The translations under genes were made by a program, and so were the position numbers. Shown piece by piece: positions 1 to 64,000 of a DNA stretch of 64,000 bases (its first letter is position 1; each line of letters begins with the position of its first letter). The stretch is from Pseudo-nitzschia pungens. Taxonomy: Eukaryota; Bacillariophyta; Bacillariophyceae; Bacillariales; Bacillariaceae. The notes under the pieces are model-generated. The model did no database searches. It was not told the origin of the DNA and saw only the letters and a program-made list of their open reading frames with translations. The DNA lies in the NCBI GenBank assembly GCA_037355855.1, contig CM074759.1, positions 1,302,001 to 1,366,000 on the forward strand, written 5' to 3'.

Positions 1-501
1 TAGCGCGCATAATGAATTCTTGCGCATACGTCTTCCTCTACTAGTGATTGATTATTTGATTCGTGACTGATTGATAGAAGTACTGTCGTAAATCGAGTTT
101 TACTTGTAATCTTACTTGTACCACGTAAGGTTAAGGTTACTATAAGATTACGGTACGGTGTTTGAGATCGGACGCATCGAAAGCAGGGCGCTTCAAAACC
201 CACCGGTCTGCGATAATAGTCATTTTCATCAGTTCAACATAACTCTATTTCCCCATTCATACCGGTACCGCTATCATGTTAACCTGATGTACGGGGGTAA
301 GTTATGTGTTGAGTGTAATCGTAATGTGCTGTAAATTTGAAATGAAACCTTTGTGCCACTAAGCTAGTTGTATTCGCCATCGCGAAACAAAAATAATATT
401 CTTTCACGAAAACTTTTGGGGATCTTCATTTTTCTCGTTCCCAGTCATTACAAAACAGAACAGCTATTATTCATCGGAATAAAAAGCAAGCAAGCCGAGA
501 A
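1..501. other. Intergenic / 5' region of the ether-lipid gene
   Basis: No supported gene. The AT-rich stretch contains the short words seen in other gaps of this window (for example GTAAGGTTAAGGTTAC near 125 and a GATTACGGTACGG run near 147). It presumably holds the promoter and 5' UTR of the long gene that starts at 502; I see no clear core promoter element. Confidence 0.4.
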
Positions 502-3500
502 ATGGCATCCCGAGAGAATGAAATATCTGCCGAAGATATAAGGGAGAGAGAACTGGGCCAACTCTTCCATCGAATAGCCCTCCTGGTGGCAAGGAAACCG
601 TCTGAGGAGGATGAAGATGGCAATGGCGTCGTCGTGACAACTTCCGACGAGGAGAAGTTGCGACTCTATGGCTTGTACAAGCGCGCAACCGCTGGCAGTG
701 ACAACACTGATGAAGATTTACTCGTCCTCGAGTGCCCCTTCCATTTTTCAACCCGTTGCACGTTCAAAATTCATGGCCTGGAAGGAATGTGCGTCGATGA
801 CAAGAAAGGATGCAATGGAAGAGTACGTAGGGATCGTAGCCTCGCGACAGGACAGAATTGGAGAGGAGTGCAGGTATCTCCGTGATCAATTTTACCGAAA
901 GAACAAAATTGTCCAGGACCAAAGGAATAGCAGCGGCAGCGGAATTTGTATACAACAAAGTTCGACGGAGAACGACGACAACAAAAAGGAAATTGATGCA
1001 GGGGGTAGCGCATTGTCGGCAGTACCGAAACTCCAATCAAAATTTTTGGGAGAAGACAGCGCTTCCACTGAATTTCATCATTCCTCGAAGGTGACAACCC
1101 AAAATGCGTCGATCTGCGATGGAATTGCAAAATGGATGGGAGTTCGACCTCTGGTACCACGTGGTCGTCTCGATGTTTCGTACAGAGACCTCGCTTTTGC
1201 CTTTTATCAGTGCACAATACAACAACGCCAGTCGAAAAAAGAGTTCGATGCATTCACGCGCAAAATCAATTCATTATGGGCACCATCGACCGTGTCGTCA
1301 TCGGCAAATGAGGAAAGTTCCGCTGCGGCAGCGGAAATTCCGTCGAAAGTTGTCGTTGGATTATCCGTACGATCTCTTTTTGACCTCTACCTCACAATGA
1401 AAAATTATCCAGATGACTCGGAGATTCTTGTTGTTCCACCGATCAGTGTGCCCGGGATGATGCACGTGGCACGATATCATAATTTGCGAATTGTGCCTGT
1501 GGACATCGACCATCGACAAGGAGGAAAAGGCGGTGACGGGACCCTCGAGATGCGCAACCCAAACCGGTGGATCAATTTAGAAGAGCTTGAGTCAAAAGTG
1601 ACGAACAAGACCGTAGCCATAATGCTAGTTCATCCTTTTGGAATTGTAACGACGGATGACGGAATGTTGACTAAATTGCGATACATTGCAGACAGACACC
1701 ACATTGAATTATGGGAGGATTGCGCTGAAACATTTACGGGGTTGGGTTCAGAAAATTATTTGGGGAGCAGCACGCATTCGGACATTCGATTTTTCTCCTT
1801 TGGAACCATCAAGACAGCCACTGCATTGGGGGGAGGTATTGCTCTTCTAAAGAATGGCGAGGTCGCTAGCCAAATGAACCGACTCCAACAGAGTTTGTAC
1901 AGAATTCAACAAACGCCAATGGAGTATTTTCGGAAAGTTCTGATCGCTCTCGTGCTTAACTTCATTGCTGACTCTCCCATGCGCGTGGGTCTACTTTCCT
2001 GGTTGTGTCGTTTGTGCGGATTCAGCTTCGATGTCCTAGTCACGCGTTCCGTGCGAGGTTTTCATATTCCAAACTCTACCAGAACAGCATTTGAGGACAA
2101 AAGTCGACCAAACAACAAACAAAGCGATGATCGTTGGATTCAAACTTATCTGGTCCGCCAAATTCGGAAGAGACCCTCGAATGCTCTTTTGGCCGTGCTT
2201 CATCGACGCTTCGAGCAGTCCAAACGGATAGCCCCGTCAGTACCTGGGCGAATACGACGTTGCAAGTTGGTGTCATCACTGCTGGAAAAAGAGATCCCAA
2301 ACGTCGTATTTCCAAGTCTCCAAAATTTTGTACATACCTATTGGGCATTTGCAATTTGTTCCCATGACCGGGAGACAGTCAGCAAGAATGTTCAAGCTGC
2401 TGGTTTTGATGTCGCTACTGGCGCTTCACAGCTGTGCTCTGTTTCTCAGTTTTGCGATAGCACGAATGCACGACAATGCCCTTCTACTGATGATCTCATG
2501 AGCTCGATTCTCTATCTTCCAATTTGTAGTCAACATCTTTCTGATTTGAAACTTGTGGAATTAATTCGTCAATTGAAAGATGCGCTCAATCCTCGAACGC
2601 TCGATTCTTCAAGTTCTCACGGAGACACAACAACAAGACGAAATGAACAGAAGCTCGCTGTACATCTAACGATACTCGTGGTACTAATCATGATCACTGC
2701 TACCCGGACCGGTCATCTATCTCCGGCAAGAATGTTTCAATTTTCATTGGCGATTCTTTCTGGATGCATAATAAGACTTTGCGGGGAAAAATTATTGCAT
2801 TGGACCACTGCTGAATTCTATTTGAAAGAGTCTACTTCATTTGCCGAGAATTGTGATATGATAGATGCTATTTGTGACGGCGAAGGAACGATATGCAATA
2901 AGTCGTCTATACAAACGTCAGAATGTTCAAAACAGCAGGGAGTTCTGGGTAGTATGGAATCCTTAAGGATCTTGGCTTCCTCGAGAATCGACGAATTGAA
3001 TTACAGGAGGACAGTTATCCTGACGGGAGCTACAGGTTTCGTAGGCTCAGCACTTCTGAGGGATCTAATAGTGAATAGAGACACACTATCACTGGGGAAG
3101 ATAATTATTATATGCCGAAAGAAAGGGAACTTCTCGGCAGAATCAAGATTAAAAAGTTTGCTGAGTAAACCAATCTTCGACTTTCTACCGGAAGAGGAAA
3201 AACTCTCGTTGATCGAAGTCGTTGAAGGAGACGTCACAATGCATTCCGCAGGTTTGTCTCCAATGAATTTGGCACGTATTGTACAGGACCCAGGTATAAC
3301 GCATGTCTTCCATTGCGCAGCGGCTGTCAGCTTCACATTGGAGTTTCCAAATGCAGCACAAAGCAACATAACTTCATCCTTGAATATGCAGACGTTAACG
3401 GGATGTCTGAAAAACAAAGAAGCACAATTCGTTCACATCAGCACTGCTTTCGTTCACGGGGATAAAATCGGATCAAAGGAATCACCACTGCCCGAAGAGC

Positions 3501-6500
3501 TTTTTGACTTCGAGTCTTTTGATCCAAACGAGATCTATAGATCGATGATTGGCACTCAATACTATGCAAGCAAGGCAATGGCAGAATTAAACTTCCCGAA
3601 CACATATTCCTTCAGCAAAAGTGTTTGTGAGCATTTGTTATCACAAAACAACCACATTGACACCCTCATCATACGTCCCAGTATCGTTGGGCCTGCAATA
3701 GAGACACCATTTGAAGGTTGGGCGGGGGATCGGCCATCAACAATCGTTGCTGGACCTTGCCTCCACTTAAGCCACCAATGGAATATCTGGCATCTTGGAA
3801 GACAACGTGCTACGTGTTTCCCTGTCGATTTGCTAGCACGCTTCATCATCGCAAAGGCCTTTCAAGATGATTCTAGTCAAGTAACTAATTGTTCAAATGA
3901 TGTTGAGTCTTCGTCCGACGGGAGTTTTGAGCGGATCAGCAACAGCAGTGATGGATATTCTGAATCCGAAGATATTGGGTCCACCGTGTCGTCACAGAGC
4001 ATGGTATGTTGTCGGCTCCCAAGGATATTTAATGCAACATGGGACACTGGATCGAGTCAAAATGCCTTATTTTCTTGGCTTGAATTCAGCGTAGCGTATT
4101 TGCACCTCGGATCAGTATTGGGATACTTTAGCCGATCAAGTGCCATGATGCAACTTTTCATATCGGCGCAAATGGTTCCAAGGGTCAAACCAAGTAACGG
4201 GACGTATGAATTGCTTCAAAACGTATTCATCCGGCCACCATTCGAGCTTGCTGCAGCCATTTATGAGCACATGGGATTGACGAATCTCAAACTCACGAAA
4301 CTCTTGACGTTTCTGGATCTCCCTCTGCTTTTTTATCCGTTTGTAAAAACAGAGTTCTATTTTCAATCTGAATTGTCTGCACCCCCTAACTTCAATGTAA
4401 AGCGGTATAGCTTTAGTTGTGGGGTCGCAGCTCATCGGTTCATTTCATCACGAGTGGGATCCAAAGAAATGGCATCGACTAGATCCGAGTCTCTAAAAAG
4501 GATGTCCTGTTACGCCGTGGGAGGAAAAAACCATTCACATGGTTCGTCCTATCTTTGGTGGGCTTTTTCTCAGCCAAGAGGAGATATCCTACTAAGGCTT
4601 GTGGCAGCATTTGTTGGTTTTGTACTCGGAGCAATTTCAACTGTAGTAACAGTTGATTTGAAGTCATTTCGCAACCATCTCTCGGCATTAAGATCAAAGG
4701 ACACCGATAGACCAGTTCACTTGGTTTTAGTTCCTACCCATCGATCATTTTTCGACTTCATCCTATTGAGTTACGTCTTCTTTACGTTGCCCGAGCTCCA
4801 GATAAACCTTCCTTTCATTATTGCCGCTGACGAATTTCAGCATCTTCCATTAATCGGCTGGTTGGCTCGTCAATTACAAGCATTCTATATTCAGAGAGGA
4901 AAAGGTAGAGCTGACGCAAACCTATCCAAAGACTTAGAATCACTGAAAGACCAAAATGGTGCCGTAACCTTCGAGGTTTTCATTGAAGGCAGAAGAAGCA
5001 GGGATCGTCGCTTTGTGGACCCCAAAACAGGACTGCTAAAGAGTCTCAAAGCTTCAGGAGGAGAGCATGTGATACTTCCCGTAACAATCAATTATGAATG
5101 CGTTGCTGAACAGCACATTTTATCGGAGGAAGCAGCTGGTTCCAACCGGAGAACGCTCAGCGTCACAGGTATGATTTTGTGGCTGAAGGAAGTCTTTAAA
5201 GGAAAAGTTGATATCGGGAAGGTTCACATCGCAGCCGCAGACCCAATTCCTTTAGACTGCAAATGTGATACAGATTTCAAACAATTGGTTGATGAAATAC
5301 AAACGAAGCAACAACAAGACATCGTCCTGTCTGACTACCACTTAAAGGCGGCTTCACGTTTGCTTGGCGTTGATTATTTCATTTTCAAAACAGCGTTGCC
5401 AAAACTTGGGTGCCGTTCTTGGCCTGACACTTGCATCTTCGAGTTGCCTGAGCTTCCTAGTGACTTGACCAATTTATTGACCGTTGTGTTGCATTTCGGA
5501 CATAGTCTCGCTCCTCTTTTCTTCGAAAATAGAAGAAAATGGTCCTTGTGGTTGAACCGACTCTGTACATCTAGTCTTGATGAATCCTTGTTTTCGGACG
5601 ATGACATCCAAATAGTGTACAACCGGTTAGGGGTATTGTTCGATTCTGCTGACACCGCAGTCAATGATGCAATTTCCAAACTAAAAAGTAAAGGATTCGA
5701 AGACCCTGACTGCGATCATGTCTTTCAAACAGCGGAGACGATGAAAACACTTGATGTCCCTGGACCAGTGATGCGTGCGGCTGTTCTGATGAGAATTCAA
5801 CGGAAAAAGGAAGAAGGCAACTCTCCTTCATCCCTGGTACCCGTCGACTACATGGTCCACGCCAACCTTTCTGATAGCGACGAAAAGATTGGATTCTGGG
5901 GATTTAAAGATTCGGGCTTCATTGCCAAAACCGACAATCGCGGGAGGCGATACGTTACAATGAAGGGCAAACGGTACGCGTTGTCCGGGAAGCGAATGAC
6001 CAAAATACTTCCGTTCATCGAATCCGCACTCAACGTCAAGATCAATACCTCGAACGAGTTTACTTGTATGCATCCAAGGTGGCATTCCACAGTGGAATCC
6101 GCCCTGCCCCCGGCCGATCAAAAGTATCTAGATACCCTGCTGCAAGGCCAGCTTTCGTTTTCCACCCCGGACCGACTTCGCCACGGGACGGGCCATTCCC
6201 AGGAGGACGTCTTTGCGATCCGGAACGGAGACGACATTCGCATACCCGACGCGGTTCTCTGGCCATCGTCGGAAGAGCAAGTCGTTGCCGTCGTCGATGC
6301 CGCGAGGCGCAAGGGTTGGTGCCTGATTCCATACGGCGGTGGCACCAACGTGATCGAGGCGACACGGTGTCCGTCCAAAGGGGTGGAACCGCGGCCGATC
6401 CTTACCGTCAGCACGAAACGACTGAATCGCATACTGTGGCTCAACGAGGAAGACGGCCTGGCGCACGTGCAAGCCGGCATCACGGGCCGCGAACTGGTGG

Positions 6501-7657
6501 AAACCCTCGATCGTCGGGGCTACACCATGGGCCACGAACCCGACAGCATCGAATTCAGCACCCTCGGCGGTTGGATCGCCACCAAGGCCAGCGGCATGAA
6601 ACGCAGCAAGTACGGAAACATCGAAGACATCGTGGCATCTTCCCGCGTCGTGGGCCCCAACGGCGTCCTGTGGAAGGGAGCCGGCGACCGGACCAAGATC
6701 GTCGCGGGACGCCACTCCGAGGGCCTGGACGTTCACGACCTGGCCTTGGGATCGGAGGGATGCCTCGGCATCGTCACCAGCGCGGTGATTCGCATCTGGC
6801 CCCTCCCGCAGGTCCGGACGCACGGCAGCGTCGTCTTTCCGAGCTTCCGGGACGGCCTGTTGTTTCTGCGGGCGCTCTCCCGGGAACCCCGCGCGATGCC
6901 CGCCTGCGTTCGGTTGCTGGACAACGCGCACTTTCGTCTCGGACAGGCCCTCCGGCCGGAGGAAGCCTCGTGGATCCGCCGCACGGGGGATGCTTTGAAA
7001 CGGGCCCTCGCGTCGGCGTGGTTGGCCAGCGGCTCCCTGGACCCTTCCTCCGTCGTCTGCGCCACCCTCAGCTACGAGGGAAGCGCCCGGGAGGTGGGGG
7101 ACCAAATGGAAGCCGTCGCGCGATTGTCTCGGACCCACGGGGGACTCCAGCTGGGAGCTTCCGTCGGCAGGGCCGGGTACGAGCTCACGTACATGATTGC
7201 CTACCTCCGCGACTTTGCCATGACCTACCGCGTCCTGGGAGAATCCTTCGAGACCTTTGTGCCGTGGTCCCGCATCGAATCGCTGATCGCCGCCACTAAG
7301 GAGCGGATTCGCGCCGAGCACGAGGCCCGGTTGCTCCCCGGCCGGCCCTTTGTGGGGTGCCGCGTGACCCAGCTCTACCACGAGGGAGCCTGCCTGTACT
7401 TTTATCTGTGCATCGGGTTCGAGGGAATCGGTGACGGGCGCGCCAGCAAGGTGTACGCCGAGCTGGAGAAGGCCGCCCGGGAGGAGATCCTCGAGCGGGG
7501 TGGATCCCTCAGCCACCACCACGGTCTGGGCAAGCTCCGGTCGTCCTTTGCCGGGGACCGCTCCTCGTCGGGATTCCAATCGGTGGTGGCATCCCTCAAG
7601 GAGAGCATGGACCGGGACAACGTGTTTGGAGCTCGAAACGGCCTGTTTGCACGGTGA
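502..7657 (+). CDS. Multifunctional ether-lipid synthase: ACBP + aminotransferase-like + fatty acyl-CoA reductase + DHAP acyltransferase + alkyl-DHAP synthase (one frame break)
   Basis: Modules in order, by nucleotide. 520-860: acyl-CoA-binding domain (LYGLYKRATAG, then SKFMAWKE and DAMEEYVGIV). About 1330-2580: DegT/StrS-type PLP fold with WEDCAETF and a likely PLP lysine in SFGTIKTATALGGG (near 1809). 2655-2790: hydrophobic stretch. About 3000-4000: NAD(P)-binding fatty acyl-CoA reductase (TGATGFVG; YSFSK catalytic Y-x3-K near 3605). About 4570-5750: PlsB/GNPAT-type acyltransferase (HRSFFD = HX4D near 4739; FIEGRRSRDRR). About 5820-7657: FAD-type alkyl-DHAP synthase (PYGGGTNV; HHHGLGKLR at the C-end). 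Known family roles: reduce acyl-CoA to fatty alcohol, acylate DHAP, swap acyl for alkyl. The first ACBP half is read from ATG 502; everything after about 740 lies one base out of frame and is open from 668. No GT..AG intron of suitable length explains this. The C-end (GLFAR) is not a PTS1 signal. Membership of each module is well supported; concerted function is inference. Confidence 0.88.
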
Positions 7658-8067
7658 GAACGGAACGGAACGGAAAAAAAGTCGCAGTCGCGACGACTTT
7701 GAGAATAACCGTACGGTTCGATTGGAGTGCTTTGCAATCCTACGAAATCTTTCAAGTATCATTAATGTTACAATAATAAAATAATATAATAATCCGTAAT
7801 AGCTCATAAATGGTTACGACGATGACGTGATAGTAAGTCGTTGCGCAGATCACATTGGTTTGCGCGGAATGGAAATGATACTCTCGAGGTCGAGTACCGT
7901 ACCGTAGTCCGGTACGATGATAGCGCTGGTGCTCCGTTGTAACAGGATGCATTGCGTTCGCCCCGCGCGTGCTCATCACCAAACAAACAAACAAACAAAA
8001 ACAAAAAAACGCCGAACCGCGACCGTTCCCGCATTTCATCTCGTCGCGCGGTACCTCATTTATCATC
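7658..8067. other. Convergent 3' gap
   Basis: Lies between the ends of two converging genes. It holds an AT-rich stretch (7755-7800) likely used for 3' ends, and an AAAC-rich run near 7980-8010. No gene is supported. Confidence 0.4.
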
Positions 8068-8631
8068 TCATCCGAAGCACTCCCGCTTCCTCCCCCGCAT
8101 CCGCACCTGTTCGAGGCGTTGCAGCGTGGTATGGTTGTGGAACTTTCGCTTCTTGCCGTTTCCATTTCCATTTCCATTTCCATTTCCATTTCCATTTCCA
8201 TTTCCATCATCGTCGTCGTCCATCTCCACCTGGTAATCTTCCGTGACGGCACCGTATTCCTCCAGGACCCGGTCGAAGAAAGTGTCCGAGAGATCGGGAT
8301 GCGTCGACAGCAGGGCCCGTTCCAGGACGTAGAGGTCGACGGCCTGTTCCTCGACGCTGGCGGTGGATTTGGACAGCCCAAAGTCGATCAGCGCCAGTTC
8401 CGGTTCCGTTTGCGGTTCCGTTTCCGTTTTCGGTTCCGTCTCGTCCTTGTCGCCCTCGCTCGCCGGCAGCACGATCATGTTCGAAGTGGTCAAATCGCCG
8501 TGCACGATTCCAATGATGTGGAGCGTACCCACCAAGCGTCCCATTTTGCGGGCCAGGACCGTTTCGGATATCGCGGCGGACCCCGCGTCGTCGCTTGCGT
8601 CGCTGCCATTCTCTTTTCCGGCGCAATCGTT

Positions 8632-8664
<33 letters not shown>

Positions 8665-9045
8665 TTGGCGCTGTCGCTGCTGAAGGTACGACTTGACGCT
8701 CGGACCGTCGAGATACTCCAGGTACAAGCTGGGAGGCGAGACCCGGAGGACTTTTGGAACCCTTAGCCCGGTTTTGAGAGCGCATTTCCCCAAGAGTTTG
8801 GCTTCCGATCGGCACCGACTCTTGGTGAGACGAACGTCCAGATCGGGATGCCGGTAGGCCTTGGAAAAGCGCTCCTTGCAAATCGCGAACGATTGCTGGC
8901 TATTGCTGTCGTCGTTGCTGTTGTTGCTGCTGCTGCCCGAAGCGGGAATCTTCCAGACCCGGGCCTCCGCTCCCTGGGAGATAAGGGTCCATTCCTCTCT
9001 CGGGGCAGGATCGAAGGAGGGCTTGTCTTTGCCCTGTTGCGACAT
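8068..9045 (-). CDS. BUD32: Bud32/PRPK (TP53RK)-type atypical kinase of the KEOPS/EKC complex
   Basis: The 325-residue product has the compact kinase fold of Bud32, the KEOPS subunit needed for t6A modification of ANN-decoding tRNAs. Visible signatures: KERFSKAYRHPDLD near the start, catalytic-loop GIVHGDLTTSN (about residues 178-188), LIDFGLS (about 218, the DFG equivalent), AVDLYVLERAL and the family C-terminal tail RMRGRKRECFG. Two low-complexity insertions interrupt the fold: a poly-Q tract (about residue 125-138, CTGTTG repeats on the plus strand) and an Asn-Gly run encoded by a hexanucleotide repeat at 8158-8208. Both look like loop expansions outside the core. The start at 9045 leaves a short, plausible N-terminus (MSQQGKDKPSF). 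Identification is firm. Confidence 0.93.
8158..8208. repeat. (TTCCAT)n hexanucleotide repeat, coding for Asn-Gly in Bud32
   Basis: About eight consecutive copies of a TTTCCA/TTCCAT unit on the plus strand. Read on the minus strand they encode alternating Asn and Gly between the poly-Asp run and the conserved C-terminal tail of the kinase. The unit is a multiple of three, so length changes keep the frame. Confidence 0.9.
8631..8682. repeat. CTGTTG repeat coding for poly-Gln in Bud32
   Basis: Consecutive TGCTGT/TGTTGC units on the plus strand encode a run of more than ten glutamines on the minus strand, inserted between the N- and C-lobe motifs of the kinase. Confidence 0.85.
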
Positions 9046-9555
9046 GGTTGGTTGCTTTTGCTCGTTGGAAAGTGGTGCACTGTGCGCTGTGCACTCGACG
9101 GTTTGCGGTTCTTTCCTGGCTCGGTGTTGAGCTGGGACGAATTGGGATTGTTCGGGTTGGTGGATGTTTCGTTTTTGTAACTTTCGTTGATTGCGATGGA
9201 TCGTGGATCATTCATCTCATGTCACGGAGCATGTTGTTTCGTTTTTTGAGTGAGATGAGAGATCGATGGAGCGCGATATTGCGATTTTCCCCCAAAAAAT
9301 TAGGGGCGTCTGTACGTCGCACGAAATGAACGCTTGAAACGCTGCATGGGGGGCACGCAAATCCACGACTGGCAAAAGCCGAACCAACAACCAACACCGC
9401 TCTGGATCGTCGTTTTTGATCAATCACCGACCGATCTTCGATGATTGCAAATCGCAAGCTCCAATAATTAAGGTTTACCGTAACCGTACTCGTACCGTAG
9501 CGAACAACAAACAACATCATAGCGGTAAGGTTTAAATTAAGATTACTCGCAGTAC
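9046..9555. other. Divergent intergenic region between BUD32 and the LCMT-GNAT gene
   Basis: Separates two divergently transcribed genes and must hold both promoters. From 9470 to 9510 it carries GTTTACCGTAACCGTACTCGT-like words of the family seen in other gaps. No coding signal is supported. Confidence 0.4.
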
Positions 9556-9678
9556 GTGTTGTTTGTGGATGGACCAAGGCAGAGAGATTTGGAACGGATT
9601 AGCAGCGCATTGCCAGCACCCAACAAAGATTGTTGTTCACCCGAACCAATCCGTCCCCGATTGATTCTTTCTGCGACA

Positions 9679-9696
9679 ATGACAATGACAATGGCA

Positions 9697-9728
<32 letters not shown>

Positions 9729-10792
9729 TGCCAAGACGTGTTTCGACGCCATTCGGGCCAAGCAATCGGCGCTAGCGGCGGGATACGATCCCCTGGTGAC
9801 CGAGCGGTTGGATGTCTATCGATCCCTGCTCTCCAGGGCCGTCGATTCTTCCTCGGGAGACCGGAAAGCGAGACGGCAAACGCCCCTGGTCAACGCTGGC
9901 TACGCGACCCGGGTGCTGTCGATTTCGCAGGCGATTCGATCCTTCGTGGCGTACCATCGATGGGCATCTTCTTCTTCTTCTTCTTCTTCTTGTTGTTGTT
10001 GTTCGTCATCGTCGACGAGAGACCGAAAGAACAAGCAAGAACGAGACGGGAAGAAAACCGAGCATCCACGGCGTCGAAAAATTCGAATCGTCCTGCTGGG
10101 CTGCGGGGTAGACGTGATTGGATTGTGGGCCCGGTCGTTGCTGCCGGCAGACAGTGACGCCGGGAATCTGTCGATGGAGATCGTCGAGGTGGACACGCCG
10201 GGGGTTTGCTCCGTCAAGCGAGCGATGATTCGCGACCAGGGAATGGTCCGGAATCTGACCGAACGCATTCCCGAGCGCGATGCTGCCAGGTCTGCCCCGT
10301 ACTACACGGGGACCATCGTGGTTCCGTTCTCGGACAACGCCGGTTTGGGTTCGGATTTGGGTTCGGATTTGGGTTCGGATTCGGATTCGGGGGATGGCAA
10401 GCACGATTACGTCCTGGTTCCGGCCGATCTCAACGACGTTTCCACGCTGGATCCCGTGCTCGGAAACGGTCCCCGTAACGATCCATCCGCGGACGCTCTC
10501 GCGGTCCCGACCCTGGTCGTTTCGGAACTCGTCCTTTCCTACCTGGCTCCTTCCGGGACCGATGCCCTGCTGAAATGGTGCTCCGAAACGCTCTGCACGA
10601 CCCCCGACAGCGCCCTGGTGGCGCTCGAACCGCTGGGACCTCCCGGGAGAGCCTCCGAGACGTCGAATTCGACTTCGACTCCGACGTCCGCCGCAGTCGG
10701 ATCGGTGGAGGAGGGATACCGCAGGGATTACTGCCAGAAATTCCGCGACAAGCTGCAACGGGGACGACCATCATCATCAACATCGTCATCAA

Positions 10793-10829
<37 letters not shown>

Positions 10830-12054
10830 CGCGGCTCCCACGGGTTCCAACGAGGGATTCTTTCACCCCATTGGACGCTCCGAGGACGAAATCGCCCGGC
10901 GATTGGCAAAAGCCGGCTTTGGAAGGGCCTCGTCCGCGGCGAACCTCGGCGTGGTGTCCGCGTTTGCGGCTGCGGCTGCGGCGGCAGCTGCGACTCCGTC
11001 GTGTTCCGACGGAATCTCTGCGGCAGAGTGTCCCGAGCTCTTTGACGAGCACGCCGGTTGGATCCTCCACCTGCGGTCCTACGCCGTGGCGTGCGGATTC
11101 GGGGCGGGCCCGCACCGTCCGCACGGCGATCCGGCGGTCCTGCGCCGCCTCTTGTGTCCGTGGTCGGGACAACCGCAACATCCACAACATCCAAAACCAC
11201 AACCACAACCACAACCACAACCATCCGCATCTCGTCCCGACAAGGGAGGATCCGACCTGGCCGCGGTGCGGGCGGGACTGCCGTGGCTCGACGACTCCCC
11301 GCGCAACAAAATCGCCTACACGGAGATCGAAGAAGGCGACGAGGCTTCCGTCCGGGACCTCTTTGCGGCGACCTACGGCCCCGAATACACGGAAAAACAC
11401 CCCGCCATTCGAAAGCTGGTGAGGGCGGCCCTGAACAAGGACCTGAGGGGGACACCATCGAGCGAATCCGGGGGTGGCGACGCCGGAAGCGGCAGCCTTC
11501 GCGGATCGTCGTCGTCGTCGGCCATTGCCGAGTTTTATCGGTCCGCCGGGGGAATCTTCTTGGTGGCCGTCAAGTGGGATTGCGATGGCGACGGCAATGG
11601 CCGCCGGGAGGTGGTGGGCTGCGTCGGGATCCGATCCAGCGAGGGCACAAGGAAGGACGACGTTGGCAATGACAAACGACAAACCCAAGAAGGAGTCGTC
11701 CGCGCAACCTCCACCACCACCACACTGGAACTCTTTCGGTTGGCCGTCGACGTCCGCCACCGGGGCCAGGGGATTGCCGGCAACCTGCTCCGGGTCGCGG
11801 AAGCGCACGCGCGGGAACGGCAACGACAACGGCAACGGCAACGACAACGACAACGAACCAGATCGCGTGGGGATCACAAGCGCTCCCTCCGCGTCGTGGC
11901 CAGAACGCTCACCCTATTGGAGGCCGCCGGAAAGATGTACGAATCGGCGGGATACACGGCGGAGTCCGAAACGCCGCTCGGGGCGACCCAGCTGGTGCTC
12001 CGAACCTACGCCAAGGAACTGGAGGCGCCGGACGCACCGGGACCGCGACGGTGA
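9679..12054 (+). CDS. Leucine carboxyl methyltransferase (LCMT-type) fused to a C-terminal GNAT acetyltransferase domain
   Basis: The frame is open from an ATG at 9556 (832 residues). The cluster of ATGs at 9679 (MTMTMASSS) is a more natural start because the upstream part shows no conserved feature; the choice is uncertain. N-terminal module: LCMT1-like pattern TPLVNAGYATRVLSISQAI (near 9887), the SAM-binding motif IVLLGCGVDVIGLWARSL (near 10090), EVDTPGVCSVKRAM, VPADLNDV, and VVSELVLSYLAPSGTDALL (near 10516). In LCMT1 these residues methylate the C-terminal leucine of PP2A catalytic subunits. C-terminal module (about 11314-12010): IEEGDEASVRDLFAATYG and the GNAT acetyl-CoA loop VRHRGQGIAGNLL, ending in AAGKMYESAGY. 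Ser, Pro-Gln and Arg-Gln simple repeats lie between blocks. The acetyltransferase substrate is unknown. The fusion lies in one uninterrupted frame. Confidence 0.8.
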
Positions 12055-12110
12055 TCGTGATCGTAACAGTGATCGTAACAGTGATCGTAACAGTGATCGT
12101 AACAGTGACC
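12052..12110. repeat. 12-bp tandem repeat (GTGATCGTAACA) in the 3' end of the LCMT-GNAT gene
   Basis: About four and a half near-perfect copies of a 12-base unit start at the stop codon of the upstream gene. The TGA of the first unit is the stop itself, so the repeat abuts the coding end exactly. Confidence 0.9.
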
Positions 12111-13487
12111 GGCGAGGGTATCGGAACCGGAATCGGGACGGGACGGGACGGGCAAGCGCAATGAATCGCGGTGCACCTCTGCATCGATGGGAACGCGCCG
12201 AACCACATCCAACCGGTTCGATGTTCAGTGTGAGGCATAGATTCACGCTCCCGCTCTGCGGGTGGGCCCCGAGTCCTTGATTGCACGAAGTCGAACGGCA
12301 TCGGAATGCGAGAGGGCCAGAAATCGGATGGGACTTTCGCTCTGCTGGCGAGATCTACCAGGACGAGACTCACAAACATAGTGTGCCTGGTGGGATGCAA
12401 GCTAAGAAAAGCGAATAGTCCATGCTGCAAGAGCTACACGCACGCACGCACGTACAAGCGATTCAAAATCATGGTCGCTAGCGCGTCCATCCATATGGAA
12501 TGATCTTCCATACGGAAAAGGACTGCTCTGCCGACACGTCACCGTGCAACTAGTATACTCTTACTGCACGATGCACTAGCTAAGCCATAGCTAACTACTT
12601 CCACCAAGATGGGATGGGGCTAGTACTACTACTAGTAGTCCACTCTTGTCGCACGTCTGTTTGGATCGTGCACTTGTGGGTTGCAAGCATGTCAATGACT
12701 CTTATGAAAAAAATGTGTCACTTAAATTCAGATGAAGAATTGATCCATTTTAGAGTAGTAGTAGCTCTTTCCGTCACATGCTTGACTTCTGTTTGGAATG
12801 TTTGCGTGCCGAATGCCATTGTTGTACTTCCATCCTCAGTCCTTCTTGTTTTGCTACCCGACTTGTTGTTGCAGCACAATCCAATCATTTTCGATAAATG
12901 GCTGTCCATTGGATAGTAGTAGTATGTCCTTTTTTTATTTACTGCTAGGGCCAAGTCTCCTCTCTCAAAGCGCCTGCCTAACTATTGATAACGCGATTTT
13001 GCCCATAGCTTACATAGAGTATGAATCCTCGCAGGAGTAGTAGTAGTAGGCAGGTAGTACTAGTTCTTCGGGTATGAGACAAGAAGTTGATCTGACCCAA
13101 TGGTCATTTGCATTCTGATGTGAAGAATATAGGTCCCAATAATGTTGGAATGATGTATGGTGATGACAACTGAACTTTTTCAATCTGAGTCTCTCAAGAT
13201 TGCTTCAAGTAAATATCAGATTTAACCTTTCATTTTAGTTCACAATATTGTGTAATTTTAATAGTAGAAGTATCAGTAATTGTTTGACTCAATCGATTGG
13301 TTGTCCAATCTTGTAAGGTAAGGTTACAGTAATCGAAAGTCTGATGACTGACAGTGACTGATTATTCATGATGTCGATAACTTTTAATTAAAAAAAAAAG
13401 ATTACCCAAAACTTGACATGAAAAAACCATCCGCGTTGCATCTCCCAACGATACACAAAGATACTTTTTTTAAAAAAGCTGTAAAAG
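12055..13487. other. Intergenic region with 3' tandem repeat and TACTAGTA-type words
   Basis: Begins with a 12-bp tandem repeat directly after the stop codon. Past 12500 it becomes AT-rich with clusters of TAGTACTACTAGTAG-like words (12620-12645, 13033-13065) and a GTAAGGTAAGGTTAC word near 13315. Open frames here are short and without recognisable content. A poly-A run (about 13390) precedes the glycosyltransferase gene. Confidence 0.5.
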
Positions 13488-13550
13488 TTGCTGCCTTCGA
13501 CAGTACACCACATCCCTGATGAACATCGCAGCACCGAACTCTATATTATA

Positions 13551-15005
13551 ATGAAAAAGATTGTTCTATTGACGTACGAGTTCACCTATAGTCCATTCAG
13601 TGGCAACGGAATATTGGCTCGCTCGCTCGTCAAATCCTTCCTTGGATTGGGATGCACAGTTACCGTCTGGTGCTGCCGCCCGTCCGAACAAAACGGTACG
13701 AATAGCAATGCTCAAAGTAAAAACGACAACGGGAACAGCCACGATAATCACTTGGCTCCACCAGAAATATCCAACGATTCCATGCAGCGTTTGGAAGTAT
13801 TGTCTACAATTGTGCCCAGCACCGCATGGAAACGTGTTGACGATCAGTCGTGTTGGAGAGATTTTACGCTATCCAACCTTCTCCAATCCGACACAAGTAA
13901 TGAACAATTGGCACTCCTTCAGAAAGCACTTTCCGAGGCAGACGTGTTGTCTGCGATTGATTGGACTGGCGCTGTGGCCTATCGGTCCATCATCGAACAC
14001 GGGAAGCAATTTGAGGTGGATGTAAAGGAAAAGTTTCACTTGTACCTGAATTTCCGCGTCTTTAGTTTGGGAGTTGAAGATGACAAACGACGGGCCTGGT
14101 ATAACGAAATGGAGTATAAAGCGATGGAAAATGCCGATGTCGTGGTTTCCTTGTCTTCCAAGGATACTCAGCAATTATCCGATATTCTGCAAGGCAGCAG
14201 AGATCAACCCACAATACCCATGGAATCCAACATATCAATCGAAATAGTATTGCCTCCACTTCGACAAGATATGGAAAGTTTTGCCAAAACTTGCAAGAAT
14301 TCGAAAGATTTTCTGTGTTACTTACCGAATTCGATACGATCTCGAATAACAAGCGCTGCTAACACAACCAATTCCAATGACACCGCTAGAGTTGACGATC
14401 TGCTCTTCTCGAAACGGCCAATCGTTGCGTGTGTGGCGCGGCAATCGCCGGAAAAAGCCGTCCATCGCTTTGTTGAATTTGTTGAGATGGCTGCCGATGT
14501 CTTGCAAGAATTGAATCTGACTGTCGTCTTGGCGGGTGCCGCCTCTGATGTCGAGTATGCTCGAGAATCACAACAGCGACTCCTCCGAGCTGTTCCTTCT
14601 GCCATCGTCATCGACCGTTTTCTTTCATCCAAAGAACTGGGGGCCCTCTTTGCGCACACACTCGTTAATTTTCATCCATCCTCCTACGATGCCTATGGAA
14701 TGACCATTGTTGAAGCTGCTGCGTTCGGGGCGCCGACCATTCTAGCGGGACCTTCCATCGGAGCGTTCCGCTTATTGGGTGAGGACGGATGCGTACAAGT
14801 CGACATGAATGTCGACACCAATGGAAATGCTTTTACGCATAAGTCTTTGGAAACGGTTGTCGACTTCCTGCGAGACTGCAAAAATGACGATAAATCGTGG
14901 GAGAAACTCTCTCTGGCAGCGCGAGAAAAGGCGCTTGCGTGGGACGAAACATCCTACGGGGAACGAATGCTGCATATTATTGATGCGAATAACAAAGCCC
15001 GTTGA
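13551..15005 (+). CDS. Glycosyltransferase, GT4/GT-B fold
   Basis: The frame opens at 13488, but ATG 13551 (MKKIVLLTYEF) is favoured because it begins directly with the first Rossmann strand; this gives 484 residues. N-terminal half: LTYEFTYSPFSGNGILARSL, a usual GT4 start with a glycine-containing loop. C-terminal half: VACVARQSPEKAVHRFVE (donor-domain start, the R-x-x-x-EK pattern), VVLAGAASD, FHPSSYDAYGMTIVEAAAFG (the E-x7-E-like nucleotide-sugar region) and APTILAGPSIGAFRLL. The enzyme should transfer a sugar from an activated donor; the acceptor cannot be read. No signal peptide or membrane segment is obvious, so a cytosolic location is likely. It converges with the methyltransferase, only about 40 bases apart. 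Confidence 0.78.
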   Translation: MKKIVLLTYEFTYSPFSGNGILARSLVKSFLGLGCTVTVWCCRPSEQNGTNSNAQSKNDNGNSHDNHLAPPEISNDSMQRLEVLSTIVPSTAWKRVDDQSCWRDFTLSNLLQSDTSNEQLALLQKALSEADVLSAIDWTGAVAYRSIIEHGKQFEVDVKEKFHLYLNFRVFSLGVEDDKRRAWYNEMEYKAMENADVVVSLSSKDTQQLSDILQGSRDQPTIPMESNISIEIVLPPLRQDMESFAKTCKNSKDFLCYLPNSIRSRITSAANTTNSNDTARVDDLLFSKRPIVACVARQSPEKAVHRFVEFVEMAADVLQELNLTVVLAGAASDVEYARESQQRLLRAVPSAIVIDRFLSSKELGALFAHTLVNFHPSSYDAYGMTIVEAAAFGAPTILAGPSIGAFRLLGEDGCVQVDMNVDTNGNAFTHKSLETVVDFLRDCKNDDKSWEKLSLAAREKALAWDETSYGERMLHIIDANNKAR

Positions 15006-15044
15006 TATTTTGATTTTGTATTTTTGCATTGAAACTGAGCACCA

Positions 15045-17146
15045 TCAGAATGGAGGAAAGAGCAGGGCCTTCCGTGCAAAGTCCATGCCTGTATGATGGA
15101 GAAACATATCTTGTTCATCAACCGGGTCTACTTCAATTGAATCGCTGTTTGAGCTGCAGCTAGAATTGCCTGTGAGTTCATCTTTGTGGTAGTCCGAAGA
15201 CTCATATTTGAATAAGCCAAGACGTTCCGAGTCCGTTTCGCTATCGAGTGTACGTGCAAGAGATATGAGGACCAGAGCTCGGTTACGTATCCCGGATGCT
15301 ACCATTGATGATAACCAACTTCTATGATCAGTATCAGTATGAACATCAGTATCAATTCCGGCCTCCAGTTCTCTTTCCTTTGCGTACACTTCGACAGTTT
15401 CGACATCGTCCTGGATGTAAGCAATACGAATGCGAGCTTTTGCTTCATCTGATTTGGGGAAAAATGATGCAATCATAGCTGGGCTATCTTCGACGTTTGG
15501 AACTTCCGTAACCATGAGGGCCATGGCTTGGCAATTCGTTGCGCACAGGTGGCGGTAAAGTTTGTGTAAAATCCGACGGAGGCAAACCATGCCATCGAGG
15601 CCACCACCAACGCCGTATAACGGTGTTTTCAGATGGATTGCAGAGTCTGTTGGAGATGGAATCGCCACGAAAGGTGGATTGCACAATATGAAATCAAACG
15701 TTGAAGGCTGAAGATTTATGATCGATTCGAAGAGGTCTCCACAAATACCACAGCGCAGATTCATCATGTGACTTGGAAGTATCGTAGCTTTCGAATGGGA
15801 CCTTGATTGATGGCCAGGTTCGCCGTGACAAAATGCATAGCTCTTTTATTGATATCAGATAAGATCAATCCACACGAAGCATCTTTCATGGAAGAAGCCA
15901 CGCACTTCATGTAGCATCGCCAGGCGAAAATTCCTTGAATTCCACACCCGCAGCAAAGATCTAATATGCGTTTCTCAGAGGGCACATTGTGCGCTTTTTT
16001 TGTCGTTTCGCCTTGTGGTTTGGTGTTATCTGAAACTAGTTGCTGCTGGCGTCTCATTTCACCTGCTGTCACTGCTAGGAGTTCTAGGGTATCATATCCC
16101 ACTGGCATGATAGCGTTGTGAGTCTGTCGCAAGCTTTCTATGTTCCAATCGGTAACGAACAGGCTGAAAGATTCATCTCCTCGAATATCCTTTTCCGTAT
16201 CTCTAATATTTGGAAGAAAAACGCCAATATCGAGAGGGTAAATCTGCACTTCGGCAACCAAGATCGTATCGGGTTCCACTGGGCTATTTCTCAGGAGGTT
16301 GGCTCTGAGCAAAATATCCACAGCTTTCAAGCCCAGAATCTCGACGGCTTGGCTGTGATGAATCGCCAATCCGAAAAGGAATAGCCACACCAGTGTCTCC
16401 AATTCTCCCATCATCTGCGCACCGTCCATGGAGTCGAGATTTTCCCTCCTCCTAGCCCAATACACATCATGTCGGTGTTGCAAGAAACTCTGCGCACTGA
16501 AAATCCGATCCTTGTCTGCATCGCTGTCGTAATCTTCAATGTGAGGGACGAGAAAAGTCTGACATGCTTTCAACCGATAGCCTCGACAACGGAACAATTC
16601 CTTGACCTCTTTTCCAAGCACTATTGCCTCTCGACTCGGAATGAATGTTCCCGACGCACTCCTGCGATCGTCTACCCCAAACAGTCCCCGACCAGAAATC
16701 TCATCGATCGGTGTGTGCTCCCCCTCCCCATTGTCGTCATCGGATGGAATCTTTGCGGCCGGATCTCGTTTCATGCCCAGCAATCGGATCGCATCCGTTG
16801 TTTTGAAGCGAGGGCACGCCTTCATTCGTTGGAAATGGGCCTCGATGCAATTCTCGATATTGCCACTTCTCTTGCTTGCAATCGCTTCGTCCAGCCAATC
16901 ATCCGCGATCATTTCGGCTTCCTCGCCGTCATTGGGGTCGTTCGATGACCGTTGGTGGTCATCATAATCATCGTTTTCATCGTTTTCATCATCATCATCA
17001 TCATCAGTGGGAGCGGAAGAAATTGGATTGTCCATTGCGAAAATCAAAATAAATGATATTATTATGATGGTGACTCGAAGGAGTTGGCGGTGTCGATGAT
17101 TGATCTGGGATTGATTGATTGTTGATTGATTCTTTTTGAGATTCAA
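15045..17146 (-). CDS. Class I SAM-dependent methyltransferase (HemK/'MTS'-like), split by one frame break
   Basis: Two overlapping minus-strand frames make one protein: 17146-15764 (N-terminal) and 15767-15045 (C-terminal). The N-part has an acidic low-complexity segment and a WLFLFG... all-helical region, then motif I ILDLCCGCGIQGIFA, the LSDINKRAMHF acidic-loop motif, and ends RKLRYFQVT-stop. The C-part resumes at CGDLFES and contains FDFILCNPPF, the NPPF/Y catalytic motif of N-methyltransferases acting on amide or amine nitrogens. Neither half works alone: SAM binding and catalysis are on different frames. A one-base slip between about 15765 and 15790 restores continuity; no GT..AG intron there gives the right frame. 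An internal ATG at 17035 (MDNPISS) is an alternative start, since the first 37 residues resemble a translated leader. The target (protein or RNA) is unknown. Confidence 0.72.
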
Positions 17147-18267
17147 GATGAGTCGTTCATACGATCAACAAGTTGACTGGTAGTGCGTACGATATTACTG
17201 TAAGGTTTACGGTACAGTGTAGACTAGTACCGAAGTTTCGTAAAAGAATGAGGTCAAAGAAAATGCCATCTTTTAGAGACCGTGTGTAACCCCTACTAAC
17301 CTATATATCGTTGAAAAGCTTATTTCAAGGAGAACAAGAATATACTATCCGTTTCCCAGTTTTATTGAGCCCAAATATAGAATTTTTTTTATTCATTACT
17401 GTATATTTATATAAACTTTTTAAATCGCAATTTGGTTCTCCGCGACTCTTATTTTCAAATAAATCGAAACTCCGCGCATGAAACGCCGTGTGCGCGCAAG
17501 CACGCGCCTAAATCTCCTTTGCGGAGTATCAATTTTGCTCGCATAACAGGCGAATTAAATAGGCCAAAAAACACTTCGATTCTCCATAATTTTTCGAGCT
17601 GATTTACTTAAGGCCACCACTATGTGACATTTCGTTCTCGACTCAGAGAAGTTGTCTGACTTTGCCAAATAAAAAATACTGAGAGAGTAGATTTTTGTGA
17701 GTTCGGCAATAATTTTGGCATGTTCGGGCGACGTCTGGTTGCCGAGAACGAAATGTCACATGATTGACGCAACCCGCGCGCGAGTTTTTGACCTCATTCT
17801 TTTACGAAACTTCGGTACTACTATTAGAAAATAAATGAAAGATACGTCTGTCCGTCGATCCCACGATGCAAATTTCCGAAGTGAAGACAACGACAACTTG
17901 GCAAAGATACGGGTAAGGTTATCGGTACGTAGTGTCTGACACGCCTCCTAACGGTAAGGATACAGGAACGACAAAAACGCAATAATCCATGAACAGACAA
18001 CTTTCTCTATGTCTACCGGTAACTCTACAGTATTAAAATATCATACTATTAAAATTTTAAACGCCGTTTTTGACAAGAGAGAGAAATAGAACCGTTCTTT
18101 ATTTTATTCTCGATTTCTATCAGTTAACTCCACAGTTGGACTAGGCAGTCCAGTACTCCCAAGATGCCACGAGCAATCCAAACATGGAATTCTCTCTCCC
18201 CTGTAGTTAGCAAAATTTCGCACTTTTATGATACTCATGATAACGACCCCGACTTGCCCCAATCTCC
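17147..18267. other. Intergenic region hosting a MITE-like element
   Basis: No gene is supported. About 590 bases of it are a terminal-inverted-repeat element (listed separately). The remainder is AT-rich with GTAAGGTTTACGGTAC-like words near 17209 and GGTAAGGTTATCGGTACG near 17912. Confidence 0.5.
17225..17820. mobile_element. MITE-like non-autonomous DNA element with 32-34 bp perfect terminal inverted repeats
   Basis: The left end (from 17225, TAGTACCGAAGTTTCGTAAA...) and the right end (17787-17820) are exact reverse complements over 34 bases. The outermost TA is present at both ends and fits a TA target duplication, as made by Tc1/mariner-type transposases. The element is about 592 bases between the TAs, is AT-rich with CG-rich islands, and encodes no transposase. 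A second, nested inverted repeat (TGTGACATTTCGTTCTCG at 17623-17640 and its complement at 17743-17760) could form a large hairpin. Perfect repeat ends suggest a fairly recent insertion. Superfamily assignment from the TA alone is tentative. Confidence 0.8.
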
Positions 18268-21200
18268 TTACGGAGACGAAGAGCTCGAAGGATTCGATTG
18301 CTGCTGCTCGACATCCGCCAGGGCCGCCTCGTAGGCACGTTGCAACTCCTCCGTCCACACAAAGTTCGGGTCGGGCTCTTCGTTGGGTTGGCAAAAGCGC
18401 CCCCTGCGATAGCACCAAACTCTGGAGTCGTTGAACGCCCTACCTCCGCTGGCCTCGGTCGGGACGGCGAAGCGACGTCCCGTGCGGACATCGGCCAACA
18501 AAAATGTTCTCACTGGCTGTGGTGCCGGAAGGGAAGCGGGTTCGGCGGCGTCTTCCACCATGCTGGAGTTGGGAGCAATATCTGGAGTTTGTTTTGCTTC
18601 CTCCGACGGCAGGGTCAGGGCATGGAGAAACTTGTCGCCAAAACCCGGAATGGAATCCAGCCCACAACAGTTGCTGGCCAGCGAGGCAACATCCGTCATG
18701 TCAATGTCCACACTTCCGTTCCGCAAGTGCCCCGCGCGACCGGCCTTTTTGCTTCCTTGGATTCGAACCTTGGCATCAATGGCAAGCTGCCGTGTATCTT
18801 CCTTTAGTTCCTCGTGCGTTGACTCCTCCAGGGAAATCAGCGCTGTCAGCAACCGATCTTCCATCGATTGTCCAAACGGCAGAGCCGAACACCCCGCGAT
18901 AGGAATCAAATGCGCCGTCAGCGACTGAAGCGCTCGCACGGCAAGTGTGGCACTGAGGACATCATCTCGACCGCCACCCACAATGGCACCGGGCGTACCC
19001 CCATCCACACAAAAGTCCGACAGGACTCGTAACAGGCTCTCAAACACGGGGCCAGTAGCAATACGTTCCTTCATAAAGTCGGGACCCAGTGCGAGGGCAG
19101 ATATGCATCCGACGGAGCTTCGCAGGGTGAAGACACCGTATTTGTATCCGTTGCCGCCTCGTCCCGAGAGGGTATTGTGCAGGAGGGAGATGATCTTGGG
19201 AATGACGTTTTCTGTTTTTCTCAACAAATCATAGCATTCGTCGCCTTCGTCGTATCGGCAGACAAATGTAACCGCCATGGCGGCCTTGAGACTCTGGTAG
19301 TGGTCCAGGGTCAAGAGAGGGGCCAAGAGCTCCACCACTCCCGCTTCTCGAAGCGAGGGGACGGCTTCGTCACTCTGGGCAATGTTCATCAGGAACCCAA
19401 CACACCACGAAGCGGTTTGTCCCTTCCACTGCGTGGGATCGGGTCCCGCCTCGTGCAAAATGTCCATGAGGGGTACCAGCGCTCCCGATTCCAACAGTGG
19501 AATTGCGTTTTCTAGAGATTCCGCCAGTAGCGTGAGGGCTGCCACACACTTGAATCTTGCTTCGGTGGTTCCGTCTTCTTCCGCCACGCGAACGAGAACG
19601 GGAAGAATGTCTCCGCGCTGCACCACCGGTACTTGGTTCTTCATCTCCGCTGCAAAACTCCAGAGGATCGAGCAGGCCTTGGTACGCGCCTCCCCCCGAT
19701 CCGTCAGAATGACATTGAGAATCGCATCTACAAAACCGGGGTAATTGAACATGGGAATCTTGTTGTCGTACCCAATTGCGAGGTTGGAGAGGGCGGAACA
19801 CGCCTTGATGCGAGCCTCGGTGGAAGAACCCTGTGCGGTGGTTCGTTCCAGAACGGTCATGAGGGCGGTCATGACACCGGGTGTTCGGAAGACCCGGTGT
19901 TTGTTGGCCTTCGATATGGACAGGTTCATGAGCGCCAGGCAGGCATTCGTGGTGCAGGGGGTGGCTCCGGTTTCCGGGGAACACGTCGCCGTGGCCATGC
20001 GTCCCAGGGCTTCCACCAGTCCCGGAGTTCCGAGCAGTGCCGCGTCGTTGGCATCAGCGTTGCTCAGATTCTTGATGCAGGTGGTGGCCTTGAGTCGTGC
20101 CTCGTCTCCCGAGGTGAGCATGACGTCCCGCATCGCTTTCAGGACTTCCGGGATCTTGGCAATCTCGATCTTGTTGGCTTTCCCGCAGGAGAGGTTCATA
20201 ATGGCAATGCAGGCGTGCAATCGGGCCTTTTCCGAAGCCAGCGGGACGGTGCCGGAGCTTCCCGGGTGGGGGGCAACAAAGGGCCCACCGCGTGCCACCA
20301 GCGCCAGGGTGTTCAGGAGGCCGTAGGTACCCATGAGGTATCGGTCGCTCTCTTCCGTGGCGGTCAAACTGCGCACCGTCTCGACAGCGTACTCACGCCC
20401 CAGCCATTCCTGATTTTGTTCCGAATGCAGCATGGTGCGCTGTACAAACTCGAGGATTCTTCGGTTGGAAGCCACGGCGACCCGTCGGTGGGACATCTTG
20501 GCATAGTCTGCTAACATTCGGGTTCCGAGCGTGACCAGGCGGGGCGTGTTGAGGGCCTGCAACAGGGCCACGATGCATCCCCGTTCCGCAAAGTACTTGA
20601 GATCGTCGACGCGCGTGTTGGGACCGAACGAGAGCATGATCGAGTTGGGCGAATTCGGTATGGGCGACTCCTCCTCGGGTGATTGTCCGAGGGGAGACTC
20701 GGGAATGTTCGTGTTGTGGTTGTTGTTGTTCTCATTATCGTTGGTTTCCATGTCAAAGGCCGGATTCTGTTGGATCATCCGCATCGAAGAATAGCTTGAA
20801 ACAGAAGACACGGCACTTGCGTTGCTGGATACCACCGGACCCTGCGCCGTTGCCGGCGACACGTTAATGGGAGAGGCCGCGCCGCCTCCCAAAAACGAAT
20901 GCTCGTCCGCATCGTCTTCCACACAGACAACATTGCCGTTGCTGTTGTTCACTCCGGCACTCGTGACGCTGTTGTTGAGGATGACGTTGTTGTCGTCATC
21001 GTCGCCCCAATCTTGCGACGGACTGGATGCGCTGATAAAGGACGAAGCCATCGTGTCGTACGTAATGTCCAAGCCGGGAGGTCGGTGGTCCTCGATATCC
21101 GTAGGCTTTCCGAGATCGTCTGTTTCCGTCTTGGGTGCGCCTTCGTCGATGGGAGGAGGAGTCACCTGAGCCGCAATGGAATTCGAAGAGACCCTGTGCG

Positions 21201-21891
21201 CCAAGCTGGAACCAGATGTGCTCGAACTCGAGGAAACTCTCCTCGGAAGCCCGCTTCGTGGACGAAAGAGAAGTCCATTGAAGGAACCAACCGTGGTTCT
21301 TGCCCCCGCTCCACCCACAGGAGGCGGTGCATCCACGTGCACTTGGGAAGAACCCCCGGAGTCGTTTCCAGAATCCAAACCACTCAAGGTCGATACTATA
21401 TTTCCGTTCAATTGCGATTGCAGCTGTTGATACCCAGGCGTATTGCCAGTGTTGACACCTTGTATTAAACGAGAATGCGTTTGGTGATCCATGTTAGGCA
21501 TCTGGGGAACTCTTAATATCGTGCTTCTTGTGCTGATATTGAGATTGTCCGTTTCCCAGTGCGTTTCTTGGTTTATCGTTGGATCAATGGACAAGGGATC
21601 GACTGCTTCTTGCGGGGAAGATGATGGCTGGGGTTGTTGCGAATTGGTGACGCTGTTCGCAGCATCTACTCCGCTGCCGGTCATCAACGAATTGGTGTTG
21701 TTATTGTTGTCGTCCTGCGCAGCGCCTCCCCCGGTGTTGTTCAGATTGTTCTGCCCCACGTCTACACCGGTTACCACCGGAAACGGTTCGTGTGGCGGCA
21801 GCGGCATTCCCATGTTCGCGGTGATGTCATAATCGAACGTCAAGTACTGATCAGGGAAAGTCCCTGTAGCTTCCCTAGGCGCCATGGTCAC
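18268..21891 (-). CDS. Large armadillo-repeat protein with disordered N-terminus
   Basis: 1207 residues. The first ~400 are low-complexity (N-, S-, T-, D-rich) and probably disordered. From about residue 430 a long array of ARM repeats begins, each with the helix-turn signature ARLHACIAIMNLSCGKANK / ARLKATTCIKNLSNADAN / ARIKACSALSNLAIGYDNK / ARTKACSILWSFAAE, spaced about 50-60 residues. A C-terminal segment carries RTFLLADVRTGRRFAVPTEASG and a WCYRRGRFCQP patch, then a Ser tail. ARM arrays form superhelical protein-binding scaffolds; the partner is unknown. Two close in-frame ATGs (21891, 21885) are both possible starts. No catalytic domain or membrane segment is visible. Confidence 0.8.
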   Translation of the reverse strand: MTMAPREATGTFPDQYLTFDYDITANMGMPLPPHEPFPVVTGVDVGQNNLNNTGGGAAQDDNNNNTNSLMTGSGVDAANSVTNSQQPQPSSSPQEAVDPLSIDPTINQETHWETDNLNISTRSTILRVPQMPNMDHQTHSRLIQGVNTGNTPGYQQLQSQLNGNIVSTLSGLDSGNDSGGSSQVHVDAPPPVGGAGARTTVGSFNGLLFRPRSGLPRRVSSSSSTSGSSLAHRVSSNSIAAQVTPPPIDEGAPKTETDDLGKPTDIEDHRPPGLDITYDTMASSFISASSPSQDWGDDDDNNVILNNSVTSAGVNNSNGNVVCVEDDADEHSFLGGGAASPINVSPATAQGPVVSSNASAVSSVSSYSSMRMIQQNPAFDMETNDNENNNNHNTNIPESPLGQSPEEESPIPNSPNSIMLSFGPNTRVDDLKYFAERGCIVALLQALNTPRLVTLGTRMLADYAKMSHRRVAVASNRRILEFVQRTMLHSEQNQEWLGREYAVETVRSLTATEESDRYLMGTYGLLNTLALVARGGPFVAPHPGSSGTVPLASEKARLHACIAIMNLSCGKANKIEIAKIPEVLKAMRDVMLTSGDEARLKATTCIKNLSNADANDAALLGTPGLVEALGRMATATCSPETGATPCTTNACLALMNLSISKANKHRVFRTPGVMTALMTVLERTTAQGSSTEARIKACSALSNLAIGYDNKIPMFNYPGFVDAILNVILTDRGEARTKACSILWSFAAEMKNQVPVVQRGDILPVLVRVAEEDGTTEARFKCVAALTLLAESLENAIPLLESGALVPLMDILHEAGPDPTQWKGQTASWCVGFLMNIAQSDEAVPSLREAGVVELLAPLLTLDHYQSLKAAMAVTFVCRYDEGDECYDLLRKTENVIPKIISLLHNTLSGRGGNGYKYGVFTLRSSVGCISALALGPDFMKERIATGPVFESLLRVLSDFCVDGGTPGAIVGGGRDDVLSATLAVRALQSLTAHLIPIAGCSALPFGQSMEDRLLTALISLEESTHEELKEDTRQLAIDAKVRIQGSKKAGRAGHLRNGSVDIDMTDVASLASNCCGLDSIPGFGDKFLHALTLPSEEAKQTPDIAPNSSMVEDAAEPASLPAPQPVRTFLLADVRTGRRFAVPTEASGGRAFNDSRVWCYRRGRFCQPNEEPDPNFVWTEELQRAYEAALADVEQQQSNPSSSSSP

Positions 21892-24125
21892 TTCTACCGT
21901 CCTTCCAACTCACACCAACTCACTGACTGACAAACAGCTTGCTGGTGGAGAGGTCCTCCTGTGATAGTTGAAATAAAAGTAATTTATAGACACACACACA
22001 CACACACAGCACGACCAGTGTTGCTGGAGCTACCGTACTGGACCTCGCACTTGCGATCTCTCGTTAGGCCTTCAACTATTTATATGACGAGGAATAAAGC
22101 GCCCACGGAAGCTGTGAGTGGGGGATTCGAGTTGTGCTCCATGCGTTTTCCCTAGCGTGCTGCGCAATACTTCTAACCGACGTCCAAAAATTGAGACGAG
22201 TCTTTTCGGGGCGCGCGTCCTTTCTATCTATTTTTAATTCCCAACGCACAATGCGCTGAAATTACTACAGTGCGGCAGCGCCAGCCGGTGAGGCCGTGAC
22301 AGTCCCTTGTTTTTTGGGTCGCGTTTCCCGGGAAGTCCCACATGATTTTCGGTGTCGGAGGGAATTCGACGAAAACAACCGGACATATATTAGCGCGAGG
22401 TGCTGCCTCATTTTGTGTATATCGGGCGCGGGTGTCATTCGTACGGTAGACCTGCTTGCGTAGGATCACTCACAAGAGCGGGGCAGGGCAGAGCGTACCC
22501 GGAAATGCTACGAGACTCGTACACTATTTACTCGTGGCGATCGTGCGTTAGTTGGCGGTAGTGTCAGTTTCAGTCGGAGAAAAACTGCCAATGAACTTAG
22601 GGACAAAAAAAATTAAAAAACAAATACCAGAATGGAAACGTCCGATGTGTTCCGTTGGCGCTACGGTAGGTGACTAAGGTGCGAATCCATACGAGTGAAA
22701 CGGAAGTTAACAGTCGTGTCGATCCCGTAGATCATTGTTGTTGTCATTCCGATTTTGTACTGTATGATGCTGAGTGTTTTGACATGAATGTGCTCCATTG
22801 TTTGTTGCAGTTAAGACGAGTAAAATCTAGTCATGGACTAGTCTTGGACTAACTTGTCATCTGTCCGTCAATGGCAAAACTTTCCATTTTTATCGTGTGG
22901 ACATCGAAAGACAACTCTACCCTAACTGTCCTACCGTATGTCTCCCCCGTACTATTATTCGTATTTTCATCTTGACAAAATTATTGTTTATTGACAAAAT
23001 CAGTAGTTATTTCACAAAGACGATGACATACCTCTAGGCAGAAAATGCTATGGAAGATGTTTTGTGTCTTACAAGGAGAAAACCATTGATTCCAGACTAA
23101 GATTTAGCAATGTTTAATATCATCTGCTACAAAAGCTGTGGCACTACTAGTTGCTGTCTCTTCCCCGTAATCTCCTCGGGTCAAATGGAAAATTATTCGT
23201 CTTGAGAAAATGAAAAACATTTCGTTCTGCTACAGCAACCTCACTACTAGTAGTATGCTACTATTAGTATTAGTACTAGCAGAGTTCTCTGGTAGTAGTG
23301 GAGCACCAGTCTGATAGCACCCAACGGCATGAAAGAGAGCAGAGTTGAGCATGTCCATTTCTGCCTTCTGACCCTAGTACGGTAGTACCGTAGTAGTTGT
23401 TGTTGTCGATGCTCGTGCTGTTTTCCCACTGGAGCGTGACATTACTACCGGTACTCTTCGCGCTATTCAAAATAGGCATTGCCCAAAGTGTTACAGTGAG
23501 ACCTTTATTTCCACTGTAACCTTACTGCCTTTTCGGTTTGAGGGAACTTATCGGAGTAACCTTACAGTAATTACTGGTAAGGTACTTCGTATTTGGGTGC
23601 GAGTACGATACGTACGGTAAGATCTGACGTACCGAACTCCAATTTTTTTCACGTCCGATGATCTCTCAACCCCACAGGAAATACTTCGTATCTCGTTTCC
23701 GAGAAGATACTTTTTAGACTCGTTGGATCCATTTTCAAACTTTAAAAAATGAGAATGTTCAAGTTTTTTAGAGTGACTCAGTGATTTGACATAGTAGGAA
23801 CCCAACCACGTTTCACGTGGGATACATGAGCAATGAGTAACCTTAAGTTAACCTTACTCGTAAGATTTACCGCTATCGTACTTGCACTCCTACAAGAATT
23901 GGAAAGCAGACCAACCGTGTTTCGTGTTTCGTTCCAGGAAAGATTACGTAAGAGATAGCTGTACCATTCCGCTACTCAGACACGACAAGCTAAGAACTAC
24001 GTCGCGAACATGGTGTCGCATCGATAGGATCCTTTTGAAGGATCAGTTCAGCGTCAAGTATTATTGTACTTTATCTCAGAAAGTCGATCAGTTCGGAGTT
24101 CCGAAGAAGAAAGTCAATCATTGCC
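21892..24125. other. Long intergenic region
   Basis: Divergent promoter space between the ARM-repeat gene and the parvulin gene. It holds a CA dinucleotide run (about 21991-22009), TACTAGTA-type words (23240-23285) and TTACAGTAATTACTGGTAAGG-like words (23500-23590, 23830-23875). No coding frame with recognisable content was found. Confidence 0.45.
21991..22009. repeat. (CA)n microsatellite
   Basis: Uninterrupted CA dinucleotides in the 5' flank of the ARM-repeat gene. Confidence 0.9.
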
Positions 24126-24271
24126 ATGACATCCTCCCCTCGAATGTCCTCCCTCGTGTGTGTCCTTCTGGCATCCTGCCTGTTCTTGGTTCTGCCGAAT
24201 GCCGCTGTAGCCTTTGTTCCTGTTTCCGGCGGTTCGGCAGCCACCCGAACAACAACAACATCATCATCATC

Positions 24272-24302
<31 letters not shown>

Positions 24303-24692
24303 TCGTCGTCGTCGTCTCTGGCCATGGGAATCTTTGACTCGATCTCCAAGGCCTTTTCCAACGAGGAGTACGGACCGCCCCCCGACAAGGTCAGGGCCAC
24401 GGCGCGGCACATCCTGGTCGAGTCCGAGGGCGAGGCCAGGGTCCTCATGAAGATGATCGCCGACGGGGAAAAGAGCTTCCAGGACTGCGCGCGCGAATTT
24501 TCCTCGTGCCCCTCTTCGAACCAGGGGGGTTCGCTGGGAAGTTTTTCGCCCGGAACGATGGTCCCCGAATTCGACAAGGCGATTTTCAACCCGGACACCA
24601 GGGTCGGGGAACTGATCGGACCGGTCCTGACGAATTTTGGTCACCACATCATCGTCGTGGAAAAACGAACGGGCGGAGGAGATTGGTACTAA
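24126..24692 (+). CDS. Plastid-targeted parvulin-type peptidyl-prolyl cis-trans isomerase
   Basis: 188 residues. The N-terminus is a signal peptide (hydrophobic core VCVLLASCLFLVLPNAAVA) followed by AFVPVSGG. This is the [AVS]-F cleavage context that directs stramenopile proteins through the ER into the complex plastid. A Thr/Ser simple-repeat linker follows. The mature part is a compact rotamase domain: VRATARHILVESEGEA, FQDCAREFSSCPSSNQGGSLGSF, GTMVPEFDKAIF, VLTNFGHHIIVVEKR. These match the small parvulin (PpiC/Pin4-like) core, including the two His residues of the active site. The likely role is prolyl isomerisation of stromal proteins. ATG 24144 (MSSLVC) is an alternative start that keeps the signal peptide. 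Strong GC contrast with the flanking AT-rich gaps supports a real gene. Confidence 0.88.
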
Positions 24693-26520
24693 CGAACTTG
24701 TTCGAACCGACGAACGAACCGAGTTATCGAGTTTGCGAGAGAGTGAGTTATCGAGCGAGTGAGCGACTTGGCCCCGCGTGTAAAGGATGCGTGCCATGAG
24801 TTGCGACACCGTGGTAAAAGAAAAAGGATTGCTCGAAGCACAACTAAGAAACTGTATAGATGAGCGTTACCAGCAATCATCGGGTCCCCCGAGGTCAGTG
24901 GAAACTCAACAGTCTCCGAAGCCTTTCATACGATAGATCAAGGCGTTGAAAATCGCACGCCAAAACATTCTGTAATGTTTTGCGTTGGCATCGTACAAAC
25001 TGCCTGTTTGCAGAGAGGAAACATCCTCCAAAACTCGAACGCCACAATAGTTGGGATCGGTGGTACTAGCGTCATGCGGCAGTTGTCCGGACCGCGTGAG
25101 CTGTAGCACTGTCACAAGACATGTCGGAAGGAATCCTTTTTCGTTCTTGTTGGTGGTGGTTCGCTCCGTGTTCCACAACACGACATTGCGGAAACGCAAA
25201 GAGCAAGAGAATAGCAGTAGTAGTAGCGTCGTCGCAGACGCGGTACAACACCTCCTATTCAATCGTGTCCATGCCTGCGGCATGGACTCCGTCTCACTAG
25301 CAGTAGGAGACCCCCCGAAAACAAACAGTTCCTGTACCGTTCCATCCAATTCATGGAAACAGCACCTTCCATGTCACCATCTAAACAGATCCCATCGTAC
25401 TTTCTTTTTCACGGGAAGACCAAGACAATCCGTCGAAGTGAGTGTCGTTGGTGTTGTTCCTGTCAGAGAGGAGGACAGGCCGCGACGGAAGGTCCTGTTG
25501 GTTCATTCATATTTTTCCCACTTCAGGGCAGAATGTGTACGTAGTACTAGCCAGCACAGCAGAAATACTACGCACGGCAGCTGTGAACTGGGAATCTATA
25601 CTTTTTGACAATATCCATTAATCACCTTTTGAGAGAGAGAGAGAGAGAGATACACACCTTGAGGAAGAACGAGTAGTAGTAGCAAGCACTAGTAACAGCT
25701 ACTATCTTATCCTTCCTTTTAAGATTACAAGAAACAAGAAGTAAGTAAGTTACTTCGTATTGTTTTGAAACAGAGACACAATCCTACTTTTCATATCTAT
25801 TATTGGAGGCTATGGTACGTACGATAGTAAGTGTTCGTTGCTCGCTGAAACTCGTACCGTACGTGCTGTAAGTAAAACCTTACGTGTACCGGTACGTACA
25901 TGTGGTAAAAATTATTGACGTCGACTAAAATACAATATTCAATATGTCCATCGGTGTTCTCTCCATAGTGCGGCCGGCGTGTCTTCGAGTACGTACGTAG
26001 TGTGGGATACTTCGTACTTGTATTCTTCTTGCGACTCACTCACTCTCTCACTCTGATTTGACGGTCCGGTTTCAAAACATAAATATTCAAAATTTGGGAG
26101 TGTTCAAACATCAAACATAGAATAGGAGGAAGTTCCACCCTGTCAAAAAATGGGCAGACGGAATGTGGCGGTAACCTTAATTAGCCTTACCGGAACTTTG
26201 GAATCACCGTAAATGACGGTAAACCTTACTATGTACCGGTATTAATTTTTAAGGTCCGCAGGATGATGGGATTCGAATCCCATTCAACAAAATTAAATAG
26301 TGCCATCCATCCTTTCTACGAGTAAGTTACCACTACCGATACATTCTTACTGATATTCTTCTTGATTTGGATCGATCGATTTCCTCTCGCACCGCTACCA
26401 GTACGGTAAAAACCTTACAACTCTGGCAGCAGATTTCTCCGTCTAGCAGACGAGGTACCGTATTCCACCGCAAGAATCTCGATCCAAAAAATCAATCACT
26501 GTAACAATAATCAAAACGTC
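24693..26520. other. Long intergenic region
   Basis: No supported gene. Contains an open frame on each strand near 24906-25608 without recognisable content, a (GA)n run at 25631-25651, and GTACCGGTACGTACATG- and GTAACCTTAATTAGCCTTACCGG-like words (25855-25910, 26170-26235). An 18-base perfect palindrome (ATGGGATTCGAATCCCAT) near 26265 resembles a tRNA T-arm, but no tRNA fits around it. Confidence 0.4.
25631..25651. repeat. (GA)n microsatellite
   Basis: About ten GA units in a gene-free stretch. Confidence 0.9.
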
Positions 26521-29500
26521 ATGAGCAAGCCCGGGAGGCCAGCAGAGAACGACCTAATTTTCGCGAACGCAACAATAAATCCAACGATCGAAACGAATCT
26601 CTCAACACTCTCCGAAAAGGATGGAGTTGGAGCACTGACGACGAATTCCAACACTACCGCTCCACTCGAAGCCAACGACACCAACGAGATTCCCAGGTCC
26701 CCATCCCAAACCGTCGATCGAGCGTCTTCCTATATTTCTTTGTCTTCCGCATCTTCGGAAATGCCATCTCCTCCATCAAAAACCACCGAAATGAACAACC
26801 ACAATCACAAAAATAGCAATAACAACAACAACAACATCAACATCAACAACACAAACAAGAGCGTGATTGATGATGGCGGGGGCGTCGTTGGCAGCAGCAG
26901 CAGCAGCAACAACAACAACAGCAGCAGCGAGTTTCAGGAAGGACTCAACACGATCGAAAGCTCGGCCAAGATCCCGGCCGCCCTGCCCCGCAAGGATTCG
27001 GACGACATCAGCCTGAGCAAGATCAAACCCGTCCACAACTTTTTCGGGCAGCACCAGTTTTCTCCCTACGATTCGGACGGATCCGATGGCTCCCTCGTCT
27101 TTTCTCCCGGATCGGTGGCGGACGATCACAAGACGTCGTCCGGAACGGCGGCGTCGAGCACGACCATTGGTGGCAACACGAGCACGAGCACGAATTCGAA
27201 CACGAATTCGAACTCGAACTCGAACTCGAACTCGAACACGGGAAGCAAACACAAGCGACAAGATTCCACGGCGGCGGGATCCTCCTCCAACCGGAATCGA
27301 TTGTCCAGCGTCGACAGCGTTGCTAGCAATGGATCCATCCGATACGTGCGGGCATCGCAAAACGCATCGGCAAACACGGATGCCAAACCAACGAATTCTC
27401 CGTCGCAGCCCATCAATCCGCAGTTGTTGCCCTACAACGAGCGCCGAAAATTGATGCAGCAACGACAATACGAAGAACAACACCAGCAACTGCAATACCA
27501 TGCGGCCATGATGCAGCAGCAGCAGCAGCAGCAGCAGGGACACCACCACACCCAATCGTACCCGATGGATCCCCGCATGGTCGCCAGCTATTACCAAATG
27601 TACGGAATGTATGCCCCGATGCCACACGCCCATGCCCATGCTCATGCTCATGCCCAGCATCGGCCCGGAACCGTACCACCACATCTACCGGCAATGGGAT
27701 ATCCCTATCCTCCCACGGCGGCACAACCGGGATCGCCATACTATCCCCACATTCCTGCAGGACCCCCTCCCACTACGCAGCTACATCCATCCGTACAGCA
27801 ATTCCAACACCCGACGACGTCTGCGACGACGAGCTACCAACAGCAGCAGCAACCACAACCACAACCACAACCACAGCAACAACCACAGAAACGACAACAA
27901 CAACCACAACAACAACCGCAACAACCGCAACCGCAATATCCGGTCCCGCCAGCGATGCCCCCACCCATGCCATCCCAATATCTTCACCACCAAGCCCTTC
28001 CTCCCGCTGGCTACCCGTATCCCGGTCAACTGCAAATGCACGCTCCCTATCCATACCTACCGCCCCCGCCCCCGGTCATGCCGACCACTCCCTCCAAGGA
28101 GCAGACGCAGCAGCAGCAGCAACCACCACCAACCGAACTATCACCGCCTCCAACACAAACACCGCAAAAACAGCAGCAGCAGCAGCAACGACAACAACAA
28201 CAACTCCAAGAACAGCAGCAGCAACAACAACAACCATCCAAGCTCCCTCCGCCACCACCGCCTCCACCGCCGCCCCGACCCTCCAGGAGCAGCGGAAAGG
28301 ATACCGACGGCAGCACGAGCGTCGCCTCGGCGGGCACAAACACGACCCAGTCTTCGGTGCCCTCGGCCACCGCAAGCAGTGCGAGAAGCAATCTGCCGAG
28401 GTTGCCGCCGTCGTCTTCCGGTCGACGCAGCAGCAGCAGCATCACTCCTATCACTAGCAGCAGCAGTCTACACCATCGGGATATCGGAAGCAGCAGCAGC
28501 GGTGGAAGCCTTCCTCCCCCCCCTCCTCCTCCGCCACCACCACCATCCCACCAACAAGCGTCGGTGAATTCGTCGGTGAATTCGTCCATGGCATCGTCGT
28601 CGTATCATTCGAGGGCCGACTCGTACGGAAGCATGTCCTCTCTGGGAAGCCAGGGACTCGGAGGCATTGGCCACGGCAGCAGAGACGAAGACGATGACGC
28701 TCCACCCCGTCCTCCGGGAAAACCGCCCACCTACGAATCGGATCACAACAGCAACCACAACCACAATTACAACAAGAGCTACCACAACATCAACATCAAC
28801 AACAAAACCTACAATTACCACAGCGACCCCAATCCACCCACCACCCCCAAGCACAATCACCCGACCATCGATACCAGCTTTGCCGCTTCCACCACGCCGG
28901 AACAACACGGACCGCCGACCCACGCGCGAAAGCACTCCTTCCTCGATCTCCTCCGCATGAACTGGTCCCCGCAGTCCCGGGATGCCCAGACCCGGAAGCA
29001 ACCCAACGTGAACGAATTCCATCGGCAGAACCAGGAATTTCTGAACCGCAACACGAGTCTTCCGCCCTTTCTCAAGTCGCCCTCGACCACCAAGACCAAC
29101 CCGGTGCCGGTGCAGCACCGCCGCATCGGATCGCTGGACCGACCGCCACCGAGCCGGGGCACCCATCGCCGATTGCAATCCATCTCCAACGACGAGTGGG
29201 ACGAAGACGAGGACGGCGGCGGCAATGACAGCAAGACCTCTACCGAGTCCTCCGAAAACCACAAGGAAACCAAACCATCGAAGGAACAACACCTACACCA
29301 ACAATCCAGAAACCCCAGCGAGAAGGAATCTTCCAAAACCGGTCGGCACAGAAAAGCACCGACGTTTGTAAAACCGTTGAGTGGTCCCGACAGCGACGAG
29401 GTCAGCGACTCTGGATCGCTCACGGACGAGGATCGCACCACCACCGACGAGGATGCCCGCGGCGACAACGAGGACGTCAACGAATTTACCTCTCTCTTGC

Positions 29501-32025
29501 CTCCCAGCGGCATTAGCAGCAACGAAAAAGACGGAAAGAACAGCAACAACAACAATCATAATAATAATAATCATCCCAAGTACGATCGCAAGGGTCGTCG
29601 GGGGGGCCGACAGCACCAGCACTACGAAGCGACCTCCACTTCCCGGAGAAACGAAACGAAAAAGTCCCACTCCAGCCTGGACTCGTCCCAAACCCCGAGC
29701 AGCCTGAGCATCAGCGACAGCAGCGCCGGAGTGTCCCGGGTGTCCGAGCTCACCTCCCGCTGGGACAATCGAGCCACCAACGTGGCGAAAAAATCGCGGA
29801 AAAAGAAATACCGCCATCGAAACTCCAAACACCCGTCCAACGGTGACGAGTCGTCGGGGAGCAGTCCGGATTCCTCGGATTCCTCGTCGTTCGACCAGCG
29901 CAAATGGACCAAGAAGAGGGCCCGCATGCTGGAAAAAGAGCGGGCGAGGCTCATCGAAAAATGGAAAGCCGAGGCGAAGGAAGAAGCCGAGATGTTGCGA
30001 AAGGAACAAGAAGCAAATGTTTGGTACCGTCGGTTGTGGAGAACGACGTCCGAGAACCTGCGCGACATTGGTGTCCTGACCTACCGTTGCCTGACGCTGG
30101 TGGAAAAATTCATCGGCAACCTTCCGTTGACCATCGGAGCCGTTGCGCTGGCGATCGTGACACTCGGTGTCGTTTGGTTCAAATTCGCCGAGGAGTACCT
30201 GGATACTTGCGAACCGGTTCACTTCCATTCCTCCCAGTGCACCTTTCCCGAGTTTCCCGGGTGTTTCTACTGCGACACGACCGCCCTGGGATACAGGATC
30301 GCGGTGGACTTTCACTACGGCTGCACCATTGTTTCGGGTGTGCTGGCAATGCTCCTCGTCGCGAAAATTTTGCTGGCCACGAGGGTCGTCATGGACGAAA
30401 TGTCGAGCCCCACCACGTCGAGTCCCGCCGGTCTGTTGTGCATGACGGCGGTTTGCGTCTTTGCCGGCCGGGGGATGGTCGGTCAGGTCATTGTTTCCAC
30501 GGCTGCTTGCTTTCATCTGGCCCTGGCGATCTGGTTCATATACATGGCGCTTGCCTACAACATCATGCCCGAGCCCTCTTGGTTTCCAAACACGATTGGG
30601 ATTGGACTGAGCGCGGTGAAGGTAGGTTGTTTTGATGGAGTGATCTGGATTGGTTTTGGCGTGTTCGCTTTTCGGTAGCTTCGCACGAATCTCTCTCTCT
30701 CTCTCTCTTTGACTCACAACCATGCATCTCTCTTCTATCGTTTTGCGACTATTCCTCTAATTGTTATGGTTTGGCCTCATGAATGTATTCTATATTTTCA
30801 AAGACTTGGCTGTATTACCCCATGTAAGTAAAATGATGCGCAGTCCCGTTTTGTGGACGCTAATGAATAACGCATTTCGTCTCACATTATTTTCGTGAAC
30901 ATTCTCTCTTCCCATCCGTATGTAGGCCTGGGCATTTGTTAATGGCAATATCACTCTCTCTCAATTTCTTCTTCTTCCCCATCAGTCTGATCCGTGTTGT
31001 GGTCAACAAGAAGATCTCCGCTACCGTGGCATGGATGCAAATGAGTGCTCCTGCCGTCAGTTTATATGCTTTGACGATCATGGCGCAACCAAGTTTTGAA
31101 GAAGAGCTGCCCGACGTGACGAATTTTCAACGGGTCCATCGCATGGTGTATTTACCATGCATGCATGTGATGTGCGTTCTTTCATTGCTCGGGATGGCAG
31201 CAAGTCTACACGGTCTCTACGATCGTTGGGCGGATTTCAAACGAAAAGAGTTTTCGCCAGCCCATGCAGCGTTTTGCTTTCCAACTCTGAGTCACGCAAA
31301 CTCAATACAGGTGAGATCACTGTGCGAGTTTCGTAATTGTTGGTTGTTGGTTGCGGTTTCGTTGGTGCATTTCTGACAATCATGGTTTCTTTTTGCGGTC
31401 TTTGTTGGTAAAGGCATACCGTGGAGCGGTTCGAAGCTTTTCCCAAGTACCTCCTCGTTCTTGGCGAATGTTTGTGCTCGATACATACTGGTTCATAGTA
31501 CTCATAGGGGGTACTATAGCAACGTTTTGGATATGCGGGAAATTCTTGTACAAGTTACCAGAGTGGACGTCGCCTGACTTATCGAACGAAGAAGAGCCTC
31601 CGGCACCATACGATACACTCCTCTCTCAGCAAGATATGGTTACTGCTGGAGACACTTTGACTCAGAACTTTGTGAGTCCGGCAATTCTACAAGCAAACGA
31701 GACCGGTGCCCTAATATTGTCGAGGAGTGCAAGAGACGGCACCCTGCGATACGTGCGTACGCGACGTATTCGAGCATTGGGATTCGAACCAACAATGAAC
31801 TGGAGCGAAATCCAAGAAGAAGAAGCCAAGTTGTTGGAATGGGTCGGAAAACACCCTCCGCGAAGGAGGCATCGCACGCTGAGTGTTCCAGGAATCGATT
31901 TTAACTATGGATCTTCCCAACCTGCGTTCGGAACGGGAAACTCTGGTGTTTACAGTTCGTATTCCCCAATTGCGCCCGGCAGACGACGATCCTTGTCTCA
32001 AGGAGAACAAGTTGGTTTCAAATAG
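26521..32025 (+). CDS. TehA/SLAC1-family (TDT) transporter or anion channel with ~1150-residue disordered N-terminus; three exons
   Basis: Exon 1 from 26521 to about 30621 ends after WFPNTIGIGLSAVK at AAG|GTAGGT. Exon 2 starts about 31011 and ends at 31310 (SIQ|GTGAGA). Exon 3 is 31414-32025; intron 2 is 103 bases with clean GT..AG borders and phase 0. The exact acceptor of intron 1 is uncertain: the best pyrimidine-rich AG (30985) would put exon 2 out of frame. The first ~1150 residues are N/Q/P/S/H-rich simple sequence, with a basic, coiled-coil-like KKRARMLEKERARLIEKW stretch before the membrane part. The membrane part has about ten hydrophobic helices, including LPLTIGAVALAIVTLGVVWF and the family-like FSPAHAAFCFPTLSHANS. 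The substrate may be a small anion or dicarboxylate by family analogy. The N-terminal extension is unusual for the family and could be a cytosolic regulatory region. Confidence 0.68.
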
Positions 32026-32324
32026 TTTGACTTGTAATGAAAGTATTTCAGTGTACGAATAATCTACCGTATCCGCGAATCAAATCGTCATCGTTAGTCG
32101 AGTCTTTACCCCATTTAGTCAACAGAGGACGACAAAACTCCCATGAGAAGAACTAGTGTTATCATTGGCCCTTAACTCTTGTTCATGTAGTATGTGTAAA
32201 TGAAGATCGTAAAAGTGTGGGAGTCAACTCTTACTCGTAATATGCTTGTCATGCAATACCGTTTTCGGATTGTAATGTTTGAAAGTACAAGGCCTGGTGT
32301 CCAAACAAAAATGACTCACTGTGA
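32026..32324. other. Convergent 3' gap
   Basis: Short AT-rich space between the 3' ends of the TehA/SLAC1-like gene and the HSF-type gene. Nothing recognisable. Confidence 0.35.
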
Positions 32325-33356
32325 TCACGCAGTCAATCTGTTAATACCATGAGAAAAGCACAGCAGTGCTTTACAACCTGCTAAAATGTCGGGGTCTTCC
32401 ATGAGAATATTATGCTGATGCGTCTGTTGAAGGTCAGCATTGCTGCCATTGGTCATATCCAAGCCAATGCTAGACGTTCTCATGTGCAGCATTTGGGGAA
32501 CTGGAACAGTCAAGTCAAGTGTAACTTGCATTGGCGCACCGGGCGAAGTTGACGGTGAATGCAATGGCGATGTCACCGGGGAAACGAGCTTTGGTGGTGC
32601 AAACGGCGCAACAATGTGCAATGCACTTTCGTTTGGTGCATTCTGGTCACAGTTTCCGTGCCTGACCTTTTTCATGTGTTCTTGGCCTTGAGTCATAGAA
32701 TGATGAAATGAAGCTTCCGCCGAGAGAGCTCGCTTGGTCCTGCTCCTCGGTGATGCTTCTTTCATTCTCGACCTTGTGGGTGACAAAGAGGTCGATGTCG
32801 TCGTGGAAGATTCGACTTTCCCAGTTTGGCGATGCTTGGTAGACGCCGGGCTAGAATGATCGGTTACACTACTTGAATTGCTACTAGTGGTAGATCTGCG
32901 TCGAAGACGAAGGATATCGTCAATGACGATCACCCCTTCATTGCAATACGTTGCTCCCTTCTGTCTACCCTTGCCAATCCTAGTGAAACTAAAATAATTG
33001 AGCTGTCGACGAAGCGATGCGAAGGAAGAATGATTGAAATATCTCGGTAGAATCTGATTCTCAACTTTGATTCGGTCATGGACCACGATCCGACCCAAAA
33101 CTTTTTCTCCATTCTCGGTGTATCCGGGGCAAAAAGAGATCACGTCTTCATTTTCCGAAAGCATGTCCACCAAACGCCTGAACACGATTGAACAAGCAAA
33201 AGAACAGAAGACAACATGAGTACCGTATATCGGTGTGGGAATCACTTTTTTCACATGAAAAACATTTAACGCCAAGAAGCTATCAACGAAGTGACTATAG
33301 GTACTGCTAAGCATGATCGAAATGCTGTATGGTGCGTCATTCATTCTCCTTTTCAA
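32325..33356 (-). CDS. Heat shock factor (HSF)-type DNA-binding transcription factor
   Basis: The DNA-binding domain lies from about residue 60: FRRLVDMLSENEDVISFCPG, then IVVHDRIKVENQILPRYF, then HSSFASLRRQLNYFSFTRI, matching the winged-helix core of HSF (recognition helix S-F-x-S-x-x-R-Q-L-N). A Ser/Thr-rich tail follows with several SP sites, and no clear heptad trimerisation region. Diatoms carry many HSF genes, so this is probably one of a family rather than the general heat-shock regulator. The N-terminal ~57 residues look like translated intron or leader: a TTCAG acceptor-like site occurs just before the RRLVDML codons (near 33182), so a first exon upstream is possible. The domain call is firm; the 5' end is not. 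Confidence 0.8.
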   Translation of the reverse strand: MKRRMNDAPYSISIMLSSTYSHFVDSFLALNVFHVKKVIPTPIYGTHVVFCSFACSIVFRRLVDMLSENEDVISFCPGYTENGEKVLGRIVVHDRIKVENQILPRYFNHSSFASLRRQLNYFSFTRIGKGRQKGATYCNEGVIVIDDILRLRRRSTTSSNSSSVTDHSSPASTKHRQTGKVESSTTTSTSLSPTRSRMKEASPRSRTKRALSAEASFHHSMTQGQEHMKKVRHGNCDQNAPNESALHIVAPFAPPKLVSPVTSPLHSPSTSPGAPMQVTLDLTVPVPQMLHMRTSSIGLDMTNGSNADLQQTHQHNILMEDPDILAGCKALLCFSHGINRLTA

Positions 33357-36030
33357 AGTTACCTAATGCCACAGTGCGCCGACCATCTTGCAGAAACCGA
33401 TTTCGATTTTAAAAAGAGAAAGTATTCTCGTTTCTATTCTTTCGCACTGTTTTGACGCGCTCGTTTTTGTGCGGGGACTAGCGCGCATCACGCATCACAC
33501 AAAAATTATTTACAAAATCCTGATGGGCTTCTTTTACCGTGATGTGGGCACGCTGATCGGTTTGGTTGCGGCAGCCAAGAATTGAGCAACATCCGTTGCG
33601 GAAGATGATGCTCTTCGTCCAAGGGACAAATTGTTATTTTGTCACTCGTTCGGAGGAGACAACTGTAGGCTAATGATCCGCTCATGTTTGGAACTGAACC
33701 GAAGGTAATTCTTGGTTGAAATCGTCGAGACAATGGCGAGAACGATTATTTTCTTTCGTATTCTTGTTCCAGTGCCGATCACGTCGGTATCTTCACTCAC
33801 CTCAAAAATGGGATCGTCTTTTCTGCAGCTTCGGGTTCATATGTTTCCTCGGAAGAGGAAGCTAAATGTTGGTCTAGTCTCTTTGGCATTGTCATTACAG
33901 AAAAAGGTATTCGAACAAAAATTGATGGATAAAATGAATGTTTTGGAAGTAAAAGACGAGAGAGAAAGAAATCGTGCATACAACACGAGTAGAAGCAATG
34001 AGAACGTAATGCCATAATACCGAGAATTTCTCACAAGGAAAAGAAAAGATCATTGTTGATGGGCGGTTCGCCTTCGAGAAGCGATATTCGACTTCGATTC
34101 TCGTGTAAACTTTTTTCCGGAATACACCAGCAATATAGGTAGCGCGCGATCATAAAACAGAAAAGTACGTACGAAGATTCATAATTTACTTAAGTATAGA
34201 AATAGATGTGACGCATAAACAAGATGGAAGGCGTCAAGACAGAAGAATCTTTGCACCATTTGACAGATACACGGCCCTATTGCATCATGTACATCAAAAA
34301 TGACGGGGACTCACCGGTACGGATGGACAGACCGACAGAAGTTACTAGTGAAATCGAAGGAACTCCTCCATATTAGACCACGCGTAACCTTTGGCAAGTA
34401 CAAACGTAACAACTCCCAGGGCCAGTTGATAAATATTAAAAATATGATGTTTGGAAGACATATCATACAAAAATATTGTGAGTGTTGTAACATCATCTGT
34501 CCATAGGATCTACTACCAAAGCATGTTTGTCTAAGGAAAATGGTGGATGTAGAGGAGCAGATCACCAACATTAGAATTCTGGATTTGATTTTTCTTCTTT
34601 ATACTAGTAGTACTAGTAGTCATCCTGCTGCACTGCTGTCTGTTTGAATAGGAGAAATTGCTTATGGTGGCAGTAGCAAGAAAGAGCAACAAACTCTCTT
34701 TTAGAAAATGTTGATCAGTAGGACAGTCATCTTCCAATACACTGGTTTGAACATAAGTATAGTTATTGAACCACCAGGTGGCATTTGAAACAAAGTATAA
34801 TGCAAAGAATCTAGCATATCAGTGCAATGGACAGAGAATACTAATGCTGCAAAGTTTGAATAATACCCATGTTGTTTCATGGTAAAAAACATTCATCACT
34901 TAGCACTACTAGTAGGACATAATTGGTAGTACAATACTAAGATACTACAAAGTATTTATCTAATTCCAATTCCCTTGAGATGCAAACAATTGGGGGTCAA
35001 ATCAGTGCTGGTGGCTGTAATTGCTGACCTTATTCCAGGTTTCTTACAAGAATCCAACAAAGAGTGAGAGCAGAAATGGGCACTGGCATCCAGCAATGGC
35101 AATCAAAATAGTATAAAGTGGTGTGTTGCAAGCAAACACCTTGTCTGTTCTATATCATTTCTGTTTCATTCTTACTTCAGATCAGGAAATGTAGATCCAG
35201 TGCATGTTGATAGGTAGCAGCATAGAGCATACTACTTCTAGTAGTAGCTCAATCCTGTGCTGTGCTGTAGTACTAGCAGCAGACTACCAGTAGTAGTAGT
35301 TCTTGCAAGGGCATCTTGATGTCATAAATCTGGTACAGATCCCTACTACTACTACTAGCCTTCAGCATCCTATAAAGCACTGTGCTGAATGCTAAGAGCC
35401 ATTCTAGCCAATATTTGCTATGTAGATTTCCAAATAATCGGATTCAAGGAGTCAGACAATCATACCACCGGTAATTACTACTAGTAGCAGTAGTCTAGCA
35501 TTGCTTCGTTTAGTTTATCACTGCTTTGCAACAGTAAGATTACGGTAAGTTACAGCAGTTCGGACATCGGGTTTACTTCGTACTTGTAGTAACTTACCGG
35601 TAAGATTACGGTAAGTTACTTCGGTTTCCTTCGGAGAAAAAATTCGAAGAATCAATCGCACCCTCAAACATTGCCCCCGAACTCTCATTTTGACTCTTTC
35701 GACTCTTTCGACTCGTTCCAATGCAACTATATTCTATATACATTTCTGAATAGAGTTTAAAGATGATCGCGCGCTCGCCGAACTCCAATGGGGGTAAGGC
35801 GAAGCGCAAACTGCCCGTTGGGATATCAACGATCCGACTAGTGCCGGGCCGATAGTGCCGCATGAAACAGGTGTTTGAAAGCCAAGGAGGCTTGAAAAAC
35901 GAAGCCATCCGTCGTGTACTGGTGTGGCAAAGTACAGGAAATCGCGTGATCGAATACAGATCCGAAGGGACGACAACGTTGATAGACAATAGCTAGTCAC
36001 AAGAAACCCAACAAGAAACGAAATAGAAAC
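33357..36030. other. Long gene-poor region rich in TACTAGTA and TTACGGTAAG words
   Basis: No supported gene. Dense TACTAGTAGTACTAGTAG-like clusters at 34595-34625, 35230-35300 and 35340-35360. At 35525-35625 there are repeated GTAAGATTACGGTAAGTTAC words in direct copies. Several short frames exist with no family resemblance. Confidence 0.45.
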
Positions 36031-36816
36031 ATGTTCAACGACATTGGAGAGACATCCCACTGCTGTGCAGGTTATTCGATTGTTGGAGCCATCTTCACTG
36101 TGAGTCGAGTTCGAACGAAAAAGACCGTGGGCATCAGTCAAACGTTTGATTTCCGCAAACTCGTTGGCTAGAGCGATTGTGAAAACTTCGATCAGTTTTC
36201 GACCACGAACATCCATTGAAAACAACAAATTTCTTTACGTATCACGAGAATATCGGACAGAGGGAGGAGGGACTACTGGACGCGACGAGTCTATGCTGCG
36301 AGCAGAAAGTTGGTTGGTTACGACAGGAGTGATGAAAAAGCCATCTTCATGTCAGCCCGCACGCAACGTCTAACCTTCCGGTTGTTGCGTGGTTGAGTTG
36401 CGGGACGATGCTGACTGAAACAGGCTCTCGAAATCTCTCGCTCTTTCTCGAGGTTATGAAAATGGAAGCGTCGTCCGTTTTCTCTTGAATAACCATGATC
36501 AATCTATTTTCCGTTGGGTTATTTGGTGTCGCTCACGCGTGTGTTTTTGTTACCTTTAATTCTTTATGAACAGCTCTGGGTGGGAGTAATGCTCACAACA
36601 CAACCTTTCTTTGTTGCCGGAATAGAGGATGTCGAAGCAGCTACGCATTCTGCATTTGGGGCCTTTTGGATGTTTATGGTCGTCTTCGTTCTTTCTGCAA
36701 TCGGTATGTTTTATGATTCGCATTTCTCTCAGAAATCGGCAGCAGAAGATGAGACAGAGGGAGAATACCAACTCGCCGGTGGACAAGAATTTCCCAACTA
36801 CGGCGCCTCGAGCTAA
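36031..36816 (+). CDS. Small two-helix membrane protein, RNase kappa (RNASEK)-like; two exons
   Basis: Assembled by eye from two exons. Exon 1 is 36031-36099 (MFNDIGETSHCCAG...GAIFT), followed by a donor GTGAGT. Intron 36100-36573 (474 bases) ends in ATGAACAG. Exon 2 is 36574-36816 (LWVGVMLTTQPFFVAGIED...NYGASS). The phase-0 join gives 103 residues. The first helix spans the splice junction (YSIVGAIFT + LWVGVML) and the second is FWMFMVVFVLSAIGMFY. The CC-A-G-x-x-x-G start, the I-E-D after helix 1 and the total length resemble RNase kappa, a small V-ATPase-associated protein conserved in eukaryotes. The acidic C-tail is extra. The gene model is well supported by splice sites and by continuity of the helix; the family name is tentative. 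Confidence 0.5.
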
Positions 36817-38239
36817 ACAACAACTACAGACCAACAAACCTTTGAATGGAGCGTTGTTGGCATTAGTTTAGAAAATGATGATTGATGGATTCATTATGTA
36901 CCGATTACTATAGAATGAAAATTAAACGACGAGGATCAAAAGGATGTTTTGCTCCCTGCACAAAATGGGCTACACGAACAATGTTTGTACCCAATTACAC
37001 AACAAAATGAACTTGCAGATATTCGCGAAGCCGGAACTGCCATCGGTGATATTGATAGATACAATGATGTTGTTTCGGCAAGTACACCTAAAACTTTCCT
37101 TTTACTTAGTACTCATAAAGCGTCTGATGCCATCCCAGCAGGTGTTTTGAATGAGGGACGTTTACTAGTAAAACAAAAAGATGTCTTTGTAATTTCGTTC
37201 TATTGGTCGATGACGTGATTCTAATGTGTGCCGAGAACCCATCTATTTCGAGTCGGGAACGAAGCCTCATGAGTGGAGACCTGTCGGAAAGTCATGCACA
37301 AGGCTCAAATTTATCTTGAGTCCTGTCTTCTTCGCTTATCATAGTCCGATGCCGAAAATACTGTAATACGGCGTACTAGTAGTATTCTATACTTTGTGGT
37401 CCATGGTTACGGTAGGTGCAAGAAGAATGACTAGAGGTAACAAACTGGAATTTTTACTTTCCTGTCACCGTCATTTGGATGAAAGAAGCCGTTTCCTCGT
37501 TTTTAGTACCACCAACACTGCTTACCGTATAATGCATGCTGCTAGTAAAAATACGGGAACAAAGGAAATTTGAAGTGTTCCTAAGCTCTGTCTATGATAA
37601 TATAATCAGCATCATCAAGCACCAGAATAGAACTTTTTGTGAGGGAAAAAGATGCTCCTTTACGAATTACAGGTAGTACTTCGTATGAAGTACGAAGTAA
37701 GTCTTAAGTCTTACTACTAGTACTCGTAGTATTGAATAGTACTTCGTACTTCGGTACAGGAACGAGAATGACTTGGTAATACAAGACCTCAAGGTTACCG
37801 TAAGATTACTTTAGTAAGGTAAGGTTAACCTTATTTCGTACTTCTACTACGTAATACAGTATTATTTATTGGATGCCGAGCCTTCTGAGATCGCAAATCT
37901 CGGAAGCCGTATCATTGTGCTACTTTGTACCGTGGAAAGGTATGAAAAATACGGGATGCATTGGATCGATGCACGTTCTTCGCCCGTTATTTTTTGCATA
38001 CGTCTCGACCATCACAATGTTGGATCCAAAAAAGATCTGTGATCGTGTCGTGCGTCGTGCACGATGCAGGACTACTGTACTGTAGAATGTAAGAAAGGAG
38101 CATCGTGATTACGCAAAAGCTTCATTTTCATTAGAAAGAGGGAACTGCTGACCTTTCGCAGAAACCAGGCAGTCTGAGGAAAGCAAGAGGATTATTGTAG
38201 AGTGCGCACCTACGCTATCAACCTTGGATCTCCGTCACA
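36817..38239. other. Intergenic region upstream of CobU
   Basis: No supported gene. Contains a GTACTTCGTATGAAGTACGAAG inverted motif near 37675-37695 and AAGGTTACCGTAAGATTAC / GGTAAGGTTAACCTTA words at 37790-37835. Short frames near 36944 and 37873 are not recognisable. Confidence 0.4.
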
Positions 38240-39402
38240 ATGTCAACAGTGTATCTCGTCAGCGGCGGAGCTCGTTCCGGAAAATCTGGCTATGCACAGA
38301 GTTTGTGCGAATATCTGTCGCCAGAACCAATCTACTTGGCCACGTCCACAGTCTTCAAGAACGACGATGATTTTGCAAAGCGCGTTGAAAAGCACCAGCG
38401 GGATCGAGGCGAACAATGGACGACGATTGAAGAGCCGCTAGAACCAAGCAAGCACCTGGAAAAAATGAAAGGCCGAGTTGTCCTTGTGGACTGCTGCACG
38501 CTGTGGTTGACAAACTACATGATGCAGGAGGGTCTGTTTTCGCTCGAGGAAACCGACGAAGATGAGAAAGCGAAAAAAGATGGATCCGCCCAGGATGCTG
38601 CGGAGAGGGCCCTAAAGAAGATTGAAGAAGAGGTATGTGGACGAATTTCAAAGTTACCAGAGACCTGAATATAATTGCGCACACTACCATGCCAAAGGCA
38701 ATGCATTTTTTCGATACGACAACTCACTGAATTTCTATTCATTGGTGGTTTTTGTTTGAACCGTCGCAGTTCGACAAGATGGCAAAACCCTGGAATTGCA
38801 CCTATGTCATCGTTACAAACGAAGTTGGGTCGGGTACACATGCTCACGATCACGTGACGCGAAAATTTGTTGACGCTCAGGGGTGGTTCAATCAATACGT
38901 AGCAAAGAGAGCCGGTGCTGTCATTCACATGGTTTGTGGGGTTCCGAACATAATCAAAGGTCCACTGTGGAAACCTTCGTTATCAGATGCTGTTCGAGCG
39001 AGTGGAGGACTTGCCGCTCCCACTCTGCACGAAGCGCAACGAGCCGATATGTTGGATCACTACCTTTCCAAGCGAGAGATTACAATGGATCCAAAGGGCT
39101 ATTTCAAATTCAAGATTGATACCGAAAAGAAGATTATCTTTGCATCGTATCATTCGTGTATTATCAATGAAAAGGGCGAATTTTTTGACCTGGAAGGGAA
39201 CAAGTTGACCTGCCACGGAAGATCTCCGGAACCCTTGAAAGTTTGGGAAGGTCGGACGGCCAAAGAATTGACCTCGCAGATATTGGAAAGATGGGAAATG
39301 GCAGACAAAGTCTTGAGCATTGGCCACGGCGGTTACATTGGGCGAGAAGCCCAGAGAGCCGAAGAAGCGTTGTACAGCGGGAAACAATACCAACAAGATT
39401 AG
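38240..39402 (+). CDS. cobU: Adenosylcobinamide kinase / adenosylcobinamide-phosphate guanylyltransferase (CobU/CobP) with extra C-terminal domain; two exons
   Basis: Exon 1 is 38240-38632 and exon 2 is 38770-39402; the intron 38633-38769 (137 bases) has GTATGT..CGCAG borders and phase 0, giving 341 residues. The N-terminal ~220 residues are CobU-like: Walker A VSGGARSGKSGYAQ, the following PIYLATSTVF, the Walker-B-like VVLVDCCTLWLTN, then after the splice TYVIVTNEVGSG. CobU activates adenosylcobinamide to AdoCbi-GDP ahead of CobS. The last ~110 residues (from about YFKFKIDTEKKIIFAS) are not part of bacterial CobU. They may be a DUF4346-like domain, ending in SIGHGGYIGREAQRAEEAL. The gene lies 7 kb from the fused CobS-CobT gene. 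No transit peptide is evident. Kinase identity is firm; the C-terminal domain name is tentative. Confidence 0.88.
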
Positions 39403-40104
39403 AAAATGTCCATCATTCACCAGGTTTACCGACTCTTATGTTTCCGTTTCGTAATAAGAACATTGCGGTTGCTGGAAGTTAGAAATACGCTTACCGCTTA
39501 CCCTGAAGAAATTCTCGTAAATTATCTACCAGTGATTGTTGTGCCAAACCGTGTTGGCAACATTGTGGATGATTCCGCATTGTGTCATGAATTTTTTAGA
39601 AGGACCGCAAACGATGCACTACAGTCGGGGAGAAAATGATGCATTTTAACCAATGCACACTTTGCTACTACTCTATTCTTTACTGAGTTACTACTCTTTT
39701 CTCTACTGAGTTGACCATTCTAATTCACCAAGAAATACTACTACTACTAGCTACTACTACTACTCGTACGCAAGAAGCAATTTTCAGAATTCAGCAAAAA
39801 TTGAAGAGCAGGCTACGACTAACAAAAAGTGCTAGCTACTAGAGTACGAGTAGCAGTACTAACTATTTGTACCGCCACAACCAGAATGTAGTCTTATCGG
39901 CATTACTCGAAGTAGTACTTGGAGGAGGACCAGCCAAGAATACTGTTCCACCACCATCGAAGTGACTGAGGAATCAGTTCATTCAAGAACTTGTTTTATC
40001 TGTCCGAAGCAGTGCTTCCCAATGCCAATTGTCCATTGTCCATTGTCCATTGCCCCCAACAGTATCTATTCATCCATCAAAATGGATGTACTATGAATAG
40101 TACT
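39403..40104. other. Intergenic region left of the retrotransposon
   Basis: AT-rich, with TACTACTACTAGCTACTACTAC-like words near 39735-39775. It ends in GTACT (40100-40104), the left target-site duplication of the LTR element. Confidence 0.5.
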
Positions 40105-40293
40105 TGCCATACCCCGGGTCTACTAGTGATTAGAATAGTAGTGATATGCAAATTGTGAGCTCTATTGGTTAGTCTATTTGCTACAGTTCTAAGAGCCTTC
40201 CGAATCAGCGATTCTGTCGACTCGCCGATTGTTTTTATCCTTATCCTTAATCCAGTCCCGTGTGTACTCGTGACTGTATTTTGGTGCACGGCA
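40105..40293 (-). repeat. 3' LTR of the Ty3/gypsy element
   Basis: 189 bases, starting TG and ending CA on the element strand. Identical by eye to 45782-45970. Confidence 0.95.
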
Positions 40294-40311
40294 TACTCCT
40301 CCATGGTACTG

Positions 40312-43300
40312 TTACGATTTACTAGGATCCCTGCAATAATAGGGGTGCACTCTCCTAATGTTAACCCGATCGGTTACAAAGGGAGCAGTTTCAATAGTTA
40401 CAGTTCCATTGTTATGGGCCTTGATCACCTTGTAAGGTCCTTGTCGTGGGAAGGATAGTTTCGGAACAATGCCCTTCCTTTCCAGGGTGACATAGTCTCC
40501 TTCCTTGTAGACATGGGGAATCCTCTTCTGATTCTCCCTGATATTACTCTTGTGGATACTCTTTTGTTTCCTTGCTTGGATTGCTTCCCAATCTACTGGG
40601 AAATTCACAGGCATGAACATGTCCCTTCCAAACACCAGTTGTGCTGGGGAATACCCCAGCGTTGTGTGGATGGCGCTTCTGATAGCATATGCTGCCTTGG
40701 TGGTGAATTCCTCAAAAGGGTCCTTCTCGTGGAGATCTCTTTGTTCCAGGTTAAAGGACAATAGGCAGTCCTTCAGGACCTGGTGGATTCGTTCCAGCAC
40801 TGAGTTGGATTGTGGGTTCCAAGCGCCACTGGGCTTTCTTTTCATCCCCATGTTGTCACAGAGCTCCTGGAACTCTGCTTTGAACTCACTCCCGCCGTCA
40901 AAGCCAATTTCCTTTGGACGCGGATATCGTGCTAGCCAAGTACTGTCCAACAATCGTTGAGTTTCTGCTGCATTTGGCGAGTCCTTCAGATGGGCCAATT
41001 CAAACCATCCGGTCACTGGGTCCACCATGGTGAGAACATGGATGTGGTAGTCTTTACCATTTTTATTGTGGACAGTTGCAGGTCCCCAGAGGTCCACATT
41101 GACCCTCTGCCATTTGGTAACCTCAGCTGCTTTCTCCGGTAGTAGTCCATACTTCTTCCGGCCACTCTTTTTGAACATCTGACACGTGTGGCAGTGCTTA
41201 CAGAGGTCCTGGACGTCCTTTCGTAGGCCTTTCCAGGTGAACACTGAGCGAATGCTCTGTTCCATTCTCTTTTCTCCGGGATGGACCAACATGCTGTGGT
41301 ACCATTCCATGACTCTGTCCTTGAGTTTGTCGGGAATCAGAATCTTTCCTTCTTTGTGGACTAGGTTGTAACCTTCCACCATTTTGGTGGTCAGTCGATT
41401 GTCTTTTTCCAAAGCGCTCATGATTTCTGCGTCCTTTTGTTGGTAGAACTGAATCATGTCTGGGGCAAGTGGGAATGCACTATTGCCCTGGAATTCTTCT
41501 GGCGCTTCCTCTCCAAGTGGGAATAGGAGCTGCCGGAGGTGCTCTTCCTCGTCCGCGTAGGTGAGGGGCTTATTTGGTGGTAGCCATTCCACAGTATCTG
41601 CTGGATCGTCGGTGATGTCCAGTCGGGATAGTGCATCTGCTGCATCATTGTCTTTGCCCGCAACATGCTTGACTACTGGATGGAACTCCTCCATAAGGAG
41701 TCTCCATCGTACCATTCGCTGGGTGGGCATCTGCTGGTACAGTAGGTTAAGATGATCCGTGTGAATAATCACATCTTGTCCTCGTAGGATTCCTTCAAAC
41801 GCTTTTAGCCCTTCTACTATGCCCAGGAGTTCTTTCTCTCCAACCGTGTAGTTGAGCTGCGCCGAGTTCAGCTTCCGGGTGTAGAAACCAAGGGGCTTGC
41901 CCTCTTGGCATACAGTTGCTCCCAGTTGCCGGTCACTGGCGTCTGAGTAGAGGTGAAATGGTTTCGTAAAATCCGGGAATGCGAGTTTCGCTTCATCTGC
42001 GAGCATCCTTTTCGCCTCCATGAAAGCTTTCTGCTCTGCTGGGCCCCAGTACCAATTTGTTTTGCCCTTCTTGCCCGCAAGCTTGTTGAGGGGGGCCAGG
42101 ATGTGGGAGCGGCGCTTCCACATGTCCCTGTAAAAATTGACCATCCCAAGGAACATCTTGAGTTGCTTGGTGTTCTTGGGGGGTTCCAGGCGCTTCATCG
42201 CCTCCAGTTTCTTTGGCTGGGGTTGAATGCCCTCTGTTGTTAGTAGAAAACCCAAATACTCCACTTCTTTTTGCATGAAGAAGGATTTTCTAAGGTTGGC
42301 TCGAAAGCCAGCGTCATCGAGCCTCTGTAGGACTGTATCGATTTTGTCGAGGTGATCCTGCTCAGATTCCCCCTCTTGTTGGATGATTAAGATGTCGTCG
42401 ATGTAGACGAGGACATAGTCCAGGTCGCCGAGTAGGTTCATCATGACGGACTGGAAGATATCCGGTGCGCATGCAATCCCCATAGCCAATCGCTTGTAGG
42501 CATACTTCCCCCATGGCAGGATGGTAGAGCAAATCTTTTGGCTCTCCTTGCAGATGGGGATGGTATAGTATCCTTGGGACAAGTCCAGCGCCGTAGCTGA
42601 TTTGAACTTTTGTAACCTTTGGATTGTTTCCCCTATTCGTGGTAGTGGGAATGGTTTCCGTTGAATGGCTGCGTTCATCTTCCGAAAGTCGGTTAGGACG
42701 CGAATGTCCCCTGTCTTCTTTGGTTGACAGAACGTCGGGGATGCCCATGGTGAGTCATCATCATGGGGAAGTTTCTCCAGGACTCCAATGTCACAGAGCC
42801 TGTTGATTTCCTTCCGGAGTGCTTGTTCAAAGGCATGGGGTACTGAATAGTACCTCTGCCTGACCGGTTTAACCCCTGGTTGGAGTTCAATAGATACCGG
42901 TTCAATATTCTTGAGCAGTCCCAGACCTCCTCCAAAGAGTGTGGGGAACTTCTTCAATGTTTTCTTCAGGGCCTCCTTAGACGCATCTGTGATCTCCAGG
43001 TCGTTGACCATGGAGTCTATATCTACTTTGGAGTAGTCAGCGTCCAGGATCTTGGCTTGCCTTTCTTCCTCGTGTTGGAGGATTGGACTCTGTGTGTTGG
43101 CAAAGAAGACTGCCTCACATTTGTCCGGGTCAGTGAGTTCCCCCATCCCCTTCATGGGGATGGAGTCACCTTGCCATGAGATTGTTCGGGAGCTGTATTT
43201 GATATCTAGTCCCAATTGTGCCATTAGATCAGATCCTATGATCACGTCATAGGGTACTTCCTCGTGGTGATGATACTCATCCACTTGGAAGGTCCACTTG

Positions 43301-43578
43301 ATGGTCTTTGAGTTTGAAAACTCTATCAACTTCAGTCCCACTGAAGCCGCGGACTTTGTTCGAAATTTGCCCCCATAGGTATTATAGGTGACAGATCGTT
43401 GGTCCCGGTTCGTAAGTTGACTGCGGTCGACAAAGTGTCTTAGGATTATGGACTTGGAGCAACCTGAGTCCAGTAGACCCCGGAGCATCCTCCCCCTTCC
43501 TTTATGGTCCAATACCTCCACACAGACGTCCGCAAATCGATTGATTATGCGTGGTCCAGTGTGGATGGTATCAGCCAT
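40312..43578 (-). CDS. pol: Retrotransposon Pol polyprotein (protease-RT-RNase H-integrase)
   Basis: 1088 residues, uninterrupted. Aspartic protease LLDSGCSKS (about residue 36). Reverse transcriptase with VLVYIDDILI (about 391). RNase H with HLYSDASDRQLG (about 542). Integrase zinc finger H...CKHCHTC (about 795), catalytic core VDLWGP (about 829), GFDGGSEF (about 894) and NSVLERIH, then a GPYKV (GPY/F) module. There is no chromodomain after it. The first codon (ATG at 43578) directly follows the gag stop TGA and is in the same frame, so Pol could be made by stop readthrough or by re-initiation rather than by the frameshift common in this superfamily. All catalytic motifs are intact. Confidence 0.95.
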   Translation of the reverse strand: MADTIHTGPRIINRFADVCVEVLDHKGRGRMLRGLLDSGCSKSIILRHFVDRSQLTNRDQRSVTYNTYGGKFRTKSAASVGLKLIEFSNSKTIKWTFQVDEYHHHEEVPYDVIIGSDLMAQLGLDIKYSSRTISWQGDSIPMKGMGELTDPDKCEAVFFANTQSPILQHEEERQAKILDADYSKVDIDSMVNDLEITDASKEALKKTLKKFPTLFGGGLGLLKNIEPVSIELQPGVKPVRQRYYSVPHAFEQALRKEINRLCDIGVLEKLPHDDDSPWASPTFCQPKKTGDIRVLTDFRKMNAAIQRKPFPLPRIGETIQRLQKFKSATALDLSQGYYTIPICKESQKICSTILPWGKYAYKRLAMGIACAPDIFQSVMMNLLGDLDYVLVYIDDILIIQQEGESEQDHLDKIDTVLQRLDDAGFRANLRKSFFMQKEVEYLGFLLTTEGIQPQPKKLEAMKRLEPPKNTKQLKMFLGMVNFYRDMWKRRSHILAPLNKLAGKKGKTNWYWGPAEQKAFMEAKRMLADEAKLAFPDFTKPFHLYSDASDRQLGATVCQEGKPLGFYTRKLNSAQLNYTVGEKELLGIVEGLKAFEGILRGQDVIIHTDHLNLLYQQMPTQRMVRWRLLMEEFHPVVKHVAGKDNDAADALSRLDITDDPADTVEWLPPNKPLTYADEEEHLRQLLFPLGEEAPEEFQGNSAFPLAPDMIQFYQQKDAEIMSALEKDNRLTTKMVEGYNLVHKEGKILIPDKLKDRVMEWYHSMLVHPGEKRMEQSIRSVFTWKGLRKDVQDLCKHCHTCQMFKKSGRKKYGLLPEKAAEVTKWQRVNVDLWGPATVHNKNGKDYHIHVLTMVDPVTGWFELAHLKDSPNAAETQRLLDSTWLARYPRPKEIGFDGGSEFKAEFQELCDNMGMKRKPSGAWNPQSNSVLERIHQVLKDCLLSFNLEQRDLHEKDPFEEFTTKAAYAIRSAIHTTLGYSPAQLVFGRDMFMPVNFPVDWEAIQARKQKSIHKSNIRENQKRIPHVYKEGDYVTLERKGIVPKLSFPRQGPYKVIKAHNNGTVTIETAPFVTDRVNIRRVHPYYCRDPSKS

Positions 43579-45012
43579 TCAGTTGTGGGATCCTTTCTTT
43601 TTAAAGGTCTTTCGGTACTTTCTTCTGTACTCTTTGAGTTCGCGTTCAGAGATATCTATCTCATCGTCGGAAACCTCGTGGTCAGCTTGGGCCGTGGCCA
43701 GTACATAGGAGTACTCGTGGTTTGATAAGTTCCTTCCCCAGTGGGGTTTGGGGTGTTGCTCGTTGTCCGAGTCTTCTTTTGCCACAAAATGCTCCTTGAG
43801 CAGATTGATGGTTTCCCGGTCGAATTTTCCCTTTTTGGGTGGTCCGCCGGTTAGTTTCCAGCATTTGCCGGCGTGGGTCTTGCCACAGGTCTTGCATAGC
43901 TGTTTGTTGCTGTTGTCCACAGGGCGCTTCTTTTTGCCAGGGGATTTCCCGTGGTGTCCTCCCCCAGATGCGGCCTTGGGGGTCTTCTTGGTGACGCCGG
44001 TCTGCTTTTCGAGGTCGGTGATGCGTTGTTGCATTATCGCCTCCTTCCGGATGGTGATTTCCAGGTTTTCGAGCTTGTCGATAGTGGTGTTAAAGGATTG
44101 GGTGTAGAGGTCCCATCCAATGTGTTCCAGCTTCTCGCGTTGGGAGTGGGTCATGTTGGAATCCAAGATTTCCTTCAGTTCTCCTTGGGTGAAACTTCTT
44201 GGTGTTTCCATTTGGTCACTGCCACATTCCCAGAGGCATTCTGGGAGATAGCTTTGGAGTTCGGCCATTCGATTGGCCCAGGCTCTGATGCCATATTTGA
44301 GGTCCACGCGCATGCCTCGCATGAATCGTCGGAGGACGATGTACGAGCGCTTGCCGTTTTGGTCATTGCCAAAGATTTTGAGCTTGAGGACATGCATGCA
44401 TTCCTCCATGATATCCTTCCTGTACTCCTGGGATTGGTAGTACTGGGTGAGGGCGCTTGCGACCTTTTTCTTTGGGATTGGAGACTCGAGGTTGTCGGTC
44501 TCCGATTCTTTGTCCGAGCTCGCCGTGGCTGTGTCGGTTTTGTCGGCGTCTGGAGATTTCTCCTTTGCCGTCTCCTTGGAGGCTCCCGTGGGAGTTTCGG
44601 TGGCGTCTTGCCCCATTGATAGTAGTATGTTTGCTTGGTCCCTTTGTTCGATCTCCTGGATCTTTTTCTGTACGCGTCTGGTGTGATGGACCTTGTGGGT
44701 TGGTTCGGCCAAGTAGGTCCGAGTGAGCGTTCGCTGGACAAGTGCGAGTGCCTCATTAGAGAGGATTCGCTGTAAAACGTCCAGTTTCTGGTCTCCGTGG
44801 AGTTTGTCATTGCCAGCAATTTTCTGGTCAAAGTCTCTCTTCCAGATAAGGAAGAGTTCTGGTCTTTCAGTACCATTGAGGACCTTCAGGTAGTCGCTGA
44901 ATGCGATTCCGCCCTGTTCGCTGTCTACATTCATCTTTACGGTGGTGGCGTCTTCTGGCCAGTCCTCCCGAATGATGTTAAAGGGTTTCAGTTTGGTTCC
45001 TTTAGCCGCCAT
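43579..45012 (-). CDS. gag: Retrotransposon Gag (capsid/nucleocapsid)
   Basis: 477 residues. A helical capsid-like central region (FLIWKRDFDQKIAG, RSYIVLRRFMRGMRVDLKYG) and one zinc knuckle, CKTCGKTHAGKC, near residue 385 within a Lys-rich basic stretch suited to RNA binding. Ends KKGSHN then TGA, immediately abutting the pol ATG in the same frame. Confidence 0.88.
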   Translation of the reverse strand: MAAKGTKLKPFNIIREDWPEDATTVKMNVDSEQGGIAFSDYLKVLNGTERPELFLIWKRDFDQKIAGNDKLHGDQKLDVLQRILSNEALALVQRTLTRTYLAEPTHKVHHTRRVQKKIQEIEQRDQANILLSMGQDATETPTGASKETAKEKSPDADKTDTATASSDKESETDNLESPIPKKKVASALTQYYQSQEYRKDIMEECMHVLKLKIFGNDQNGKRSYIVLRRFMRGMRVDLKYGIRAWANRMAELQSYLPECLWECGSDQMETPRSFTQGELKEILDSNMTHSQREKLEHIGWDLYTQSFNTTIDKLENLEITIRKEAIMQQRITDLEKQTGVTKKTPKAASGGGHHGKSPGKKKRPVDNSNKQLCKTCGKTHAGKCWKLTGGPPKKGKFDRETINLLKEHFVAKEDSDNEQHPKPHWGRNLSNHEYSYVLATAQADHEVSDDEIDISERELKEYRRKYRKTFKKKGSHN

Positions 45013-45781
45013 GGTTAATCAGTTTTTATTTTATTTTAGTTTAGTTTAGTTACAGTATTTCTGTAAGTTGTTATTTGGGGTGGAAATGAGCAAAAAGTGG
45101 TTGTTTCAGTTTGCTCCGGTTTCCTCTTTGTCTACACGATATCTCGTGCTGTAACTGATTTTCCCCTTTCGGAATACACGTTATTCCGTGTTGTAACTGA
45201 TTTTGCCTTAAGCTTGTCCAGTGGTGGGAGTTGTTTCTCTCTTTAGTTCCCGGGAATCCTGTGGTTCTCCGGAGTTGTTTCTGTTTTTATAACGTGGGAT
45301 TTGATTCCCGTGGTTCTCCGGCGTTGCTTCTCTATTAAGCAATCACCGGGCCGGTCCCACTTCCCGTTTCCCGTGGGATTGGTGGTGTTTAGGTATTCAT
45401 TATATACCTTTCCGGATATCCGTATACTTCGGTTTTGGTTGGCATCCCCTATTCGGTCTGTCCATCCACTCAGTGTTGGTCCAATTAGTCCACTCACTGG
45501 ATCATGTGTCACTTTTTCGACACTTATTTCATTATTTCTGTTGTCGACCATGGTCCTGTTTAGGTACTTAGGTGTCTCTGTTGCTGCTGTTGCTCCCTTC
45601 TTTGGGCGCCAACAGTTGCTGGGGTCGGTCTTCCTTGTGCTGCAGACACTGGATATCCTTCTCCCTGTTTTTGCTTCTCTGCGCCTCCATTTTTGGCAGT
45701 CTTTCGGTCTCGTCGTCCTTTTTTGATCGATCGGTACCTTTCTGCTCATGGTCATCAGCGCTCAGCTTGATTTTAAAATCA
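45013..45781 (-). other. Leader region of the retrotransposon with internal short repeats
   Basis: Non-coding leader between the 5' LTR and gag. The plus strand shows paired direct repeats, for example GTGCTGTAACTGATTTTCC near 45149 with a GTGTTGTAACTGATTTTGCC copy near 45189, and CTGTGGTTCTCCGGAGTTG near 45252 with CCGTGGTTCTCCGGCGTTG near 45308. These may be duplicated packaging or regulatory elements; function is inference. Confidence 0.6.
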
Positions 45782-45970
45782 TGCCATACCCCGGGTCTAC
45801 TAGTGATTAGAATAGTAGTGATATGCAAATTGTGAGCTCTATTGGTTAGTCTATTTGCTACAGTTCTAAGAGCCTTCCGAATCAGCGATTCTGTCGACTC
45901 GCCGATTGTTTTTATCCTTATCCTTAATCCAGTCCCGTGTGTACTCGTGACTGTATTTTGGTGCACGGCA
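45782..45970 (-). repeat. 5' LTR of the Ty3/gypsy element
   Basis: 189 bases, the partner of 40105-40293, with no difference seen. It presumably holds the element promoter. Confidence 0.95.
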
Positions 45971-45975
45971 GTACT

Positions 45976-46488
45976 AGTAGTGTTTCTCATTGCTGCAATT
46001 AATTTACGAACTACTACTACTGTACTACTTTTAGTCCATAGAATTTAACCTTTGATTGATATGCATGATATTTATGAAACATAGCTACAACCAAAGAACG
46101 TGACAGCGACTCGGGGATTCTAAACCTCACATCAAAACTCGAGTTCTGTGCGACAAGGATTGTACAAGCACTAAGTTGTTTTTCTTGGTTGAGAACACCA
46201 CTACCGGTACTTATGATGGCTTCATGCAACTGGCTTCGTGAATATCAACAGGTGGACCTGGCACAGGCTCGTACACGTCAATCATCCAGATCTCCGCTTC
46301 AATAGGTACTCATTCGACATTGCACTGATGCCAAATCGTTTGGTGGGACCAAAGTCGATATCTCGTCAATGTGTAATCCGTTCCAGATTCTGTATCTTGC
46401 CCCCTTGAAAATGCACCACAAACTGGTATCTTTGGTGGAATCAATCGAACTGAAGTGAAACGCAACAGAACAATCCCAAATCAACATC
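45976..46488. other. Intergenic region, 5' of the FBT-like gene
   Basis: No gene supported. AT-rich with a short ACTACTACTACTGTACTAC word near 46008. It is the presumed promoter of the downstream transporter; the retrotransposon insertion leaves about 500 bases of native upstream sequence. Confidence 0.4.
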
Positions 46489-48504
46489 ATGCTGCCGATA
46501 TCTCTTCGACTGGTCTATGCCCTAAATGCAGCGACCTTCGAAATCTCAAGCTTGGCACTGTTGTCAATAGTGAACACGAGGGTCAGCATCCCTGCGGAAT
46601 ATCTGCCCGCGTACGGTGCGATTTCGTTTCTCCCGTACAGTCTCCGCCCTCTTTTTGCGGCGATCAGTTCGGTCTTGCTGAACTGCAAAAGGACAACGGA
46701 TGAAAACAAAAACCGACACGACAAGCTTCTGTTTCCGGCCTTCATCCTGGCAAGTTTGTCATTCGTAGGGACGACTCTGATCCCGTCCGACGGAATTGTT
46801 CTGTGCTTTTTCTGGGGTTTCGTGAGGGGAGTAGCCGGTGCGTGGAGCGATTTCTTGATCGGTATGGCCATCATTGAATATTCGAGGTTGCAGTCTGGTG
46901 TTTCATCGATGTCTCCTTCCGCGGACAAAGGCAGGGCAACCTACGAACAGACTGTATCTGTGACCACCGCACAATCTTCAACGGCCAAAAATGTCGGATC
47001 ATTTGCGGCATCGATTTCGACCTTTCTATTTTTTGCAAAGAACCAAGATCTCGAAGATGCTGTCGTTAATAAACTCTTGTTGGGAGCCGCTTCGATTTTT
47101 GCTTCGGCAGCTCTGGTTTCTTTGAAATATCAATTCCACGTTGGGGATTTGTTGGCAAACACAAACTTGCATGTGATGATATCCGCCGCAGATAACGATG
47201 ATACCGTCAATGGCAACCAAAGGAATTTAGATGACGATGTATCCATGGATACCAGTCATTGTTCGGGTAGCACACCGCCGGCAGGAGGACAAAAGGAATT
47301 GGAATCACTCGCTTTGGATCAAGGAGAAACAATACGTTCGTCAGAAGTACAGAGTACGAGTGGTGATTCAACAGGACCGGCACTCATACACCAGCAGAAA
47401 ATACTGGAAGTCTCAACGCTAGTAGCGTTCCAAACTCTCTTGGCTATCTCGGCACTTCAAAAACCCATTGTTGCAGTATCAAACCAGAAGATATGGGTTT
47501 CGTTGGTGGTGATTGTAGCCATCATACTTCTGTTCACCATTTGTTATGCTTATCAATACGAGCACCAGCTGAAGAAGGCATCCCTTTTACCTCCGTCGGA
47601 TGAAGAAAGTGTCAAGAATCGTTCTCGAGTTCAAAAATTGCCCCACCGACAGCTGAATCTATACCTTTTGTTGAGGTATTCCTTACCAATCGCTGGATTT
47701 GTGATGTACTCCTACCTTTACTCTGTCTTCGGAAGTGAACCAATGTTTTTACAATCGCTTTCTGTCCTGAAATCGGCCATCGGGTCGCTGGCTACTTTTT
47801 GCTACGAAAAATTCTTGTCTCATTACTGCCATTCTGGCTGGCCGTTGATAGGGCTGATTGCAACTCTGGACATAGTGATGGGGCTTGCTGCTCTACTGGA
47901 CGTTTGGGTAATTCGTCAGGTCAAGAAGAAGGAAGTCGACGGCGAGTACTTCATTGACAATTCTCTGAGATGCTTGGTCGTGGCAGTGGGTCTCATCAAG
48001 TATTTTTTTGCAGAGCTTGATTATATGCCGACCTTGGTCTTGTCAACAACGAATGTATATAGTGACGATGACAAACGTTTTGGAGATGGTGACGAAAGCA
48101 AACCACGAGGAGGTGATCATCTTTTCGACGATGAACCAGAAGAGAGAACATCATTGTCTGATGACTTTCAAAGACTTCGAAACCCCAGATTTTCATCACT
48201 GAACATTGATTCGCGTCACGAGGAAGAAGACGAAACAGAGACACCGCAATTGCCCATGATCAGTGCGGGAATGCAGTATGCTTCCTTCCTTTCATGCATT
48301 GACTTTGGAGCTCAGATTGGTGACTGGATCACTGTACCAATTATTGCTTCGCTTGATATCACACGCGAGAATAACTGGGATCATTTGGACAGACTCGTCA
48401 TTATCTGCAGCATCTTGCGGATGGGTCGGGTCGTGTTCCTGTGGTTGATCTGCCCACCAATGAACTCAATTCGCACGCCTAGTCCCACTAACAACGTTTG
48501 TTAG
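46489..48504 (+). CDS. Folate-biopterin transporter (FBT/BT1)-like MFS membrane protein
   Basis: 671 residues with about 12 hydrophobic helices and two polar cytosolic insertions (about residues 210-305 and 525-585). FBT-like features: AISFLPYSLRPLFAAISS after helix 1 (compare family PW-x-x-KP-x-x-G), GVAGAWSDFLIGMAIIEYSR (a family-like S-D-x-x-x-x-x-x-x-x-E-x-R motif), QSSTAKNVGSFAASI and the late FFAELDYMPTLVLST. Members of the family move folates or pterins across plastid or plasma membranes. The neighbours are CobU and CobS-CobT, so a corrinoid or related cofactor substrate is conceivable, but that is context inference only. The start at 46489 gives a short N-terminus before helix 1. Confidence 0.6.
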   Translation: MLPISLRLVYALNAATFEISSLALLSIVNTRVSIPAEYLPAYGAISFLPYSLRPLFAAISSVLLNCKRTTDENKNRHDKLLFPAFILASLSFVGTTLIPSDGIVLCFFWGFVRGVAGAWSDFLIGMAIIEYSRLQSGVSSMSPSADKGRATYEQTVSVTTAQSSTAKNVGSFAASISTFLFFAKNQDLEDAVVNKLLLGAASIFASAALVSLKYQFHVGDLLANTNLHVMISAADNDDTVNGNQRNLDDDVSMDTSHCSGSTPPAGGQKELESLALDQGETIRSSEVQSTSGDSTGPALIHQQKILEVSTLVAFQTLLAISALQKPIVAVSNQKIWVSLVVIVAIILLFTICYAYQYEHQLKKASLLPPSDEESVKNRSRVQKLPHRQLNLYLLLRYSLPIAGFVMYSYLYSVFGSEPMFLQSLSVLKSAIGSLATFCYEKFLSHYCHSGWPLIGLIATLDIVMGLAALLDVWVIRQVKKKEVDGEYFIDNSLRCLVVAVGLIKYFFAELDYMPTLVLSTTNVYSDDDKRFGDGDESKPRGGDHLFDDEPEERTSLSDDFQRLRNPRFSSLNIDSRHEEEDETETPQLPMISAGMQYASFLSCIDFGAQIGDWITVPIIASLDITRENNWDHLDRLVIICSILRMGRVVFLWLICPPMNSIRTPSPTNNVC

Positions 48505-49086
48505 TTTACTACTACACAAATTATCAACATAATAAGGCGCCTTAAACAATAGAATAGTATTTTGTAACTAGCCGAAAAGAACTCTCCTTATAATAATATA
48601 CGTATTTAAATAACTTTAATCACCAAAGGTGATACTAAATTACTCAGTCTATAACCAGACTTTAACGTCGCCTCCATCAGAGAGTCAGGACCCCAAGTGG
48701 TAGAACAACAAATTTTCAAACAAACCTTGAACATCAATCAGGGAAAGGAACAAAACAAGTCCCACAAAATAGGGACTTGAGAGAAAGTGAGATGGGAAGG
48801 AAGATAGTGGGATAAGATCCAATATCAAAAGGGATGGGACATGATGAGAAGCAGGAAAAGAGAACAAAAACCAAGGTACAAAGTGGAATCAACCCTAAGG
48901 TCCAGTAAGCCAGGCACGTAGGAGAGCAGCTTCTCGTTGGTATGGCTGCACCGGAGGGGCAGGGGCTGCATACTGCTTCCTGGCAAGGTGGATGGTTGCA
49001 AGCCAATGCCTCTTGGCAGTCAGGGTGTAGCCTTGTAGGACTTGGAAAGGGGTTTGTAAAAGGGAGTGTGACTGGGGGAGTGCACC
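48505..49086. other. Convergent 3' gap with purine-rich stretch
   Basis: No gene is supported. From about 48700 to 48900 the plus strand is strongly purine-rich. From 48940 to 49085 it is GC-richer (GGCAGGGGCTGCATACTGC). The composition differs from the other gaps and may be the relic of a mobile element, but no terminal structure is visible. Confidence 0.3.
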
Positions 49087-51528
49087 TTACGACAGAATAT
49101 CTTGTATTGTGGCCATGTCTGCAATCATTGTGGCCGAGGTTTGGAGAATAGGAACCGCAAGCAATGCCCCCGTACACTCACCCATTCTAAGTCCCATGGA
49201 AAGAGCCGGTGAGGCCGGAACTGGGAGATTATACTCCTTTGCAATTGCTTGGATCTGTTCGATTGCTGCCTGCTGTCCCTTTTCAGCCGATTTCGTTGTC
49301 AAGAATAGCGCATTACAAACGCTTGGTTTCATCCGAACCGCTGCCAATGCAGCTGCCGTGACAATGAAACCATCTACCAAAACAGCTACATTTCGATCCG
49401 AGGCTTCGATCATTGCTCCAACCAAAGCTGCAATTTCTGAACCACCCACCCTCGAAAGAATAGAAATAGATTCATTCAAAGACCCCTTGTGCTTTTTCAA
49501 CGCCCTTTCCACAATATCAATCTTCTTCTTGATTTTATCATTATCGGCTGTATGAGAATTGAAAGCTCCTCCACCGCATAGGTCTTCCACAGATTTGCCC
49601 GTCAGAGCAGCAATCAGCGTGGATGCCGTGGTCGTATTTCCTATTCCGACTTCACCGAGAGCCACAACCTTGCAATTTTCTTCCTCTACTACTTGTGCAA
49701 TGGTATCTTTTCCAATTTTTAGGCATCGCTCCATTTCTTCGATAGACATTGCAGGCTCGACACAAAAGTTGCGAGTACCCGTGGCAAGTTTGTTTGTTGC
49801 CGAGTTCACAAAGGTTCCTGAGTATGAATCACCGAGTACTCCCACGTCCACGACGCTCAATTTCAAGCCTAGTCCTTTCGCTAACACCGATGCACCTGCC
49901 ACATTTCGTTGTAGCCCTTCCAATATAGCTCTGGTTACTACTTGCGGATACAATGAACATCCTTCTCCACCATCTTCCGGGGCCGCAGCCACCCCGTGAT
50001 CCCCCGCAAAAATTATCGCATTCACGGCGTCAGCTTTGGGACTCAAACTATTTTGTAGGACAGAAAGACGAGCTGCCCATTCTTCCAGTGTACCTAGCGA
50101 CCCAACTGGTTTGGCTAAGGCATCTAGATAGGCCTGCACCGCATTGTGTTTGTCCATTGTCGTCGCTGTTGAATTCAAGACCTTTTGAGCTGTTTCCTTC
50201 GGCGACGATGGAGACGAAGGTTCATCTTCACTTACTTGGACCGACTTTTCCTCTGCGATGTCCTTGTGCTGTGCTTCATTTTGTGCATGTTTTCTGTCCA
50301 AGAAAGCAACAAATCCACACCAAAATTGGTACAATGTGAACATAGACCCAAAGCGTAGAAACAATCGTAGGTTTTCGTCTTCCAGTAGGGACTCCAATCC
50401 ATTCGACGATGCTTTAGTGCTGTTACTCAACACATTCAAACAAGATTTTATAAGTTCCGACACCGGACCTCCTGCTAAGCTTGCGTAGATAAACAGTTCT
50501 ACGACACAAATTGTGCCACCGAGAAAGTCACCCATTACACCCCCGAGTTTCCTTCGTGCGTATAGTCCTGCACACTCGGCACAAATCCAGGAACCCATCA
50601 TCAAGTGCACTGCTAGGTGAGGCCCGTAGAAGGCGCTTGTCACCCCAAAGCAAAACAGGATAGAAAAGAAGATACGAGGGAGGCTGACCAAAAACTTGGC
50701 TCGAATCATAAACGCATAAAAGGTCGACTTCGGACCGTCTTCCTCGATGTAGTCGCACCTCCAAATCAAATATGGGGCCGTCAACCGAGCCAAAGTGTGA
50801 CTGACGCGACAATGGAATACAGACAAAATTTCATTGAAATGAGCCAATACTACACGTACGGTGATCCAAGTCAAACCATAGCATCGAATTCGATGAGGCA
50901 CTCACGCAACAATCAATGCCGGTCCCGCACCCTGGCTTGATTCGGCCTCGGTCTCTGCACCGGCACCGATGGAAAGGATTTTCCAACTGGATGGACCTAA
51001 TGCTGCCAAAAGTTGCAACTTCGTAAACACGTAGAGGATCAAAGCTGCAGAACCAAAAGTCCCTAATCTACTGTCGGACATGATTCTCAAAATTTGTTGT
51101 TTCGTCCATCCTCCTCCCATTCCGTCAGCCGTATCGGCCAAACCATCCTCGTGCAAGCATCCCGTGATTTTCAGACTCGCGGCTGTACTTAGGGCCGCTG
51201 CAGCCACTACCGGTAGCCCCCATAAGAGTACCCCCAGGTCGAAAACTTGTGACACAAGACAGCCTACAATAGCTCCGACGACAGGGAAATAGCACATCCC
51301 CTTCATCAAAAGTCCGGGATGAAGTGCTGTCCAACTCAGAGGAGATGGCAGAGCCGTGACAAACCCAAAGATATTCGTAAAGCATTTTGCCTCGGTTTTC
51401 AAACCAAATGCATTCTCCTCCAAGAATGCTTCGATTTCGTTTGCGACTTCATCGCGAGATTGATTCTTACCACCTCCGAAACCGCGAGATTCGACCGTGC
51501 CAGGGTCCAACACGTTTTTTTCGGACAT
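49087..51528 (-). CDS. cobS-cobT: Fused cobalamin synthase (CobS) - nicotinate-nucleotide:DMB phosphoribosyltransferase (CobT); two exons
   Basis: Exon 1 is 51528-50906 and exon 2 is 50800-49087; the 105-base intron (50905-50801, GTGAGT..GTCAG) splits a codon (GC|T) in phase 2, giving 778 residues. The first ~370 residues are CobS: FVTALPSP, the metal-binding GCLHEDGLADTADGMGGG, IMSDSRLGTFG, and after the splice HTLARLTAPYLIW and GGVMGDFLGG, with several membrane helices. The second half is CobT: KPVGSLGTLEEWAARL, IIFAGDHGVA, GEVGIGNTTTAS, and RMGECTGALLAVP carrying the probable catalytic Glu. CobT makes alpha-ribazole phosphate and CobS joins the ribazole moiety to AdoCbi-GDP. The fusion would couple consecutive reactions at a membrane. 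Introns on this and the CobU gene argue against bacterial contamination. Confidence 0.93.
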
Positions 51529-53060
51529 GGTGGACGTGATGTATGTTGCGTATCAACAATGCGCTACGGAGTTCCAGTTTCTGACAAAGAGTAAATGAGT
51601 TTGGGCTTGCCCGCGATCCGCTTTCACTGAATGAGAATAAAAACACGCGGTAGTTTCCTCTGGAATCGATGTTGCGAGCACTTTGGGCATGATTTACAAT
51701 TTTGTTGGATGGTGAGGATTTGATGATGGATCGGAACGATCCATATGTCATGTCAGTTCAAAATCTTTGCTTATCGAATCAATCACGTGCTACAGAAGAA
51801 CTCGCTGTGTCGTAAGGATCTTACCCAAGTGTACGTGTACGGTAAGGTCTTACTGTTGATTGACCCAAACGAAAATACCATAAGGTTACTCAATACTCGC
51901 ACTTTGGGCATGATTTACAATTTTGTTGGATGGTGCGGATTTGATGATGGATCGGAACGATCAATATGTCATGTCAGTCCAAAATCTTCGCTTATCGAAT
52001 CACGTGCTACAGAAGAACTCGCTGTGTCGTAAGGATCTTAGCCACGTACACGTGTACGGTACTTTTGATTGACCCGAACGAAAATACCTTAAGATTTACT
52101 CAAATAGGACCGTATCTATTCTTACGCCCACCCAATCCTTAAGTGTTGCTGGCATCACAAAGCATGATATGTTGTCAGTTTCCCACCGTTGTTTCAAAAT
52201 TAATGACCGAACAGCTACTGGTACTTTGCAAAACAAAGAAGGAAATGAACAAGAAGAGAATACGAGTACAAAACGGACTTTGTAGTAAGGTTAGTAGTTG
52301 AACTAACTTCTCCAAATGCTCTACTAGCAGTATCGGTACTAGGATTGGACACAAGGGTCTTCTTCAGAAGGGGATCATACTACTAATAGTACTGCAATTC
52401 AAATAATGTAGATCGGAAGTGTTTGTTGTAGTAGACACCAGTCTTCGTCTTGGGGGGTACTTTCTTCCACTTCTTCCTCTGCAATTCTAGTACTGGTGGT
52501 ACTAGTAGTACTACTAATAGTAGTAGTAGTTCTCTCCATCCCAATCGTTTGTGTTCCAGCAACAGGAGGGATTACTAGTAGATTGCCGTTGAGTAGAAGT
52601 CCTCTCTCTCGAGGACAAGAAGAAACGGGAACGACGAGGTTTGCAACCAACCTGGCGGTGCTGTCTCCCCGTCTCCCTGCCGACGCCGCCAAGCCGGACG
52701 GGGTCGTCCGTTCCACACACAATACTAGTGCGAAGAGCTGCACGTCCCTTGGCGCAAGAACAAAAAAGTCTCGCGATCGCTCCCGTTGGGGGGAACGGCA
52801 TTATTGTTTGAAACGAAACAATGAATACTACACGTAGTAGTATCCGGCGTAATTTACAAGTCTGGTATTGGTGGGGTGCAACAAGCAAGACCTAATAGTA
52901 GTACTACCACGATTGGGGTTCCTCCGTGCCGATCGAACCGAGCATTCCTGGTTGGATTGCTGCTTGCTTGCTTTCTTGAGTGCTGCGTTCTGTTCAGTTC
53001 TGTTCTGTTTATCTATGGGTAGCTCTAACGTTTCCGCAGCGGGGAAAGCCCAAACCGGAA
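51529..53060. other. Intergenic region with a tandem duplication and TACTAGTA words
   Basis: No supported gene. It contains the ~220-base tandem duplication listed separately, directly upstream of the CobS-CobT start. A TACTAGTAGTACTACTAATAG cluster lies at 52498-52530. The remaining part to 53060 is ordinary 3'/intergenic sequence of the MFS gene. Confidence 0.45.
51681..52110. repeat. Tandem duplication (~220 bp unit x2) upstream of cobS-cobT
   Basis: The unit from CTTTGGGCATGATTTACAAT (51681) recurs at 51902 with the same order of blocks: GGATTTGATGATGGATCGGA, TATGTCATGTCAGT, CACGTGCTACAGAAGAACTC and TGATTGACCC. The copies differ by scattered substitutions and small indels. The first copy begins about 150 bases before the start codon of the divergent cobS-cobT gene. 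Confidence 0.9.
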
Positions 53061-55526
53061 CTACCGTTCCCCGGGTTTCTTGGCAAATGCCATGTTATCG
53101 TCGTCGTCTTGTTGCTGTTGCTGTTGTTGTTGTCCGTCACTCGGAACACCATCCCGGTACACGGTCTGGTTCCGAACGGGTAATCGGGTCGTCGTTGTCG
53201 TTGGGATTGTCGCCGTCCTCGTCCTCGTCATCGACGGCGCGGCGTGGATTTCTTCCCATTCCTCGTCGTCCGTGTCCTCGTCCACCTCGCTCAGCAGGCA
53301 CTGGTACTCCTCGTCGTCGCCGTCCCGGACCCTGGTCGGAAACAGGGTCGCCAGGCAGTCGTCGTCGTCGTCGTTGTTGTAGTTTTTGTTGTGGTGGTGC
53401 GTCGTTCCGTTCCCTTTGTACCGCTGTTTGAATTCCAGTTCGTGGACGTAGTCGTCGTCGTCGTCGTTGCCGTCGAGCTTCAGAACCGCGTCGCTGTCGG
53501 CCGGCAGCTTGCCGGCCAGGTGGTGGGCGACAAAGACGAGGATTCCCGCCAGCCAGTAGGGCGATCCCGGAAACGCCGTCCGCTCCGAGATCGTCATGAG
53601 GGTCCCAAAGACCAGGGGTCCGAGTCCCTCGGTCAGGGCCTTGATGCCGTTGATGGCCCCCAGGGCCTCCCCGACCGTGTCCGGTTCGACGATCCCGCTC
53701 ACCAGGCTGGAGAGGCTCGGATAGACCAGGTTCCCCAGCAGCGAGAGGCCCACGCAGAAAAAGAGCTGCCAGGACCGGTTCGCCGCCCCCAGCACCAGGC
53801 ACTGGAGGCCGAAGCTGACCAGGCCGATCCGGATGGAGGTCTTTTCTCCCAGCAGCGGGACCAGGAATCGGACCAGGACCGCCTCGGCGACCATGGTGGA
53901 CAATCCGAGGGCCGACATGAGTTCCCCGAGGACCTCCGGCGTCATGTGAAAGTGCTGGACGGCGTAGAGGGAGAGGGTGGAAATGACGGCCCACAGGCCC
54001 GTGTAGTAGAAAAAGGCGACCTGTCCCACCTTGCGCAGGAACGGGTCGTGCAGGACCAGCCGGATCGAGTCCCAGGGATTCCACGAGACCGCATCGGCCA
54101 CCTCCAGCAGGCGTTGTTTGGAGGCCGATGCGAAGGAAATTGTCGACGCCGACGCCGACGCGTTCGATGTCGATGCGTTCGACGCCGACGTCGATATCGA
54201 TTCCGGCAGGACCGCGTAAATGTAGAGCAGATCCAGGACCGTCAGCGCCAGCGAGCACGAAAAGACGTACCCGGTCTCGCTCCGGGCCAGGTATCCCCCC
54301 GCCATGGGACCGATCGTAAAGCTCAGGCCAAAGGTGGCCAGGGCCAGCCCGTAGGCCGTGACGCGCTCGTTGCGTTCCTTCACCGAATCGGAAATGTAGG
54401 CAAAGACCAGCGGAAAGGTCGACGAAAACAATCCCGACAGGCTCAGGAGGACCACAAAGAGGGGAATGGCCAGGGGCGGCAGAACGACGGAACCGAGAGC
54501 ACTCGCGCTCTCGCTTTCCGGCTCCGTGTTGTCGGTGTTGTAACCGTCCGTGTCGAAGTCCACGTCGTTCTGGCTTTCCCACCCAAAAAACGCCAGCGAG
54601 CAGACCGGTGCGCAGCTCCCCAGCACCGTCACAAAGAGACAGACCTTCCGCCCCAGCACGTCCGAGAGCTTTCCAAAGAGCGGGCAGGCGAAAAAGGCCA
54701 GGACGCCCCGGATGCAGTCGGCGATTCCCAGGACCACGTAGACGTTCGATCCGTACTCCTCGATGAGGATGCTCGGCAGGACGGCACGGGTCAGCGCGAT
54801 GGCCAGAAACTCCAGCAGCAGAACCGGCAGTACGTATAGATGCTTGTGTTTTTGATTGCGCCGGTGGTGGTGGTGGTGGTGGTGGTGGTGATCTTCCCCG
54901 CATTCCTCGCTCTCGGCGTCGGAGTGGGGAGGTGCGGCCGTTCGTGCGGGCGGCCCCGAAGCGCGCCGAACTCGATCCTTGCGGGACAGTGCGTTTGCGT
55001 TTGCGTTTGCGTTTGCGTGCCCCGAAGGCTGATCGGATTCCCCACCGCCACCGCCACCGCCTCCGTTGGAAGACGTTCCGGATGGGGAGGATTCCATGAA
55101 CGGATTCAGCTGCCCCAGGATGGTCGGACTTCCGAGGGGAGAAAAGGGTCCCTCGGGAGAAGTGTTTTGTGTGCGGCTATCTTTCTCGCCGTCGCCGTCG
55201 TCGCTGTAGCGGTGGTTGTTGTGGATATTGTTGTGGATATTGTTGTGGTTATGGTTGTGGATATTGTTGTGGATATTGTTGTGGATATTGTGGTTATTGT
55301 TGCGGCTGTTTCGCGTTGTTGTTGTGCCAATGTTTCCATCGCTGCTGCTGGTGTGAATGGTGGAGAGGGGAAACCGCCGTTTCGTTCCGGGACTCGGAGA
55401 CGAAAACGACAGGGACATGCTGTTTGGTGCGGTGATGGTTCGTTCAATCAATAGTAATAGTGATTGTGATTGTGATAGTGATAGTGATAGTAGTTGTTGC
55501 TTTTGTTGCTGTTGTTGCCATTGCAC
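53061..55526 (-). CDS. MFS transporter, MFSD14/HIAT1-like
   Basis: 821 residues. The first ~240 are simple sequence (Q/S/L runs, N-I-H-N repeats, an N-A repeat, a ten-His run) and probably disordered. The transporter core follows: LLLEFLAIALTRAVLPSIL (helix 1), CPLFGKLSDVLGRKVCLFVT (the G-x-L-S-D-x-x-G-R-K motif A), FPLVFAYISDSVKERNERVTAY (the hallmark of the HIAT1/TetA-like group), GLSFTIGPMAGGYL, then a second six-helix half with ALGAINGIKALTEGLGPLVFG. The C-terminal tail is acidic. Animal MFSD14 proteins sit in endosomal/Golgi membranes; the substrate is unknown. ATG 55418 (MSLSFSS) is a reasonable alternative start. GC content is much higher than in its flanks. Confidence 0.82.
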   Translation of the reverse strand: MQWQQQQQKQQLLSLSLSQSQSLLLLIERTITAPNSMSLSFSSPSPGTKRRFPLSTIHTSSSDGNIGTTTTRNSRNNNHNIHNNIHNNIHNHNHNNIHNNIHNNHRYSDDGDGEKDSRTQNTSPEGPFSPLGSPTILGQLNPFMESSPSGTSSNGGGGGGGGESDQPSGHANANANANALSRKDRVRRASGPPARTAAPPHSDAESEECGEDHHHHHHHHHRRNQKHKHLYVLPVLLLEFLAIALTRAVLPSILIEEYGSNVYVVLGIADCIRGVLAFFACPLFGKLSDVLGRKVCLFVTVLGSCAPVCSLAFFGWESQNDVDFDTDGYNTDNTEPESESASALGSVVLPPLAIPLFVVLLSLSGLFSSTFPLVFAYISDSVKERNERVTAYGLALATFGLSFTIGPMAGGYLARSETGYVFSCSLALTVLDLLYIYAVLPESISTSASNASTSNASASASTISFASASKQRLLEVADAVSWNPWDSIRLVLHDPFLRKVGQVAFFYYTGLWAVISTLSLYAVQHFHMTPEVLGELMSALGLSTMVAEAVLVRFLVPLLGEKTSIRIGLVSFGLQCLVLGAANRSWQLFFCVGLSLLGNLVYPSLSSLVSGIVEPDTVGEALGAINGIKALTEGLGPLVFGTLMTISERTAFPGSPYWLAGILVFVAHHLAGKLPADSDAVLKLDGNDDDDDYVHELEFKQRYKGNGTTHHHNKNYNNDDDDDCLATLFPTRVRDGDDEEYQCLLSEVDEDTDDEEWEEIHAAPSMTRTRTATIPTTTTTRLPVRNQTVYRDGVPSDGQQQQQQQQDDDDNMAFAKKPGER

Positions 55527-56776
55527 TGCCCAGTGGTACTCGTATCATCGGTAACTTATTCGAACACTCACAATGCTGTTCCGCTCGGACGGAGTCGAGT
55601 CATCGAAACAAACGAGAAAATGCCGGAGATACCGTACCCGGTAAGATTAGTTAAGCTTACCGTAACCTTAACCTTACTACTTCGTTATTTGTTTCGAAAT
55701 TCGTTTTGTGCATTGTTTACACGTAAGTTAAGGTTAAGGTTAGCGTACGATACCAGTAGTGTTTTTTGTTTTTTCAGACCGTTGGGTTCGAAATGAGCTG
55801 GATTACTACAAAATTCCTAACAGCTGTCCGTCGGTTCTACCGTACGTACCTTTGTTATAATTTCTACGTGGACTTGAGGACAGCTGTTCGGAACTTTGTA
55901 CGAAGTAGTAGTCTTTTACTACTATCTTTTACAAAGGCATGCACGAATGAACCAGACCTGTCCCCGACCAAAATAATGAAGGAATGAAACATCATCTCAA
56001 AATCACAAAACCTCAATCAAAATCATTTCATCTCATCAATCAATCAATCCTCTAAATACTTCGAAGTACTTAGTAAATCATCAATCATATCGATATTGAA
56101 TCTTGAATCTTGAATCTTGATCGATCATAAGAAAAATGAGAACGAAAACATAATATTCGTCCATCCGGCACCGCACGTACCCAACGATGCGACACGCAAC
56201 AAGGAATGTTCCCCCGTGCGTGCTGTGTATTTGCACCTCTATCACTGTATCATCATACAGAGCACGTCCTCGTGTACGTACTACTAAGTTTGGAACCGTT
56301 CCACCGGTACAACGAAACCTTGTTTCCATCCACCAGCTCCGTCGTAGAATCAATGAATCGTACCGTACTGCTGGTAGTCTGTCGACGGAATGCATGCATG
56401 CATCCATCCATCCATCCTTCCCGATCTCCTCGCTTTCACACCGACCCGAACACGCAAGAAGTCTTACGGCGGGTGGCGGGTGGTGTGTGCCGTATCATTT
56501 TGTACCGTACGAGGAGCATCATCCTTGTACTACAACAGCTTGCTCTTCGCCGCGGACGATGCCGCACAAGTACTCGTACCTTACCGGTACCATACTAGCG
56601 CACCGATCGATATTGAACTTGAAACTGAATTGGAATGAAGGAATCAATCAATCCATCGAAACAACAATTCTAGAGCGTTCACAAAATCAAAATCAAAATA
56701 TATTCTGGTTCCCGTGACACCGTCCACGATTCCGAAACAAACAAAGCGACCGATAACAAACATTGCAAGCACCACC
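55527..56776. other. Intergenic region
   Basis: Between the divergent MFS and RidA genes. Contains GGTAAGATTAGTTAAGC / CTTACCGTAACCTTAACC words (55640-55745), a TGAATCTTGAATCTTGAATC repeat (56096-56120) and a (CATC)n run near 56395-56420. No coding content recognised. Confidence 0.4.
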
Positions 56777-57745
56777 ATGATCTCCCGCCTCGGACTCCAA
56801 AAGCTCTGCCAGCGAGGCCTCTTGCGCGCGACGGTCGCTAGAGCGATGGGTGCGTCTGCGGATGCAACCTCGACTGCGACTGCCACCACCACCACCACCA
56901 CCACCACGGCGGCGGCCGCACCCCCCGCGGCGGCCTTTCGATCCTTCGGGACCTCCATCCAGCGCTACCATAGACGTCGACCACCCCAACACGTCCCAGA
57001 TCGTCATCCACAACGGCGTCGTCTACATTTCGGCGCAGGTGGACGCCTCGGCCGGTCCCGAAAACATCGAGGGACAGACCAGGGACGTCCTGGCGAAGGT
57101 CGACGAGCTCCTGGAGGAGGCAGGGAACCACCCGGTGCAAGCTGCTGACGGCCAACGTCTGGCTCAAGAACATCGAGCGGGACTTTGGGGCCGTCAACGC
57201 CCTGTGGAACGAGTGGCAGGATGCCGAGAACAAGCCGGTGCGGGCGACGGGTGCGTAATTACCAGCAGCAGCAGCAGCAGCAGCAAACGACGGAACGAAG
57301 GAATCAATGACCGACCGACCGACCGACCGACCGAATGACTGAAAAAATGAATTCGCTGCGGTTGTGCTGTTGGTTGGTTGGCGTTGTTTGCCTTGTTTGT
57401 GTGCGTGTGTGCGTGCGTGCTTGCGTGCACGTGGTTTGCTGGGTTGTTTGTTGGTTTGTGGTTCGAGGAGCCTCGATAGCAAGAAGTCTCGGACGCTTCA
57501 GACTCACCACCCTGCGATCGATGCAATGTTTTTTGTCTCTGGTCGATTTTTTGTCACCGCGGGAACCTTGCGTGGTCATCCCGTGCCACACCATGAAATG
57601 ACATGCCATGCCATGCCATGCCATGACACGACATGGGCGTGCCACACACGAACGATTTGCATCATTGTGCATTCGAACAGTGGAGACAAACATGGTGAAT
57701 CCGAACGTTCTGGTCGAGGTCCAGGTCACGGCTTCCCTCATGTAA
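56777..57745 (+). CDS. RidA (YjgF/YER057c/UK114)-family protein; two exons, two single-base frame breaks
   Basis: Reconstructed by eye. The N-terminus (MISRLGLQKLCQRGLLRATVARA) resembles a mitochondrial presequence and is followed by Thr/Ala runs. The RidA core is spread over three frames: ...FRSFGTSIQRY (frame 1), DHPNTSQIVIHNGVVYISAQ...LLEEAG (frame 2, from about 56975), CKLLTANVWLKNIERDFG...NKPVRAT (frame 3, from about 57137). An intron 57251-57680 (GTGCGT..GAACAG, phase 1) joins ACG G|TG to exon 2, VETNMVNPNVLVEVQVTA, stop at 57745. RidA enzymes hydrolyse reactive enamine/imine intermediates from PLP enzymes; the conserved R and the VE-x(8-10)-VEV end are present. Each break needs one base skipped. 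Preserved splice sites and C-terminus favour a working gene with sequence errors over an old pseudogene, but either is possible. Confidence 0.75.
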
Positions 57746-59411
57746 CACACTCGAAACGATGGGACGTTCTATCCTATCCTATTCTATCCTGTTTTATTCT
57801 ATTCTATTCTGTCCATTCGAATCCATCCGATGCGACGCGCGTCTGAGAGGTGTTCGTTTCGCAAGCCGAAGGATTCCACGCAGGATGGATCGGAGGGGAA
57901 CGAGACGGCTCGGAAGAATCGCACGATCCCTCCCGTTCTTCGACAAAACGTCGTTTGCCACATAGCACTACTATTGACCAACTGCGTGTACGGTATGCAG
58001 CGTGTACTCGCAGCGTCGAAATAAATACTACGGTAATAGAAATCAGATAACAATGCATTGCGACTCACCGGTTCGAGCCTCGAAACGACGACACACACAC
58101 ACACACACACTCATAGAATTTCCTACGCGTACGAAACGAAACGAAATCGATCATTTCGCTCCTTGCTGCTCCAAAGTAGAGAGGTTTTGGCTTCCGTTGA
58201 GTATTCCGTGTAGGCAAGGATTTTGGATTCCACAGAGTTATTACCACTCCGTTGATCGAATATTGAAATCCGTTTGATTGATTTGAAAAGTACCGGTACC
58301 GACAGATTCCTTTGGTCACCAATCGTGTGATTCATTCATTCATTCCTTCGTTCATTTGTTCGATCGCTCGTGTTATGCTTGTCCTGGAACGGGTGAAAAT
58401 CGCTGTTGTCGATTGCACGAGGTTCGTCGATGCGGAGAGTCGTTCCGATCGGCGGAGACCATGCTTTGACACGAGAGGAGAGGGGAAAGGCGGCGCCGCT
58501 GAGTCTCGAGCACGCGTGAAGCAGGATGGCACCCTCGTCGTCTTGCTTGCTTGGTTCTGAGAGCTTCGAAACAAAAAAAGAAGTCGGGGCCGGGTGGGTC
58601 GAGGACGTTGGTGCGCTGTAACAAGATTTTCGGCTCCGGGTACAAGAAGTAATACTAAGAAGAGATTATTTTGAAGTTTTTTCCGAAGCATCTCTTGCAG
58701 TAAGTGTAATCGTATTTCTCTAAAAAAAGAAAGGCATATATTCATTGATCGACTCTGAGCGGGCATTTCATCACGTGAATGAACCCCAGCTCAAAAAGAT
58801 AGTACAGTCGTCAGTAGATGTAATTCTGTACCACGGACGGTGCAATGTACATCAACACTACGTCATATCGTTATTTTCTGCTGTAATTTACATGCGTTGA
58901 TTATGTTGTGCTATTTAGTTATCATTCGACAGAACAGATATGATATATGATCCACGAGCAACTCTACAATCATTATTAATTGAAATTGACATTTTCGTAT
59001 TCTCCAAGCAATTTCTCGATCTACTTCGTATTCACTATTAAACCTGCGGTACACGTAAGGTAATCTTGTGTTCGTAGAAAATTCTCATCAATGTCGCTGC
59101 GAAATACTTGGCACCAAGCACGAAACCCGTCTTCAAGACCGTAGGGCACGTAGGGTGTTCAATAAGCGCCTGTACAAAGTAAGAATAGGACCACATACCG
59201 GTACATCTTCAGGCCAAGCCGTTTGGAAGGCAGAATATTGAAATATCGTTCTTTCACACTATCAAAAAGACGAAGTGCTACCGTGCGTGTGCAGTACGTT
59301 TAACCGAGAAAGTCAAGAGGCATCAAAAGTAACCTTACCACAGAAGGCGGGGCTCAGTACTGCATAACCTGTTACCTTCCGATTGCTCAGCATTCCTGCA
59401 CCCAGCAAACG
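57746..59411. other. Intergenic region with microsatellites
   Basis: No supported gene. Contains (TATCC/TATTC)n at 57772-57812 and (CA)n at 58090-58110. Upstream of 59411 there is ordinary AT-rich sequence forming the promoter region of the LRR gene. Confidence 0.45.
58090..58110. repeat. (CA)n microsatellite
   Basis: About ten CA units in a gene-free stretch before the LRR gene. Confidence 0.9.
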
Positions 59412-62400
59412 TTGTTCACAATGGACGAAGAATCGACCGACGAGAAATCCAACACTCCTTCAACGGTGGCCAGCGACGAACGAAGCAGCGACAAAGAGGA
59501 AGATGATGAAGACACGATCCCACAAACAAATATAAAAAATGATGATCCCGACAAAAAGATACCGAATGACACTACGAATCGACCGGACGAACAGTTAACC
59601 GCCAAGTTCGATAGCGACGATGACGGTGGCGAAGATGAGGACGAGGATGAAATGCGCGCGACCAAACTACGCACGAATCTACCCCCCAAGGAGTTTTCTC
59701 AACCCGCGTTGGAACAACCCGTATTAGAAGCGTCATCAGCATGGGATATTCCGCAGCAAGAGACAGCACGGGTCAACGATCCACCTCCCAAGGAGTTGTC
59801 TCCACCCGCGTTAGAACAATCCCAAACGACATATACACCTCCTGCAGAGTTGTCCCCTTCCGCGTTAGAACAACCCCCTATAAGATCCCAACAACCATCT
59901 CATTCTTCACCCGTAGAAGAAGCCTCCTCGACGTGGGATATTCCGCAGCTCAAAACAGCCGATGGCAAAAAAGGTACGGATGCTACAGATTCACCTCCCG
60001 AGGAGTTGTCTCCACCCATTTCCAAAGAACCCCCCACACCACCCCAACCATCAGGTTCTGCACCCATAGTAGAAGCCTCGTCATCGTGGGATAATCCGCA
60101 GCTCGAGGCAGCACAAGGCAACACAAATATGGATACTACGGATCCACTTCCCGAGGAGTTGTCTCCACCTGCGGTCGAACAACCTCCAGCAACGTCCCAA
60201 CCATTGCATTCTGCGTCCGTAGTAGAAGCTTCATCAGCGTGGGATATTCCGCAGAGCAAGACTGCACAGGTCGACAAAAATATGGATATTATCGATTCAC
60301 ATACCACGGAGTTGTCTCCACCCGCGATCGAACAACCCCAAACAACAGATCCATCTCCTGCAGAGTTGTCCCCATCCGCGTCAAAACAACTCCCTACAAC
60401 ATCCCAACCATCGCATTCTGCACCCGTAGAAGAAGCATCGTCAACATGGGACATTCCGCTGGATGTTGCGCAGCGCAAGACGGCAAATGGCAAAAAAAGC
60501 ATGGATAGTGCTACGGATCCACGTCCTGAGGAATTTTCTCCGCCCGCGATCGAACAACCGGCAGCAGAAGCCTCCTCGACGTGGGATGTTCCGCAGCCCA
60601 AGACAGCAGAGGGCCAAACAAGTACGGGTGCTAAAGATTCCCCTCCCAAGGAGTTGTCTCCGTCTGCCTTCCAACAATCCCCTACAACATCCCGACCATC
60701 GCATTCTGCATCCTTAGCAGAAGCCTCGTCATCATGGGATATTGCGCAGTGCAAGAAAGAACCAGAACTACCAACGACAATCGCCCACAGCAATCGCAAT
60801 CGACGTTTGTTTCACAATAGAATCTCAGATATTTCGTTGGACAACAGTTTCTCCTTTGATTCGTTAGTATCGGTTGTAGAAGACTCCTCAACATGGGAGA
60901 GTCCGCAGGATATTCCGCAGCCCAAGTCAGCAGAGGGCGCAAAAAGCAAGGAGACCAAGGAGTTGTCTCCACCCGCGATCGAACAACCCCCTACAACATC
61001 ACAACCTTCACATTCTACACCCATAGTAGAAGCCTCGTCAACATGGGATATTCCACAGGATGGTCCGCAGCACAAGACAGCAGCACAGGTCAACAAAAGC
61101 ATGGATGCCACAGATTCACCTCCCAAGGAGTTGTCTCCACCCGCGTCCAAAGAATCCCCTACAACATCCCAACCATCGCATTCTGCACCCGTGGTAACAG
61201 CCACCTCATCGTGGGATATTCCGCAGTACAAAAAAGAACCCGAACTGCCCAAAACGATCGTCCACACCAGTCGCAATCGCCGCACCATTGACTTGATGAC
61301 GTCGGATATTTCGCTGGACAACAGTTTCTCTTATGCTTCGCTACTCAATGAAAAGGAAGATTTGATTCCGCCGAGAGCGGCCCGTCACAACAGTCGCAGT
61401 CGACTCTCCATCGAGAGCATGATGTCGGATGCTTCGCTTTGCAAAGACGACTCGCGAAAGGTTTTCCACAGCAGTCGCAATGACAGCATCATCGACAAGA
61501 TGATAATGGAAGATTCCGGTTCTTCGCGGTCTATCGGCAGTCGGAACAAGTCCGGAAAATCAATCCACAGTCTCTACGACAGCTCGAATGATTTTTCCTT
61601 TCGCAAGAAGAAGGAAATGAAAAAAATGAATCGGAGGCACAATCGTCGCGACTTTGGAAGCGACAGCGATTCCGACGGCTATTCCAACAGCGACGACGAC
61701 AACGAATGCGGCAGCCACTGCGACGAGTTTTCAAGCGCGCTGTCGAGTACCGCCAATAGAAGCAGCCACGACGTGTACCACACGATTGGAGCGGTGGCCA
61801 TCTACCGAAACGGCAGATACGTGTCGCAAACCCCGGCCGTTCTGACACAACCCACCGAACAAGAGCTGCAACTCCACGAACAAGAATCCCAGCTGCGTGC
61901 CCGTGACGAAGAGTCTCAAAACAACCTCACCATCGACGCAGAGAGTCACCTCGTGGATGATCAGAAATCGCATGTGCCCGACGGAAGCGATGAGCAGACA
62001 CTGCAGACCGGTCGGACCTCTTCCACGGATTTCCCTGCCAAAGACGTCGAGGATGGAACGGAGTCGACCCCTTGGTATCGGAACTCGATGCTGTGGGTTA
62101 TTGTGGGAGTGGGAACAATCGGATTGGTAGCGGCGGTGATCTTGGCGGTTCAATCGAGGGATGAACGACCGACGATGGCGCCAACAATGATGCCGTCAGC
62201 TTCTCCCACCCAAACGCCACTCGATCCCGTCTTTGAGCGACTCATAGTCAGCAAAAATATTTCTGATTCCGACGCCTTCCAGGACGCATCGTCTCCGCAG
62301 AGCAAGGCCTATGACTGGTTGTTGACAAAGGACACTATGACTACGATTTCCGAAAACATGAACTACAACCAGACCAGAAACATGGAGACCAGATATATTC

Positions 62401-64000
62401 TGGCAGTATTTTTCTTCGCGCTTAACGGTGAGGACTGGGAATCCAATCAGGACTGGCTGAATGCTAAAAAAGAACATCACAGGTGGAAAGGAATTTACAG
62501 ACGGAGAAAAGGCGAAGAAAACATTAACGACAATTTTCCCTTTATGCCTGCACGGCAAATTCTACTTCCAGACAACAAAATGGTAGGAACGCTGCCGAAA
62601 GAACTAGGTCATCTGTCAGAACTCCGTACGTACTCTGCCCCGGGTGTATCCTGCCTGTCTATCAACTGCAATTGTGTTTTGAAAGCCCCGCCAAACCTTC
62701 TATCACCAAACATCCTCACGGACTGCTCTCTTTGTGCCCTGTTCTTTCTGTTTGCGTAGAATATCTCGAAGTGAATAATAACAAAATCAGCAGCGTTGAA
62801 CCATTTGCAAATGGCAATGTTACGGATGAGTTCAGTAAGTCAGCGGGCCTTTTTTGTCGGTTGGACGGATTTTGTGTGTTCTTGTGTGCTGTTCTATGCT
62901 GTGCTGCGCTGCGTTGCATTGACTCTGCCGCCAACTGACCTAGTCTTTGCTTGTCGACCTCGGATCTGTTCCTTGTGATCCGGTTCGCAGCGCTTCTTAA
63001 AATCAGTGGAAACCCGCTAGAGGACCACCCTCATCTCTTTCGCTTGACGAATCTGCGTGAGTAATTGCGTGCGTGCCTGCTGTGCTACGTGCACGGTGAA
63101 TCCATCCATCCCACCGCGACACCAAACTCGTCGCCGCGATTCGATTCATTCATTGATTCATTGATTTGCTCCACGATGATGCGGTTCCCGTACGCTTGCA
63201 TTCGTTACCATAATACGATGCGCCGGCACGATGGATTCTTTCTCACTCCGTGTTGTCGGCTGGTGTTCTTTTTATCTTTTTTGGTTCCATTGCCATTCAG
63301 AATACCTCTGGATGCACCAAACTTCGTTCGAGGGAACGTTACCCACCGATATACGAGCGTTATCTAATCTAAGTAAGTTCAGACAGAGGCTCTACATCGG
63401 GGTGACGTGGAGTGATTTTTTTTTTGGTTCGGTAGCGTATCCGAGGCGATTGGGCGCACCATCACGAATGCTTTCCGGGTGGAACTCACGACTTGCATTG
63501 CGTTTGCATTCTCCCTACCATTTTTTTGACACACCGTTCCAACCTTTATTCAACGAAACGAAACAAACCGAAACGATTTTGTTGCTGGATTGCTCGCTCG
63601 CTCGGTCACAGAATTATTGGATCTGTCGAACAACCGGCTCGAGGGAAGACTGACCGATCACTTCCACACCATGCGCCGATTGAAAAACCTTGCTCTCTCC
63701 CTAAACCCGCGATTGGAGGGCGATCTCGACACCATTTTGAACTGCCCCAACGGGTGCCAAAACTCTCTGACCTCCCTCAAGATGGAACAGACCGGGATCC
63801 GTGGGGGGTTTTCGGACCGCCTGCTCGGCTTTTCCAAGCTGAGGGTCTTGCACGCCTCGTCGAGCGTCGGATTCACCGGGACCATTCCCACGACCCTCGG
63901 AGAGAGACTGCCGAGACTCACCGAGCTGCGGCTGAAGAACAACCCGTCCCTGGTGGGCACAATCCCGTCCGAGCTCTCTCTGCTCACCAAGCTCACGAAA
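59412..64000 (+). CDS. Single-pass membrane LRR receptor-like protein; at least five exons, runs off the window
   Basis: Exons: 59412-62625, 62760-62834, 62991-63056, 63301-63372, 63612-beyond 64000. All four introns (134, 156, 244 and 239 bases) are GT..AG and phase 1, so one LRR unit equals one exon. The N-terminal ~600 residues are ten copies of a degenerate unit containing SPPAxEQ and ASSTWDIPQ, followed by a second repeat, SDISLDNSFS. A transmembrane helix, MLWVIVGVGTIGLVAAVIL, lies near residue 900. Then come a Thr/Pro stalk (RPTMAPTMMPSASPTQTP), a helical cap (FFFALNGEDWESNQDWLNA) and LRRs such as LPKELGHLSEL, YLEVNNNKIS, LLDLSNNRLEGRL and GTIPTTLGERLPRLTELRL. The topology suggests the LRRs are extracellular or lumenal. 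The ligand and any further C-terminal domain lie outside the window. Confidence 0.85.

Follow-up and report, generated by a model that had tools for sequence, protein, structure and literature searches.

The diatom Pseudo-nitzschia pungens encodes five modules in one protein, a real fusion that lies within the 64,000-nucleotide stretch of contig CM074759.1 analysed here (the window). Its main open reading frame, which holds no internal stop, matched in turn the Pfam families ACBP (C-terminal half), DegT_DnrJ_EryC1 (58.5 bits), NAD_binding_4 (133.6 bits), Acyltransferase (66.8 bits), FAD_binding_4 (120 bits) and FAD-oxidase_C (87.4 bits) (Table 1). We found no description of such a five-module fusion, nor of an ether-lipid pathway of this kind in diatoms, in the literature. 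The aminotransferase is the most informative module and was left unexplained in the initial annotation; in the matching operon of some bacteria, a DegT-type aminotransferase stands in for another gene, which hints at an undescribed nitrogen-containing ether lipid.

Module architecture and catalytic residues

The motifs named in the initial annotation are all present in the sequence, and HMM searches placed the fatty acyl-CoA reductase (FAR)-like, acyltransferase and alkyl-DHAP synthase (AGPS) modules in the families it had proposed, with their catalytic residues kept. The aminotransferase fold that it had noticed was assigned to DegT_DnrJ_EryC1, of the type I PLP fold. Its description of a whole pathway was overstated, because no Pfam or NCBIfam match on the fusion protein suggested an alkyl-DHAP reductase module.

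Table 1. Features of the fusion locus (positions in the window)
Feature	Position	Strand	Detail
Main open reading frame (ORF)	668..7657	+	2329 aa plus stop; many homologues aligned across 99% of its length
ACBP N-terminal half, frame 1	502..714	+	PF00887 24.5 bits, short of the 28.3 cut-off; residues 45-71 in the reading from 502
ACBP C-terminal half, frame 2	728..835	+	PF00887 29.8 bits (cut-off 28.3); ORF residues 21-56
DegT-type PLP aminotransferase module	1115..2707 (modelled span); Pfam match 1430-1891	+	
DegT PLP-site codons	1811-1813 (catalytic Lys, Lys382); 1718-1720 (PLP Asp)	+	
Hydrophobic segment between DegT and FAR	2654..2710	+	hydropathy scan
Fatty acyl-CoA reductase module	2945..4702 (modelled span); NAD_binding_4 3020-3847	+	Tyr 3605-3607; Lys 3617-3619
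Hydrophobic segment immediately 5' of acyltransferase	4598..4654	+	hydropathy scan
GNPAT/PlsB-like acyltransferase, HRSFFD (HX4D) and EGRRSR motifs	4718..5089	+	PF01553 66.8 bits
Alkyl-DHAP synthase (AGPS) module	5891..7639	+	phmmer to guinea-pig AGPS 4bby, E 1.5e-135

The initial annotation had read one continuous polypeptide from position 502. The five modules stood, but the single frame did not: translation of 502-7654 in one frame contains 97 stops, and the ACBP runs in frame 1 for its N-terminal half and in frame 2 for the remainder, with the switch between about 711 and 735. PF00887 appears in the precomputed Pfam list of most homologues; in the window its two halves lie in two frames. 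An intron was considered and rejected as the cause. No GT-AG intron of the right length was found (donor from 690, acceptor before 760), and the one GC-AG pair whose length fits the frame change (691-715) spans 25 nt, which is unusually short for an intron. Since the ACBP frame is uninterrupted in all four relatives compared (P0001, P0002, P0004 and P0010, the last a JGI model coded Psemu1), an assembly slip is the likeliest explanation, with a true frameshift as the less favoured alternative.

The catalytic residues of the FAR-like, acyltransferase and AGPS modules were kept in nearly all of the 54 five-module homologues described below. The FAR module carries TGxxGxxG and YxxxK within NAD_binding_4, and its fold matches that of a plant FAR, C-terminal helical part included, while FAR_C (PF03015) was undetected both in the Pfam scan at E<=1 and among the precomputed Pfam entries for the 120 homologues listed. 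Its predicted product is a fatty alcohol. The acyltransferase has PF01553 with HX4D and EGxRSR and was matched by PlsB models and GPAT chains, and the His and Asp were found in 54/54 homologues; it is solely the AGPS partner that points to DHAP, rather than glycerol-3-phosphate, as the putative acceptor. The AGPS module, composed of FAD_binding_4 plus FAD-oxidase_C, was aligned to 4bby, which gave R2082, Y2244 and H2283-2285 (the HHH motif) in the window. The Arg and Tyr were chosen as the positions at which chains 4bc7 and 4bca, which we take to be mutants of AGPS catalytic residues, differ from 4bby. Arg was present in 54/54 relatives, Tyr in 52/54 and the third His in 51/54, the rest being gaps.

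The DegT module contains the catalytic Lys in SFxxxK and the PLP Asp, both kept in 54/54 five-module rows. Almost all of the solved structures closest to it are sugar aminotransferases. ArnB, PseC and perosamine synthase share the fold and the PLP site, but they act on nucleotide sugars and are only 14-20% identical to the module in structural alignments. Across 55 five-module sequences, hydrophobic segments cluster between DegT and FAR (36, 16 and 36 in residue bins 660, 680 and 700).

Distribution among homologues

All five modules were found in 54 of 120 homologues among the matches listed. The architecture recurs in other stramenopiles, where the initial annotation had suggested looking for it. 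Many homologues aligned across 99% of the query length at identities of 37-68%, and by these alignments chance is excluded as the source of the architecture. Three of the 54 five-module sequences are transcriptome-derived (P0041 and P0057, both diatoms, and P0017), which means that relatives do make continuous transcripts. DegT is missing from the Pfam list that the source gives for P0057, yet our alignment spans the module.

A class of four-module sequences without AGPS accounted for 47 of the 120 homologues among the matches listed. Of these, 14 stop exactly at residue 1458, and many others end soon after a conserved SWLkV-like stretch and continue into unrelated tails, as at introns. In the DegT tree, the four-module P0073, P0090 and P0116 fall inside the five-module set and P0104 within the same algal clade. 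Taken together, the shared stop, the SWLkV-like ends and the tree placement led us to reject a paralogue family; these are mostly truncated gene models. The two weaker AGPS matches in the genome of the window are GlcD-like.

The animal enzymes FAR1, GNPAT and AGPS carry out the same three chemical steps and belong to the same families, but they are three separate peroxisomal or peroxisome-associated proteins, with no aminotransferase in the available part of the source (PMC9131029). A peroxisomal site, which the initial annotation had given for these animal enzymes, is not indicated for the fusion, because a classical PTS1 C-terminus was found in 0/55 five-module sequences, window included. 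Dictyostelium FARAT differs in this respect, as it ends in SKL and is peroxisomal according to the part of PMC7375469 available to us. FARAT, from Tetrahymena (TtFARAT) and Dictyostelium, resembles the diatom protein in joining FAR and a DHAP acyltransferase in one chain and in the same order, and is thought to supply both precursors for AGPS; ACBP, DegT and AGPS modules are not described for it in the accessible portions of the two sources (PMC7375469, PMC13256971). In an unrooted quick tree, the FAR of the ciliate (Euplotes) P0245, whose acyltransferase row is extremely long-branched, grouped with other FARs and not with the algal FAR, so that our comparisons do not show a shared origin of the algal fusion with FARAT.

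Bacterial operons and DegT relatives

Most bacterial loci found here have the order AGPS, FAR-acyltransferase and a third gene. This is also the order of Myxococcus xanthus MXAN_1676-1674, an operon of AGPS, a FAR1-like/GNPAT-like fusion and an NAD-dependent epimerase/dehydratase (PMC9131029, as far as its available sections go). The Myxococcus genes are separate and lack ACBP, and an epimerase-family protein stands where the diatom fusion and three Gemmatimonadota loci have DegT. The third gene belongs to the epimerase/dehydratase family in most bacterial loci; the NCBIfam model that scores best against it, HpnA, stays below cut-off, and its role is presumed to be that of a ketone reductase. 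The epimerase gene had no match in the three DegT-operon genomes. The DegT operon in its four-gene form comprises AGPS, FAR-acyltransferase, DegT and PlsC; in locus L064, DegT lies at 4008-5201. The three DegT operons belong to one bacterial order and may reflect a single event. Two of them were first found via a DegT search, and MAGs may be incomplete.

A wider search yielded no further operons in 317 genomes from the phylum of G348. In the phylum of G351, 2/314 genomes had matches, one with a FAR-acyltransferase but, in the fetched stretch, without matches to AGPS or DegT, the other with AGPS plus a FAR where the contig ends; both loci were left out of our tally of 33. Twelve further genomes gave partial FAR or acyltransferase matches only, in 5/12.

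At 14 of 80 bacterial loci, GlpD-like or DprE1-like flavoenzymes adjoin or are fused to the DegT relatives, links that emerged from a Pfam scan of neighbours plus neighbour clustering. None of the partners looked for was present at 63/80. The subfamily had no dominant neighbour: when 93 of the 112 immediate neighbours picked were scanned against Pfam, no family turned up in more than three.

In the DegT tree, the algal modules are separate from the bacterial operon DegTs, so the association of DegT with FAR and AGPS probably arose twice, and the algal module may differ in function from its operon counterpart. The algal AGPS is sister to bacterial operon AGPS as a whole. A direct descent of the algal fusion from a DegT-type operon is unsupported by these two trees, and the FAR and acyltransferase trees leave the origin of the fusion unsettled.

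Proposed chemistry and its alternatives

We propose, at about even confidence, that the diatom protein is a membrane-attached ether-lipid multienzyme in which DegT acts as a transaminase on the sn-2 ketone, with alkyl-DHAP, or else DHAP or acyl-DHAP, as its substrate. In the predicted order of steps, ACBP would present acyl-CoA, FAR would turn one acyl-CoA into a fatty alcohol, a second acyl group would be placed on DHAP by the acyltransferase, and AGPS would swap this group for the alcohol to yield alkyl-DHAP. The PLP-dependent DegT would then transaminate the sn-2 ketone that is reduced in the usual pathway, and the product would be 1-O-alkyl-2-amino-2-deoxyglycerol 3-phosphate, an amino ether lysolipid. 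A separate acyltransferase could N-acylate this product to a ceramide-like ether amide. The fusion itself carries no N-acyltransferase. In bacteria, the epimerase-family gene would reduce and DegT would aminate the sn-2 ketone of alkyl-DHAP. Gene context is the one line of evidence that points to amination of a glycerone (DHAP-type) ketone. A comparable reaction is described for RtxA of the rhizobitoxine pathway, a PLP enzyme that converts the DHAP ketone to serinol phosphate, in the excerpted text of PMC3222319; RtxA belongs to a small-molecule pathway, has another fusion partner and is likened here by description, not sequence.

Somewhat more tentatively, diatoms and, independently, some Gemmatimonadota might make sn-2 amine or amide ether lipids (1-O-alkyl-2-acylamido, ceramide-like) without serine palmitoyltransferase, the diatom line up to the amine being one polypeptide. 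We found no report of an amine or amide ether lipid of this kind in the literature. If the DegT step is true, it predicts a lipid class that we did not find described, in abundant marine algae and in bacteria, and names its gene. The swap between epimerase and aminotransferase in the bacterial operon offers a clean comparison from which functions could be assigned to the Myxococcus epimerase-family gene and to DegT alike.

It is also conceivable, though distinctly less probable, that the protein is a conventional ether-lipid multienzyme that releases alkyl-DHAP to a separate short-chain dehydrogenase for reduction, DegT binding PLP in a structural or regulatory role or acting outside the pathway. 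The FAR, acyltransferase and AGPS modules look complete, and the reductase is a separate protein in mammals and Dictyostelium in the portions available of PMC9131029 and PMC13256971. However, the invariant PLP-site Lys and Asp make a mere scaffold unlikely, and bacteria have linked DegT to FAR-AGPS separately.

Amination by DegT of a FAR-made fatty aldehyde, to a long-chain alkylamine and amine-linked lipids besides ether lipids, is improbable. Matches of the FAR model include R domains of the thioester reductase type, and some such domains release an aldehyde. An aldehyde product has been proposed for ElbD of Myxococcus, a multidomain ether-lipid protein with FAR-like and acyltransferase domains that also has acyl-CoA ligase and carrier domains, and for which AGPS and aminotransferase are not described in the available text (PMC9131029). 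Against this, a FAR match occurred in the fetched stretch at only three of the 80 bacterial DegT-subfamily loci, none of them among the 14 flavoenzyme loci.

Run-together neighbouring genes or a mis-joined assembly, suggested by the frame break in ACBP, by GC3, which near the AGPS junction climbs from about 0.45 to 0.85, and by the Psemu1 model P0010, which stops short of AGPS, are very improbable here and already refuted for the family, given the 2329 unbroken codons, the 54 homologues (among the matches listed) with this architecture, three of them transcriptome-derived, and a GC rise that extends over the next genes too.

Even without the DegT step, many diatoms have a five-module ether-lipid protein. 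A 2011 survey listed no FAR-DHAP-acyltransferase fusion for Thalassiosira pseudonana and Phaeodactylum tricornutum, in the section of PMC3143110 available, and the present result extends that survey with such a fusion in other diatoms.

Domain order and reading frame of the fused protein

Pfam domain search placed all five modules on one open reading frame (ORF), in the order that the initial annotation had named: the C-terminal half of ACBP, DegT_DnrJ_EryC1 (DegT, a PLP aminotransferase), NAD_binding_4 (fatty acyl-CoA reductase, FAR), Acyltransferase, and FAD_binding_4 with FAD-oxidase_C (alkyl-DHAP synthase, AGPS). Against solved structures, the final 590 residues matched guinea-pig alkyl-DHAP synthase (E 1.5e-135). 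Thioester reductase, PlsB, PseC and GlcD were among the NCBIfam relatives matched, and scores were under the cut-off for every family listed (25 of 33). The single frame claimed from 502 was not recovered: the N-terminal half of ACBP, from 502, lies in a different frame from the main ORF, the switch falling between about 711 and 735. ACBP is read through without a frame change in the four relatives compared, including the JGI model Psemu1, which we take to be Pseudo-nitzschia multiseries, and the frame change here is a probable assembly slip. As for the proposed ether-lipid function, the reading as an alkyl-DHAP multienzyme stands, while that of a "whole pathway" does not.

When the organism's own genome was searched (66.9 Mb, 28 contigs, E<=0.01; introns ignored, which might hide a copy that has diverged and is rich in introns), this locus was the sole match for the FAR-acyltransferase and DegT modules at that threshold. 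The AGPS module gave two further matches, both GlcD-like, with 25-31% identity across roughly 200 residues.

GC content within 5900-12000 rises from ~0.45 to 0.55-0.63, starting near the AGPS junction and extending over the next genes, and GC3 within the ORF climbs from ~0.45 to 0.85 near the same junction. The high GC3 probably accounts for the open frame antisense to AGPS. DBI_PRT belongs to the CobT family, acting at the lower-ligand step of cobamide synthesis, and we would not expect it in a diatom.

Features in the window and at two bacterial DegT loci
Feature	Location	Strand	Remarks
Main ORF	668-7657	+	2329 codons, uninterrupted
Open frame, 559 aa	6131-7807	-	antisense to AGPS module; without Pfam match
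Leucine carboxyl methyltransferase-like domain and weak GNAT-like domain	9679-12051	+	long serine and repeat tracts
Retroelement	40315-43578	-	reverse transcriptase, RNase H, integrase domains
DBI_PRT phosphoribosyltransferase	49090-50709	-	strong match
Consecutive DegT, GlpD-like and PlsC-type acyltransferase genes, PlsC-type following GlpD-like	L077, 8001-11495		Actinomycetota MAG
DegT fused to GlpD-like flavoprotein	L079, 7986-10832		Bacteroidota MAG

Relatives and predicted location

A homologue search gave 141 proteins, and modules were tallied by alignment coverage for the 120 listed. All five modules were found in 54 of these, ACBP alone was missing in 7, FAR-acyltransferase-AGPS was present in 11 and acyltransferase-AGPS in 1, and 47 were without AGPS. 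The architecture, for which other stramenopiles had been suggested as the place to look, does occur there, for example as five-module proteins of Nitzschia, Seminavis, Fistulifera, Thalassiosira and Cyclotella (source names). Only ACBP is missing in the bolidophyte Triparma, and the green alga Pycnococcus carries FAR-acyltransferase-AGPS. Three five-module rows were of transcriptome origin: P0017, P0041 (Chaetoceros sp. GSL56) and P0057 (Thalassionema nitzschioides), the last with DegT missing from the source's own Pfam list. Residue 1458 is the exact end of 14/47 AGPS-less models, and many others stop close to one other site; they look like gene models cut at introns.

The PLP Lys and Asp, the FAR Tyr and Lys and the acyltransferase His and Asp are each kept in 54/54 five-module homologues, as is the AGPS Arg; the AGPS Tyr (52/54) and His (51/54) are otherwise in gaps. 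A classical PTS1 terminus was found in none of 55 five-module sequences (window included), none of 18 partial ones and 1/47 AGPS-less models, and an excerpt of PMC9244630 describes Phaeodactylum as being without PTS2 import. Hydrophobic segments cluster in the DegT-FAR interval across the set. We infer that the five-module protein would be membrane-bound and outside the peroxisome lumen.

Two eukaryote-like proteins, P0241 and P0244, also have hydrophobic stretches ahead of FAR. By eye, the start of P0241 resembled the terminal part of a DegT module, but the DegT profile matched neither protein.

Excerpts of PMC3143110 (also PMC7375469) report FAR-DHAP-acyltransferase fusions in Tetrahymena, Paramecium, Dictyostelium, Polysphondylium, Phytophthora and Naegleria, and their absence from Thalassiosira pseudonana and Phaeodactylum. 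Among the papers listed for diatoms and these enzymes or ether lipids, from literature that mostly excludes subscription journals, none describes the five-module fusion.

Bacterial operons and descent of the modules

DegT-relative loci were examined for the best 80 of 152 confirmed bacterial relatives. At two Gemmatimonadota loci (L057 and L064), AGPS, FAR-acyltransferase (a single ORF) and DegT are consecutive, with ends overlapping or touching, and a PlsC-type acyltransferase gene follows DegT. At L031, DegT is convergent with a different AGPS type and FAR. Of 346 Gemmatimonadota genomes, 9 matched a FAR-acyltransferase query at E<=1e-15, in 5 cases over a long stretch. Matches were also obtained in 7/288 genomes of the order and, at E<=1e-40, in 38/377 from the phylum to which a Lujinxingiaceae MAG belongs. 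Regions were taken for 33 of those 38 genomes, and 41 loci were examined in all.

FAR-acyltransferase was fused at 33/41 loci, with AGPS immediately upstream at 28 of the 33 and a contig end there at the other 5; at the remaining 8 loci, FAR or acyltransferase was separate, and AGPS was present in 6. The third gene belonged to the NAD-dependent epimerase/dehydratase family at 26/33 loci and was DegT at 3/33 (L057, L064, L167), a count biased by L057 and L064 having first been found via DegT. It was not seen at 4/33: in two the contig breaks off, and the room left was 1.5 kb in L164 and 3.2 kb in L175. Within the order of genome G001 alone, a DegT-independent search gave 3 DegT loci and 4 epimerase loci. 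All 3 DegT-operon genomes were without an epimerase match at E<=1e-20, and 4/4 epimerase-operon genomes tested matched epimerase, in the operon (one being the query's own genome).

The Myxococcus xanthus operon MXAN_1676-1674 is the epimerase version; according to an excerpt of PMC9131029, MXAN_1676 disruption lowered ether lipids only slightly. L105, L106 and L107 hold open frames (1461-1586 aa) that carry a FAR-like domain, in 2/3 with a weak acyltransferase match, and are similar in size to ElbD, the Myxococcus multidomain ether-lipid protein. Among the papers listed for AGPS, an aminotransferase and ether lipids in an operon context, or for names of such lipids, none was on point.

In the midpoint-rooted AGPS tree, the algal fused clade (19 rows, 100/99) and the bacterial operon clade (34 rows, 100/98) are neighbours; guinea-pig AGPS branches outside both (95/90), and Dictyostelium AGPS is distant on a long branch. 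The unrooted FAR tree did not unite algal FAR with ciliate FARAT, the known FAR-acyltransferase fusion. In the DegT tree, built by a quick method, algal modules stand apart from operon DegTs, which fall within a bacterial clade of 16 rows (99); the deepest forks are weak. Given this separation, the association of DegT with FAR-acyltransferase-AGPS seems to have at least two origins, which argues for a functional link between them.

Role of the aminotransferase and its other partners

DegT is a conserved and probably active part of the fusion. Alkyl-DHAP, the AGPS product, has one ketone. The epimerase-family third gene is presumed to encode a ketone reductase; if so, epimerase (ketone to alcohol) and DegT (ketone to amine) would be natural alternatives on the same substrate. 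Amination of the glycerone ketone by DegT is the best-supported guess, to which we give an even chance. An excerpt of PMC3222319 describes RtxA as a PLP enzyme able to aminate DHAP itself.

Among the 80 DegT loci, a GlpD-like glycerol-3-phosphate dehydrogenase adjoined or was fused with DegT at 4 and a DprE1- or lactone-oxidase-like FAD oxidase at 10, and none of the partners looked for was seen at 63. GlpD and DprE1 convert alcohol to ketone; the GlpD-like and DprE1-like representatives scanned had NCBIfam scores under the cut-offs. The DegT and FAD oxidase loci may represent a separate oxidase-aminotransferase system. They comprise L028, L030, L032, L037 and L043, and L009, L011, L012, L014 and L044; the domains of L028, L032 and L044 were checked against Pfam. 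The pair forms a single ORF in Acidobacteria MAGs and adjacent genes elsewhere, mostly in Planctomycetes.
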